A stretch of DNA of 64,000 nucleotides. Source: Dasypus novemcinctus. Its lineage: Eukaryota > Chordata > Mammalia > Cingulata > Dasypodidae. Of the stretch, positions 1-64,000 are shown piece by piece. The notes below the pieces were generated by a model that had not been told where the DNA came from, did no database searches, and saw only the letters and a program-made list of their open reading frames with translations. Made by a program: the position numbers and the translations under genes. Each line of letters begins with the position of its first letter. The first letter of the stretch is position 1. The stretch spans positions 578,731 through 642,730 of the forward strand of contig NC_080686.1 in NCBI RefSeq assembly GCF_030445035.2, in the 5' to 3' direction.

Positions 1-1115
1 GAACAAAGAGGTCAACTCAGACCGGCAGAATATCTCAGCCTACATGTAATATCAGGTGTTAAAAACTGCTTTTTTACTTTGGATAAAAAAGGGGGGAATG
101 GAAAGGACAAGTGAGTTTATATGGCTAAGAGGCTCCAAAAAAGAGTCAGGAGGTCATCGGGGGTGATGCTTATGCATGCCTCAGCAGGGTACCAGAGACA
201 GCCAAGGTAGATGGAAACCCAGGTGCTGGTTCTCCTGAGGACTGCAGCAACTCACAGTTCTATGGTCAAGGCAGATGGCTCTGGAGTTCAGGACCATGTT
301 AGTTGGCCTGACTTTGGAGTTTGTGTTCCTGAGTGTTATGGAGTTGGACTCAGATATAACCTTTCTACTCATGCCTCTTGTTACTTTTACTGGACCTGTG
401 GTTGGCACTTGGGTTGGTGTATACTCAGGAGACCTGAAACTCTGAACTGTCCATGTGATGGCCAGGCCCTGGGCCTCAGGAGACTTGCAGCTCCTACCCT
501 CTGGTTTCTTGGACTTACCCTGGCCAGCTGACAGGGAGGTGAAGAGGGTCAACCACCACACTAGGGAGCCAAGAGTGCCTACAGCTGCAAGCAGAAGAAT
601 TGCATCCATCATCCATGTGGAATCTAAACCTCCTCTTGAGGTAGAGGGGACTGGACATAGCCATCCCAGGTCCACAAGACACAGGAACAGAGTATGGATT
701 AGAGTGGACTTACTGGTGTTCTGCTGGGGAGCTATTGTGATAAGTAAGGGAAAAAACTGTAGTAGTGATGTGGAGAGGGTGGCCACGGTGGCTGCTGATG
801 GTTGGGAGAGGGAAGAAGAGATATGGTGTGGGGGAATTTTCAGGATTTGGAGTTGTCCTAGATGGTGCTGCAGGGATGGGTGCTGGACATTGTGTGTCCT
901 GTCGTGGCCCACTGTGTGGACTGGGGAAGACTATGGACTACAATCTAAACCACTGTCCATGTGCTGCAGCGGTTCTCCAGAATGTATTCGCCGAGTGCAG
1001 TGGATGTGCCACAATGAGTCTGTTGATATGGGAGGGGTGGGGTGGGTGGGGTGGGGGGTATATGGGGACCTCATATTTTTTTAATGTAACATTTAAAAGA
1101 AAATAAAGAAGAAGA
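1..1115 (+). mobile_element. Family TS retroposon (L1-tailed repeat), cut by window start
   Basis: Aligns by eye with 6810-7906, 19440-20550, 46600-48168 and the minus copies at 13256-13861 and 61432-62191. It ends in a G-rich stretch (1025-1060), the shared 3' end around acctcatatttttttaatg and an A-rich tail with AATAAA-like hexamers near 1100. The L1-like 3' end and A tail imply L1-mediated copying (inference). There is no sense ORF of note; the 243-codon minus frame 181-912 is antisense to the repeat. The true 5' end lies outside the window. Confidence 0.8.
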
Positions 1116-1676
1116 AAAATTTTAAGTGCAAAAATTCACTTTCAATTGAGGCTTTGGTTCCTATGCCTTGGGGTTTTTTGACTTCACAACTGAAAAATAC
1201 TACTAACATTTCACTTCCTTAAGACAAACTTTCATTGCTTGTTCAATAAGTTGCCCAGTCAAAAAATGGCTATATGGAAGTAAAAAACCAAGCCCAACCA
1301 AAACATACAAACAAACAAACCAGCCAATTCAGTACAATTTCTCTCTACAATTTGAACAGGCAATTTGTAGAAGTCATTGCTAACTAGATTAGAAAATCTG
1401 CAGTGCTTTCCAATTTTTCTCACCTACCTTACTGTCCATGTTCATATTTCAAACTGCACCAACAGAGCCCAGATTTCAGGGGTTGGCTGCTTGGCAGTCT
1501 TAGCTGCCTTTGTGACAGGCTTGTGACAGAGGCCCTTTCTCTTACTAAGGTGTTACTGGAAGTTTTCTATAAAGGGGGAGGGTTGCAAGAGAGCAAGGAA
1601 AGATGTTGGAGACTCAAACCATGAAATATGGGTCTCCTGTTGGATTGAAAGGCCATTATAAATTTCTGTCCCACAG
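1116..1676. other. No recognisable feature
   Basis: AT-rich, apparently single-copy sequence between the TS tail and the open segment at 1677-2249. It includes a short (AAAC)n-like run near 1300-1320. No repeat family or coding signal was recognised. Confidence 0.5.
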
Positions 1677-2249
1677 TTATGATATGAATAATGGCCAATG
1701 GGAGCTGTAAATCTGGATGCAAACAATGTTCCCTACACATATGATCCTGCCATCTGCTGTGAAAGATTCAGAGATGATTTTGGAACAGGCTTTCATTATC
1801 AAGGAATTCCTGAGCTTTTTCTCTCCCTTTGAAGAGGAGGAGGTAGTGGAGGGAGAAGATGCATGCATGCTTCCTGGAGGAAAATCAAAGCTTTCAGGAG
1901 AACTAGAGTCTGCATGGGTTGATTTCAAATCAATGCTACAACTGATACACTGGAAGAGTCAGGTCTCAATTTGTTTCTTTTGTGCCTTTTCTTTGGCAAT
2001 TTTCAGTACATCCTGAGCTTTGTATGATCCAGTTCTTAACTCTGAAGCACATTTTTTGTACTTAACTGGGTGTTTGATGTACTTGCTTGAGCAACTTGGC
2101 ACTACTCTGTCTCTGTCATGAGCAAAATTTGAAACCTTAACCACAGAATAATCCATGACTGTGCTTGGAGAGATGAGGGTGGACTTGGACTGACTGGGGG
2201 ACGTGTTGTCCTGGGCAGGAGCATGTGGCATTGGAGATGAGCTGGGCAA
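1677..2249 (-). pseudogene. Possible decayed retrocopy or gene fragment, parent not recognised
   Basis: On the minus strand one reading frame runs about 190 codons from 2249 to 1677 and is broken by a single TGA at 1959-1961. The two halves are in the same frame. The translation is rich in Ser, Lys and Pro with charged stretches, and unlike the repeats around it. I do not recognise the protein family. It could be a decayed processed pseudogene, an exon with a polymorphic or sequencing stop, or chance. There is no clear poly-A tail on its 3' side (lower coordinates). Confidence 0.2.
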
Positions 2250-3374
2250 TCAAACGTCTACAACTGTTGCGCCAGCTTCCAGGGGTGCTGAAGGTCTCTC
2301 CTCCTGAGTTCCATGTAAGGCCTGCCAGGGCCATCAGGCAGCACCCAAGCTCATGCCCAGTTTGGGGACAGGCCTGTCCTGTCAGGTGAGTGGTGTGAGG
2401 GCCCAGACTCCTTATGGCTTGGGGTGGCTGCTGGCCTCCAGTAAGCTTCACATTCACCTGTACCCTTCTGGTTAGGCAGGGGCAGTGTGCCATTTGCAGG
2501 TTCAGAGCTTCTCCTGGTGGCTAGAGCTCACCCTCAGGTGTTGTGGGGTCAGTTTGTTATCAGGGAATGAGAATGATGCAGCTGAGGCTGGCAAGATATT
2601 GGGCTTTGAGGCTCCTATGTGGCCAAGTATTGGCCAGGTGGGGCTGTGGCAGCCACTCTGTGGTTAGAGGTTAATGTGCAGCCAGGGCCGGGAGTCAGGT
2701 GGAAAAAGGGCCATCATGTGGTCAGAGGTAGGGAGCTGGTGAACCATGTGTCCTAGTTTCAGGGTGTCCAGGATTCATAATTCTGGTTGTTGGTTAAGAC
2801 TGAAGAGAGACCAAGCAGTAAAGGACAGTGGATTGAAGCAGTGGCAACGCCCTCTTCCAACCAGTGGATGCTCTTCCCTGCTCAGATGACCTAACTCTGC
2901 CAGGGAAAAGAGGCAGGGCCGTGGAGCTTCTAGTCTCCTCTCCTTCTGACTCTGCCCTGCTTTCAGCAGGAAGTCAAGGAACTGACCCTCTGTGGTCCCC
3001 AGAGGCCACTCAAGGACTGTGGGAACCACTGGCCCTGGTCCTGGAATTTCCTGGAGATGAGAACCTTTCAAAGCCACTGGAGCCCAGGTCCTGTCATCTC
3101 GATAGCTAATGTGACCAATCAGCAGTTTAGCCCCAGCTCTGCTCTCAGGGCAAAAGAGTGGGGCTTGGAGAGGGTGGTCCTTGGAGGCTGAGAGCAGAGA
3201 CAGCTGTCCCGGGATGGAAGGAGCCCCTGTGGCCACAGGTGGGGGCAGCTTCCTTCTGGCAGCAGGAAAGGCAGACTTAGAAATATAATGTGCTGCTGTC
3301 ACCTTCATCTCTTTGTAGTACTTTGAGTTTTCAAATGTCATTGGGTTGCTTAAACCAACCCCTTCTGAGTCCCT
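2250..3374. other. GC-moderate single-copy sequence, no gene recognised
   Basis: Moderately GC-rich and low in CpG. A 248-codon open minus frame (2775-3521) runs from here into MIR sequence and lacks recognisable domains, so it was not called a gene. Confidence 0.45.
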
Positions 3375-3512
3375 CCTCTGCCCCAGGTGCTGTTCTAAGC
3401 ACTGCCCCTGCCACTCTGCTTCTCCTCTCAACTTCACAGCCCCTGGAGCTGTAAGGACACTGCTAGTGCCCATGTGGCTGGCTGGTGCAGGGCTGGGGTC
3501 CAAGCCAGGGCC
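3375..3512 (+). repeat. MIR SINE relic
   Basis: The stretch ggtgctgttctaagcact followed at the expected spacing by ctcaacttcacag and a terminal part near ggctggggtccaagccagg follows the MIR consensus order. It is heavily diverged. MIR is an ancient tRNA-derived mammalian SINE mobilised by L2. Confidence 0.5.
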
Positions 3513-3611
3513 AAGGCCCATCCTGGCCTGCCCTTGACCCTGAGTGCACCTGTCCCTCCTTGTCCTTTAAATGATCTGACATTGAATCTCTCATGGCTCC
3601 CAGCTGGTTCA

Positions 3612-3800
3612 CTTCCAGGCCTGGCCCCACATTGCTGTGTGACCCTGGGCAGGTTCTCCTGACCTCTCTGTGCCTCAGTTTTCCCATCTGTGAAGTGGGG
3701 CTAGTATAGGACTTTCATGTTGAGTTGCTGCAGAGATTATCTGGGGTTAACCAAAGGCTCAGAGCTCAGTCTGACAGACACTGAAAGTATGATGAATGTT
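3612..3800 (-). repeat. MIR SINE relic (core region)
   Basis: Contains the hallmark MIR order on the reverse strand: tgctgtgtgaccctgggcag, then acctctctgtgcctcagttt, then cccatctgtgaagtgggg. This is the highly conserved MIR core plus flank. It is a second MIR in opposite orientation about 100 bp from the first. Confidence 0.85.
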
Positions 3801-4966
3801 AATTTGTAAATTACTAGTTACTGCTGCCTGGTGTTCCTTCAATGCACCACTATTTGATGTGCGAAGCCATGATCCACTCTGAGGCCCTTGCTCAGCCTTT
3901 TCAGTTTTCAGTCTAGAACCCAGTTTCTATTGCAGCCACTGTAAACACAACTGCTAATGAATTGCAATTAGGTGTCCCTGGGGCCAGCCCCTCAGGCCCA
4001 GCCTCTAGCCCCCTCATCTCACATGTGCAGGACAGGGGATTGTGACTCCTGCATGGGTCCCATAGGTGGTCAGGGCTGAGCCCAGATGGGAACCCAGATT
4101 CCCAAAGTCACTGGAGTCCCTTCCCAGGCCCCTGCCTGCAGGAGCCTCTGCCCACTGATGGGAGGTGTTTGCTTGTCCTTCAAGTCTCTTCAGGGCACCA
4201 ATATGTTGGTGGAGGGTTCTGGCCTCCATGCTGCCTCCTGGACCCCCATCTGGCCTGGGCCTGGCGTCTGCCCACTGACAGCTGGCAGCAACCTGGTGGA
4301 CCCACACTGGCCACATCAGGATCATGGCTTATGTCCTGGTGTCATCCATGGAAGTGGGCAGCTGATCCCCACTCAGGAGCTGGAATTCATGATGCCCCAT
4401 CTGGATCCATCTGGATGCCAAAACAGCAGTGTCCATCATTGCCTTGGACAATCCCAGCCCTACAGGTGGGTCTCCTCTCGACAGGATGATTAGTTCTGTA
4501 CCAGATGCCATGGCCTCCTCACCTCTTTGTTGAGGGGGCAGAAGGATGGAAGGACCCAGATGTTTACTTTCCCCCATTGTCATCTGATTAGACCCAGAAC
4601 CTGTGCCACTGAAACAGACACTCTTCCCACAGTTATTACCAATAGATTTTAGTTTATTTTTGGACAGAAAATATGCACATTGCTAAAGAGTAAGGCAGTG
4701 TAGAAAGAACTAAAATGAAAGGAAAGAGCTGCTGCCTCTCTACTTCCCCCTCCAGGGTCATCTGGCCTCACCTGTTACCACCTGCCAGGGACCAGCAAAT
4801 GTGAGGAGGGATTTCACTGGTAAACCACTAGCTTTCTTGTTCTTCCAATATTATTTTTGCCAGGTTTGTAGAATTCCCTGCCCAGGTGTTCCTGCTGACT
4901 GCCCAAGCGCTGCGATAAATAAGGACCCTTGGACAATGGCTGTTTCCTGGCTGCTGAACAGTGGAT
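3801..4966. other. Single-copy sequence, possible faint old repeats
   Basis: No gene recognised. The part 4640-4800 (aaaatgaaagg...tgttaccacctgcc) faintly resembles 31040-31160 and a common old mammalian interspersed repeat, but it is too decayed to name. Confidence 0.4.
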
Positions 4967-5372
4967 TGGCTTGAACAGTGGGAATTTATTTACTCATAGT
5001 TTTTTCAAGGAGAATACCAAAATCAAGAGTGTCATGAGAGTGACGCTTTCTCCCAGAAACTGAAGCACCCTGGAGCTGGTAGCCAGGGACCCTTGGTCCT
5101 AGCTCTTCTGTCATATCCCAGTGCACATGGCAGGCTCTGCTGATTTCTTTCTGTTATTCCAGGTTTTGTTGACTTTCACCTTTGGCTGCTCCTGGCTTTC
5201 TCTTTCCACGTGATCTTCCCTATAAGACCTTCAGTAACAGGATTGAGACCCATCCTGCTTTACCTGGACCAGGCCTCAGCTGGTGTAACCTCGTCAGTAG
5301 ACCCACATGATGGATTAGGTTTAAGAACATGCTTTTCTAGTGAATGTATCTCCAAACCACAAAAGCCAGTTA
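4967..5372 (-). mobile_element. LTR-like interspersed repeat, old copy
   Basis: Read on the minus strand this sequence aligns with the plus-strand repeat at the window end (63640-64000). Shared blocks include the atgacagaa(g/a)agc segment and a terminal aaat.ccc.gtt..aagccaa. An AATAAA-like hexamer lies close to the 3' end, as in solitary LTRs. The assignment as an LTR is inference. Many substitutions suggest an old insertion. Confidence 0.5.
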
Positions 5373-6294
5373 CCCCGCTCTTGCCCCAACCTGTCCCCTG
5401 CCCTGTCCTGAAGCTCTATCTCAGATGCCCAATGGCCATGGCCCTTTCGCTTGCTTCCTGAGTCTACAGAACTGTGGACATCTCCCACCTGCTGCTCACC
5501 TCACACCTCACCTCTCAGTTGTGGGTTCATGGCTGTGTGCTTGCTGTCTCTTGAAAGGAATAGATACAATACATTCTCCTATGTTTGAACCAGAACTGGG
5601 AACTAAGCTCAAGAGTTTTCTCTTCCCTGCGATCACCCTGAACCCCTGAAGCCTCTATCTGGCATTTTCTTTACACCAGATAAATTGCTCCCAGGGTTCC
5701 TAAGCAGCATGACCTCCTTATTTTACATTCCCATTTGTAGTTTGAAAGGCTCTGGAGGGTCTTGCACATTCCAAGTGACAGTTTGTTGTTGATGGTGTAG
5801 GAAGTGGAGAGGAGATAACGAAAGATCCCAGGGCTTGGGGTCATGGCAGGAGGCAGGAGAGACAGAGGAGAGGGCACCGAGGGCTGAGAGTGCCAAGGGG
5901 ACCTTGCCCCATCTCCCAAACCACAGTGGACACCACATGCTGTGGTCACATCAGGTGCCAGCAGGACCAGGTCCCCCAGGAGCAGGGTCTCCCTAATGTG
6001 GAGCCAAAGACCCCACTGCTGGGCACTGCCCTGGGAGGGCAGTATGATGGGACATGAGAGGGAGAGGGTGGGCCCCAAATCACAAGCTCTTGATAAAAGC
6101 AACCATTTGTGGGACCAGCAGGACCCTGTGGCCTGCACTCCCCTCACCTGTCCCCATCAGCCTCTCTGGGCCCCGTGTCCTGTGGACAATTCCTGCATCT
6201 GCTCTGCACCCACCCTTACCTCCTCTTATTCCTCAGAGCCCCTAGCTTTCTCCCCCCACTCTGACTTGATGACCTTGTTTATTTCTGTTAAAAA
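5373..6294. other. Single-copy sequence, no feature recognised
   Basis: No repeat or coding match was recognised. The 158-codon minus frame 5671-6147 has no recognisable domain and is treated as chance. Confidence 0.45.
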
Positions 6295-6305
6295 CTCCTT
6301 CTTTG

Positions 6306-7906
6306 AATACTGGTATGGGATGTAATTGACAGGGGACACATGGTTGGCAGGGAGTTCTACAGGGCATATATCCAGGGTACATAAAAATGTTTGGATATTT
6401 TCATAGTGGCTACAATTAAAAACAACAACTTAGGGAGTGCTGAGTTCCTAACCAGGGGAGCTCTATCACAGTCCCTAAAGGAACAGCAACAATCCCCCAA
6501 GTGAAGAGTAAAGACCAAAAAAGAACGAAGGTCCAACAATGAGCCCTTGATACTAATGACTATGCTTGTGAGCCTGTGCACCTGAAATAAGAACAAGGCC
6601 TAGAGCTGCAGGGTGCCTAAGAGTTACCTCCTAAGAGCCTCTGTGTTGCACAAATGTGGCCAGTCTCAAAGCCAAACTCAGCGTGTAGATGTGTTGCCTT
6701 CCCCCCAGCGTGGGACATGACCCCTGAGGATGAGCCTTCCGGGTGCCAAGGGATTGCTACCAAGTACCAGCTGATGATGTAACTAGAAAATGACCTTGAA
6801 TAAAAGGGTCAACTCGGACCAGCAGAATATCTCAGTCTACATATAATACCAGGAGTTAAAAATGCTTTTTGACCTGAATAAAAGGGGGAAATGGAAAGGA
6901 CAAATGAGTTTATATGGGCTATGAGTCTCCAAAAAGAGACAGGAGGTTATCAGAGGGGTTGCCCTTATACACGCCTCAGCAGAGTCCCAGAGACAGATAA
7001 AGTAGATAAAACCCCAGGTATTGGTTCTTCTGAGGGCTACAGAGACTCACAGGTTCTATGGTCATGGCAGATGGAGCTCAGTGCCATGTCAGTTGGCTCT
7101 ACTTTGGAGTTTGTGTTTCTGTGTGATGGAGCTGGACTCAGATCTGATCTTTGTCCACAAGCCTCTCCTGTTACTTTTACCAGAACTATAGTTGGTGCTG
7201 GGGCTTAATGTATACCCAGGGGACCTGAATCTCTGGACTGACCATGTGATAGCCAGGCCCTGAGCCTCAACAGACTTGCAACTTCTACACTCTGGTTTAT
7301 TGGACTTACCCCACTCAGCTAACATGGAAGTGAAGAAGGTCAACCACCACACCAGGGAACCAAGTGTGCCTGCAACTGAAAGCAGGAGATTTGCATCCAG
7401 CATCCATGTGGAATCTAAGCCCCCTCTTGATATAGATGTGGAGTGGACGCAACCATTCCAAGGTCCACAGGATGGAGGAATAGAGTATGGATTAGAGTGG
7501 ATTTACTGATATTCTATTCATGAACTATTGTGATTAGTAATAGAAGAAAATGTGGCACTGGTGTGGAGAAAGTGGCCATGGTGGCTGCTGGGGGTAGGGA
7601 GTGGGAGGAAAAGATGTGAGGTGGGGGTGTTTTGGGGACTTGGAGTTGTCTTGGGTGGTGCTGCAGGGACAGTTACTGGATATTGTATGTCCTCCCATGG
7701 CCCACTGGGTGGACTGTGGGAGAGTGTGGGCTATGACATGGACCATTGACCATGAGGTGCAGTGGTGCTCAGAGATGTATTCGCCAAATGCAATGAATGT
7801 ATCATGATGATGGAGGTTGTTATGGGGGGAGGAGTGGGGTAAAGGGAGTGGGGGGATATAGGACCTCATTTTTTTAATGTAACATAAAAAAATAAAGACA
7901 AAAAAA
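6306..7906 (+). mobile_element. Family TS retroposon, 5'-truncated, with target duplication
   Basis: A 1.6-kb copy beginning at actggtatggg and ending in the TS tail plus an A-rich run. It is flanked by ctccttctttg (6295-6305) and ctcctcctttg (7911-7921), an imperfect 11-bp target site duplication. It aligns with the TS copies at 18692-20567 and 45886-48168. There is no sense ORF. The antisense strand has an open frame starting at 7403 with a hydrophobic N-terminal segment that recurs in other copies. Confidence 0.82.
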
Positions 7907-7959
7907 CCCCCTCCTCCTTTGGGGGCATACTGACCTACTTATACTGCAAGTCTAGAGGC

Positions 7960-8450
7960 TACAGCTGTTATGGTTTGTGTTGACACGTGTCCACCTATGA
8001 AGCCAAGACTAAAATAATGAACATGTCCACCCCTGGAGTCCCCACTTGCCCATTCTCCACCCTCATTCCCTGCCCCCTACCCAGGGATCACTGCTGTGCT
8101 TCCTTTCACAATGGATTCCCCTGCACCTTCTAGAATTGCATGGGAGGGATTTGCACAGCACTGCTCTCTCTCTCTTCTCTCCCTGCCCCCTTGGTCTTCC
8201 TTCATTAACCCAGCATAATTATTTGGAGATCCATCATGGGGTGTGTATCCTTACTGCTAAGTAGGATTCCACAGTGTGGACAGACCACATGTGGCTCATG
8301 CTATACCCTGTCAGGCCTCTGGGTTGGCTCCAACTTTGGGCCTTTGCAGATAAAGCTGCTATGACCCAGAGACACATTAGTGGTGGCAGCACATTTGATC
8401 TCATTTCTCTCAGGTAAAAACCTTGGGGTGGAATGCAGGGGTTATGTGGC
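7960..8450 (-). mobile_element. Old L1 3' ORF2/3'UTR relic
   Basis: On the reverse strand it follows the end of L1 ORF2. The order seen on plus is ttactgctaagtaggattcc, gggttggctccaactttggg, gcagataaagctgctatgac, cttggggtggaatg. This is the standard reverse-complement order of old mammalian L1 3' ends. Divergence is high. Confidence 0.65.
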
Positions 8451-11400
8451 AGCCATTGGGCCTGGACACGTGGCTGCACCTGGTTCCTCCCTTCCCTCCC
8501 AACAAGCCCCCGAGTTGGTCCTCAGGGCCTCTTCTCTCCTGTTGCACCCCAAACAGGCTGCTACCCACAACCCCCACCTCCTTCCCACTTCTGCATTCAG
8601 GACTCCTTCCCCATTAGACCTCTCTGACATCCTATTTAAAATTGCTCTGTGCACCCCAATGTGTGAGATCCCCCCACTCTGTGGTGTGACACTCAGCAGG
8701 TCTGACATCCTGGTTGTCATCATCACTCTCCCTCCAGCACCTCTCAGGGTGCAGAGCTCTGCTCCTGACCCACACCAGCCATCCTGAGGCTCACTGATGG
8801 TAGGAAGCACTCCCTGGGGCTGTTGATTTCTAGGGCTCCCTTTGCAGTTCTCCAGACCTGGTACACACCTCCGCCTCCTTCCCAGCCCCGTCAGCTGTGG
8901 GTTGAGGCAGCACCTGCCTCTGGTCAGGGAGGCCTTCCTACAGGGCTCCATTTGTGTCCCTTCTTCTGCCTGTGTGCCCTGAGGAGGACGGAGGAAGAGA
9001 GTCTTAACTTTCCTGAGCTGGCAGCAGTAGCTTTTGGGTGTGTTAATTCAGAGAGAGGAGAGTGGAGGAGCTTCCTGTACTGGGTGGGGTTGGCAGCTCC
9101 CTCTGTTGCTCTTGCTGCTCCCTGGGTGCCTGAAAGGCCATTGCTGTTCCCTCCAGGCTTGGGGCCTCCCTCCTGCTTTGCCCCACCTGGTGAGACCAGG
9201 TCAGCTCCTCCTCTGGCTCATCAGGCCTTCGTGCCAGTGCTGGCAGCTCCCCTCAGGCAGGAGCATCCCTGGAGGACCCCCAGAGGCCCTTGGGGTGGAG
9301 AGGGCAGAGGCACCTCCTGGAGGACAGGTTGTGGCTCTCTTCCTGCTCCACAGAGTTTCTTTCTCCTCTAGGGAAGCATCTTCAAGAGCAGATGCTCTTT
9401 CCATCCTTATTAAAAATCACTCCCTGCTGAGATGGACAATCCAAGACATGTTTCACTAGCAGATTTTTTTAAAAAGAGACAACCTTGTGACTTTGAGTCC
9501 ATTATGGGTTTTCAACCAGGTTTTATCAAGGAGAAAATGTGGTCTCCTTTCCTGCTCTTTTGTTTTTACTGTATATGGAGGGGAGGAGACCTGTGAAATG
9601 TCAGGTGAATGCCCCTCTGGTACATTCTGCCAGCTGTGGACCAGAATGTGTCACTTTATTAAAGAGTGTGTGTAGAGTTGCTGGTTTACTCACAGTATTG
9701 TCTCTGGGGGGTGTTAGTTTATTTCATTGCTTTTTTGTGATTTCCTTCATTTCAGGCTTTTTCTCTTCCTTCCCATCCTGCCTCCCATCTTTGCGCCCCT
9801 CTGCTGAATGCCACTGTGCATGCATTTGCCTGCATGTGCATGTATGCAAAGTGCCACTGTACACACAGGGCCCTAGCTTTGTGCAAACTAAGTTTCTCTC
9901 TGTTTCTGAGAAGCCCTAGGTGTCCTCCTCTGTAGCACAGGCAAATACTAATGCTACCTTTAACTTCCAAAATATAGCCCACTCGCACCTGTTCAGGAGG
10001 CAGGTTCACATCTGTCATCAGGCCTGTCCACAGGTCACCATCAGCCATAAGCTGGAGGGAGCAGTGGGGGAGGCTGCAGACCTTTCCTTAGTTCAGGACA
10101 GCCCATGTGCCCACCCACAGAGCACCAGGGCACCTGGCCTGCTGGGCCCCCCATCCCAGGAGCTTGTAGTGGTCTGAGCAGAAGTGTCCAGTGCCAGCAG
10201 AGCAGTCCCCAGATGGGGCAGGAGACCATCCTCACTACAGGAGGATGGTGAGTGAGGAGCAGTGTGTGTTATTTAACTGATGGCTGAGGAGATTACCCAC
10301 CTGTGGCTCTTTAAAAGACACCTCTTGGCTCTAGGAGTTGCCACATTCCATGGCTCAGTGCTGCAGCCCTGGCTGTGGTTTGATTCTTGGGTGCCTGGGA
10401 TGGGGAGATCATGAAAATCACCCTCTACAGACAGGCACTATCAAGATGATTTGGTTCCCTTTACACAGTCAGCCCTTGCCTGGCAGGTGTGGGTGAAGCC
10501 AGGGAAGGGGCAGGCATGGGCCATGCCTGAACTGAACCCCAGTTCTGGGAAGTATTTCCCTCTCCAGCAGCCCCACATCCTCCCTGATCTTATTTTGTAA
10601 TATATATTCACCAACTAATCCATCCAATAGTGGGACCCACCTGCAGACATTTCAAACATGCAACTTTTACATGAAAGAAAAATTTCATTGCTTTTAATTG
10701 CCTCATCCAAGATCCCAGGTCTTTGGTGTTCACTAGTATAAGCACTAGCCACATTTGGCTATTAAATTTCAATTAATTAAATTTTTTTTTCTTTCAGAGA
10801 AGAAGCTGTAAATGTTTTGTAGCTGCCAGCAACTGTTTCCTGTGGAAACCTGGGGTGCCAGCTTGCACAGATCCTGTTCTTTGGGGCTGCATAGCTCCCT
10901 TGCTTTGTGTTATTGGGGGCTTCCTCTTTGTGCCCTGCATGCACCCCCCTCCAGTTTGGGGCTCTCTAGGTGCAGTGGCCATGATCTCCCCTTGGGGGTC
11001 CCTGTGCCCCCAGGTCCTGGGGACTCTGTGATAGGGAATGCTGTTATATCTTTCAAATTTTTGCAGTTTCTCTCCATCTTATTTTAGGAGTCATTTGTAT
11101 GCAGGCCCATGTGCCCCTTATAGATAAATTTTCATTTTTTAGGATGTTGTGCTTTCATTTATACATTTGTTGAAAATTTGTGAAATTCATTCTACTTTTT
11201 TTGAGAAAGTATAAGAACTGCCCTTTCAAAATTAATAGAAGACACAAGCACAACAGATGATAATTAAGTTTACTAGGCCTGATACGGAGACTTTCATGCT
11301 AAGTCCATATCAGAAACCAAAGCCTAATTAAGTTCCTGTCTCTTGTAAAGGGTCCTTCTCCCTGAACCTGAAATTGGGGAGACTCACCAGCTCCCTTTTT

Positions 11401-11456
11401 TGTTCTGTAGCCTAGTTCCTCTAAGTCAAGGCTAAGCCAAGTAAGGCACTCTGTAA
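8451..11456. other. Three kilobases of mostly single-copy sequence, no gene recognised
   Basis: Several chance frames of 60-180 codons exist on both strands (for example + 8823-9371 and - 8442-8951), but none shows a recognisable domain or a consistent exon structure. The 8451-10250 part is GC-richer. Near 10740-10790 a short block (agccacatttggctatt) resembles an old hAT-type MER element but is too short to call. Confidence 0.4.
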
Positions 11457-11471
11457 GACTGTATTTTCTTT

Positions 11472-11877
11472 TTTAAAAAAAAGATTTATTTATTTATTTC
11501 TCTCCCTTCCCCCCTACCCCAGTTGTCTGTTCTCTGTGTCTATTTGCTGCATCTTTGTCCACTTCTGTCATTGTCAGTGGCAAGGGAATCTGTGTTTATT
11601 TTTGTTGCATCATCTTGTGTCAGTTCTCCATGTGTGCGGCACCATTCCTGGGCAGGCTGCACTTTCTTTCATGCTGGGCAGCTCTCCTCATGGGGTGCAC
11701 TCCTTGCACGTGGGGCTCCCCTATGCGGGGGACACTCCTGTGTGGCATGGCACTCCTTGCGTGGATCAGCACTGTGCATGAGCCAGCTCCCCATGGGTCA
11801 AGGAGTCCTGGGGTTTGAACTGCGGACCTCCCATGTGGTAGACGGATGCCCTAACCACTGGGCCAAGTCCACTTCCT
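11472..11877 (-). mobile_element. DAS-type tRNA-derived SINE with target duplication
   Basis: A reverse-strand copy: A-rich tail (aaataaataaatctt type) at 11472-11505 and the tRNA-like head near 11810-11877. The flanks gactgtattttcttt (11457-11471) and gactctattttcttt (11878-11892) match at 14 of 15 bases, marking L1-type insertion. This SINE family is characteristic of armadillos. Confidence 0.9.
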
Positions 11878-11892
11878 GACTCTATTTTCTTT

Positions 11893-12896
11893 CAGACTAC
11901 CTTGTTCTGCCTATATGAGCCTTGCTCTTGGGCTGAATGCTGCCTAATTCATGAATCACTTAATAAAGGTGTGAAATCCAAAATGTTAATTACCTGGGTA
12001 TTTTTTTGCACAGGTTCAGTGATGAGAACAGAATCTGAATGCCACTATGAAGGGCTCTGGAGATAAGAAGACAGAAGTAGGTTCCTGCTGAAACCTTTCA
12101 GCATGCTCTCCTCTCCACCATCTATAAGGTTCATGAGTGAGTCCCTCTTGGATCTGAGCTCCACTTATTTCTGTCTGTGCTCTCCAGTCTCACTAGCTTT
12201 CAGTCCAAAGTTCAGTGGGTCAATCTTTTTAATGAGAAAATTCAAGTTTTGATCCTGAGTCTCTAGCCTTATGGTTCAGTCCACAGTTTCATGTTTGCTA
12301 TGGCTAGTTTCTTTGACCTGTGCACAAGTTAAGAAGCAAAATGATAAAGATGGATCCTCATTCTCTTAAAATGTTAATTCTCTATCCTATGGCACACTGG
12401 CATATTATACATATTCAAATATTATGGAGTTGGAAGCTGTACATATCGAACAAATTGGCAATATCTAACAAAGACAACCTAGAATTTTAATGTTAATTAT
12501 GAGAAACATTCCAAGTAGACAAAATTACTCATCTCAGAGATGTGCTCCCAAATGTGATATCCCAGCCAGTCAAATGAGATGCCTATTTCAACTGATGCTC
12601 AGAGTATGTTAGCAATATTTTTAAAGTTTCATTAAATGATTCTTTGAAAAAGACAAGTGAGAAATTAAAAGCTCATGAGATGTCTATGTTTTCTGTATTT
12701 CTGTTTTTTATGTTTGATTAGTAGTTTAAATTGAAAGTATAAACTCTGTGTTTCTGTATGTTTGATGCATGATATTTTCCTACATCTGAATATTATTTCC
12801 AAATTAACTTATGAAACTCCTGCAAAGAGCTCTATTCAAATTGACTTAGAGATAAGTAAGCATTTACATATAAATTAACACTCCTAATGTTACAGG
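11893..12896. other. AT-rich single-copy sequence
   Basis: No coding signal or repeat family recognised. Confidence 0.4.
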
Positions 12897-13142
12897 GAGC
12901 CCCATGCACAAGAGTGTACCCCCTAAGGAGAGCCACCCAGTGCAAAAGAAAGTGCAGCCTGCCCAGGAATGGCACCACACACATGGAGAGCTGACACAGC
13001 AAGATGACTCAACAAAGAGACACAGATTCCTGGTGCCGCTGATAAGGATAGAAGCAGTCACAGAAGAACACACAGCAAATGGACACAGAGAGCAGACAAA
13101 GGGGAAGGAGGGGAGAGAAATAAATAAATCTTTTTTAAAAAG
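12897..13142 (+). mobile_element. DAS-type SINE, 5'-truncated
   Basis: Starts inside the body at gggagccccatgcac and runs through gtgcagcctgcccaggaatgg to the aaataaataaatctt tail. It lacks the tRNA-like head, so both internal promoter boxes are missing. Many CpG sites are decayed to TpG or CpA, suggesting an older copy. Confidence 0.88.
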
Positions 13143-13255
13143 TACAATATAAGCATAAATTTCATTCTACATGGGTGTGTTCTTCCCAACTCCATGTAAT
13201 TACTGATCAAATAAACTAGAACTATATCTATTAGAGCTTATATTTTGATTTTATT

Positions 13256-13861
13256 ATTTTTATTTTTATTTTTTGTCTTTATTTTTTTAATATTACATTA
13301 AACAAAATGAGGTCCCCATATTCCCCCCATCCCCCTCATCCCACTCCTCCCCCCATAACAACAATCTCCTCCATCATCATGAGACATTCATTGCATTTGG
13401 CAAATACATCTCTGAGCACTGCTGCACCTCATGGTCAATGGTCCACATTAGAGCCCACACTCTCCCACAGTCCACCCAGTGGGCCATGGGAGGACATACA
13501 ATGTCCAGTAACTGTCCCTGCAGCACCACCCAGGACAACTCCAAGTCCCAAAAATACCCCCACATCTCATCTCTTCCTCCCACTCCCTACTCCCAGCAGC
13601 CACCATGGCCACTTTCTCCACACCAATGCCACATTTTCTTCAATTACTAATCACAATAGTTCATGAATAGAATATCAGTAAATCCACTCTAATCCATACT
13701 CTATTCCTCCATCCTGTGGACCTTGGAATGGTTGCGTCCACTCCACATCTATATCAAGAGGAGGCTTAGAATCCACATGGATGCTGGGTGCAATTCTCCT
13801 GCTTTCAGTTGTAGGCACTCTTGGCTCCCTGGTGTGGTGGTTCACCTTCTTCACCTCCATG
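13256..13861 (-). mobile_element. Family TS retroposon, 5'-truncated
   Basis: Reverse complement of the last ~600 bp of the 6306-7906 copy: tail at 13256-13310, C-rich complement of the G tract at 13321-13355, ending at 13861. The plus-strand frame starting at 13781 is the same antisense TS frame seen at 7403 and 20039. Confidence 0.85.
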
Positions 13862-14439
13862 ATTATATTGAAAGAAAAATTATGTTTTCAAGATTGTTAC
13901 CTTGAAGAGAGTTTCCAAGATCTTTTTGATCATTTAAATACATTTGCAAGATATGTTTTGTTAAAGGAAAATAAAGTTTTGTCTTAAATTTTAAAGTAAA
14001 ATAAACTGGTTGTTGTAGAAAGAAATGGGAATATGTAGGACAATCATGAGTTGATACAGAAAGTTGAAGGTTTGCAGAAAATGGATTTTATTTGTCATGG
14101 CACAGGGTGGCTAAGATTTGATAGGTTTATAAGATTTTTAAGAGTTTTCCCATCAGACAATATCTTCATACAGTGCTTCATACAAAATCACTTCATACCG
14201 TGGTTTTCTCTCTGTTCAGTTAAAGTTTTCTTGTATTATCTGTCTGTTCTTAATAAGAAGTTATAAAAGGTTTTCCTTAACTGAGTGTCTTGTTTAGAAG
14301 CAAACTTTCTGTATCACCTCTGCTGTATATTTACCTTATCATCCTCTCTTGTTGTAGAGAATAAACCTCACTTTTGAAATAATTATGTTTATTTTACAAT
14401 CATGCTACCTCCTATCTTTAGTTTTACAACTTTTTATTT
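13862..14439. other. AT-rich sequence, nothing recognised
   Basis: No repeat family or coding signal was identified. Confidence 0.4.
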
Positions 14440-15040
14440 TGTTAAGTTTTTATTGAAGATTATCATTCATATGTGAATATCCATAAATAATAAGTGTATA
14501 GTATAAGTTGTGAACTTACAAAACAAACATGAATATCATCATACAGGGCTCCTATATATTACCCCAACAGCAGTACCTTGCATTGTTATGAAACAATTGT
14601 TACAAACCATGAAAAAGCATTATAAAAATATGACTACTAATAAATATAGCCAATATCTTACATTTGGTGTATTTTTCCCCCAACTCACCCAGTTAATGAC
14701 ACCCTGAATTAGTATTATGTACTTATTATAGTTCATGAGAGAACATTTTCATATTCTGTTAGCCACAGTCCATCTTCTACCACAGGATTCACTGTGTTAT
14801 ACAGTCTCCTGTTTTGTACAATCCACTAAAAGTGTATACTCAGTGGCTCTCACATCCATTGCAAAGTTGTGCTATCATCACCTCAGTCAATTTTAGAACA
14901 TTTTCACTACTTGAGAAGGAAAAATCCCATATCTCCTTATACCCCTTATTATTGTCCCTTAGAATTGATATAATATCTTTGCCATTGCTGCAAATATTAC
15001 AATATTATTGTTAACTCTACTCTGTTATATGCAGATGGTC
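14440..15040 (-). mobile_element. L1 3'UTR relic
   Basis: Reverse complement of an old L1 3' region. Visible blocks on plus are gttaagtttttattgaagat, catgagagaacattttcata, agttgtgctatcatcacctc and ttttagaacattttcact. This is typical of L1M-type 3'UTRs. Confidence 0.55.
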
Positions 15041-15079
15041 TCTTCTTGCACATGGTACTTTTTATAATACTTTTTGCAC

Positions 15080-15860
15080 AGGGAGCCCATTTGCCATCTT
15101 TGGCAGCCCTAGGTGGGCTGCTCTTGTGGTTACTGGCAACCTACCCTTAGTTCCTGAAAATAAGCATAGCTCAAACAAAAGGACAGGTGAAATTTTCCGT
15201 GTGTAATCATCCAGGGGGCACTCCATCCTTGTAGCAGTTCCCCCTCTGTTTATACCCTCTCCTTACTCTTGAGGAGGTTTAGCTTCTGGAGCTGCTTCCT
15301 GCTGACTGTGGATGTTGTGACAGGTTCCAGTGGAGGAGCAGAATCTTGCCCTAGCTATGTTAAGGTATATTTGACTGTCAGCACACTGACAACAGAATCG
15401 TTCATAGCTCTGGGCTATGATCACTTGCAGTTTAATAGCTTCTAAACTTTTACTCATGAAGTACACCAAGCAGTTAAGAAGGCAGGGACCACATTTTAAG
15501 AGCATGATACCAATTATTAGGGGACTTATTATGGGTAAGAACCATGATAATTTAGGCATAGAGTTTTTGATGGATTCTCATATCGATTATGCAGGAGGAT
15601 TGGTAATGTTATGAAGCTAAATGGCTTGGGTGTTTAGCCCTAGCTGCACTGATGTATTTAACCATGTGCAGCAGGAGATATTGGCTACTGCACATACCCC
15701 TCTTTGTTCTGCCAGAAGATGATCTAAGGCCATCTCATTATGCATGACATTTACTGTGTCTATAGAAACTCGAATTGTTTTGAGAATTGCATCAATGATA
15801 TTGACACGTTCTTCTACTGTGGCTGTTAGGTTGCCTCATGATAGGCAAACCTTCCATAGG
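15080..15860 (-). pseudogene. Class-I endogenous retrovirus env remnant (TM subunit end)
   Basis: On the minus strand one frame contains a CX6CC disulphide motif (15694-15668) in the context expected of a gammaretrovirus-like transmembrane subunit. The same frame then enters a hydrophobic membrane-anchor segment and cytoplasmic tail (15559-15263). Three in-frame stops lie between these parts (about 15560-15650), so the gene is dead. A purine-rich run on the minus strand at about 15236-15252 could be a polypurine tract before a 3' LTR (speculative). The surface-subunit region is not recognisable. The class-I assignment rests on the CX6CC and anchor pattern. Confidence 0.65.
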
Positions 15861-16352
15861 GAGTTGATAATCTTATGGTTAACCCTAGCCCAGCGACTTC
15901 ATATCTAGGGTAAGTTTATTTCTGGTATGGCTAGTGGGCTGGTAAATAGAGATACCATGACTCAGATATCCTATAGTATATTGGCTCCTTATCCAAACAT
16001 TGTTTACACATTCAGACTTGGGGATCAAGCAGTCCTCCTTCTAAGCCTTCAAAAGGCAGTTGAAAATGTATCTTTTTGGTGTACACAGGGCTTTCTAATT
16101 GGTTCTTTATAAAATTTGGATTTTTTTAAAAGACTCTGCAGCTGCCTATTGTTTTAATTAGGTCACAGCAGACATTAGATAGGGGACCCAGTTTGTAAGG
16201 TAACATGATTCACAAGGCAAGTAGGAGCAAGAATTTTTCTAAGCAGCCCACATCCTTGAGTTTTTATATTTTAGCTCCCACCTTGGATTTAAATAAGTAT
16301 AGGATAGGTAAATAAAGGCTCCAACTTTTTTGTTCCCCTTTTAGATATTGGC
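15861..16352. other. Possible further ERV interior, unassigned
   Basis: Adjacent to the env remnant and probably part of the same old provirus on the minus strand, but frames are too broken to recognise. No other feature was seen. Confidence 0.25.
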
Positions 16353-16505
16353 TGTAGCAGTTTGATATTATTGATGAATTTCAATTCTAGGCATATCAGA
16401 TGATACTGGATTCATAGGTTTACTTAATTAAGGAATTACAGAAACCTCTTCTGCCAGTAGGGCATTGAGTCCCCACCCACCAAAGAATGATATTTAATCA
16501 ATTAC
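16353..16505 (+). mobile_element. Partial copy of the TGTAGCA LTR
   Basis: Starts tgtagcagtttgatatta and follows the solo LTR at 47398-47909 through ggattcataggtttactt and gggcattgagtccccaccc. It stops where L1 sequence begins, so the 3' two thirds are missing. Confidence 0.6.
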
Positions 16506-17800
16506 CTAACTTCATATCTTGAGGAAAGAGAAAACTAAACCTAACATTAGTAGGAGGAAGGAAATAATAAAGATCAGAAAGGAGACAAGGGAGATAAAGC
16601 ACAGAAAAACAACTGAGAGGATCAATGAAACCAAAATTTGGTTCCTTAAAAAGATTAATAAAATTGACAAACTTTTATCCAAACAAAGAGAAATGAGAGA
16701 AGATGCAAATAACTATTTAAGGAATGAAAGTGGGAACATTAACACTCATTTGGCAGAAATTAAAAGGGTTATAAGAGAATACTATGAACATTCATATGTC
16801 AATAAACTAGATAATTGAGAAGACATGAACAAATTCCTAAAACATAAAAACAACCTGCTCTGACTCAAGAAGATATAAAAGATCTTAACAGACCTATAAA
16901 AGCAAAGAGATTGAATAATAATCGAAAATGTCCCATCAAGGAAAGGTCAAAGTCCAGATGGCTTCAGGGAGAAGTGTACCAAACATTCAAACAAGAATTA
17001 ACACCAATTCTTCCCAAACTCTACCAAAAAACTAAAGTGGTAGGAATTCTTCCTAACTCATTATTCCATAAGGCTACTATTGTTCTGATACTCAAATCAG
17101 ATAGACACATCAAAAGAAAACAAAGAACCACTTCCATATGAATACAGAAGCAAAAACTCCCAACAAAACACTAGCAAATCAAATCAAACTACATATATTA
17201 TAAGGATTATACTCCATGACCAAGGGTGACTTATCCCCAGAATGCAGTGGTGGGCCAACCTAAGAAAATCACTCACTGTAGTAACACACATTAAAAACAA
17301 TGGAGGGAACAATCTATGATCACTTCAATAGCACTGAGAAGCCTTCTGATGAAATCTACCATGATTTCATAATAAAATTGCTCAGAAAAATAGGAATGAA
17401 AGGTAACAACCACAACAAGTAAATACAAAAAACTCACAGCTAACATCAAAGTCAATGTGAGAAACAATGAAAGCCTGCAATGAAAGAATGAAACCTGAGG
17501 TCAGGAACAAGACAAGGATGCCCACTGTTACCACTTCTATTCAAAATTAAAATGGAAGTTCTAGCCAGGGTTATTAGGCAAAAAAAGATAAAGGCATTTA
17601 AATCAGAAATCAAAAACTACCACTATTCACAGATGGTATGATCGTTCATATTGAAAATCCCAAAAAATCCTCAAGAAATCTACTAGAGGAAACAAATTCA
17701 GAAAAGTTGCAGGGTATAAGATAAACACTAAAAAAAAAATCAGTTTTGTTTTTCCATACCAGGAAAAAACACTGTGATATGGGCATTAAACATCAATTGC
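16506..17800 (+). pseudogene. L1 ORF2 relic, reverse transcriptase part (split, part 1)
   Basis: Nucleotide and frame-jumping protein similarity to L1 ORF2. It has the segment before the RT (the ORF 16519-16818), then the RT core, with caggaacaagacaaggatg near 17500 and the catalytic-site region near 17630. There the usual aromatic-A-D-D reads as T-D-G, so catalysis is lost. Multiple stops. The element resumes at 18456-18679 and 20568-20720 after two TS insertions. Confidence 0.75.
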
Positions 17801-18455
17801 AGCAGCTGCAACACCTACTCTGCAGTTCATTGACATCACCCAGGATAACTAAGAAGGAGGTGGGGAAGGACAACCACCATACCAAGGAACCAAGAGAGTC
17901 TACAACTGCAAGAGAGTCCCATCCATCAGCCATAAGGGATTGAAGCCTCCTCTCAATTAGAAGTGGAGTAGGTATCCCCATTCCAGAATCGTCAGGATTG
18001 GGGAATAAAATATGGATGAGAGTGGACTTACTAATATTCTACTATGAACTTACTGGTATTCCAGCAATGGAAGAAAGTATATCATTGATGTGGAGACAGT
18101 GGCTGCTGGAGGTGCTGAAGGCACAGAAAGGGAAAAAGAGGTGTAATATGGGGGCATTTTTGAAACATGGAATTGTCTTTACTGACACTGCAAAAACAGA
18201 TAGAGGCCACTATATATCCTAAAGAATTGAGTGAGAGTGAGTAGGAAGAATGTAAAGTATAATCGATGCTTCGTGGCAATGCTCCAAATGTGTTCATCAA
18301 TTGCAATGAATGTACCACATTAATGAAAGAAGCTGTTAATGTGGGGAAGGGTGGGAGGTGTGTGGAATGGGGCATTTGGGAATCCCTTATACTTTTTGTG
18401 TAACATTTTCTGTAACCTAAGTACATTTGAAAAAATAAAAAAATCTTTAAAACAT
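17801..18455 (+). mobile_element. Family TS retroposon, 5'-truncated, inside L1
   Basis: Aligns with 46980-48168 and the last 650 bp of other TS copies, ending in a tail with (A)n after gtaacattttctgtaacc. It belongs to a diverged TS subtype shared with 28200-28690 and 45886-48168. It interrupts L1 ORF2. A target duplication around ttaaacat/ttaaaacat is weak. Confidence 0.7.
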
Positions 18456-18691
18456 TCCATTCACTATAGCCTCTAAAAGAATAAAATACCTGATAATGAA
18501 TTTAAATAAAGAGATGAATGACCTATACACTGAAATCTGCAAAGCACTTAATTAAATTTGACCTAAATTATGACCTAATTAATTTTAATTAATTAAAGAT
18601 GATCAAAATAAATGGCGAGTCCTTGTTTCAGATTTAATATTGTTACAATATCAGTACTATCTGAAGTGATCTGCAGATTAAATGCAATACC
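18456..18691 (+). pseudogene. L1 ORF2 relic (split, part 2)
   Basis: Resumes the interrupted ORF2 at cattccattcactatagcc and continues to agattaaatgcaatacc, where the second TS element inserted. It has stops and short AT expansions. Confidence 0.7.
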
Positions 18692-20567
18692 CAAACTGGG
18701 GGGAAGGCAATACATTTACATGCTGAGTTTGGCTTTGAGACTGGCCACATTTGAGCAACACAGAGGCTCTCAGGAGGTAATTCTTAGGCAATTCTTAGGC
18801 ACACTGCAGCTCTAGGCCTTGTTCTTATCTCAGGTGCACAGGCTCACAAGCATAATCATTAGTATCAAGGGCTCATTGTTGGATCTTCCTTCTTTTTTGG
18901 TCTTTCCTATTGCACTTGGGGGATTGTTGCTGTTCCTTTAGGGACTGTGATAGAGCTCCCCTGGCTAGGAACTCAGCACTCCCTCAGTTGTTTTTAATTG
19001 TAACAACTATGAAAATATCCAAACATCTTTATGTACCCTGGATATATGGATATATGCCCTGTAGAACTCCCTGCCAACCATGTGTCCCCTGTCAATAACA
19101 TCCCACACCAGTGTTCCTCCTCTGACATTGTTGAACCTCTCTGTGATCCAAAACTTCTTCAAAAATGAAGCCCTATATTGCCAGGTTCCATTAGTAATAA
19201 AATGAAATATAGTGATGAGCTTAAAGGTTAGATATAGAATACATATTAATTTAGAAAAATTAAGGTAAAAATAAATTGGGGTACCAAAAAATTTAAAAAT
19301 GCAAAAGCTTTATTTTTGATGTTTTGCCTTCCATCACTGCAATAAGTGTTGCCTTGTATGCAAACTGGCAAGGCAACTTCTTCCACCAAGGGATTACTAC
19401 CAAGTACCAGCTGATGATGTAACTAGAAAATGACCTTGAATAAAGGGGTCAACTCGGACCATCAGAATATCTGTCTACATATAATACCAGGAGTTAAAAA
19501 TGCTTTTTGACCTTGAATAAAAGGAGGAAAGGAAAGGACAAATGAGTTTATGTGGCTATGAGTCTCCAAAAAGAGCCGGGAGGTCATCAGAGTGGTTGCC
19601 CTTACGCACACCTCAGCAGAGTCCCAGAGACAGATAAAGAAGATACAACCCCAGGTACTGGTTCTTCTGAGGGCTACAGGGACCAACAGTTTCTGTGGTC
19701 ATGGCAGGTGGAGTTCAGTGCCATGTCAGTTGGCCCTAATTTGGAGTTTGTGTTTCTGTGTGATGGAGCTGGACTCAGATCTGATCTTTGTCCACAAGCC
19801 TCCCCTGTTATTTTACTGGATCTGTAGTTGGTGCTTGGGTTTAGTGTATACCCAGGGGACCTGAATCTCTGGACTGACCATGTGATAGCCAGGCCCTGAG
19901 CCTCAACAGACTTGCAACTCCTACACTCTGGTTTATTGGACTTACACCACTCTGCTAACATGGAGATGAAGAAGGTGAACCACCACACCAGGGAGCCAAG
20001 AGTGCCTACAACTGAAAGCAGGAGAATTGCATCCAGCATCCATGTGGAATCTAAGCCCTTTCTTTATATAGATGTGGAGTGGACACAACCATTCCAAGGT
20101 CCACAGGATGGAGGAATAGAGTATGGATTAGAGTGGACTTACTGATGTTCTATTCATGAATGATTGTGATTAGTAACTAAAGAAAATGTGGCATTGGTGT
20201 GGAGAAAGTGGTCATGGTGGCTGCTGGGGGCAGGGAGTGGGAGGGAGAGATGTGATGTGGGGGCATTTCCAGGGGTTAGAGTTGTCCTGGCTGGTGCTGC
20301 AGGGACAGTTACCAGTCATTGTATGTCCTCTCATGGCCCACTGGGTGGGCTGTGGGAGAGTGTAGGCTATGGTGTGGGCCATTGACCATGAGGTGCAGTG
20401 GTGCTCAGAGATGTATTCACCAAGTGCAATGAATGTCTCATGATGATGGAGGAGGTTGTTATGGGGGGGAAAGTGGGGTGAGGGAGATGGGGGTTTATAG
20501 GGACCTTGTATTTTTTTAAGGTAACATTAAAAAATTTTTTAAAGACCAAAAAAATGAAAAAAATAAT
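18692..20567 (+). mobile_element. Family TS retroposon with 5' inversion (twin priming)
   Basis: Flanked by identical 12-bp copies of aaatgcaatacc (18680-18691 and 20568-20579). The body has two parts. 18697 to about 19384 is the reverse complement of the TS 5' region (it matches 6310-6711 and 45900-46560). From about 19385 to 20550 the sequence runs forward and matches 6748-7906. About 30 bp are missing at the inversion junction. Inversion plus small deletion plus A tail plus target duplication is the known signature of twin priming by the L1 machinery. Confidence 0.9.
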
Positions 20568-20720
20568 AAATGCAATACCTGCCAAAATCTCTGCAACCTT
20601 TTTTTAGGAATGGAAAAAGGTGATCCTCAAATTCATATGGAATAGCAAGGCACCAACTAGCCAAAACAATCTTTCAGAAGTCTCTAACTATATAATAAGC
20701 ACACACAACAAGATATCATC
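20568..20720 (+). pseudogene. L1 ORF2 relic (split, part 3)
   Basis: Continues the L1 ORF2 reading interrupted at 18691: aggaatggaaaaaggtgatc, then ttcatatggaatagcaaggc. It encodes the region C-terminal to the RT. Frameshifted. Confidence 0.75.
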
Positions 20721-20974
20721 CCAAATTATACAACATAACATAAAAAGAACTGGAAAAATCTCATCTATTCTCCAGGGGAAAAAATCAGCCAATACAGTCC
20801 CAAATGAACCAGAGAAGGAATTATGCATCAAAGCAGTCTCTGCTCAATAAGAAAGGTAAATACTCTTGAAATGAAAGAAAAGATAGTTCTCAACAAAGAA
20901 ACATAAACAACAACAAAAATGTAAAAGGAAACTTTAGACCTATATATAAAATATCCAAAATTCAAGGAAAACTA
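20721..20974 (+). mobile_element. L1M/HAL1-type ORF1 fragment
   Basis: The phrases aaaaagaactggaaaaatct, ccaaatgaacc and ctcaacaaagaaacataaac follow the old L1M/HAL1 ORF1 coiled-coil region. Boundaries are approximate and the fragment is broken. Confidence 0.4.
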
Positions 20975-22360
20975 ACAAGATGTGGCAAAGTAAGGAGTTC
21001 CTAGAGTCAGCTCCTGCTACAGGGCAGTTAGTAATCACATGGTGCTATCTAAAGCACCTGTTTGGGTAATCCAGGAAGCCAGAAGAGCTTCATGCAACAT
21101 CCTTGAAAGAACAGAAGGAAGGAGACTGCCCATCTGCAGAGAAGATTCAGAAGTAGAGCACCCCATGCCCTGGAAGCTGGTGCCCACCATCCAGTGGAGG
21201 CACAAGCCACCTCGGGAGCTATTCTGCAGCTGGAATAGGAAGCTCCACTTCCCAAAAATGGGGAAGGAAAACATAGTTGGGCACCAACTTCAGCTACTGA
21301 TGAGTAAATTGAGAGGGCTACAGTATATAATTCTAAGAACAGCTAAAGTTTGAACCTGAACAAGTCAGAAAGAGGCTGGGTGTCACCATCTTAACTCCAC
21401 GCTGGGCACAAGGGGAAGCAGGACAGAATAAAAATCCCAGTGCTGGTAGGGACCAGCACCTTTCCATCCAGATCAGATTGCAGCTCTAGCATAGGACCCA
21501 GCCTCACCTCCAGCAGGGAGGAAGCTGGGGGACCTGCATTAGCCTCTTTGGGAAATTACCAGCCAAGTTGAGATGTCAGAGAATATCCTACCATAGCAGC
21601 ACAAGCTGCCCCAAGAGCTATCCTCTGGCTAGAAATGGAAGCTCCTTTTTCCCAAAAACAGGGGAGGAAGAGAGTTGGCCACTGATTTCAGCTACTGATT
21701 AGTAAATTCAGTTTGCTAGAGTCTAACCCTAAGAAGAGCTAAAGGATGAACCTGTCCAAGTCAGAAAGAGGCTGGTGGCCACCATTTTAACTCCACCCCC
21801 AGCAGAAGGGGAAGCCAGGCTGACCAAAATCATGGTTGAACATAGGGACCTGTTTCTTTCACCCAGATCAGCCTGCAGTCCTATTCTAGGCTTCAGCCCC
21901 ACCTCTGGCAGGGGGGAATCTAGTGGACCCTGCACTAGCCTATCCAGGTAACTTCAGGAACCTTTAGCTGACATGGGCTGAATAACTGGAAGTCTACCAG
22001 GACAACTGTGGTCATCTTGGACCTGCAATACATAGATTGCTGCCCATGCCTGCAGCTCTGTCCCTGCCCCAGGCAGGGGTGAAAGGGGCATGAAGCTTCA
22101 TCAGTTTCACTGGGCAGCCACAGTCACAGCCTGCATAACTTGAATTATTCCACACAGCTGTGATTCTGTCCCTACCCCTGGCAAAGGAGAAAGTTGAGAG
22201 AAGCTTCATAGGTCCCTGGGTAATGAGGGCAGCTTAAGCCTCCACAGCTTAGAGTACCAACTACATCCTTGGCTCCTACTGCACAACCAGCAAAGGAGAA
22301 AGGGCAGAAAGCCATAAACTAAAGAGGAAAAACTACACCCAGAATAAATACTCTACTACA
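20975..22360 (+). promoter_or_regulatory. L1 5'UTR with tandem ~400-bp units
   Basis: Begins near aagatgtggcaaagtaagga, a decayed form of the L1 5' end that carries a YY1-type site. Two imperfect tandem units follow. The block ending gtcagaaagaggctggg(tg) at about 21380 recurs near 21775, offset about 396 bp, and cccaaaaatgggg (about 21250) recurs near 21650. Downstream a shorter ~108-bp repeat occurs (tccctgcccc at 22061, tccctacccc at 22168). The sequence then runs into ORF1. Tandem units are known to add promoter strength in other mammalian L1s. Confidence 0.7.
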
Positions 22361-23640
22361 CCAGATGCCAATACAACAAAAAATTATAATCCACACCAAG
22401 GAACAGGAAGATATGGCCCAGTTAAAGGAACAAGATAATGTTCCAAGTAACAGAAAGGACTTGAGACAACTAATCATAGAAGTTCAAACAGGGAAACGGA
22501 CTTTGGCCCAGTGGTTAGGGCGTCCGTCTCCCCGGGCCTCCTTGACCCGTGTGGAGCTGGCCATGCGCAGTGCTGATGCGTGCAAGGAGTGCCGTGCCAC
22601 GCAAGGGTGTCCCCCGCGTGGGGGAGCCCCCACGCGCAAGGAGTGCGCCCGTGAGGAAACCCGCCCAGCGTGAAAAGAAAGAGCAGCCTGCCCAGAAATG
22701 GCGCCGCCCACACTTCCCGTGCCGCTGACGACAACAGAAGCGGACAAAGAAACAAGACGCAGCAAATAGACACCAAGAACAGACAACCAGGGGAGGGGGG
22801 GAAATTAAATAAATAAATAAATCTTTAAAAAAAAAAAAAAGAAGTTCAAACAAATCTCCTTAATAAATTCAATGAGATGGCTAAAGAGATTAAGGATATT
22901 AAGAAGACACTGGAGGAGCACAAAGAACTCGAAAGCATACATAGCAAATTAGCAGATCTCAGAATGAAAGGTGCAATAAATGAAATTTAAAAACATTGAA
23001 ATCATATAAAGCAGATTTAAGGAGGCAGCAAAAAGGATTGGTAAGCTGAAAGAAATGGCCTCTGAAAGTGAACATAGAAAAGAACAAATGAGGAATGGAA
23101 AAAATTGAACAAGGAAACAGGGAAATAAATGACAGCAAAAGATGTACAAACATACATGTCATGGGTGACCCAGAGAAGAAGAAAAGGGAAAAGGGGCAGA
23201 AGGAATATTTGAAGAAACAATGGTAGAAAATTTCCCAACCCTATTGAAGGACATAGATATCCATGTCCAAGAAGCACAATGTACTCCCATCCAAAAAAAT
23301 CCGAATCAACCAACTCTGAGACACATACTAACCAGAATATCTGATGCCAAAGACAAAGAGAATTCTGAGACCAACAAGAGAAAAGCAAAGCATGACATAA
23401 GGGATACCCAATAAGATTAAGTGTTGATTTCTCTTCAGAAACCAGGGAGGCAATAAAACAGTGGCGTGATATATTTAAGATACTAAATATAGAAGTAAAA
23501 CTTCCAGCCAAGGATCTTATATCCAGCAAGACTGTCTTTCAAAACTGAGGATGAGATTAGAATATTCATAGATAAACAGAAACTGAGAGAATTTCTAACC
23601 AAGAGGCAAGATTTTCAAGACATACTAAAGGTTACGCTAG
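22361..23640 (+). pseudogene. L1 ORF1 pseudogene, interrupted by a SINE
   Basis: Starts in a Gln/Lys/Glu-rich coiled-coil part (22400-22490), is interrupted by the SINE at 22491-22839 and continues to about 23640. The conserved C-terminal half is visible as broken frames, for example the 64-codon piece 23220-23414. ORF1 encodes the L1 RNA-binding chaperone. Several stops; non-functional. Confidence 0.7.
22491..22839 (+). mobile_element. DAS-type SINE lacking box B
   Basis: Flanked by identical agaagttcaaaca copies (22478-22490, 22840-22852). Box A tggcccagtgg is intact, but 26 bp are missing right after gtccgtct, compared with 52448-52839. The missing block contains the ggttcaaaccc box B. 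It retains many CpGs, so it looks young. Confidence 0.92.
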
Positions 23641-23839
23641 ACCCTGACAAGAAAAGACAGGACAGAGAGGCCTGGAAGAGAGTCTAGAAATGAAGATTTT
23701 ATCAATAAAATTAAAAGAGGAAAAGAAGGGTGAAAATAAAATACGGCAGATAAAACTCAAAAAGTCAAGAAAAAACTTAACCAATGATGTAAGGCACTTG
23801 TATTCATAAAACTGCAACTCAATATTAAAAAAAAAATTA

Positions 23840-24480
23840 AAAAAAGTTCTAAATAACTGGAAGAATATTCCATGCTCATGAATTGGAAGACTAAATATCA
23901 TTAAGATGTCAATTCTACTCAAATTGATATACAGATTCAATGCAAGCCTGATGAAAATTCCACCAGAATTTTTTTTAATTGAAAACACAATTATCAAACT
24001 TATTTGGAAGGGTAAGGGATCCTGAATAGCCAGGAATATCTTAAAAAGGAAAAGCGAAATCTCACCTCCAGACTTTAAATCATATTTCCTAGATATAGTG
24101 GTTTAAAAAAAGCATGGTACTGCCATAAAGACAGACACATAGACCAATGGAATCAATTTGATGGTTCAGAAACAGACCCTCACATGTATGGTCAAGCCAT
24201 TTTTGACTAGCCTATCAATCCCACACATCTCAGGCAGAATAGTCCATTCAACAAATGGTGCTGAAAGAACTTGATATCCATAGCCAAAAGAAGGAAAGAG
24301 GACCTCTATCTCACACCTTATCCAAAAATTAACTCAAAATGGACCAAAAACCTAAAAATAAAAGCAAGAACCATAAAACTTCTAGAACAAATGGTAAGAA
24401 AGTATCTTCAAGATGTGGTGGTACATGGTAGATTCTTAAAGGAGATAAGAGGAGGACTGAGATGGACTACTGATGGTTAA
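23840..24480 (+). pseudogene. L1 ORF2 C-terminal fragment after a large internal deletion
   Basis: Picks up at gaagaatattccatgctcat and runs through the C-terminal part of ORF2, including caacaaatggtgctg and the 69-codon frame 24271-24480. Compared with 40300-44700, about 2.7 kb of ORF2 (endonuclease, RT core) is missing between ORF1 and this part. Confidence 0.7.
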
Positions 24481-25505
24481 TGTACATAAATTTTAATTAG
24501 CTTTGCTGTGAAAGTGTGGAAATGTATAGAGCGGATGGTAACACATAGCGAGTAAAAGCTAGTTTATAAATGGGGATGTGGTGGAAAATGGTAATCTAGA
24601 TATGAAATGCCAATTGACAGAATGCTAAAGAAATAATCTAGGAACCCTGAATAGCACAGCAAACCAAGAAGTAGATGAGAATTGTGTTTGATGGTACAAA
24701 TGCAAAAGTGTCCTTTGTTAGCTAAAGCAAATGTACATCACTACTGTAAGGTGGTGGGAATGTGGAGAAGTATGGGAAAAATACAACTGGAGTGACCTAT
24801 GGACTCTGATTAGCAGTAATAATATAATATTGTTGCATCTATGCCAAAGATGTACTGTGTTGATAATGGGGCAATATGGAAAATGTATGCCAAATGTACA
24901 CTATGGTCATGGTAACAATCAGATGATATTATCTTATCTGTAACAAATGTTCAGATAGAGGGGTGTTGTTTGGGAATTCTGTACATGTGCATGATTGTTT
25001 TATAAGTTTACAACTTCTGCCATAAAATTATAGTTAAAAAATAATAATAGGGTAGGTTGGGGGGGAAATACACCAAATGTAACATAAGAACAACAAGATT
25101 TTGACAAAAATCTTTCATAATTTGTAAGAAACATCTCATGAAAATGCAAGGTGTTGGTGGAGGGTTGATGTATGGGACCCCTGAATGATGTTACACATGT
25201 TTGCTTTCTAACTTCACAATTTTTACCATACTTATTATTTATGAATGATCATATATAAATGATATAAAGATAATAATAGGGTGGGTTGGGGGAAAATACT
25301 GTGGTTAGTAGTAATATTGTGACAATGCTCTTTAATCATTAGGTTAAAATGTTTAACAATTCAAGGTATTGGTGATAGGGTGAGGTATGAGAGTCCTGTA
25401 TCATGTTATATATATTTGTTTTGTAAATTCACAATTATTATTATACACTTAATGTTTATGTATGCTTATGTATGAGTGGTATACTCTAATAAATTTTTAA
25501 AAAAT
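24481..25505 (+). mobile_element. L1 3'UTR with repeated terminal segment
   Basis: Three successive L1-type 3' termini: one ending near 25045, one near 25275 and one near 25505, each followed by A-rich sequence. The segment gatgtatgggacccctgaatgatgtt (about 25165-25190) recurs near 25385. It looks like either tandem 3'UTR duplication or stacked 3'-end insertions. Confidence 0.55.
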
Positions 25506-25639
25506 GTTTTAAAAAGCATGGGACCCACTGAGTCCATCACTCTCCTTTCTGGGGAACAGGATTGGAAGGAGACTATCTGGGGAGTCAGGCAAGCTAAAAT
25601 TAGATTCAATTATAAAACAAAGTTGAAAAATTAGGTATT

Positions 25640-25755
25640 TTTTTATCACCAATTTACAGATGAGGAATAGGTACAAAGATCTCAAAGTACTTTTCCTGAA
25701 GTGACCCACCAAGTACATGTCAGGATCTAAGTACAGGGAAGTCTGACTTAAGGTA
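25640..25755 (+). repeat. MIR relic
   Basis: The order ccaatttacagatgaggaat, ctcaaagtac, gtgacccaccaag, aggatctaagtacagg and agtctgactt follows the MIR consensus second half. Diverged. Confidence 0.6.
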
Positions 25756-26084
25756 AACCACTGTGGAAATGACTTCACAAGAGTCACAATTCCATCCAAG
25801 TTGGGCCTCCCTCAAAGCCCATGGTGAGCCTCAACTACATTCAAGGGCTGCAAATATGATGGTCTGAAACCACCTACCCAACAAGAAGGGTCATCATAGA
25901 GATGGTGGAAAGAGCCACCGTCTCCACCCTTTACACTTTATTAAATAAAGTGAGTGCATGGTGACTGTTTAGGACTGTTTAGGTGATCCAGTGAGCAAGA
26001 GATAAAGAATCAGCAAATACAACTTGAAGAAGAGGGGTCAATGGTAGGATAACAGAGCAGGTAAGAAAGATGCTGTGAGTGGAT
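25756..26084. other. No feature recognised
   Basis: Single-copy sequence between the MIR relic and the short SINEs. Confidence 0.4.
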
Positions 26085-26277
26085 GAAGTTCAACCTGCTG
26101 CCCACATAGGATGTCCCAGGTTTGGTTCCTGGTGCCTCCTAAAAACAAACAAGCAAACAAATGAATAAACCAACTCAAGGGAGCCTATGTAGGCTCAGTG
26201 GTTCAGTGCCAGCTTCCCACATACAAGGTCCCAGGTTCAGGTTCAATGCCCAGTCCTGGTACCTCAAAAAAAAAAGG
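26085..26277 (+). mobile_element. Two short tRNA-derived SINEs in tandem
   Basis: Two ~90-bp units. The first, 26085-26165, has a ccaggtttggttcctgg box-B-like part and an (AAAC)n tail. The second, 26178-26273, starts gagcctatgtaggctcagtgg, has caggttcaatgcccagtcc and ends in A10. The head resembles the long DAS SINE head without its body. Relatives lie at 29404-29500, 29526-29617 and 61190-61370. Confidence 0.7.
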
Positions 26278-26419
26278 TTACCTAAGTCAGAGAAGACAAG
26301 ACTGGAGCTGGGGATCAAAGGAGGAGGAGGAAGCAGGCAAATGGTGAGGGGCTATTTCCACATCAAGAAGGAAGAAAGAGCTTTATCACTCAATTACCTC
26401 CAAGGGAGTTGGGCATGAC

Positions 26420-27600
26420 AAAAAAAAAACATTAAAAATGTGCAAAGTATTTACATAGACATTTCTACAAGGAAGATATACAAATGGTAAATAAGCATAA
26501 GAAAAGATGCTCAAGTCCATTAGCCATTAGGGAAAGGCACATCAAAGCATGATGAGCTGTCCTTCACACCCACTCAAAAGGCTATTATTTTTTAAATTGG
26601 AAAATAGCAAGTGCTGGTAAGGATGCATATAAATAGGAAACCTCATACACTGTTGGTAAGAATATAAAATAGTGTATTGGCTGTGGAAAACAGCTTGGCA
26701 GTAACTCAAAAAGTTAAACTAAAATTACCAAATGACCTGGCAATCCCACTTCTGCATATATATCCAAAAGAATTGAAAGCAAGGATTCAGACAGGTATTT
26801 GTATGTCAATGTTCAGAGCACAATAAAGAAAGGGTAGAAGCCAAATAACTACCAGCAGATGAATGGATAAACAAAATGTGGTGAATACATACAATGGAAT
26901 ATTATTCAGCTCTAAGAAAGAATGAAGTCCTGATGCATTCATCAACATGGATGAACCATCAGGACATTACATTCAGTAAAATAAGTCAGACACAAAAAGA
27001 CAAATATTGTATGATCTCACTGATATGAACTAAGGATAAGAAGCAAACTCACAGATTTAGAATCTAGAATATAAGTTACCAAGGGATACAATGGGTTAGA
27101 GAATGGAAAACTGATATTTAAATTGTGCAGAATCTCTATTTAGGTTGATTATAAATGTTTGGGAATGGATAGTGGTGATGGTAGGACCTTACTGTGAATT
27201 ATATGTTTGTGAATATGGTTGAGAGAATTTGTTTAAGGTCATGTACGTTACTAGAAGGAAAGCTAAAAGCCTAAAGGTGGGATTGTTTAACTAAGTGAAT
27301 GTGTTATGGATGATGGACTGAGGTTAACAAATACAAGATTGCTCTTTCATGAATTATAACAAATGGATGACACTATTACACATTGTTAATAATAGGAAGG
27401 TAGATGGAAAAAATACACCTAATGTAAACTAAGGATTATAGTTGTCAGTAATATCTTATATTCTTTCATCAATCCTCACAAAGCTGACACACTAATGCAA
27501 AGAGTCAACAATAGAGGGATACATGGGAACATTGTATTTTTTACATGAATTTTCTGTAAACATACGACTTCTCTCATTTAAAAAAATTATAGTAATTTAA
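26420..27600 (+). mobile_element. L1 ORF2 end and 3'UTR, old copy
   Basis: Includes the universal L1 ORF2 C-terminal block gaatggataaacaaaatgtg followed by acaatggaatattattcagc (about 26860-26915), then a long 3'UTR with tgggaatggatagtggtgat and a terminal ctgtaaacatacgacttctc near 27560. Many mutations; frames are closed. Confidence 0.8.
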
Positions 27601-27900
27601 GAAAGCATTATGCTAAGTGAAAGAAACTAGATGCAAAGTACCATATATTCTATGATTTCATTAATATAAAATGGAAAGATAAATTTATAGAGATGAAATT
27701 TATAGTGGTTATGGAGGGCTGGGGAATGATAGAGGGATTGAGAGGTGACTTCTAAGGAGTATAGGGCTTTCCTTCTAGGATTAATGAAAATGTCCTGAAC
27801 TTGATTGTGGTGAGGAATGCACACATCTGTAATTATAATAAAGTACACTTAGGATAGCTTATATGGTATGTAACTATATCTCAATAAATGCTTTTAAAAC
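27601..27900 (+). mobile_element. Second L1 3'-end relic
   Basis: Starts aagcattatgctaagtgaaa and continues with the L1M-type 3'UTR: ggagggctgggg, ttaatgaaaatgtcctgaac and tatctcaataaatgctttt. It directly abuts the preceding L1 tail, so it is a separate insertion. Confidence 0.65.
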
Positions 27901-28199
27901 TTGGAGCACACATTGTGGAGGTTCTTGTAGTGCAATGTAATAGCCTTGCATTTTACTATAAACTGGGAAAGTGTGGGGGTTTCAGTAAAGAAAAACAAGG
28001 GCCAAGACTTGTCTTAGGTTTTAACAGGATCATTCTGGCTGCTAGGTAAGAATGGACCACAATGGCAAGTAGGTCAAAAGGCAGACTAGTTAGGGAGCTA
28101 TCACAGCAGTCCAGGCAAGTGATATGGTGGATTAGATAGAGCAGCAGCAGTTAGGGAAACCAGGTGGTCGGGTTCCACACTTATTTGAAGTAGCTGTTG
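27901..28199. other. Old interspersed repeat, unnamed
   Basis: Contains ggatcattctggctgctagg and gggagctatcacagcagtcc followed by gatatggtgg, an order common in mammalian genomes as an old interspersed repeat. I cannot name the family with confidence. No gene. Confidence 0.35.
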
Positions 28200-28705
28200 C
28201 TGGATTACTGTGGGGTAAGAAAGTGACACAATCCCAACTCCAAAAGACAGAGGAATGAACAAACAGGAGGAATGCACCTATGGATAAGTAGACTATTATT
28301 ATTCTAATAATGGAAGAACATAACATTGATATAAAGACAGTGGACACAAGAGGTTCTGAGGGGAGGGAGAGGGAAGAATAGGCATTACATGGGGCATTTT
28401 TCAAACACTGGAATAATTTTGCATGATACTGCAATAACAGATACACGTCATTATACATTTTCTCAAACTTATAAAAATGTGCTGTGCAAAGTGTGAAACA
28501 ATGCAAACTATAGACCATGCTTGACAGCAATGCTTCAATATGTGCTCATCCCATGAAACAAATGGACCACACTAATGAATGAAGGATAATGTATATGGGG
28601 AAAAGTGTGTTAGAGGGAGGGAGTAGGGTATATGGGAACCCCCTATATTTTTGATGGAACATCTATGGCAACTAAAGCTCCTTTAAAAATAATGAAAATA
28701 ATTTT
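28200..28705 (+). mobile_element. Family TS retroposon (diverged subtype), 5'-truncated
   Basis: Parallels 18000-18455: attctaataatggaag, the gggaggg block, the catttttcaaacactgg block and the terminal tatgggaaccccctatattt with A-rich tail. More diverged than the 6306-7906 type. Confidence 0.65.
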
Positions 28706-28887
28706 TTTTTAAAATTGTGACACTGAAGCAGAAGTATCAATGGGGTTGTGATGTTAGGCAAGAGAAAGACTGGGGTATCATCAAAACTAGTTGATATTTG
28801 AAAACATGGAAAGAGATTCTGAAGAGAGAGTGCATTGAATGAGATCCATAAAAAATAAAAATGATACATGGCTCTTCACCAAATTTT

Positions 28888-29254
28888 TTTTTTAAAGATA
28901 TATTTATTTAATTTCCCCCCCTCCCCTGGTTGTCTGTTCTGTTCTTGGTGTCTATTTGCTGCGTCTTGTTTCTTTGTCCGCTTCTGTTGTTGTCAGCGGC
29001 ACGGGAAGTGTGGGCGGCGCCATTCCTGGGCAGGCTGCACTTTCTTTTCACGCTGGGCGGCTTTCCTCACGGGCGCACTCCTTGCGCGTGGGGCTCCCCC
29101 ACGCGGGGAACACCCTTGCGTGGCACGGCACTCCTTGCGCACATCAGCACTGCACATGGCCAGCTCCACACGGGTCAAGGAGGCCCGGGGTTTGAACCGC
29201 AGACCTCCCATATGGTAGACGGACGCCCTAACCACTGGGCCAAAGTCTGTTTCC
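28888..29254 (-). mobile_element. DAS-type SINE, CpG-rich (young)
   Basis: Full-length reverse copy flanked by identical 14-bp cttcaccaaatttt (28874-28887 and 29255-29268). Both internal promoter boxes are present near the head (about 29190-29250), box B as ggtttgaaccg on plus. Many CpGs are retained. One of the least diverged copies here. Confidence 0.93.
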
Positions 29255-29403
29255 CTTCACCAAATTTTAAAACTACAGACCTGAAAAAAAGAAACTATAA
29301 AAGCAAACTACAGACGAGAATAATATTTGCAAACTTAAGTATGACAAAGAAAGAACACATACCTAGACTATCTGAAACTGATATCTGGAACAGCTATCTA
29401 CAA

Positions 29404-29500
29404 TATTGGGAGTGGATGTGGCTTGAGCTGTTGAGCGCCTGCTTCCCACAAGAGGTTCTGGGTTCAGATCCAAGTACTTGCTAAAATAAACAAAAACAAA
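29404..29500 (+). mobile_element. Short tRNA-derived SINE
   Basis: Head gtggatgtggcttgagctgt, box-B-like gggttcagatc, then an A-rich tail with aaataaacaaaaac. It lacks the long DAS body. Confidence 0.65.
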
Positions 29501-29525
29501 AAGCAAGCAAACAAAAAAATTTCAG

Positions 29526-29617
29526 GGGAGCCCATGTGGCTTGGTGGTAGAGGGCTGGCTTTCCACTAATGAGGTCCTGGGTTCAACCACTGAGCCAAAT
29601 ACCAAAAAAAAAAAAAG
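29526..29617 (+). mobile_element. Short tRNA-derived SINE
   Basis: Head gagcccatgtggcttggtgg, box B gggttcaacca, tail A12. It belongs to the same short family as 29404-29500 but is a different subfamily copy. Confidence 0.75.
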
Positions 29618-29699
29618 AAAGAAAACCCACAAAAACACAGATATCTAGAATAAATCAAAAGAATTTCCAAAATTCTCAAAATTCAACCATGAAAAAACA

Positions 29700-29963
29700 A
29701 ATCCTGGGAAGTGGCTGTGGCTCAGTCACTTGGGCTCCTGTCTACCATATGGGAGGCCCTGGGTTCTCATCCCAGGGCCTCCTTGTGAAGGCAGGCTCAC
29801 CCACAGGCTGAGGATCGCTGCCTCGCCCACAGGTACTGCAGAGAGCCAACTCAGCCAGGTCACGCGACAAAGGAGGGAGACAAGCAAAAAAACCCACAGA
29901 AGAGTGTGCAGAGAATGGACACAGCAAGCAAGCTGCGAGGGTGGAGGGGAAATTTAAAAATAA
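29700..29963 (+). mobile_element. tRNA-derived SINE with alternative body
   Basis: The head (gggaagtggctgtggctcag, then taccatatgggaggccctgg) matches the DAS head. The body after the head (ccaactcagccaggtcacgcgac, caagcaagctgcgaggg) is unlike the other long SINEs in the window. Flanks aaaaaacaaatcc and aaaaaacaatcc resemble a target duplication. This is a distinct subfamily or a chimera. Confidence 0.7.
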
Positions 29964-30340
29964 AAAACAATCCAATTAAAAAATGGGCACTATATATGTG
30001 CAAACATTTCACCGTAGTAGATGAATGGATGGGAAATAAGTACAAGAAGAGATGCTGGATATAATTAGTCATTAGAGAAATGCAAACTATACCATTATGA
30101 TATGCAACTACACACTATTAAAACAACTAAAACATAAGGTGACAATACCAAATGCTGGTGAGAATGCAGAAAAACTGAATCACTCATACATTGCATAAGG
30201 GAATATAAAATGGTACAGTCACTCTGAAAACTAGTTAGCAGTTTCTTACAAAACTAAACATAAACTTACCATACAGTCCAGTGAGTGCACTCCTGCACAT
30301 TAATCACATAGAAATCAAAACATATGCCCAAACTAAAGCC

Positions 30341-30870
30341 TTAGTTTGTTGTTTGAAATGATCTGATCAAACGGATAAATCTCTAGCTAGGCTAACCAAA
30401 CATAAAATAGAGAAGATAAAAATTACCAATACCAGGAATGGAAGAGGTGTCATCACTACTGCTTCCACAGACATTAAAAGGATAATCAAACAAGACTATG
30501 AACATCCTTAGGTCCAATAATTTTATAACTTAGATGTAATGACTCAAAAGTTCTTGAGAGATGCAAATTATCAAAACTCACACAAGAATAGATCATCAGA
30601 ATAACCCTACAGCCATTAAAATTTTGAATCAATAATTAATAACATTCCAAAAAACAAAGGACCTGGTTCAGACAGTTCAAAAGCAAATTCTACCAAACAT
30701 TTAAGGAAAAATGAAACCAATTCCCCACAATCTCTTTCAGAAACAATGCAAAGGGAACATTTCCTAACTCATGAGATAAGGCTAACATTACCCCAATGGC
30801 AAAACCAGAAAAAGATATTAAAAGAATGGAAAAGCACATACCATATTTCTCATGAATATAAAAACAAAAT
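30341..30870 (+). pseudogene. L1 ORF2 fragment (region before and into RT)
   Basis: Follows ORF2: gataaatctctagctaggct, aggaatggaagaggtg, caagactatgaaca, ggacctggttcagacagtt, accaaacatttaaggaaaaatg. It has in-frame stops and lies next to another L1's 3' part. Confidence 0.65.
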
Positions 30871-31529
30871 TTTGTCCCATTGCCTGGGACTGTCCAGCTG
30901 ACTAGGGGTCTCCTAGAAGGAAAATTCACATAACAGGACATATTACAAATGCCTATAATGATCCCTTCCCAGAATCTTATTATTGTGTATTTTGTAGGAA
31001 AAACACTCATTTTAATAAAAATCAAATGTTGAAAAAGGTACACAATGAAAGGTAAGCCTCCCTCTCATCCAGCCTGTTCCCTCCATTCTACCTCTGCCCA
31101 GACACCCACTTACCAATTTCACACACCTCCTTGCAGGATAAGCCATCCAGACACAAGTATATATGCCTGTGTCTCATTGCACACCCTATGTTTTACAAGT
31201 TTTTTTAACTTAAATCATTCAGTCATTAAGTCAACCTTTCTTAAAGAAATGCTCAAAATAGACCTAATAGCTTGACCATGTAACATAAAGTCACATCAGG
31301 ATACTCTTAGTGAGAGGGGGTGACATGAAAAGGAAGGACAACGGACATAAAACAGAACTGCCCTCAACAAGGGGGAGCACACAGTCATCCTGGAGCGCAT
31401 CCATCTGTTTAACGGCTCTGTGGAAACCCAGTTCATGGACTTTCTTTAATTGACAAATCAGTGATCTGGAGTCCCCCAGCTCCACCCAGATGAATGTACC
31501 ACCTCCTGCTCCAGCAGCAGGAGGTCCAG
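30871..31529. other. Mixed single-copy and unassigned sequence
   Basis: The part 31020-31160 (gtacacaatgaaagg...) resembles an old unnamed repeat. 31290-31529 is GC-richer and open on the minus strand, and this open frame fuses into the antisense of the following TS copy. No protein family recognised. Confidence 0.35.
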
Positions 31530-32048
31530 CATGGAGCCTAGAGTGATTACAACTGAAAATGGGAGGATTGCATCCAGCATCCAGGTGGAATCTGAGCCTC
31601 CTCTTGACATAGAGGTGCAATGGACACAACCAATCCAATGTCCACATAGAAGAGGTGGCATTGGATTGGGAAAAGTGGACATGGTGGACGATGGGTATGG
31701 AGAAAGGCAGGAAGAGATGAGAGGTGGAGGCATCTTTGGGACATGGAGCTGCCCCGGATGGTGCTTCAGAGGTAATCACCGGACATTGTAAATCCTCACA
31801 GGGCCCACTGGATGGAATGGAGGAGAGTATGGGCCATGATGTGGACCATTGTCTATGAGGTGCAGAGGTGCCCAAAGATGTACTTACCAAATCCAATGGA
31901 TGTGTCATGATGATGGGAATGAGTGTTGCTGGGGGGGGGGGAGAGGTGGGGTGGGGGGGTGGGGTTGAATGGGACCTCACATATATATTTTTAATGTAAT
32001 ATTATTACAAAGTCAATAAAAAAATATGAATGGAAAAAAAAAAAAAAA
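31530..32048 (+). mobile_element. Family TS retroposon, 5'-truncated
   Basis: Nearly identical in order to 53945-54440: atggagcctagagtgattac, gacatagaggtgcaatgg, a G-rich run at 31930-31968, acctcacatatatatt and an A15 tail at 32033-32048. It belongs to the younger subtype shared with 53681-54534 and 61432-62191. No convincing target duplication was found. Confidence 0.85.
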
Positions 32049-33785
32049 GGATGAGACTCAGCACAGGTCTGCACCCTCCCCAGTGCACAGGACTAACACC
32101 TCCTGCAAACATTCCCAGGGTACAGAGCTCAAGGCTGCCTAGCACCTGAGCAGCCACAGCCATCACCAAAGGCCAGGCTGAAGGAGCCTGGACACCACCT
32201 GCCAAGGCCTGCAGCCTGGAGCTGAGCATCATGGGAGGGAGGGCCGGGGCAGCTTTCAGCACTGCCCATGTACAGGACCCACCCAGACCTCAGGGCCCAC
32301 CCAAGGCCTCCAGACTGGGGATGGCCCCACCCACTTCCTGCTTCAGGCACCCAGGGTTCAGCTAGTGGATCATCGGAACCATTCCTCAACTTCTGAGTGT
32401 TTTTCTTCAATCTTTAACATTCTTCATTAAATATTTCAGCCCTTTCAGCTTTTCACTTTATCTACTTAAGCATTATCTTGTCACCCTATTTCTTAAGAGA
32501 TTATACTTCAATTTTGAGCTGTATTTCCATTTTTCTTATTTCTTCTCATTCACTTTTTGAGTTTTTTTAAATTTATGATATCTTATCATGTATTATTTCA
32601 TTTTCTTAATGCCTGTTCTCTACTTTTCAGAAAGTATACTTCAGTACATAATATAGATCATGACAAAGAGCTTTCATTCATTTGTTGTGGATTACTCTGC
32701 ACCTACTCCTTTTCTCCCTGTATTACTTTGATACTTGAAAATAACAATGTTTTTTTCTCTTGGTTTTCATGATTAAAAAAATTTCATAGACAGAAGTGAA
32801 ACTGAAAATAGCTTTCTAACAACACAGCTCTGTTTCTCTTTCTACATGTTTTATGAAATATTTTAAAATATGGAAGCTTTCTTCCTGATATTTTCAGATT
32901 CTATATTTCCACCACTCTTCCAAGAAGGGTCTTCACTCAGTTCATTACCTCTACTGCACCTTTCCTTGCCTATTTTCTTTCTCCACATGACTACTGAATG
33001 TTCCTTTTACATGTACTCCTCTCTTGAGAAACATTACCACGTTGCCAAAATCTAGTCATTCTCTATACGTCTATAGATTTTCAAAATCAATGATCTATAA
33101 AAGTCTATATATATTCAAAAGCAATATGTATATGTTATTTCAATAAGTTATACTATATTTCATTTCTGAATTAGTCTTGTTTTTGTATATTTAATGTATT
33201 GTATTCCTACAATCATTAGATTTTAATTTTTTATATTTTATGACTACAGTTATTTTCTATTTAGTTTTAAATGAATCTATTTACATACACATTTGGTGTT
33301 AGCAATCATGGTTCATATTCAGCAAATTCTGAAAATTATTTATTGCTTTAGATACATAATCAAATAGGTTCAGCATCATTTATATCTGGAGTACAATATT
33401 ACCACCATATGGCTTGATACCTATCATCAGACACACACATGGTCCTCAAGGATTCTGGCTAATACTTGTTCTTACTCCAATTAAAATACTATTTTATAAA
33501 TAACCTGAGGAAAGAAAAATTCATTTAATAGGGTTTATTGAATTTTTAAAATTTAAGAACACATCAAAATATTTCAGGCATAGTCTATCATGATCTTATT
33601 ATTAAACCTTGAACATATGGACATCAGCAAGAATTAAGTTCTTCAAAACCACAAAAATGTAGGTATCCTACAACTAACTCACATTCCAGGATTTCAGAAA
33701 TGCACTCACAGGATGCCTATAATCTGGAGACTTTCTGCTGCTCACTACATGTATGGTCATTTGTGAAAGTCATTCTACTCTGTTC
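32049..33785. other. Mostly AT-rich sequence without recognised features
   Basis: The first 350 bp are GC-richer; the rest is AT-rich. No coding frame above 95 codons has a recognisable domain. Confidence 0.4.
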
Positions 33786-34400
33786 ACAGCTGCATTTTAA
33801 AACTCCATGGCTAACATTACACTCAATAGTGAAATACTGAAGATATTTCCCAAGAGTTCATGAACAAGATAAGTTAACACACTTTCATCACTGCTTTTCA
33901 ACATTGTACTAGCCAGAGCAATTGGGTAAGAAAAAGAAATAAAGTCATCCATACTGGAATGGAAGAAGGAAAGCTATCCCTATAGATGACATACTCCTTT
34001 AAATACACAATTCCAAAGAAGCCACAACAATACTAATGCAACAATAAAGGCATTAAGCAAACTTGCATAGTAGGAGATAAAGGCACAAAAGTCACTTTCA
34101 TTTAAACAGCACAGCAAAAAAAAAAGTCCATTCAATTAGCTGCTAACAAATAAAATAGCTAAAATGAATTTAATGAAAGGATAAAACACATGAACACTAG
34201 CAAACAACTGAATGAAACTAAAGAAGACCTAAACATATGGCAAGACACCCATTGTTTCAACAATGATAAGACTGTATTGTTCTAATATCAATACTACCCA
34301 CAGGGAACTACAGATTCAATATAATAGTTATAAAAATCCCAGCAGCCATTTTTGTTTACAGAAATGGAAAAACCAATTCTCCAATTTAAATGGCTTCAAT
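33786..34400 (+). pseudogene. Heavily decayed L1 ORF2 relic
   Basis: Caacattgtactagccagag (about 33900), then agatgacatactcc at the catalytic region, then caatactacccacagggaac and cagaaatggaaaaacc in ORF2 order. Closed frames throughout. Confidence 0.55.
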
Positions 34401-35139
34401 AAGTATCTTTAATAGAGAAAACAATCACCTTTCTCCCTTGTGAGACTGTGATAGACTAATTTATATAATATGAGGAGGGCTTTCATTGAGATCTGGTTGA
34501 CTTGGGTAGGAATATGTGGGATTCTCTGAGGGATATTGGGGTTCACAGAAATTTGAGTCCTAATTCTCCCTGTTAATGGAGGACAAAATTTTCCTGTAAA
34601 TTTCATGGGGACTCAGAGGCAAGGATGTGGAATATGTCTGAGTACAGAGCTGTGTCTCCACTGGCGTATTTTCATTCAGGCTGGGTGCAGTTTTTGGTTC
34701 TCAGAAGGAAATAGAGGTCTCTGAAAACACAATAATTGACCAAGTCCCCTCCTCTTTATATGCTAAATCACAGGATCTGCAGTGAGTTAAGCATGAGCAA
34801 GGGTATGAAAATTCACTCAACATCACTAGTGACCAGTAAAATTAATAAGAAAACTAGAAGGTCTCACTGCTACATCTTCTGAAGTGCACATGATCTGGGA
34901 GAGGAAGGACTGAAATAGGAAGGTGCACACTCCAGGCTGCTGAGGGAATTGTTTAGCTCTTTAGTCAGGGAAACACCTGTTGTTGACCACCTCTAGAGAA
35001 GTTCTCACATCATTCTACTTTTCAACTCCAGAATTTCTATTTCCACTAAATTTATACTTTCTAGCCCTTTATTGATTTTCTCTACGTGGGGAGACATAAT
35101 TCTCATGTTTTCCTTTCACTCACTGAGCAGATTAAAAAT
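34401..35139. other. No feature recognised
   Basis: Single-copy sequence upstream of the L1 monomers. A short L1-like phrase (aacatcactagtgacc) occurs near 34820. Confidence 0.35.
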
Positions 35140-38100
35140 TTGTAGATGCACTAATCTGGAAAATGGTGTCGATGGAAGTGGGTACTGCTCATCTCTTTTG
35201 AAAAAAAAATGGGAGAGAGGGGGCAGGGGCCTAACTTGAGTGAGCTGTTTTGGGAATCCAAGGAACAGGAGGCAGCAGGCATCATTCAGGAGGGAGGTGG
35301 ACAAAGAGATAAAGAGCTCAAAGGAAAACCGTGAGGTGCTAACCCCTGTGGTTGGAAAAGGTGGTGGGCAAGCCCCACCCTCAAGGCAAATAGCCTCCAT
35401 GGACCCCCTGGCCCTCAAAGGCCAGCTGAGGGGGAGGGAGCATTCCCTGGGAAGAAGCAGGTTTGCTGCAGGGTGGGCAGTGGTTTCTCTTCTGTGGGTT
35501 TGGAAACCTCAGCCCCCTTTTAATCTCAGGGAGGATGTCAGCCAGCACTGAGGTGGCCCTGGGGAGAGTGGAGGGGGAATCTGCTTAGGCAGGCTGTCAC
35601 ACCCAGCCACCCTTGGAGAGAGGAACTTGATCAAGGAGGGGCAGGGATGGGCACCCAACTAGCCCAGCCCCTGAAAGCTGTTAGAAAGTCCAACTCTTAA
35701 GGGAAACAGGGCCAGGAAGAACCAGACAAGCTTCCAAAAGCCTGTTTAGCTCATAGAGCTGCTGCAGCACAAGAGGGAAGCCCCTGCCTTGCATGTAGGT
35801 GCCTGGTTGGAGCCCTGGTACCTACCTCCTGAGTGAAGGGATCCAGAGAGAGTAGGCACACAGCGAGCACCTCATGATAGGGACATAAGGCTGAGATTCT
35901 ATTGTTTTTTTAACCGTTTCTTGGATTTTTTTCTTTGTCCTTTATTTCACTTGGTAAAACTGGATGCATCACCTGTGGAAGGCAGGCTGTACGTGACTGA
36001 CTGATGAACACCAGCAGCCTATGAGGTCTCTGGGGGCCTAAGAGGGAAGGCTGCTCTTCCAGGGTGGCTTCTTTGTTACTCTTTTGTTTTCTTTGTTCCT
36101 TGTTCCTTTTTCTAAACTTATTTTTCAACCTATTTTATTTCTCTTCCTTTTGTTTTTCTGCCTTCTGATTTCTGTTGCTTTTCTTTCATTCTACCAGTTC
36201 TTCTTTGGTCTTCATTTTTTCATTTTCTCTCTTTCCTTCTACGGTCTTCTGATGCGCTTGGCATTTTAATTCATTCTATTTTTTTCTATTTTCATTCTTG
36301 TTTAATTTTTTCTATTCCAACTCTTTTTATTCTTATTCCTTTGTATTTTTTATGGTTTTTTACTTATATTCCTTAGTTTCCTAGCTCTTATGCAGTTCCT
36401 CTTTAAATTTTTTGCATTATTATTACTATTATTCTTACCTCTTTCCTTTCCTATGGGTCTAGCATTTTTTTGCCAAGGGAATAGAGACAACTGGGAGGAT
36501 ATTCTAGAGGACCAAACATCAAAAAACAACTAAAAAAAAAAAGATTTTTTTTCCTCTCCCCTCCCCAGCCCCCATTTGTCTGCTGTGTCCATTCGCTGTG
36601 TGTTCTGTGACCTCTTCTATTCTTAGCAGCAGCACCAGGAATCTGTCTCTTTTTTATTGCATCATCTTGTTGTGTCAGCTCTCCGTGTGTGCAGGCTGCA
36701 CTTTCTTTTGTGCTGGGTGGCTCTCCTTATGGGGCACACTCCCTCCACGTGGGGCTCCCCTACTTAGGGAACACCCCTGCATTGCACAGCACTCCCTATG
36801 TGCATCAGCACTGTGCATGGACCAGATCCACATGGGGCAAGGAGGCTTGGGGTTTGAACAGTGGACCTCCCATGTGGTAGGTGGATACCCTATTCATTGG
36901 GCCAAACCCACTTCCCCCCAAAAAACAGCCTTGAGGACTGCCAGGAAAAGGGATGAAGAAGGTAGGTAGAGACTTACAAGCCTACAAAAAAAAGCACCCA
37001 GAAGGCAGGTACCTATCTAAAGGAGGGGCTCTGGATATTTATAGAACAGGAAGGTGCTCTGAGTCATCTGGAAGGTACTGGAAAGATAAAGAAGAAAACC
37101 AGGAGTTGCTCATCCCTGTGGCTGGGAATTGCACATGTACCCCACAATCCCGGCAAGTAGCCACATGGCCCCTGGCTTGCTGCTGCCAAGGGACTGGGAA
37201 GGGGTGTTCCCTGGGAGGAAGAGGGGTCTGGCAGATGATGCACAGTGGTTTCTTTGTGGTGAGTTTGGCCAGCTCAGGCCCCTTGGAATCTTGGAAGAAA
37301 CCCAAATCTGCCTGGGAGAGGGGAGGTGGGATCCCCTCAGGAAGGCTGTCACACCCAGATGCCCTCCTGGGGAGAGAAAGCCAATAGACTAGAGAGGGGC
37401 TGGCCACAACCGCCTATCAGCAGGACTCTAGCAAGTACAGAAGTCTACAAACACCTGGGGAAGGTGGCACCTAGCTCTCTAAAGACCCATGAACTTAAGG
37501 AGACAATTTAGCTCAGTGGAGGGAGTTCTGCCTTGCATTTATGAGACCCCTGGTCTAAGGTGTGACCCAACTGGTTATCAGGCATCAGCTAGCAATTTAT
37601 AACAAGGAATATGCTGGCACTCTTTCTGATTTAAGTGCTCTTGGACCTGTTATTTCTTTGCTTTAAAAAAGTCCCCCTTCTTTATTTTAACTTTTTAAAT
37701 TTTAATCACTAAAACTGGGTCCATCACCTGCCTGCAGAAGGTAGGCTGCAGGGTGAATGATGAACACCAGCAGCCTGAGAAGCTCCTTAGGGGCCTAAAG
37801 AGAAGGCTGTCTTTCCTCAGTTGTTTTGTTGTTGTCATTGCTGCTGTTTTGTTTTGTTTTTTGTGGTGTTCCCCTCTCTTTGTCCCCCCAATTTTACTTT
37901 TACTGATTTTTTTCTACCTACATAATTTCTTTTCTTTCCTTCATTTATCTATCTTCTGTTTTCTGTTCTTTTTCATGCACCTTGCCTATTTTGCTTGGTC
38001 TTCAATTTTAAAAAAATTTTTATTTCTTTTTCACCTCTCTACTCATCATTCCAGGCTTTTAATTCATTCTTTTTCTCTATTTTTTCTCATTTCATTTTTT

Positions 38101-38280
38101 TATTCCACTTTTTAAAACTTATTCCACTGTCCTTAAGATTTTTCATTCATGTGGAGTATTTATTTTCCTAGGTCTTGTATGACCCCTATTCTACCTTTTA
38201 TTATTATTACTGCTATTATTATTCTTTTCCTCTTATTATCTCTTTCCTTTCCTCTGGTCATATTTTTTTTCAAGACAACA
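35140..38280 (+). promoter_or_regulatory. L1 5'UTR with two kilobase-scale tandem monomers
   Basis: Monomer 1 (about 35140-36535) and monomer 2 (about 36920-38280) align along their length: ctgtcacacccag at about 35594 and 37345, gatgaacaccagcagcct at about 36003 and 37760, and a matching T-rich second half. The offset is about 1.75 kb, or about 1.37 kb after removing the SINE between them. Both contain a tRNA-like stretch (35745-35830; 37509-37575), with a box A tagctcagtgg intact in monomer 2. ORF1 follows directly, which argues that this is the promoter region of the next L1. Confidence 0.7.
36538..36918 (-). mobile_element. DAS-type SINE between the L1 monomers
   Basis: Tail complement at 36538-36560, head complement up to cccacttcccc near 36918. 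Flanks tcaaaaaacaac and ccaaaaaacagc suggest a diverged target duplication. Most CpGs are decayed. Confidence 0.88.
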
Positions 38281-38587
38281 CAGACAAGGAAATACAATAA
38301 GACGAATGAAGTATCAAAGTGAAAACTTAGAACATGCAAAAACAATAACAAAATAAAACACTAGAGCAGAAAGAGAAGCTAACCAACTGAATAAACCCAT
38401 CAAGATAAACACATGCCTAGACACCAACAAAAAAGTATGGCCCATACTAAGAAACAGGAAGACATGGCCCAGGCTAACGAACAAATTGAAAAAAAGGAGG
38501 AAATATAGAACATGGAACTAATCAAAGATGTCCAAATATCATGAGTCAACTTAAAGAAGTGAAGGAAGAGATTGAGGATATTAAAAA

Positions 38588-39010
38588 GAAACAGGGGGAA
38601 GTGGATTTGGCTCAACAGATACAGCATCTGCCTACTACATGGGAGGTCCAAATTTCAAACCCAGGGCCTCCTGACCCATGGGATGAGCTGGCCCATGTGC
38701 GGTGCTGATGTGTGCAATGAGTGCTGTGCCATGCAGGAGTGTCCCCTGCATAGGGGAGCCCCATGCAAAAGGAGTGCACCCCATAAGGAGAGCTGCCCAG
38801 TGCAAAAAAGTGCAGCACACCCAGGGTGGTGCCACACACATGGAGAGGTAATGCAGCAAGACGATGCAATGAAAAGACACAGATTGCTGGTGCCACTGAC
38901 AAGAATACAAGTGGACACAGAAGAACACAAAGCAAATGGACACAGAGAGGAGACAACGGGGGGAGGGGAGGAAGGGGAGAAAAATAAATAAAAAATAAAT
39001 CTTAAAAAAA
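38588..39010 (+). mobile_element. DAS-type SINE, older subfamily
   Basis: Head gaagtggatttggctcaac, body with cctcctgacccatgggatgagctgg instead of the ccttgacccgtgtggagctgg of younger copies, tail aaataaataaaaaataaatct. It shares this variant with 55828-56255. Confidence 0.9.
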
Positions 39011-39730
39011 GACACTGGGAGAATATACTGAAGAAATTGAAAACATACATACATAAAAAGATAATGGATATGATGGTGATTAATGGCACAATGCAGGAAA
39101 TCAAAAATACACTGAAAGCACAAAACAGCAGATGTGAACAGACAGAGGAAAGACTCAATGATGAGGAAGGCAGTACATCTGAAATCAAATAGCAAAACAA
39201 AAGGATGAAAAGACAAAAAATCCAGCAGGGACTTAAGGATTTGAATTGCAGAAACATATGCACTGTAGGCATCCCATAGGGAAAAGAGAAGGAAAAGGGG
39301 ACAGAAGGAGTGCTGGAGGAAATGATGGCTGAAAACTTCCCAACCTTACTGAGGGAAAGGGATGTACATGTCCAGGAAGTACAGCACAACCCAAAAAGTA
39401 TAAATCCCAACACCTCTGCCCAAGACATATACTTGTCAAATTGTCCAAAGCTCATGACAAAGAGAATACTGAAAGTAGCAAGGGAAAAGAGATCCATCAC
39501 ATACAAGGGAAGCTCAAAAAGATTAAGTGCTGATTTCCCATCTGAAACCATGTAGGCAAGAAAGCAGTGGTATGACAGAGTTAAGGTGCTAAAAGAAAAA
39601 ACTTCCTGCCAAAAATTCTGTATCCAGAAAATCTGGCATTCAAAAAATGAAGACTTCAATATATTAACAGATAATGAGAAATTAACAGCATTTGTCAATA
39701 AGAAACCTGCCATTCAAGAAATACTAAATG

Positions 39731-40150
39731 GAGGGAAGTGGACTTGGCCTAGGGGATAAGGTGTCCATCTACTATATGGGAGGTCCATGGTTCAAACCCT
39801 GGGTCTCCTTGACCTGTGTGGAGCTGACCCACATGCAGTGCTGATGCGCACAAGGAGTGCTGTGCCACACAGGGGTGTCCCCCACATAGGGGAGCCCCAG
39901 GCACAAGGAGTGCACCCATAAGGAGAGCCACCCAGTGCAAAAGAAAGTGAAGCCTCCCCAAGAATGGTGCTGCACACACAGAGAACTGACACAAGATGAT
40001 TCAATGAAAAGAAACACAGATTCCCATGCCACTGACAACAACAGAAGCAGACAAAGAAGAACACACAGCAAATGGATACAGAGAGCAGACAATGTGGGGA
40101 TTGGGGGGAAAGGGGAGAGAAAGAAAATAAAAAATAAATCTTAAAAAAAA
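39731..40150 (+). mobile_element. DAS-type SINE
   Basis: Head gggaagtggacttggcctag, box B ggttcaaaccc, tail aaaataaaaaataaatctt. Flanked by agaaatactaaatgg and agaaatactaaaggg. Confidence 0.92.
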
Positions 40151-42328
40151 GAAATACTAAAGGGAGTTCTTTAGGATGAAAGGGAAAAAAGGAGAGAGGT
40201 GGAGGAGACTGTAAGAATAAAAAGATAAGAAGTGAAATAAAAACAACATATGGCATATATAAGTCTAAAAAAATATGGCTAATATAAGTAATTCACTGAC
40301 AGTAATAACATTGAATGTTACAGGCTTAAACTCTTCAGTCAAGACACACAGATTGGCAGAATGGATAAGGAAATATGAACCATCCATATGCTGTCTACAA
40401 TAAACTCATCAAGGACCCAGGGATGCAAGGAGACAAAGTGAAAGGATGGAAAGCAATTTTACATGCAAACAATAATCAGAAGAGGGTTAGAGTAGCTATA
40501 CTAAAAACACACAAAATACACTTTAAATGCAAAACTATTATAAGAGACAAAAAAAGACACTATATATTTAAAAAAGGAGAAATCTATTGAGAAGAAAGAA
40601 CAATCATAAATATTTATGCACCAAACCCGGGAATCTCAAAATACATGAGACAAACAAGGGAAATAACTAAGTGGGGATATACATGCCTCTATAATTACTC
40701 TGGGGAATTTTAATACACCATTATCACCATTAGGCAGAATATCTCAATGAGAATCAATAAAGAAGCAAAGACCCTAAATAATACATTAGAGGACCTGGAC
40801 CTAATTGGCAAACACATAATACACTCAAATTCTGTGCAATATACAATCTTTCTGAGAGCACATGGATCATTCTCCAGGATAGACCATATTGTAGGCCACA
40901 GAACAGCTCTCAATGAATTTGGAAAGACTAAAATTACACAAAGTAGCTTATCTGATCACAAAGGACTGAAACTGGAAATCAGCAAGGGGCAGAGAAGCAG
41001 ATTAGGCACAAAGACATAGAAGTTAAACAATATACTCTTAGACAATCAGTGGGTCAAAGAGAAATTTGCAAAGAAATCAGTAATTACCTTGAAATGAATG
41101 AAAAAATAACACAACATAGCATAACCTATGGGATGCAGCAAAGCTGTACTGAGAGGAAAATTCACAGCCATAAATGCTGATCTGAAAAAGAAGAAAGTGC
41201 TAAAATCAAAGACCTAACTGCACACCTGGAGGAACTAGAAAAAGAACAACAAGCTAACCCCAAAGGAAGTACAATGGAGGAAATAACAAAGATTAGTGAA
41301 GAACTAAATGAAATAGAAAATTAGAAAAGACTAGAAAAAATAAAGCCAAAAGCTGGTTCTTAGAGATCAATAAAATTGACAAACCCTTAGATACACTAAC
41401 AAAGAAAAAAAAAGGAAGATGCAAATATATAAAATAAGAAATGAGGAAAGGGAAATCACCACTGACCCCACAGAAATAAAGTGTATCATAAGAGAATACT
41501 TTGAAAAATTATACACCAAAAAGAATAATATAGAGGAAATGAGCAAATTCCTAGAAACACGCAAGTAGCCTACACTGGTGAAAGAAGAAAAATGAACTCA
41601 ATAGACCAATCACAGGTAAGGAAATAGAATCAGTCATCAAAAACCTCCCAACTAAGAAGAGCCCAGGAGCAGACAGTTTCACATGTGAATTCTACCAAAC
41701 ATTCCAGAAAGAACTAACACCAATCCTGCTTAAACTCTTCCAAAAAATAGAAGTAGAAGGAACATAACCTACCTCAGTCTAGGATGTCAACATTACCCTA
41801 ATACTAAACCCAAAGATGGTACAAGAAAGGACAATTACAGACCAATCTCTAATGAATCAGATGCTAAAATCCTTAACAAAATACTTGCCAATCATATTGA
41901 ACAACACATCAAGCAAATTACACACCATGACTAAATGGGTTTCATCCTGGGTATGCAATGAGCATTAAACATAAGAAAATCAATCAATAAAATATACCAC
42001 CTAAAGAGATCAAGGAAAAGAAACACATGATCATCTCTACAGATGCAGGAAAAGCAGTTGACAAAACACACCCTTTCCTGATTAAAACACTCCAAAAGAT
42101 AGGAATAGAAGGAAACTTCTTCAACATAATATAAGGTATTCAAGAAAAACCCACAGCTAAATCATAGACAATCATGAACTCCTAAAAGGTTTCCATCTAA
42201 GATTGGATACAAGAGAAGGATGTCCACTGTCACTGCTCTTATTTAACATTGTGTTACAAGTACTTGCATGAGCACTGAGGCCAGAAAAAGATTTAAAAGG
42301 CATCAAAATTGGAAAGGAAGAAGTAAAA

Positions 42329-42752
42329 AGGGGCGGTGGACTTGGCCCAGTGGTTAGGGCATCTGTCTACCACATAGGAGATCCGAGGTTCAAACCCCAG
42401 GCCTCCTTGACCCGTGTGGAGCTGGCCCATGCACAGTGCTGATGCGCGCAAGGAGTGCCGTGCCATGCAGGGGTGTCCCGGTGTAGGGAAGCCCCACGTG
42501 CAAGGAGTACGCCCCATATGGAGAGCCACCCAGCGTGAAAGAAAGTGCAGCCTGCCCAGGAATGGTGCCACACACACGGAGAGCTGACACAACAAGATGA
42601 CACAACAAAAAGAAACACAGATTCCCATGCCGTTGACAACAACAGAAGCGGACAAAGAAGACGATGCAGCAAATAGACACAGAGAACAGACAACTGGGGT
42701 TGGGGGGGTGAAGAGGAGAGAAATAAATAAATATATATATATATATTTTTTA
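42329..42752 (+). mobile_element. DAS-type SINE
   Basis: Head ggtggacttggcccagtgg with box A intact, box B ggttcaaaccc, tail with (TA)n at 42731-42747. Flanked by aagtaaaa-like repeats. Confidence 0.92.
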
Positions 42753-43856
42753 AAGTAAAAGTTACACTATGAAAAAAAAAGTTTCACTATGTACAGATGA
42801 CATGATCCTATACAGAGAAAGCCCTCAGGAACAAAGCTTCTAGAACTTACAAATGAGTTCAGTAAAGTCAAAGGTTATAAGAATAATGCAAAAAAATAAG
42901 TAGCATTCCTCTACACCAATAATGAGCAATCTGATGAGGAAATCAAGAAAAAAAATACCATTTACAATAGAAACTTAAAAAAATCAAATATCTAGAAATA
43001 ATTTAACTAAAGAAGTAAATGACTTATACATAGACAACTACAAAGAACTGTTAAAGAAAATCAAAGAAGACTTAAATAAATGGAAGAATATTCCCTGCTC
43101 ATGGATAAGAAGACTAAATATCATTGAGATGTCTGTCCTACCCAAACTAATCTACAGATTTAATGCAATCCCAATAAAACACAGCGTTTTTTTAATGAAT
43201 TGGAAAGACTTACTATGAAATTTATTTGGAAGGGCAAGAGTCCCTGAATATTCAAGGACATACTGACAAAGTAAAATGAAATTGGAGGAATCACACTACC
43301 TGACTTTAAGGCATACTACAAAGCTACAGTGGTCAAAATTGCATGGTACTGGCATAAGAAGACTTAATAACTAATGGAACTGAACTGAGAGTTCTGATAT
43401 AGATCATGGCATGTACAGTCATTTGATCCTCAGCAAAGCCACCAAGCCCACTCAACTGGGAGAGAATGGCCTCTTCAAGAAATGGTGCTTGGACACTGGA
43501 TATGAATACCCAAAAGAATAGCCATCTCACACCTTATACAAAAACTAACTAAAGATGGATCAAAGATCTAATTATAAGAGCCAAGACCATAAAGACCTTG
43601 GAAGGTAAGTAGGGAAGCTTCTATAAGACCTTGTAATAGGAAATGTCTTCATGAACTTCAAACCCAAAGCATGAGAAGCAAAAGAAAGAAATAGATAAAT
43701 GGGACTGCCTCAAAATTAAAACCATTTGCACCAGAAAGAAGTTTGCGATGAAAGTGAAAAGACAATGGTAGAAAGTATTTGGTAACCAAATATCTGATAG
43801 GAGCCTAATATCCAGCATATGTAAAGAAATCCTATATCTCAAAAATAAAAAGACAT

Positions 43857-44222
43857 GGGAAAGGGACTTGGCCCAGTGGTTAGAGTGTCCGTCTACCATA
43901 TGGGAGGTCCGCGGTTCAAACCCCGGGCCTCCCTGACCTGTGTGGAGCTGGCCCATGCACAGTGCTGATGTGCGCAAGGAGTGCCCCCCCACACACAGGG
44001 GTGTCCCCCGTGTAGGGGAGCCCCATGCGCAAGGAGTGCACCCTGTAAGGAGAGCCAACCAGCGCGAAAGAAAGTGCAGCCTGCTCAGGAATGGTGCCAT
44101 CCACACTTCCCATTCCACTGACGACAACAGAAGCGGACAAAGAAACAAGACGCAGCAAATAGACACAGAGAACAGATAATCGGGGGAGGGGGGAATTAAA
44201 TAAATCTTTAAAAATAAAATAA
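43857..44222 (+). mobile_element. DAS-type SINE, CpG-rich
   Basis: Box A tggcccagtgg and box B ggttcaaaccc intact. Body with cccatgcacagtgctgatgtg, tail aattaaataaatctttaaaa. Flanked by aaaaagaca/aaaagaca. Confidence 0.92.
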
Positions 44223-44880
44223 ATAAATGAAAAGACAAACAACCCATTTTAAAAATGGACAAGTGATTTGAACAGACACTTCAAAGAAGCAATAAAAAAG
44301 GCTAAATAGCATATGAAAAGAGGCTCAACATCACTAGCTATTAGGGAAATGCAAATCAAAACTACAATGAGATACCATCTTACTTCTATCAGACTGGCGG
44401 ACATTAAAGAAATCAGAGGACTAAGGTGTTGGAGAGGATGCAGAGTAATGGATGCCCTCATGTACTGCTGGTGGGAATGTAGAATGGCCCAGCCATTTTG
44501 GATGACAGTTTGGGATTTCCTCAAAAAACTAACTGTAGTTCTGTCATAAGACCCGTCAATTCCACTGCTGGGTATATATCCAGAAGAACTGAAAAAAAAA
44601 GACAAGAACTGATTATGCACAACAATGTTCGTAGCAGCATTATTCACTATTGCCAAAACTGGAATCAACCCAAATGCCCACTAAGAGATGAATGGATAAT
44701 CAAAATGTAGTCTATACATACAATGGAATATTATTCAACTGTAAGAAGGAATACAGTACAACACATGGGATAACATGAATGAATCTGAAGGGCCTTATGT
44801 TGAATGAAGCAAGCCAGGCATTGAAGGACAAATATTACATGACCTCTTTGATAAGAATTAAGTTAAGTGAGCCAACTCAG

Positions 44881-45875
44881 GGAGCTAGAGTCTGGAAGAT
44901 AGGTTTACAGGAAATAGAAAGGGAGAAGATTGTGACCCAATGCCCATAGGGGTGAAATCTATGATAAGGTGTGAGTAGTTGTGCAGTAAAGGGATATGAC
45001 AGGGGTGTAGGGATACTATTGGGTTGGGTGGTACAAGCTTGACAGGGAGCTAGGGTAAGGAGGATGGGTTGGATGGTCCATGGAAATGGGGGAAGGGTTG
45101 GGGAAGGTAGCAGGTGAACACTGGGGATTGGCAGGTATGTGGTTGAGACTACAATGCTGAGAAAATTGTTTTGGCAATATGACAAGGAAGGGCTACTGGT
45201 TTAGGGTGCTGGACAGAGGTACATTTAGAACAGGGCATACCTGAGTAGTCTTCTAGAGAAGGTGCAAGTGATGCTTTTGTCATAGTGTGTTGGATCAGTG
45301 GGGGAGACCCACATAATGAGTGGAAAGGAGTTAAACTCCCATACAGGGGAGTCTTGATATGTTCTCAAACACAGGGGAGTGTGTCTCTGGAGAGTATGGG
45401 TGGTTCCTAATAGGGGAGGACAGACTACTGTGTCAAGCCATCAGCATTGTTGCAAGAATTACAAATCTTGTCCTTCAAAGAGTGAAGCCTTGTGGGCACA
45501 GTGGGTCCTGAGGGGAGGGAGAGGGAGGAAAGGGATCAATGGAAGAGTAGGTATTTAGGGGGCAAAGGAAGTGTTCTGTATGATCTTGCAATGATGGATA
45601 TAGGCCATGTTAAGTTTCATCAAAAATGCATAAAGGTATATGGTCTAAAATGTAAACCATAATAGAAACCACTGACCATAGTTTGCAGCTATGTTTTAAT
45701 ATTTGTACATCAGTTGCAACAAATGTACCATCCATATGTAAAAAAGTTTCTTAAAAAGGAAAGGTGAAAAAGGGGGGGGGGATGTTGGGTATATGGGAGT
45801 CCCCTATATTCTGTATGACTTTACATGACCTAAAACTGCTTTGAAGACAAAATGAAAAAGGTAAAATACTGGGGA
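44881..45875 (+). mobile_element. L1 3'UTR
   Basis: About 1 kb after the end of ORF2, ending in a G10 run (45771-45780), tatgggagtcccctatattc and an A-rich tail. Its last ~400 bp align with the 3' third of family TS, which links TS to L1. Confidence 0.75.
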
Positions 45876-45885
45876 AGTAATGGAA

Positions 45886-48168
45886 GAAAATGTAACTGTA
45901 CATATAGGATAACATATATTACAGTGATGAAAGGCAAAACTTAATTTTTTAACTATTTTTCATTTTCTAAATACCCCTTTTTTAACCCTATTTTAGTTTT
46001 TGTTTTCTTAAATTGTTATGTATTTTACTTATGATGTTTAAACCTTTCGTTATTATTTCATTTTCCTATTAAGTGAATTTGAAAATATTCTTGGCTTCAT
46101 TTTTGAAGAAGTTTTAGATAACAAAAGGGTTACACCTATGGTAGGGGAGGACCACTGGTGTGGGGTGTCTGTGATGGGGGATATATGGAAGGAAGTTCAT
46201 GTGGGGATATATACAAGGTATATAAATATGTTCAAATGTTCATGGGGCATTGCCACAGTGGGTAGAGATTCACACAATAACTGAAAGAATATTGAAGTCC
46301 TATCCTTGGGAGCTCTGCCACATTCTCTAATGCTACAGCAACAATCCCCCAAGGAGCAAGGACTAGTGAAAAAGGATGGCCTATTGATATACCCTTGAGA
46401 TTGATAACTATGCTTATGTACTTTTTGCTCTTAAATTTGTAACTTAGCCTAGTGATGTAGGATACCTAAGAGTTATTTCCTGAGAGCCTCCATGTTACTC
46501 AAATGTGCCCTCTCCCTAAGCCAAACTCATATAAATGCATTACTTTCTCCCCCAATGTGGGACATGACTCCCAGGAATGAGACTGGACACTGAACTAAAG
46601 GGAGGGAAAGGTAAAGATACATGAGTTTATATAGCTAAGAGACTTCAAAGTAAGCCAGGAAGCCATCAGAGATTTACACTTAAAATGTCTCTGCAGGATG
46701 TCATAGACTGCTGAAGCAGATGTTACCACAAATAGTGGGACACTTGAAGGATCCAGAGATACCCAGCTCATATGTTCAGGGCAGATAGCTCCAGAGATTG
46801 ATGCCTGGCCACTGGGTCCTCCTTTGGAGTTTGTGCTCCCAAGTGTGACAGAGTTGGACTCAAATGTGTTTCTCTACACATGCCTCTTTTATCTCTTTTA
46901 TTTGAACTTATAGTTGATGCTGGAATTGGTAGGTGTACATCCAAAAGACTTGAATTTCTGGATGGTTCATGTTCAGCTGGGCCCTGAGACTCAGTGGAGG
47001 TGTAACACCTACTCTCCAGTTCATTGGCCTCACCCAGGACAACTAACAAGGAGGTGAGGATGGACAACCACCATACCAAGGAACTGAGAAAGTCAACAAC
47101 TGCAAGCAAGAAAGTCTCATCTATTAGCCAAATGAGTTCAAAGTCACCTCTCAGGTAGAGCAGGCATCACCATTCCAGAATCCTCAGGATTGGGGAATAA
47201 AATATAGATTAGTGTGGACTTACTGGTGTTCTACTATAGATGTACTGTGGTTCTATCAGTGGAAAAACTATTCATTGATGTGGAGACAATGGCCACTGGT
47301 GGTGCTGAAGTCAGGGAGAGGGAAAAAGAGGTATAATATGGGGGCATTTTCAGGACTTGGAATAGACCTGAATGACATTGCAATGACAGATACAGGCTGT
47401 AGCATTTTGATATTATGGATGAATTCCAAAAAGAAATATCAGATTATGTATGGAAACTGATCTTTTTTGGGGGGGCATATTAAATTATGTTGGATTCATA
47501 GGTTTACTTGATTAGGTAATTATGGCACTTGTGCCATAAGGGCATTGAGTCCCCACCCTTTGATCAGCAGGGACACACAGATAAAAGGCAAGGCAAAGGA
47601 CAGAGTTAAGCATTCTTAATGTTGTAGTTTCGATGTTGCAGTTTGATGCTGAAGCTGGAGCCCTGGGAAGCAAGGAACCCTGAACCCAGAGAGAAGCAAT
47701 ACCCTGCAAGGGAAGAAACACAGGAAGCCTGAACCCTTGCAGATGTCAGCAGCCATCTTGCTCCAACACGTGAAAATAGATTTTGGTGAGGGAAGTAATT
47801 TATGCTTTATGGTCTGCTATCTATAAGCTCCTACCCCAAATAAATACCCTTTGTTAAAAAAAACAATTTCTGGTATTTTACATCAGTACCCCTTTCCCTG
47901 ATTAATACACAGACCATTATATATTCTGCCATAGCCTACAGAATTGAGTGTGAGAGAGTATAAACTACAATGTAAACTATAACCCATGCTTAGTTGCAAT
48001 GCATCAAAATCTGTTCATCAATTGTAATGAACTGTGGCACACTAGTGCAAGAAGTTGATAATGTTGGGAACAGTGGGAGGTGTAAGGAGTAGGGCATATG
48101 GGAATCTCTCATATTTTTTAATGTAACATTTTATGTAATCTAAGGATCTTTTAAAAATAAATTTAAAA
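45886..48168 (+). mobile_element. Family TS retroposon, longest collinear copy
   Basis: Starts near tacagtgatgaaaggcaaaac (about 45915) with homology to the inverted part of 18692-20567. It continues through 46560-47397, is interrupted by a solo LTR with 5-bp duplication (47393-47914), and resumes to the L1-like terminus and A tail at 48168. Net length without the LTR is about 1.77 kb. No sense ORF. Confidence 0.8.
47398..47909 (+). mobile_element. Solo LTR (TG...CA) with 5-bp target duplication
   Basis: 512 bp beginning tgtagcattttgatattatg and ending attaataca. It is flanked by caggc (47393-47397) and cagac (47910-47914), a 5-bp duplication with one mismatch. Removing LTR and one duplicate restores the TS sequence as at 18200-18215. 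A polyadenylation hexamer AATAAA lies near 47840. The 16353-16505 fragment is a relative. A 5-bp duplication fits ERV integrases; the family was not identified. Confidence 0.8.
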
Positions 48169-49085
48169 GGACACAAAGGCCTCTGAGCTGACTACAAAGG
48201 AGTATCCAGGGATCTACCATCCCCAGAAAGAGGAGAGAGAGGGGCACTGCCTAAGGCTGATAGCTTCTGACCCACAGTTCTGGTCTGCTGTGTCCCACCA
48301 GCCCTTCCAGGCTACCTTGGGACACTAAACAGGACTGGAGAAATCCAACATTCTCAATCTCCCTCTCTTATAGCTGGCACTGATTGTTGAGGATGTACCT
48401 TCCCAGAAAACAGGGAAGAGAGGGACAAGATCTAAGGCTGACTCGGGTTTTGACCCACAAATTTGGTCTGTTGTGTCCCACAGGCCCTTCCAGGCCAGGG
48501 AGGCCTTGCCATTGTTTGCCTTAGGAGGCTGCAAGAGAGTAAAGAAATCTGACCCTCTCAATCTCCTCTATGAACAGGGACTGATTGTTGAAGATGGAGA
48601 AGGGAGTGGAATTATTTCTTACCCAGAAAATGGGAGGGGGCTGCCAGAGAAGGCTAGAGACTTTTTTTATAAGAAAGTTCAAATTACAAGGCTCTTAGGC
48701 TCCAGGTAGGACCCTTTCAGATTGATCCAGGCTGTGTTACAGCAAAAACACTCTAAACATGCATTGAACTGAGAGGACTGTCAAAGAGTGCCATCTGTTG
48801 GCAGAAATAGGTAGTACATATGAGAAAATAAAAAATAAATGAGGCATTTTCTGACCTTTATAGCTTTCCTCCCAAGGCCCTAGGAAGTAGGTCTGCAACC
48901 CATTACTGGGTGCAGAGCACACCTTTGAGCAACTAACAGGGACAAGCCTAATGATCCAGGTTGAATCAAGAATCAAAGAGCAACAGTAACACACAGCCTC
49001 CTGCCACTAAATCCCAACAAAAGACAAAGAAATTGAGCATCTGAGTAAACTACATACTAATCAGGTGCCTAGAATCAGCAAAAAT
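48169..49085 (+). promoter_or_regulatory. L1 5'UTR with ~190-bp tandem units
   Basis: Two tandem units. The block tgacccacagttctggtctg (about 48270) recurs as tgacccacaaatttggtctg (about 48450), and the phrase actgattgttgaggatg (about 48378) recurs near 48578, an offset of about 180-200 bp. A unique part ending ccaggttgaatcaagaatc (about 48957) matches the reverse complement of the minus-strand L1 leader near 62510-62535. It leads into ORF1. Confidence 0.65.
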
Positions 49086-50110
49086 TTATGAGCCAGAAGA
49101 AGAAAATGGAAGACATAACCCAGGAAAAGGAATATATCAAAGTCCCAGAAGAGATGCAGGATTTGAGAGAACTAATTAATAAGATGTGTACCAATTTCCA
49201 AAATTAAATTCATGAGTTGAAGGACAATATGGCTAAAGGGATGAATGACATCAAGAAGACGTTGAGCAAGCAAAAAACAGAATTTGAAATGTGGAACAGA
49301 AAAGCAACAGAGCTCATGGGAATGAAAGACACGATAGGTGACATCAAAAACACATTAAAGGTCTACAACAATTTCAGGCAGACTTGAAAGGACAGAAGAA
49401 AGTATAAGTGATACCAAAGACAGAACAGCTGAAACTGAAGAGAGAAAAGAACAGAGGGAGGAAAAAAATGGGGAAAAAAATTGAGCAGAGGCTCAGGGAG
49501 ATGAATGACAACAGAAAACGGACAACAGCATACATGTCATGGGAGTTCCAGAAAGAGAAGAGAAGGGAAAAGGATTAGAAATAATATTTAAGGGAATAGT
49601 AAAAATTTCCCAATGCTCACAAAAGGAATGACCCTGCATGTCTAAGAAGCCCACCTTATCCTAATCAGAATAAATCCAAATAGACATACTCCAAAAGATA
49701 TATTATTCAGAATGTCAAAAGTCAAAGATAAAGAGAAAATTCTGAGAGCAGTAAGGCAAGCAAATCAACATATACAAGGGATGCCCAGTAATAGTATGGA
49801 TTTCTCATCAGAAACCATGGAGGTAAGAAGAGAGTGGTATGATGCAATAAGGAGACTGAAAGAGAAAAACTACCAGCCAAGAATTCTGCATCCAGCAAAA
49901 CTGTCCTCCAAATATGAAGGTGAGTATAAAATATCCACAAACAGAAACTAAGAGAGTTTGTAAAAGAGAATCCAAATTGCAGGAAATAATAAGGAAGCCA
50001 TAGAGCCTGAAAGAAAAAGAAGAGAAAGGCCTGGAGGAGAGTAGGGAAAAAAGAAGAGCAGAAAGGATAACCAAGAGAAAAAAGACACCAAAATATGACA
50101 TGACACATGA
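49086..50110 (+). pseudogene. L1 ORF1 pseudogene
   Basis: Coiled-coil-like first half (49100-49500), then the conserved C-terminal region with the frame 49712-49951 (KVKDKEKILRAVRQ, then an arg-rich segment before an in-frame stop). Homologous to 39300-39730 and 23160-23530. Broken by several stops and frameshifts. Confidence 0.75.
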
Positions 50111-51871
50111 AAACCAAAGAATAAAATGTAGGAAGTAAACAATGCATTTACAGTCCTATCATTGATTGTTAATGGATTAAATGCACCAAACAAAAGATAT
50201 AGATTGACAGGATGGATAATAAACACATACGCCATCCATATGCTGCTTACAAGAAACTCACCTTTGACTCACAGATACAAACCAGCTATAAGTAAAAAGT
50301 TGGAAAAAGGTACTCCATGCAAATAGTAACCAAAAAAGAGCAGGGACAGCTATACTATTATTGGACAAAGCAGACTTGAAGTGAAAAAAAGTTATGAGTC
50401 AGAGAAGGCCATTATATATTAATTAAAAGGACAACCCACCAGGAAGATATATTTATGCACCTAACCATGGTGCCCCAAAATACATAAGACAAACTCTGTC
50501 AAAACTGAAGGGAGAAACAAGCATCTGTACAATAATCACTGGAGACTCTAATACACCACTCACATTATGAGACAGAACAACTGGACAGAAGATCAACAAG
50601 GAAACAGAGAACTTAACAATAAATGAGTTAGACGTAATGACACACAGAATGCTGCATCCAAATCCAGCAGGTTATACATTCTTCTCACGTGCCCATGGAC
50701 CCTTCACCAGGATACACCACATGTAGGGCACACTGTAGGTCTCAATACATATGAAAAGACTGAAATTATACAAAGCACCTTCTTAGATCATAATGGAATG
50801 AAATTGGAAATCAAGAATAGACAGGAAAAAGGTAACTTTGCAACTGTGTGGAGTCTAAACAACACACTCTTAAATGATCAGTAGATCAAAGAAGAAATTG
50901 CAAGTGAAATCAGTAAATGTATAGACAAATGAAAATGAGAACACAAATTATGAAAACTTAAGGGATACAGCAAAGCCAGTCTGGAGAGGGAAATTTATAG
51001 CCCTAAACACCTATATTAAAAAAGAAGAAAGCGCTAAACTCAAAGACTTAACTGAACACCTAGAGAAATTGGAAAAAGAACAGCAAACCAATCCTCAAAG
51101 AAAACAAAAGGAAAGAAATAATAAAGATTAGAGCAGAAATAAATGAAATTGAGAACAACAACAACAAAAAAAATAGATAAAATCAAAACCAAAAGTTGGT
51201 CCTTTGAGAAGATCAGTAAAATTGACAAATTGCTAGCAAGATTAACAAAGAAGAAAAATAGGCAAATAAATACAATCAGAAATGAAAGGAGGGAAGTAAT
51301 GACTGACCCCACAGAAATAAAAAGAATCAAAAGACGATATTATGAGAAACTGTATGCCAACAATGACAACCTAGAAATGGGCAAATTCCTAGAAAGGCAC
51401 AACCAACCTACACTGACACTACAAGAAATACAAGAATTAACAAACCAACCATATTTAAAGAGACTGAATCCATCATCAAACACCTCCCAACAAGGAAAAG
51501 CTCAGGGCCAGATGACTTCAGAGATAAATTCAACCAAACATTTCAAAAAGAATTAACAACAATCCTGTTTAAACTCTTCCAACATGATGAAGAGGAGGGA
51601 AAATTACCCCACTCTTTTTATGAAGCCAACATCTCCCTAACACCAAAGCCAGATAAAGACACTACACGGAAAGAAAAGTACAGACCAATCTCTTCAATGA
51701 ACACAGAGATGCAAAAATTCTCAACAAAATATTGACAAATTGAATCCAGCAGCATTATTGAAGACTTACACATCACGACCAAGGGGGATTTGTTCCTGAT
51801 TGCAAGGTTAGCTCAACATAAAAAAAAAACCATCAACATAATACACCACATTAAAAAAAATTGAAGGGGAA

Positions 51872-52215
51872 AACGGACTTTGGCCCAGTGGTTAGGGCGT
51901 CCGTCTACCACATGGGAGGTCCGCGGTTCAAACCCCGGGCCTCCTTGACCCGTGTGGGGCTGGCCCATGCGTGGTGCTGATGCGCGCGGAGAGTGCCATG
52001 CCATGCAGGGGTGTCCCCCGCGTGGGGGTGTCCTCCGCGCAAGGAGTGCGCCCCGTAAGGAGAGCCGCCCAGCGCGGAGGAGGGTGCAGCCTGCCCAGGA
52101 ATGGCGCCGCCCACACTTCCCGTGCCCCTGACAACAGAAGCGGACCAAGAAACAAGACGCAGCAAAAAGACACAGAAAACAGACAACCGGGAGAGGGGAG
52201 GGGAATTAAATTTAA
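51872..52215 (+). mobile_element. DAS-type SINE, CpG-rich (young)
   Basis: Head aaacggactttggcccagtg, box B ggttcaaaccc, CpG-rich body, short tail. The flanks attgaaggg (about 51859 and about 52226) form a target duplication that includes A-rich sequence. Confidence 0.93.
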
Positions 52216-52447
52216 AAAAAAAAAATTGAAGGGAAAAAACACATGGTGATCACAATAGACACAGAAAAGGCATTTGACAGAATCCAGCATTCTTTCTTGG
52301 TAAAAAAAAACACTTCAAAAGGTATGAATAGAAGGAAAATGCCACAATATGATAAAAGGCATATATGAAAAACCCACAGCCAACATTGTACTCAGTGGGG
52401 AAAGGTTGAAAGCTTTCCATCTAAGATCAGGAACAAGACAAGGATGC

Positions 52448-52839
52448 TGGGAAACGGACTTTGGCCCAGTGGTTAGGGCGTCCGTCTACCATATGGGAGG
52501 TCCGCGGTTCAAACCCCGGGCCTCCTCGACCCGTGTGGAGCTGGCCATGTGCAGCGCTGATGCGCGCAAGGAGTGCCGTGCCACGCAAGGGTGTCCCCCG
52601 CGTGGGGGAGCCCCCACGCACAAGGAGTGCACCCGTGAGGAAAGCTGCCCAGCGTGAAAAGAAAGAGCAGCCTGCCCAGGAATGGCACCGCCCACACTTC
52701 CTGTGCCGCTGATGACAACAGAAGCAGACAAAGAAACAAAAGCAGACAAAGAAACAAGACGCAACAAATAGACACCAAGAACAGACAACCATGGGAGGGG
52801 GGGAAATTAAATAAATAAATAAATCTTTAAAAAAAAAAA
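52448..52839 (+). mobile_element. DAS-type SINE, CpG-rich, internal 18-bp duplication
   Basis: Flanked by identical 13-bp aagacaaggatgc (52435-52447, 52840-52852). Boxes A and B are intact. Near 52715-52755 the agcagacaaagaaacaa segment occurs twice in tandem, a copy-specific duplication. Confidence 0.94.
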
Positions 52840-53680
52840 AAGACAAGGATGCCTACTATCATCATTGCTATTCAACATTGTACTACAAGTTCTAGCTAGA
52901 GTAATTAGAGAAGAAAAAAAATTAAAGGCATCCAAATAGGAAAAGGGGACATAAAACTTGCACTATCAGCAGATGACATGATCCTATGTTTAGGAAATTC
53001 TGAAATGTCTACAACAAAGCTACTTGACATAAGAAATGAGTTCAGCAAAGTGGCAGAATACAAGATCCACATGCAGAAATCACAGTTCTTGTACAGTAGT
53101 ACTGCATAATCAGAGGAGAAATCAGGGGGAAATTCCATTTACAATAGCAACAAAAAGACTCAATATGTAGGCATCAACTTAGTCAAAGAAGTACAGGACC
53201 TAGATGCAGAAAACTACAAAACAGTGGTAAAAGAAATTTAAAATGCCCTAAACAAATGGAATGACATTCTGTGTTCATGTACTCTAAGACTAAATATCAT
53301 GAAGATGTCAATACAACCTAAACTGATTTATAGACTCATTGTAATACCAATAAAAATTCCAACAGCCTACTTGACAGAAATAGAAAAGGCAATTACCAAA
53401 TTCATTTGGAAGGGAAAATGCACTCAAGTAACCAAAAGCATGCGCGCTTCTTTTTTAAGAAGAGCAACATGGGAGGAATTTCAATGCCAGACCTTGAAAC
53501 ATATTACAAAGCTACAGTGGCCAAAACAGCATGGCACTGGCATAAAGAGAGACTCATTGATCAGTATAATAGAATTTAGAGTCCAGAAATAACCCCCCAC
53601 CTCCATGGTCAACTAGTTTTTCAGACACCCACCAAGTCCATGTTAATGGGGAAAAAGTCCCTTCAATAAATGGTGCTGGG

Positions 53681-54534
53681 TTAACTACCAGGGCAGATGG
53701 CCCCTCTTTGGAAATGGTGTTTATGTGTGATGAATCTGGACTCAGATGGGATCTCCCTTCATAAGACTTTCATGCTAATGTGCTGGAGGTGCAGTTAATG
53801 TTGGGGTTTAAGATATATTTAGGGGATTTGAATCTCTGGACTGACAATGTGATAGCCAGATCCTGAGCCTCAACAGACTCCAGCACCTACAATCTGATTT
53901 ATTGGACTTACCACACTCAGCTAAGATGGAGTTGAAGAAGGACAACCACCACACCATGGAGCCTAGAGTGATTACAACTGAAAATGGGAGGATTGCATCC
54001 AGCATCCAGGTGGAATCTGACCCTCCTCTTGACATAGAGGTGCAATGGACACAACCAATCCAATGTCCACATAGAAGAGGTGGCATTGGATTGGGAAAAG
54101 TGGACATAATGGACAAAGGGTATGGGGAAAGGCAGGAAGAGATGAGAGGTGGAGGCGTCTTCGGGACACGGAGCTGCCCTGGATGGTGCTTCAGAGGTAA
54201 TCACCGGACATTGTAAATCCTCACAGGGCCCACTTGATGGAATAGAGGAGAGTATGGGCCATGATGTGAACCAATGTATATGAGGTGCAGAGGTGCCCAA
54301 AGATGTACTTACCAAATCCAATGGATGTGTCATGATGATGGGAACGAGTGTTGTTGGGGGGGGGAGAGGGGGGGTGGGGGGGTGGGGTTGAATGGGACCT
54401 CACATATATATTTTTAATGTAATATTATTACAAAGTCAATAAAAAATAAAAAAATTAAAAAAAATAAAAATAAAAAAATAATAAAAAAAATAAAAAAATA
54501 AAAAATGCACACAGGAAAAATAAATAAATAAATA
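53681..54534 (+). mobile_element. Family TS retroposon with perfect 16-bp target duplication
   Basis: Flanked by aataaatggtgctggg at 53665-53680 and 54535-54550, splitting the L1 ORF2 phrase that continues after it. 5'-truncated, forward orientation, G-rich run at 54354-54388, then a long impure (A)nT tail 54430-54534. One of the youngest-looking TS insertions here. Confidence 0.93.
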
Positions 54535-55218
54535 AATAAATGGTGCTGGGAGACCTGGATATCTATAACCAAAAAAATGGAATGGAACCCCTATCTTACA
54601 TCCCATACAAGAATCAACTGAAAATGGATCAGAGACCTAGATATGAAAGCACCATAAAACTGCTTGAAGAAAATGTAGGGAAACATCTTAAAGACCTTGT
54701 GCTACATGGTGGTTTCTTGGACCTTACATCCAAAGCACACAAAACAAAAGAAAAAATGGATAAATGGGACCTCCTCAAAATGAAACACGTGTACACCTCA
54801 CAGGACTTTGTCAAAAGGGTGAAAAGGCAGCTGCCTCAGCAGAAGGAAATACTTGGAAATCACATGTCCAATAAGGGATTAAGATCCATGATATGTAAAG
54901 AGATGTTACAACTCAAAAATAAAAAAAGACTCAATTAAATGCAAAAGACATGAATAGATATTTGTCCAAAGAAGAAATACAAATGGCAAGAAAACATGTG
55001 AAAAAATGTTCAATATGAGTAATGATTAGGGAAATGCAAATCATACCTAAGAGATATCTTTTCACACCTATCAGAATGGCCACAATTAAAAAGTCAGAGA
55101 ACTACAAATGTTGGAGAGGATGTGGAGAGATAGGAACTCTTACTCACAATTGGTGGGAATGCAGAATGGTACAGCTCCTGTGGAGAACTGTTGGGCAGTT
55201 CCTAAAGAAGTTGAATAT

Positions 55219-55618
55219 AGAGCAGTGGACTTGGCCTAGTGGTTAGGGCATCCATCTACCACATGGGAGTTCTGTGGTTCAAACCCCGGGCCTCCTCGAC
55301 CCATGTGGAGCTGGCCCATGTGCAGTGCTGATGCACACAAGGAATGCCCTGCCACGCAGGGGTGTCCCCCACATAGGGGAGCCCCATGTGCAGGGAGTGC
55401 ACCCCGGAAGAAGAGCTGCCCAGTGCAAAAGAAAGTGCAGCCTGCCTAAGAATGGTGCTGCACACATGGAGATCTGACACAACAAGATGATGCAACAAAA
55501 AGAAACACAGATTCCCGTGCCGCTGACAACAGACGTGGACAAAGAAGACTATGCAGCAAATAGACACAGCAGACAACTGGGGCAGGGCGGGGATGAGGGG
55601 AGAGAAATGAATAAATAA
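55219..55618 (+). mobile_element. DAS-type SINE
   Basis: Head gcagtggacttggcctagtg, box B ggttcaaaccc, tail gaataaataaa. It inserts in the L1 ORF2 C-terminal region. Confidence 0.92.
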
Positions 55619-55827
55619 AAATGCCAGTGACTCAGCACTATCACTATGGGTCTACACCCAGAATTGAAAGCAGTGATACAAATACACATCTGCACACTCA
55701 TGTTCATAGCAGTGCTAGTCACAATGTCAAAAGCTGGAAAGAACCCAGGTGTCCATCAACTGACAAATGGATAAACAAACAGTGGTATATTCCCACAATG
55801 GAATATTATGCAGTACTTAAGAAGAAA

Positions 55828-56255
55828 TGGGCAAGCGGATTTGGCCAGACAGATAGGGCATCTGCCTACCACATAGAAGGTCCAAGGTTCAAACCCAGGG
55901 CCTCCTGATCCATGTGATGAACTGACCCATACACAGTGCTGATTTTCCCAAGGAGTGCTGTGGCACGCAGGGGTGTCCCCCGCATAAGGGAGCCCCACGT
56001 GCAAGGAGTGCACCCCATGAGGAGAGCCACCCAGCACAAAAGAAAGTGCAGCCTGCCCAGGAGTGGTGCCACACACATGGAGAGCTGACAGAACAAGATG
56101 ATGCAACAAAATGAGGCACAGATTCTGGGTGTTGCTGACAAGAGTACCAGTGGAAACAAGAAGAACACACAGCAAATGGACACAGAGAGCAGGCAACTGG
56201 GGGTGGGGTGTGGAAGGGAAGAATAATAAATAAAAAATAAATCTTAAAAAAAAAA
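55828..56255 (+). mobile_element. DAS-type SINE, older subfamily
   Basis: Head aagcggatttggccagacag, with the cctcctgatccatgtgatgaactg variant shared with 38588-39010. Tail aataaataaaaaataaatct. Box A is diverged. Confidence 0.9.
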
Positions 56256-56690
56256 AAGAAGTCCTAAAACATTTGACAACATCAATGAACCTGGAGGACA
56301 TTATGTTGAGTGAAGCAAACCAGACACAAAAGGATAAATACAATAAATAGAGGATCGCTATGAACTAAATATATTATATAACATATTGTATGATTCCATT
56401 TACATAAAATGTAAATGTAAATCAATTTACAGAGGGGAAATAAAAGTATCTGTGCAAGAATAGCCAAAAAGGGGAGCTGTGAACAGCAGGAAGCACAGAT
56501 GGAGAAGTGATGGATTTACTTTTTAAATTATTATTCAAATTAAGAAAATGCTCTAGTAATGATGGAGGTGATGAATGCACAACTATGTGATGCTGCCAAA
56601 CACCACTGGTTGTGCGGTGAACTGTATGCTTTGTTGATACATATAGATAAAAATGATTTGTTAAAAAAAATGACAAACAGCACTTAAAAA
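56256..56690 (+). mobile_element. L1 3' end (ORF2 terminus and 3'UTR)
   Basis: Completes the L1 begun at 48169: atgaacctggaggacattat, gagtgaagcaaaccagacac, then a 3'UTR resembling 27601-27900. Confidence 0.7.
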
Positions 56691-57490
56691 TGGGAAACTA
56701 TGTAAATAACACTTTCACCGGAGAAGAAACATTCAATTCTTTTCAGCACTAGGGAAATACAAATTAAAATCTGCTATGACATCATATAGACATAGTAAAA
56801 TGGCTAAAATCAAGAAAGATAATACCAACTGTTTAAGAAGATGTGGAAAACCGGGAGCCCTCATACATTTCTAGTTAGAATGCCAAAAGGTGCTACCACT
56901 TTGGGAAACATTTTGTCAGTTTCTTAAAAATATAAACTGGGAAACGGACTTGGCCCAGGGGTTAGGGCATCTGTCTACCACATGGGAGGTCCGCGGTTCA
57001 AACCCCAGGCCTCCTTGACCCGTGTGGAGCTGGCCCATGCGCAGTGCTGATGTGCACAAGGAGTGCCCTGCCACGCAGGGGTGTCTCCCGCATAGGGGAG
57101 CCCCACACGCAAGGAGTGCGCCCCACAAGGAGAGCTGCCCAGGGTGAAAGAAAGTGCAGCCTGCCCAGGAATGGCGCCACCCACACTTCCCCTCCCACTG
57201 ACGACAACAGAAGTGGACAAAGAAACAAGATGCAGCAAATAGACACAGAGAACAGACAACTGGGGGAGGGGGGATTAAATAAATAAATACATCTTTAAAT
57301 ATATATATATATATAAACTTACATCATTGTTGCTAGTTCCACTCCGAGATATCTATCCAAGACAAATTGCTGTACCATGATTCCCACAGCAAGTTCTGGC
57401 CGTCAAAACTGGGGAAAAAATACAAATGCCTATCAACCGGGGCTTGGATAAGAGAAGGTGGTACATCGTAAATAGCTCTGCAGCTCTAAG
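56691..57490 (+). mobile_element. Separate old L1 3' ORF2 relic
   Basis: Shows a second set of ORF2 C-terminal landmarks (cactagggaaatacaaatta, ccctcatacatttctagtta, gatatctatccaag) after the previous L1's end. It is split by the SINE 56939-57300 and ends at the CpG island border. Confidence 0.65.
56939..57300 (+). mobile_element. DAS-type SINE
   Basis: Head gggaaacggacttggcccag, box B ggttcaaaccc, tail with a (TA)n run 57297-57314. Flanked by atataaact copies. Confidence 0.92.
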
Positions 57491-57544
57491 GAGGTAATTT
57501 CATTCAACTAACTTCCACAGAATAAACAAGTTATCCGTGTCTGG

Positions 57545-58215
57545 AAAAATGCCAAAGACTGAAGCAGGCCCCAGGCCCCCGGCCGCCCGCAGGCCCCGTG
57601 AAGGCAGCCCCAACCGCACAGCGGGAGCTTTGGCGGCCGCGTGGGCCAGGCGCATCCTCAGCACAGCGCGGGGACCGCCGCTCGCCCGCTTTTCCGCGCT
57701 GCCGGCGGCGCCCGCAGCCCCGCGCCCCGCGCCCTGGCCCACCCCGCCGCCCCGCACACGTACCGCACACGTACCGAGCTCCGAGCCAGGAGCAGGCCTG
57801 CGTCTGAGAAGGCACCGTGCGCTCCGCCTGAGGGTTCCGGGCCGGCGCTTGCTGCCGGGCGCGGAGCCTCGGCCCGGCCCAAGCACCAGGACACCGCCGG
57901 ACTGGAACCCCTGAGGGTCCGAAAGGTGCAGCCGGCGCGCCGCGTGCTGGGCGGGGCCTCAGGGGGCGGGGCTGAGCGGTGGGGAAAGCTTCTGCGCGGC
58001 CGGCAGCTGGGCTGAGCGCCCGCCACGCCCTTGCCAGGAGCCCCACCCCCGCCACGGCCCAAGGCGGACCCGCGCACGTAGAGCTCCTGCACGCTCCCGT
58101 CCCACTAGACTTCGGGGCCCCTACCTGCATCCTCTGGGAGGAGGGTCTCCCCACCCCCGAGATCCGGCCAGCGCTTGGCAGCCACGTGGATCCCCCTGGC
58201 CAGGAATGGGGACGC
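57545..58215. promoter_or_regulatory. CpG island, probable promoter or first exon of an unknown gene
   Basis: An abrupt block of dense CpG and GC in otherwise AT-rich, CpG-poor DNA. It includes a NotI-type gcggccgc (57633-57640) and two GC boxes, gggcggggcc (57949-57958) and gggggcggggc (57962-57972), of the Sp1 type. On the minus strand a tandem donor-like cg-gtacgtgtgcgg occurs at about 57774 and 57763, downstream of the GC boxes, compatible with a minus-strand first exon (inference). Open frames exist in all six frames because of composition, and none has a recognised domain. High CpG retention implies germline hypomethylation. Confidence 0.75.
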
Positions 58216-58234
58216 CTCCTGGGAGGAGCTGCCA

Positions 58235-58262
58235 GCCACCACCCCCCACCCCCCACCCCCTG
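58235..58262 (+). repeat. C-rich simple repeat
   Basis: A run of CCACC/CCCCCA units at the edge of the CpG island. The complement could form a G-quadruplex. Confidence 0.7.
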
Positions 58263-58675
58263 TTGTGAGATAAATATTCTTCTACATCACAGAAGACTGA
58301 AGCTCAGGGTGCAGCGCAATAAAGGGCAGCAGGAGGTGCGCTGGGTGGGGGGGAACGGGGAATCTCATTGTAAACAGATGGTTACTGGCCCCTTTTCAAC
58401 TAACAGGTCATGATTCTAGGACCCAAGATTATAAAAATAGTTAAAATGAACAGAATTATTGTAGTTTCCCAAGATACGCAGGATTTTAAAGTGGAAAATC
58501 TTCAAGGGAAATTAAGACCTATGAAATGCTATGGTTATAAGTGAATCAACACTTGGAATATTTTAGAGCAATACTTGGGACAAACTATCAGTAATTCATC
58601 TTTTAGGACTTGTGTAATCACTCCAAAGAGATTATTCCTGTAATGTCAAAAAACTATCATATAAATGGAAACTTT
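58263..58675. other. No feature recognised
   Basis: The GC content drops quickly downstream of the island. No repeat or coding signal was recognised. Confidence 0.4.
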
Positions 58676-58775
58676 AAAAAAAATTTTTTATTTAATTGTC
58701 TTTTTTTACGCTACCTTGAGCACAAATGTTACATTAAAAATATGAGGTTCCCACCCCCCTACCCCCCACTATACT
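58676..58775 (-). mobile_element. Very short family TS 3' tail
   Basis: The plus strand reads tttttattt...gttacattaaaaatatgaggttcccacccccctacccccca, the reverse complement of the TS terminus and G tract. A severely 5'-truncated copy of about 100 bp. Confidence 0.65.
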
Positions 58776-58789
58776 ATGCAAATAAAGAG

Positions 58790-59005
58790 AGACAGAATGA
58801 GGATTAATGGCTGGCAGGGGTTGAGGGGAGTGGGGAAGGTGGAGTAACTCCTTTTGGGTCTATGAGCTTTCCTTCAGAATGGATAAAAATGTTCTGAAAT
58901 TAGATAAATTTTATGCACAACATACTGAATGTACTAAGTGCCACAGAATGTACTGTCAAAATCTTTAATTTTATGTTATGTCACTTTCACCTAACAAAAA
59001 ATATA
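58790..59005 (+). mobile_element. L1M-type 3'UTR relic
   Basis: Order ggcaggggttgaggg, cttcagaatggataaaaatg, ttctgaaattagataaattt, gaatgtactaagtgccac follows old L1 3'UTRs, similar to 27700-27850. Confidence 0.6.
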
Positions 59006-59719
59006 CAGATAATGTGAAGTGGAGGAAAAAGAAACTCTCATAATTATAATGCTCTTATAGTGCTTGAAAGGAACACTTTCTTCCTACTATATCTCTCACC
59101 TGCACAGTTCTGAGTTGTCACCTGCTGATGGTAGAGTTCCATGCCATCCAAAAGGACAAGGTGTGCCTACATTGCAAAGGAACCACAAAAATCCTGACTG
59201 GTTCCTGTTCAAGGAATAGGTTTCTCTAGTTCTAAAAATGACTAAAAGCTAGGGTATTAAGTTAAACAAGTATTATCAACACAGACATACTCAAAATGAA
59301 TTAGGAGGAAAAAGGAATTTTGCAATTGAGCAAGTCTCTTGCTAGACTTCATTACTAGTATCAATTAAAGCATTTTTTCTTTTCTGCTCTAGTACAGAAC
59401 CTGGTCAGAGGGTTTTTCTCCTAGCTCACTTAAGCTTCCCCTCTTCTATTAGTGCCTTTGCAGGGTTTTCTCTGACCACATGAACCTTCCCTGCCATTCT
59501 TTATCTCCCATTTCTCCCCTCCTCCCTCCAGTTCCTCCTCCCCCTCCTCCCCCTCCTTCTCTTGCCTCTTCTCTCTCTTCTCTCAGGCTTTTCTAAACCA
59601 CAAGAGGCCATGGCCTCATTTCCATTGTCATAGAACCCTCAAATCCCAAAGAACTGCAGAATCACTCATCAAAGTTGGCAAGTTTTTTATTTTACTTGTG
59701 TAGAAGACATGATCTTTTT
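59006..59719. other. Single-copy sequence with a polypyrimidine tract
   Basis: No gene recognised. Nearly pure C/T runs from 59508 to 59585 (ctcctcc/ctccccc units), a mirror-repeat-like tract on the plus strand. Confidence 0.55.
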
Positions 59720-60480
59720 TGGTTATTTTTAGCATGGAGTATCTTTTTCAAAGATTTCACTTTCAGGCAGTTTTTATCCCTGGATCTAAGGTGAGTCTCT
59801 TGTAGGCAGCACATGGATGGCTCATGTTTTTCCATCCATTCTGTCAGCCTGTATCTTTTTTTTTAAGATTTATTTTATTTATTCCTATCCTCTTACCCCT
59901 CCATTGTCTGCTCTCTGTGTCCATGTGCTGTGTGTTTTTCTGTGTCTGCTTGCATTATCTGGCAGCACTGGGAAACTGTCTTTTTTTGTTGTTCCATCAT
60001 CTTGCTGTGTCAGCTCTCCATGTGCAGTGCCACTCCTGGGTGAGCTGCACCTTTTTTTCACATAGGGCAGCTCTCCTTGTGGGGTGCACTCCTTACACAT
60101 AAGGCACCGCTATGCAGGGGCATCCCTGCATGGCAGAGCACTCCTTGAGTGCAGCAACACTGCACGTGGGCCAGCTTACCACACAGGTCAGGAGGCCCTG
60201 GGGATTGAACCCTGGGCCCTCCATGTGGTAGATGGATTCTCTAGCAGGTGAACCATGTCTGCTTCCCAGCCTATATCTTTTGACTGGGGAGTTTAATCTA
60301 TTCACATTCAATGTTATTACTGTAAATGCATTATTTACTTCTATCATTTTATTCTTTGGTTTTCATATGTCATGTCTTATTTCTGTCTGTATTTTCACTC
60401 TCTTGATTATCCTTTCTGCTATTCTTTCTTTTATAATCTCTTCCAAACCTCTGTCTCCTGTCTTTTTCTGTCAGGTGGTA
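59720..60480 (-). pseudogene. L1 ORF2 5' part (endonuclease), truncated
   Basis: Minus-strand L1 ORF2. Its start region lies at 60320-60281 (complement of ttttgactggggagtttaat...), and it runs into the endonuclease, with the complement of gagtctcttgtaggcagcac near 59800. It ends about 59720, so RT and 3'UTR are missing. Interrupted by the SINE 59860-60266. Confidence 0.75.
59860..60266 (-). mobile_element. DAS-type SINE
   Basis: Reverse copy flanked by cagcctgtatctttt (59845-59859) and cagcctatatctttt (60267-60281). The body is diverged and CpG-poor; box B complement is gggattgaaccct near 60202. Confidence 0.92.
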
Positions 60481-61189
60481 AGGTCTCCTTTAATATTTCC
60501 TACAAAATGGAATCATTTTTATGAATTCTCTTAATTTCTGTTTTCTTTGTATTTTAAATGCACCTTTCATATTTGAAGGCCAATTTTGGTGGATAAAGAT
60601 TTCTCAGCTGGCAGTTTTTCTCTTTTAGTATCCTAATTACATCATGCCATTGTCTTCTCTTCTTCAAGTACTGATGAGAAATCCACAAAAAAATCTTTCT
60701 GGGCATCCATTGTATGTGATAGTTTGCTTCTCCATTGCTGTTGTCAGAATTTTCTCTTTATCTTTGACATTTGGCAATTGGAGTAGTCCTGTTAGACCTA
60801 CTATGAATCTGAATAGACCTGTTGAAGTAGGTCTATTCACATTTATTCTGATTGGGGTACACTGTGCTTCCTGGACATGCAAGGTCATTACTTTCATAAG
60901 GGTTGGGAAATTTTCAGCTCTTATTACCTCAGATACTCTTTCTACTCCTTTCCCTTCTCTTCCCCTTCTGGAACTGACATGACATGCATGTGGTTGTGTT
61001 TTCTGTTATCACTCAACTCCCTGAGCCCTTGCTCAATTTTTCACATTCTTTTCTCTTTCTGTTCTTTTCTTTCTTCCATTTCTGCTGTTCTGTCTTCTGC
61101 ATCACTTATTGTTTATTCTGTCATTTCAAACTTGCTGTTGTATGCCTCTAATGTTTTGTTGTTGTTTTGTTTGTTTCCTCTTAAAGAGG

Positions 61190-61262
61190 TACTGACAATT
61201 GAACCCAGGACCTTGTGCATTGTAAGCAGATGCCCAACCACTGAGCTACATCTGCTCTGCAG
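61190..61262 (-). mobile_element. Short tRNA-derived SINE
   Basis: The reverse strand has box A tagctcagtgg (complement of ccactgagcta) and box B gggttcaattg (complement of caattgaaccc). About 70 bp, without the long DAS body. Confidence 0.75.
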
Positions 61263-61296
61263 TGAGAGTTCATTTTTTCATTTGTTGTTTTTATTA

Positions 61297-61370
61297 GGTG
61301 CCAGGGATCAAACCTGGGACCTTGTACATGAAAAGTAGATCCTCGACCACGTGAGCTACAACTGCTGCCC
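61297..61370 (-). mobile_element. Short tRNA-derived SINE
   Basis: The reverse strand shows a box A variant tagctcacgtgg and box B ggtttgatccc. A second member of the short family 35 bp from the first, same orientation. Confidence 0.75.
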
Positions 61371-61431
61371 TCTAATTTGTTTTTTATCCCACTATTGTGT
61401 CTTTCTTTACCCTGAGTTCTGTTACTTTTCT

Positions 61432-62191
61432 TTTTTTTTTTAAGAGCCTTTTTGTAATGAATAATTTTATTGTTGTGGGTGAGTTTGTTCAGTCCTCAAG
61501 CCTCCTAATTCCTGTCTTTACTGTCTTTTTTTTAATTATTTATTTATTTTTTAATTTACATTAAAAAAAATATGAGGTCCCATTCAACCCCACCGCCCCC
61601 CCACTCCCCCCACAGCAACACTCTCTCCCATCATCATGACACATCCATTGCACCTGGTAAAGTTCATCTCTGAGCATCACTGCACCCCTTAGTCAATGGT
61701 CCACATCATAGCCCAGCCTCTCTCACGTTCCATCCAGTGGGCCCTGGGGGGATCTACAGTGTCCCGTAATTGTCCATGAAGCACTATCCAGGACAACTCC
61801 ACGTCCCGAAAATGCCTCCACATCTCATCTCTTCCTCCCGTTCCCCACACCCAGCAGCCCCCATGGCTACCGTTCCCACACCCATTCCACATTTTCTCTG
61901 TGGACATTGGATTGGTTGTGTCCATTGCACACCTATGTCAAGTGAGGGCTTAGATTCCACATGGGTACTGGATGCACTCCTCCCGCTTCTAGTTGTAGAC
62001 ACTCTAGGCTCCATGTTGTGGTGGTTGACCTTCTTCAACTCCATGTTAGCTGAGTGGAGTAAGTCCAATAAATCAAAGTGTAGGAGCTGAAGTCTGTTGA
62101 GGCTCTGGGCCTGGGTGTCATATTATCAGTCCAGAGATTCAAATCCCCTACATATATCTCAAACCCAGCACCAACTACAATTCCAATAAAG
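61432..62191 (-). mobile_element. Family TS retroposon with 3' transduced segment
   Basis: Identical 12-bp flanks tgttacttttct at 61420-61431 and 62192-62203. Reading the minus strand, the TS body (62191 to about 61545) ends in its usual terminus and an A-rich run. About 84 bp of unrelated sequence follow (61525-61442), with an AATAAA hexamer at 61471-61466, then a second A run (61441-61432) directly next to the target duplication. This is the structure of a 3' transduction by read-through polyadenylation. Confidence 0.88.
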
Positions 62192-62444
62192 TGTTACTTT
62201 TCTATTCAGGCTTCCAAATTCTTCTTTGTGCTCACTTGTCTTCTTGATATCTTTTATCTTTTTATCCATATCATCTTTCAATTCATTAATTTGATTTTGG
62301 AAGTTTGTATGCATCTCCTTGGTTAGTTGTCTGAAATCCTGTGTCTCTTCTGGGGACTTTGATAGATTCCTTTTCTTGGGTCATTTCTTCTCTTTTCTCA
62401 GAATGACTTGTAACTTTTTCCTGATGTCTAGGCATCTGATTTGA

Positions 62445-63253
62445 ATCGTGAGTTTACTCAGATGCTCACTTTCCTTTCATAGGGATTTAGCGGCAGGAGG
62501 CTGTGTGTTACTGGTGTCCTTGATTCTTGGTTCAACTTGTTCTGGGTCTTAGGATACTCCCTGTTAGTTGCTCAGATCTGGGCCCTGAGTAATGTGTTGC
62601 AGACCTGCTTCCTAGGCCCTTGGGGAGGGAGACTGTAAAGACCAGAAAATGCCTCTCTTGCTTATTTGTGCTCCTTATATGCTTTTCCTTGGTCCAGCCA
62701 TGGCACTCTTTGTCAGCCTTCTCAATTCAAAGCCTGGTCAGAGTGTGTTTACATCCACCAGACCAGATCACAGTGATAGAGGATCCTGCCTGGAGGCTAA
62801 GAGCCCCCTAATTCAAACAGTCATTCCTGGTCTATAGAGAGGGCAATTAGTCCCCTGCTGGCTCCCAGGCAAACAATAGCAGGGCCCCACCCAGGCTGCA
62901 GGAGCTCAAGGGCACAGCAGACCAAAGTTGTGGGTCAAAAGCAGCCAGCCTTAGGCTTTGTTGCTCTCTCCTCACTTCTGGGAGGTGGGTCCCCCTTTGT
63001 AGCCAGTGGCCCTGAGGCCTGAGAATTCAAAGTGTCTATATGGTGGGGGTGGATACTGGAAACTGCAGCATGTACTCATAGTTTTGCCACCATGGTTCTT
63101 TTCCATTGCCCCTCTATCTCCTGGGTGGTGTCCAGGCTTCCGCTGGGGTCCTGACCCCTAGAAGTTTCTTTCCAGGCCATTTCTGCCTGTCCTCTAGCTA
63201 TTTTTCTGGAAGAGAAGAGAGTCCTCTGTCTTGCTAATCTGCCATCTTCCCAG
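62445..63253 (-). promoter_or_regulatory. L1 5'UTR (minus strand) with intact 5' end
   Basis: Minus-strand leader upstream of ORF1. Its inner part matches the 48800-49020 leader (complement of gttactggtgtccttgattc near 62510). The 5' end reads gggaagatggcagattagc on the minus strand, the conserved L1 start with an AAGATGGC YY1-type site at 63248-63241. The abrupt change to AT-rich sequence at 63254 supports a full-length 5' end. Confidence 0.75.
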
Positions 63254-63639
63254 AAGAATCATTGTAAAGTAATAGAAGCCATTTGAGTTCACAAGATTTC
63301 AATAAAGATAATAATAATGAATATGTATTCAGACTATTTGTACCCCATCTTTCCATAACGGTTTTTTAGTATATGCACAAACACATATTTATAGAAATAA
63401 TTATAAAATTCTCTTGAAACTAAAGCACTAAAGAAGTTAAAGCCATAAAGAAGGCAAAAGTAAACATTCTCACAAAGAGAGTTAATACAAATTGCATCAA
63501 ATTTGACTGAATTAGTGTTCAGGGCAAAGTGAGAATTGTGGACATTTGAAATACTGATTTCCAAAGTGATTTTTCACTTAATGATTTTTTGATTGCTTTC
63601 TGGGTCCCATTGGAAAGGTGAGTTGTCAGAGGGAATCTT
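63254..63639. other. AT-rich sequence, nothing recognised
   Basis: Flank of the minus-strand L1. No feature. Confidence 0.4.
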
Positions 63640-64000
63640 TGGTGTTGGGGATTGCATAATGTCCCCCACAAAAGGTATGTTCAGGTTCCAACCCCTGGTC
63701 TGTGGGTGGGAACACTTTTGTAAATAGGACCTTTGAATATATGGGCCTTAAATCCAGTGTCGCTGAAGTCCTTATAAGCAAAGCAAATGGATGTGGAAAG
63801 GAAGCTCTGGGAGCAGCCTGAAGCTGGAAGTCAACAGAACCCAGAAGAGAAAGGAGAAGATGCAGCCATATGCATCAGCACATGACAGAAAAGCCAAGGA
63901 GCACCAACATGGCTGGTGAGTTCTAAGTACTGACTCTGGGAGGAAGCAAGCCTTCTGGCCTCTGAAACCTTGAGTCTGTAAATCCCTGTTGGTAAGCCAA
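63640..64000 (+). mobile_element. LTR-like interspersed repeat, cut by window end
   Basis: Begins gggattgcataatgtccccc and continues with gacctttgaatatatgggcc, gtccttataagcaaagcaaa and aagctggaagtcaac. It is related to the minus-strand copy at 4967-5372. Layout and terminal similarity suggest a solitary LTR or similar, but termini and target duplication cannot be checked here. Confidence 0.5.

What the first reader, a model, noticed from the sequence alone, without database searches (positions are those of the whole stretch)
61432..62191. 3' transduction carried by a non-coding retroposon (family TS)
Seen directly: identical 12-bp target duplications, the repeat body, its own A-rich end, 84 bp of unrelated sequence with AATAAA 25 bp before a second A tract, then the duplication. 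From L1 biology, this is what read-through of a weak internal polyadenylation signal leaves. The transduced 84 bp are a tag for the source copy, so the master locus of family TS could be located.
Basis: partly seen in the sequence, partly recalled or inferred. Interest (0 to 1): 0.75.

Follow-up and report, generated by a model that had tools for sequence, protein, structure and literature searches.

The report
L1 insertion carrying antibody-locus DNA
A broken-off end of a young LINE-1 jumping gene landed here together with 84 bases copied from an antibody-gene region elsewhere in the same genome; this is a well-known copying habit of LINE-1, and the parent copy was not found in this assembly.

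Summary
A 12-bp target duplication (61420-61431, 62192-62203) brackets a minus-strand insert: repeat body, A-rich tail, 84-bp tag, AATAAA 24 nt before a second A tract. A diverged copy of the host L1 in the window shows the empty site.

"Family TS" is not a separate non-coding retroposon. It is the 3' end of the 3' UTR of a young LINE-1 (98.2% to L052, which has open ORF1 and ORF2). This copy is 5'-truncated.

The tag is neither L1 consensus nor host L1. Elsewhere it is genomic DNA without an A tract, in at least 34 copies on contig C28 (81.8-97.5 Mb), next to an immunoglobulin V gene (kappa-like). The L1/tag junction lies on an L1-endonuclease-type site (TT/AAGACA) that a SINE used in one paralogue. 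The AATAAA is present in 2 of 25 paralogues read.

No L1 was found beside the tag: 0 of 40 scored flank places, and a whole-genome pattern search found only this insertion's five duplicates and the SINE. It fits a "parentless" L1 3' transduction, a kind described in dogs. Odds: 0.88 3' transduction; rivals are template switching and nested insertion. New member of a known kind.

The parts
62192..62203 (-). 5' target-site duplication (minus strand AGAAAAGTAACA)
   Evidence: identical to 61420-61431
61526..62191 (-). 5'-truncated end of a LINE-1 3' UTR with its A-rich tail (A8 at 61526-61533)
   Evidence: 98.2% to L052 8323-8998, a copy with ORF1 and ORF2; 2 substitutions in 623 from the majority of 20 young copies
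61442..61525 (-). 84-bp transduced tag from a C28 repeat cluster beside an immunoglobulin V gene
   Evidence: 98% to C28:84822247 and C28:84354632, 83-98% to 34 C28 places among 40 scored of 61 candidates; no A tract follows it in the 15 loci read
61466..61471 (-). AATAAA polyadenylation signal within the tag, 24 nt before the outer A tract
   Evidence: present in 2 of 25 C28 tag loci read
61432..61441 (-). outer poly(A) tract (A10)
   Evidence: absent after the tag in the 15 C28 loci read
61420..61431 (-). 3' target-site duplication
60264..61169 (-). host: older L1, ORF1 part, same orientation as the insert (continues on the other side of the insert from 62204)
   Evidence: 64% to L052 1913-2793; joined host aligned to L052 1620-2456
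49298..49309 (+). empty site in a diverged copy of the host L1

Best explanation
A young LINE-1 sat at a TT/AAGACA site in one member of a repeat cluster beside immunoglobulin V genes (the AATAAA-bearing lineage on C28). Its transcript ran past the L1's own 3' AATAAA region into flanking DNA and was cleaved and polyadenylated after an AATAAA at positions 55-60 of the flank, giving an 84-nt tag. L1 ORF2p primed reverse transcription of that RNA at a new site, in the ORF1 part of an older L1. It copied poly(A), tag, the old A tail and about 620 bp of L1 3' UTR, then stopped: a 5'-truncated insertion with a 12-bp target duplication. The locus was later copied to four other places by segmental duplication. 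Shown: target duplication, empty site, L1 identity of the body, genomic origin of the tag, junction on an endonuclease-type site, one event in five duplicates. Inferred: read-through transcription, and the existence of the source L1, which was not found in this assembly (unassembled, segregating or lost).
For: Single event: TSD and empty site. Body is L1 3' UTR. Tag is plain genomic DNA on C28 and in the 15 loci read is followed by AATATAGG..., not by A's. The tag starts right after TATTAA, i.e. at TT/AAGACA; in 60 kb of the cluster only 107 of 5266 and 115 of 6462 AA-preceded positions are of this type. A SINE occupies exactly this site in C28:97492136, with AAGACAGTAAAG before and AAGACAATAAAG after it. 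AATAAA in 2 of 25 tag loci read, the two closest to the tag, with U/GU-rich DNA downstream. Human transductions: 71% (248/349) shorter than 100 bp and 79% (274/349) with a signal 10-30 bp before the end (PMC13009371, passages).
Against: No L1 lies at the site in the assembly: of 40 scored flank places (86 candidates) 35 abut the tag, 1 holds a SINE, 4 hold an inverted SINE-like insert just inside the tag; pattern search over the genome found no further A-tract-plus-tag. The tag differs at 2 of 84 positions from its closest genomic copies although the L1 body is only 2 in 623 from its family majority. 4 of 4 other young copies whose target duplication could be seen carry no transduction.
Confidence: 0.88

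Rival explanations
1. Chimeric insertion without any source L1 at the tag: reverse transcription began on the poly(A) of an RNA made from the C28 cluster, copied 84 nt, then jumped to the poly(A) of an L1 RNA (template switch), or the two RNAs were ligated beforehand.
For: No L1 beside the tag was found in this assembly; RNA ligation and template switching by L1 are described (PMC13174262, passages); the AA at the junction could serve as microhomology with an A tail.
Against: It does not predict a junction on an endonuclease-type site (about 2% of AA-preceded positions), nor one that a SINE also used. The passages read describe the partner RNA on the 5' side of the L1.
Confidence: 0.07
2. Two events: a plain truncated L1 first, then an 84-bp truncated copy of a C28 RNA inserted into its A tail; a duplication made only of A's would be invisible.
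For: A tails are good L1-endonuclease targets (recall); nothing in the A runs excludes it.
Against: The L1 body is young (2 of 623) and all five duplicates carry both parts, so two events would have to hit the same spot in a short time; the endonuclease-type start of the tag is again unexplained.
Confidence: 0.03
3. One reading: the carrier is an independent non-coding retroposon family 'TS' that transduced its flank.
For: Several copies in the window alone look like a short repeat with an A-rich end.
Against: 20 of 20 young copies fetched (of 35 listed) continue 5' of this copy's start (L037, L047 and L048 share a downstream flank, so not all 20 are independent); copies are truncated at different points with 15-bp duplications (L007, L033, L041, L045); L052 carries ORF1 and ORF2 upstream of the same 3' end.
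Confidence: 0.02

Closest known systems
LINE-1 3' transduction in human (PMC9311842 and PMC13009371, passages read; Moran 1999, Goodier 2000, Pickeral 2000 seen only as reference-list entries)
   Same: Two A tracts, a short flank tag ending shortly after a polyadenylation signal, target duplication around the whole
Parentless 3' transductions in dogs (PMC13103737, passages) and 'proxy elements' in human data (PMC13009371, passages)
   Same: Tag maps to a locus with no adjacent L1 in the reference
   Different: In the dog example a second assembly held the full-length parent; no second assembly could be searched here
LINE-1 chimeras with other RNAs (PMC13174262, outline and passages)
   Same: L1 and non-L1 sequence within one target duplication
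   Different: In the passages read the partner lies on the 5' side of the L1; here it is 3' and ends after a polyadenylation signal
Xenarthran LINE-1 (XenaLINE; PMC1764860, passages)
   Same: Recently active L1 lineage in armadillo, some members over 98% alike
   Different: That work compares the reverse transcriptase region; the 3' UTR was not compared with it here

Membership tests
LINE-1 (body of the insert) | Homology to an element with L1 ORF1 and ORF2 | tested here: met
   98.2% over 676 bp to the 3' end of L052, which has a 323-aa ORF1 (Transposase_22, dsRBD) and a 1304-aa ORF2 (endonuclease, RVT_1; PDB L1 ORF2p)
LINE-1 (body of the insert) | Poly(A) tail, target duplication and variable 5' truncation | tested here: met
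L1 3' transduction | Non-L1 tag between the L1's A-rich end and a second A tract, inside one target duplication | tested here: met
L1 3' transduction | Tag is genomic DNA elsewhere, not followed by an A tract | tested here: met
   15 of 15 C28 loci read
L1 3' transduction | Polyadenylation signal 10-30 nt before the tag end | tested here: met
   AATAAA ends 24 nt before the A tract, also genomic in L014 and L015
L1 3' transduction | L1/tag junction at an endonuclease site in the source locus | tested here: met
   TT/AAGACA; a SINE used the same site in L024/L061
L1 3' transduction | Source L1 directly upstream of the tag | tested here: inconclusive
   Not found in this one assembly; other haplotypes and animals could not be searched
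Separate non-coding retroposon family 'TS' | Own discrete 5' end and no coding relative | tested here: not met

The most novel reading that the evidence does not exclude
No source L1 ever stood at the tag: the insert is an L1 RNA joined at its 3' end to a polyadenylated non-coding RNA from an immunoglobulin V cluster (template switch or ligation), on the opposite side from the L1 chimeras described in the passages read.
Probability: 0.07. Interest if true: 0.45.

Novelty: new member of a known kind. Interest (0 to 1): 0.25.

Why it matters
The process is ordinary. Its use is narrow: it marks a recently active L1 lineage and points to a base-exact place (TT/AAGACAG in the AATAAA lineage of the C28 cluster) where a competent L1 probably sits or sat in some individuals. 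It also shows that two L1-type insertions used one base-exact site in paralogues of an antibody-gene cluster.

Tried and rejected
Considered and rejected: (a) tag is part of the L1 3' consensus: absent from 35 of 40 scored copies. (b) tag is host L1 sequence: the host paralogue runs through the site without it. (c) the five 760-bp matches are independent daughters: they share host flanks, so they are segmental duplicates. (d) the common match end at 62191 is a real element end: it was only the end of my query, and the copies go on. (e) a terminal exon joined by splicing: no AG directly precedes GACAG in 14 of the 15 C28 loci; the fifteenth, L024, has the SINE there.

Led nowhere: a Pfam scan of ten short window frames gave only weak matches below the curated cut-offs; Rfam gave one tRNA match. 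Paper searches listed nothing that I recognised as a report of L1 transduction in armadillo or of the armadillo kappa locus (listings only, open-licence PMC library). Alignment print-outs in two scripts came out empty; the empty site was redone, and the SINE was read from the sequence that one search printed. Two paper look-ups failed on term syntax. A genome search with the V-gene protein and one with another window stretch did not complete, so the cluster's V-gene content rests on one gene and the extent of the segmental duplication is not measured.

Full report
Observation. On the minus strand the insert reads: AGAAAAGTAACA (62203-62192), then CTTTATTGGAATTG... down to an A-rich end at 61526, the 84-bp tag (61525-61442), A10 (61441-61432), and AGAAAAGTAACA again (61431-61420). 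The window holds a second, diverged copy of the host L1: the two flanks map there with an overlap of exactly 12 bp, 49298-49309, and the joined flanks align to it with no gap at the junction (101 identities, 23 mismatches, small gaps elsewhere; 11 of 12 in the site itself). The insert is one target-primed event in the ORF1 part of an older L1.

What the body is. A genome search with the 760 bases gave 3639 candidates, 40 scored. Five matched the whole query; 35 matched the body only (97-99%), starting at query 80-101, without the tag. The first 20 of the 35 were fetched with 500-bp flanks; all 20 continue 5' of the point where the window copy begins (L037, L047 and L048 share a downstream flank, so not all are independent). 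Copies start at different points: L007 (the same place as L030), L033, L041 and L045 have a 15-bp duplication right after the A tail, so 4 of 4 where this could be seen carry no transduction. Further upstream, L052 and L053 align over 9 kb at 96.6%. L052 has reading frames of 323 and 1304 aa, which are L1 ORF1 (Transposase_22, dsRBD) and ORF2 (endonuclease, RVT_1; PDB L1 ORF2p), followed by about 2.5 kb of 3' UTR that ends in the 'TS' sequence (98.2% over 676 bp). At least one older 'TS' copy in the window also lies at the end of an L1: window 40119-47187 matches L052 from ORF2 into the same 3' UTR, in four pieces. So 'TS' is an L1 3' UTR end.

One event, duplicated. The five whole-length places (C25 = window, C165, C55, C12, C102) share the host flanks at 99.5-100%. 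Over about 3.76 kb the four others differ from the window by 1, 1, 7 and 8 mismatches plus 0, 4, 11 and 6 gap positions. The window body differs from the majority of 20 young copies at 2 of 623 positions (the 20 themselves: 0 to 6 of 622-627); all five duplicates share those two, and L004 and L005 have two more each. With a recalled rate of about 2e-9 per site and year this is of the order of one to two million years (inference).

Where the tag comes from. The tag alone gave 61 candidates, 40 scored: the five duplicates (100%), 34 places on C28 (81.8-97.5 Mb) and one on C493, at 83-98%. Fifteen of these 35 were read: in 15 of 15 the tag is followed by AATATAGG(T/G)CTTATG, not by an A tract; in 14 it is preceded by GTGGTATTAA or a close variant, in L024 by a SINE. 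No L1 adjoins the tag; older L1 3' ends lie about 1 kb away in L014-L019. The cluster DNA beside the closest copy encodes an immunoglobulin V domain (L058 6273-6644; V-set, 2e-18); of the 7777 PDB sequences matched, the 60 shown are antibody fragments, several named as light chains. That its DIVMTQSP start is kappa-like is recall, and the assignment rests on one gene.

Why 3' transduction. First, in the paralogues the tag begins right after TATTAA, so the site reads TT/AAGACA. TT/AAAA as the L1 motif is stated in a passage of PMC13174262; that AAGA is a favoured variant is recall. In 60 kb of the cluster 107 of 5266 and 115 of 6462 AA-preceded positions (two strands) are of the type TTAA+AA/GA/AG. 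Second, in paralogue C28:97492136 a SINE sits at exactly this site, with AAGACAGTAAAG before it and AAGACAATAAAG after it. Third, the AATAAA is present in 2 of 25 tag loci read (L014, L015, which are near-identical duplicates, 1 difference in 3084); the other 23 have AATCAA or another variant. Those two are also closest to the tag (82 of 84). Fourth, the DNA after the tag in L014 is U/GU-rich, as expected at a cleavage site (recall).

What is missing. The 160 bp upstream of the tag gave 86 candidates, 40 scored (39 on C28, one on C493). By coordinates, 25 lie within 3 bp of a tag match and one (97492643) is separated from its tag by the SINE. The remaining 14 were read: ten abut a diverged tag and four (L071-L074) hold an inverted SINE-like insert a few bases inside it (by eye). 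None of the 40 has an L1 at the site; 46 candidates were not scored. A genome-wide pattern search for six A's plus the tag start, up to two mismatches, found the five duplicates and the SINE-occupied paralogue, all exact (the reversed control pattern had 12 matches, so at two mismatches chance hits are possible). No L1-occupied source was found. The 2 of 84 tag differences, against 2 of 623 in the body, hint that the source was a relative or allele of L014/L015 rather than either itself (weak inference).

Comparison. This is the anatomy of a standard L1 3' transduction (PMC9311842, PMC13009371, passages). 'Parentless' cases are described in dogs, where a second assembly held the parent (PMC13103737, passages). 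A preprint counts 506 full-length L1 in the nine-banded armadillo (PMC12424770, passage). Searches listed no report of L1 transduction in armadillo that I recognised.

Verdict. Observation confirmed; mechanism probably right (0.88); element identity wrong; source not found. A clean new member of a known kind, of modest interest.

Noticed in passing
L001-L005 (C25, C165, C55, C12, C102): The window's end belongs to a young segmental duplication in at least five places (1 to 8 mismatches over about 3.76 kb); two of them lie near contig ends (C25 at 0.64 of 110 Mb, C12 at 128.9 of 130.2 Mb).
   Followed up: partly
L061 (C28:97489000-97495000); L071-L074: A SINE sits at the same base-exact site beside the tag in one paralogue, and four other paralogues hold an inverted SINE-like insert a few bases away: a small insertion hot spot.
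   Followed up: partly
L052 6529-8998: The young L1 has a 3' UTR of about 2.5 kb; both reading frames of L052 are open.
   Followed up: no
window 386-1078, 7176-7873, 19812-20513, 53784-54405, 31527-31982: Older L1 3' UTR ends of several ages; the window copy and those at 53784 and 31527 lack about 75-80 bp present in the other three (match lengths).
   Followed up: no
L029 (C6:79803888-79805566) and L031 (C30:12272323-12273997): Two young L1 copies have further sequence and a second A tract after their A tail (a SINE end in L029, about 25 bp in L031); either nested insertion or transduction.
   Followed up: no
window 42336-42406: tRNA match at 29.6 bits (gathering 29), lying in a gap of the L1 alignment 42329-42778; perhaps a tRNA-derived SINE.
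   Followed up: no
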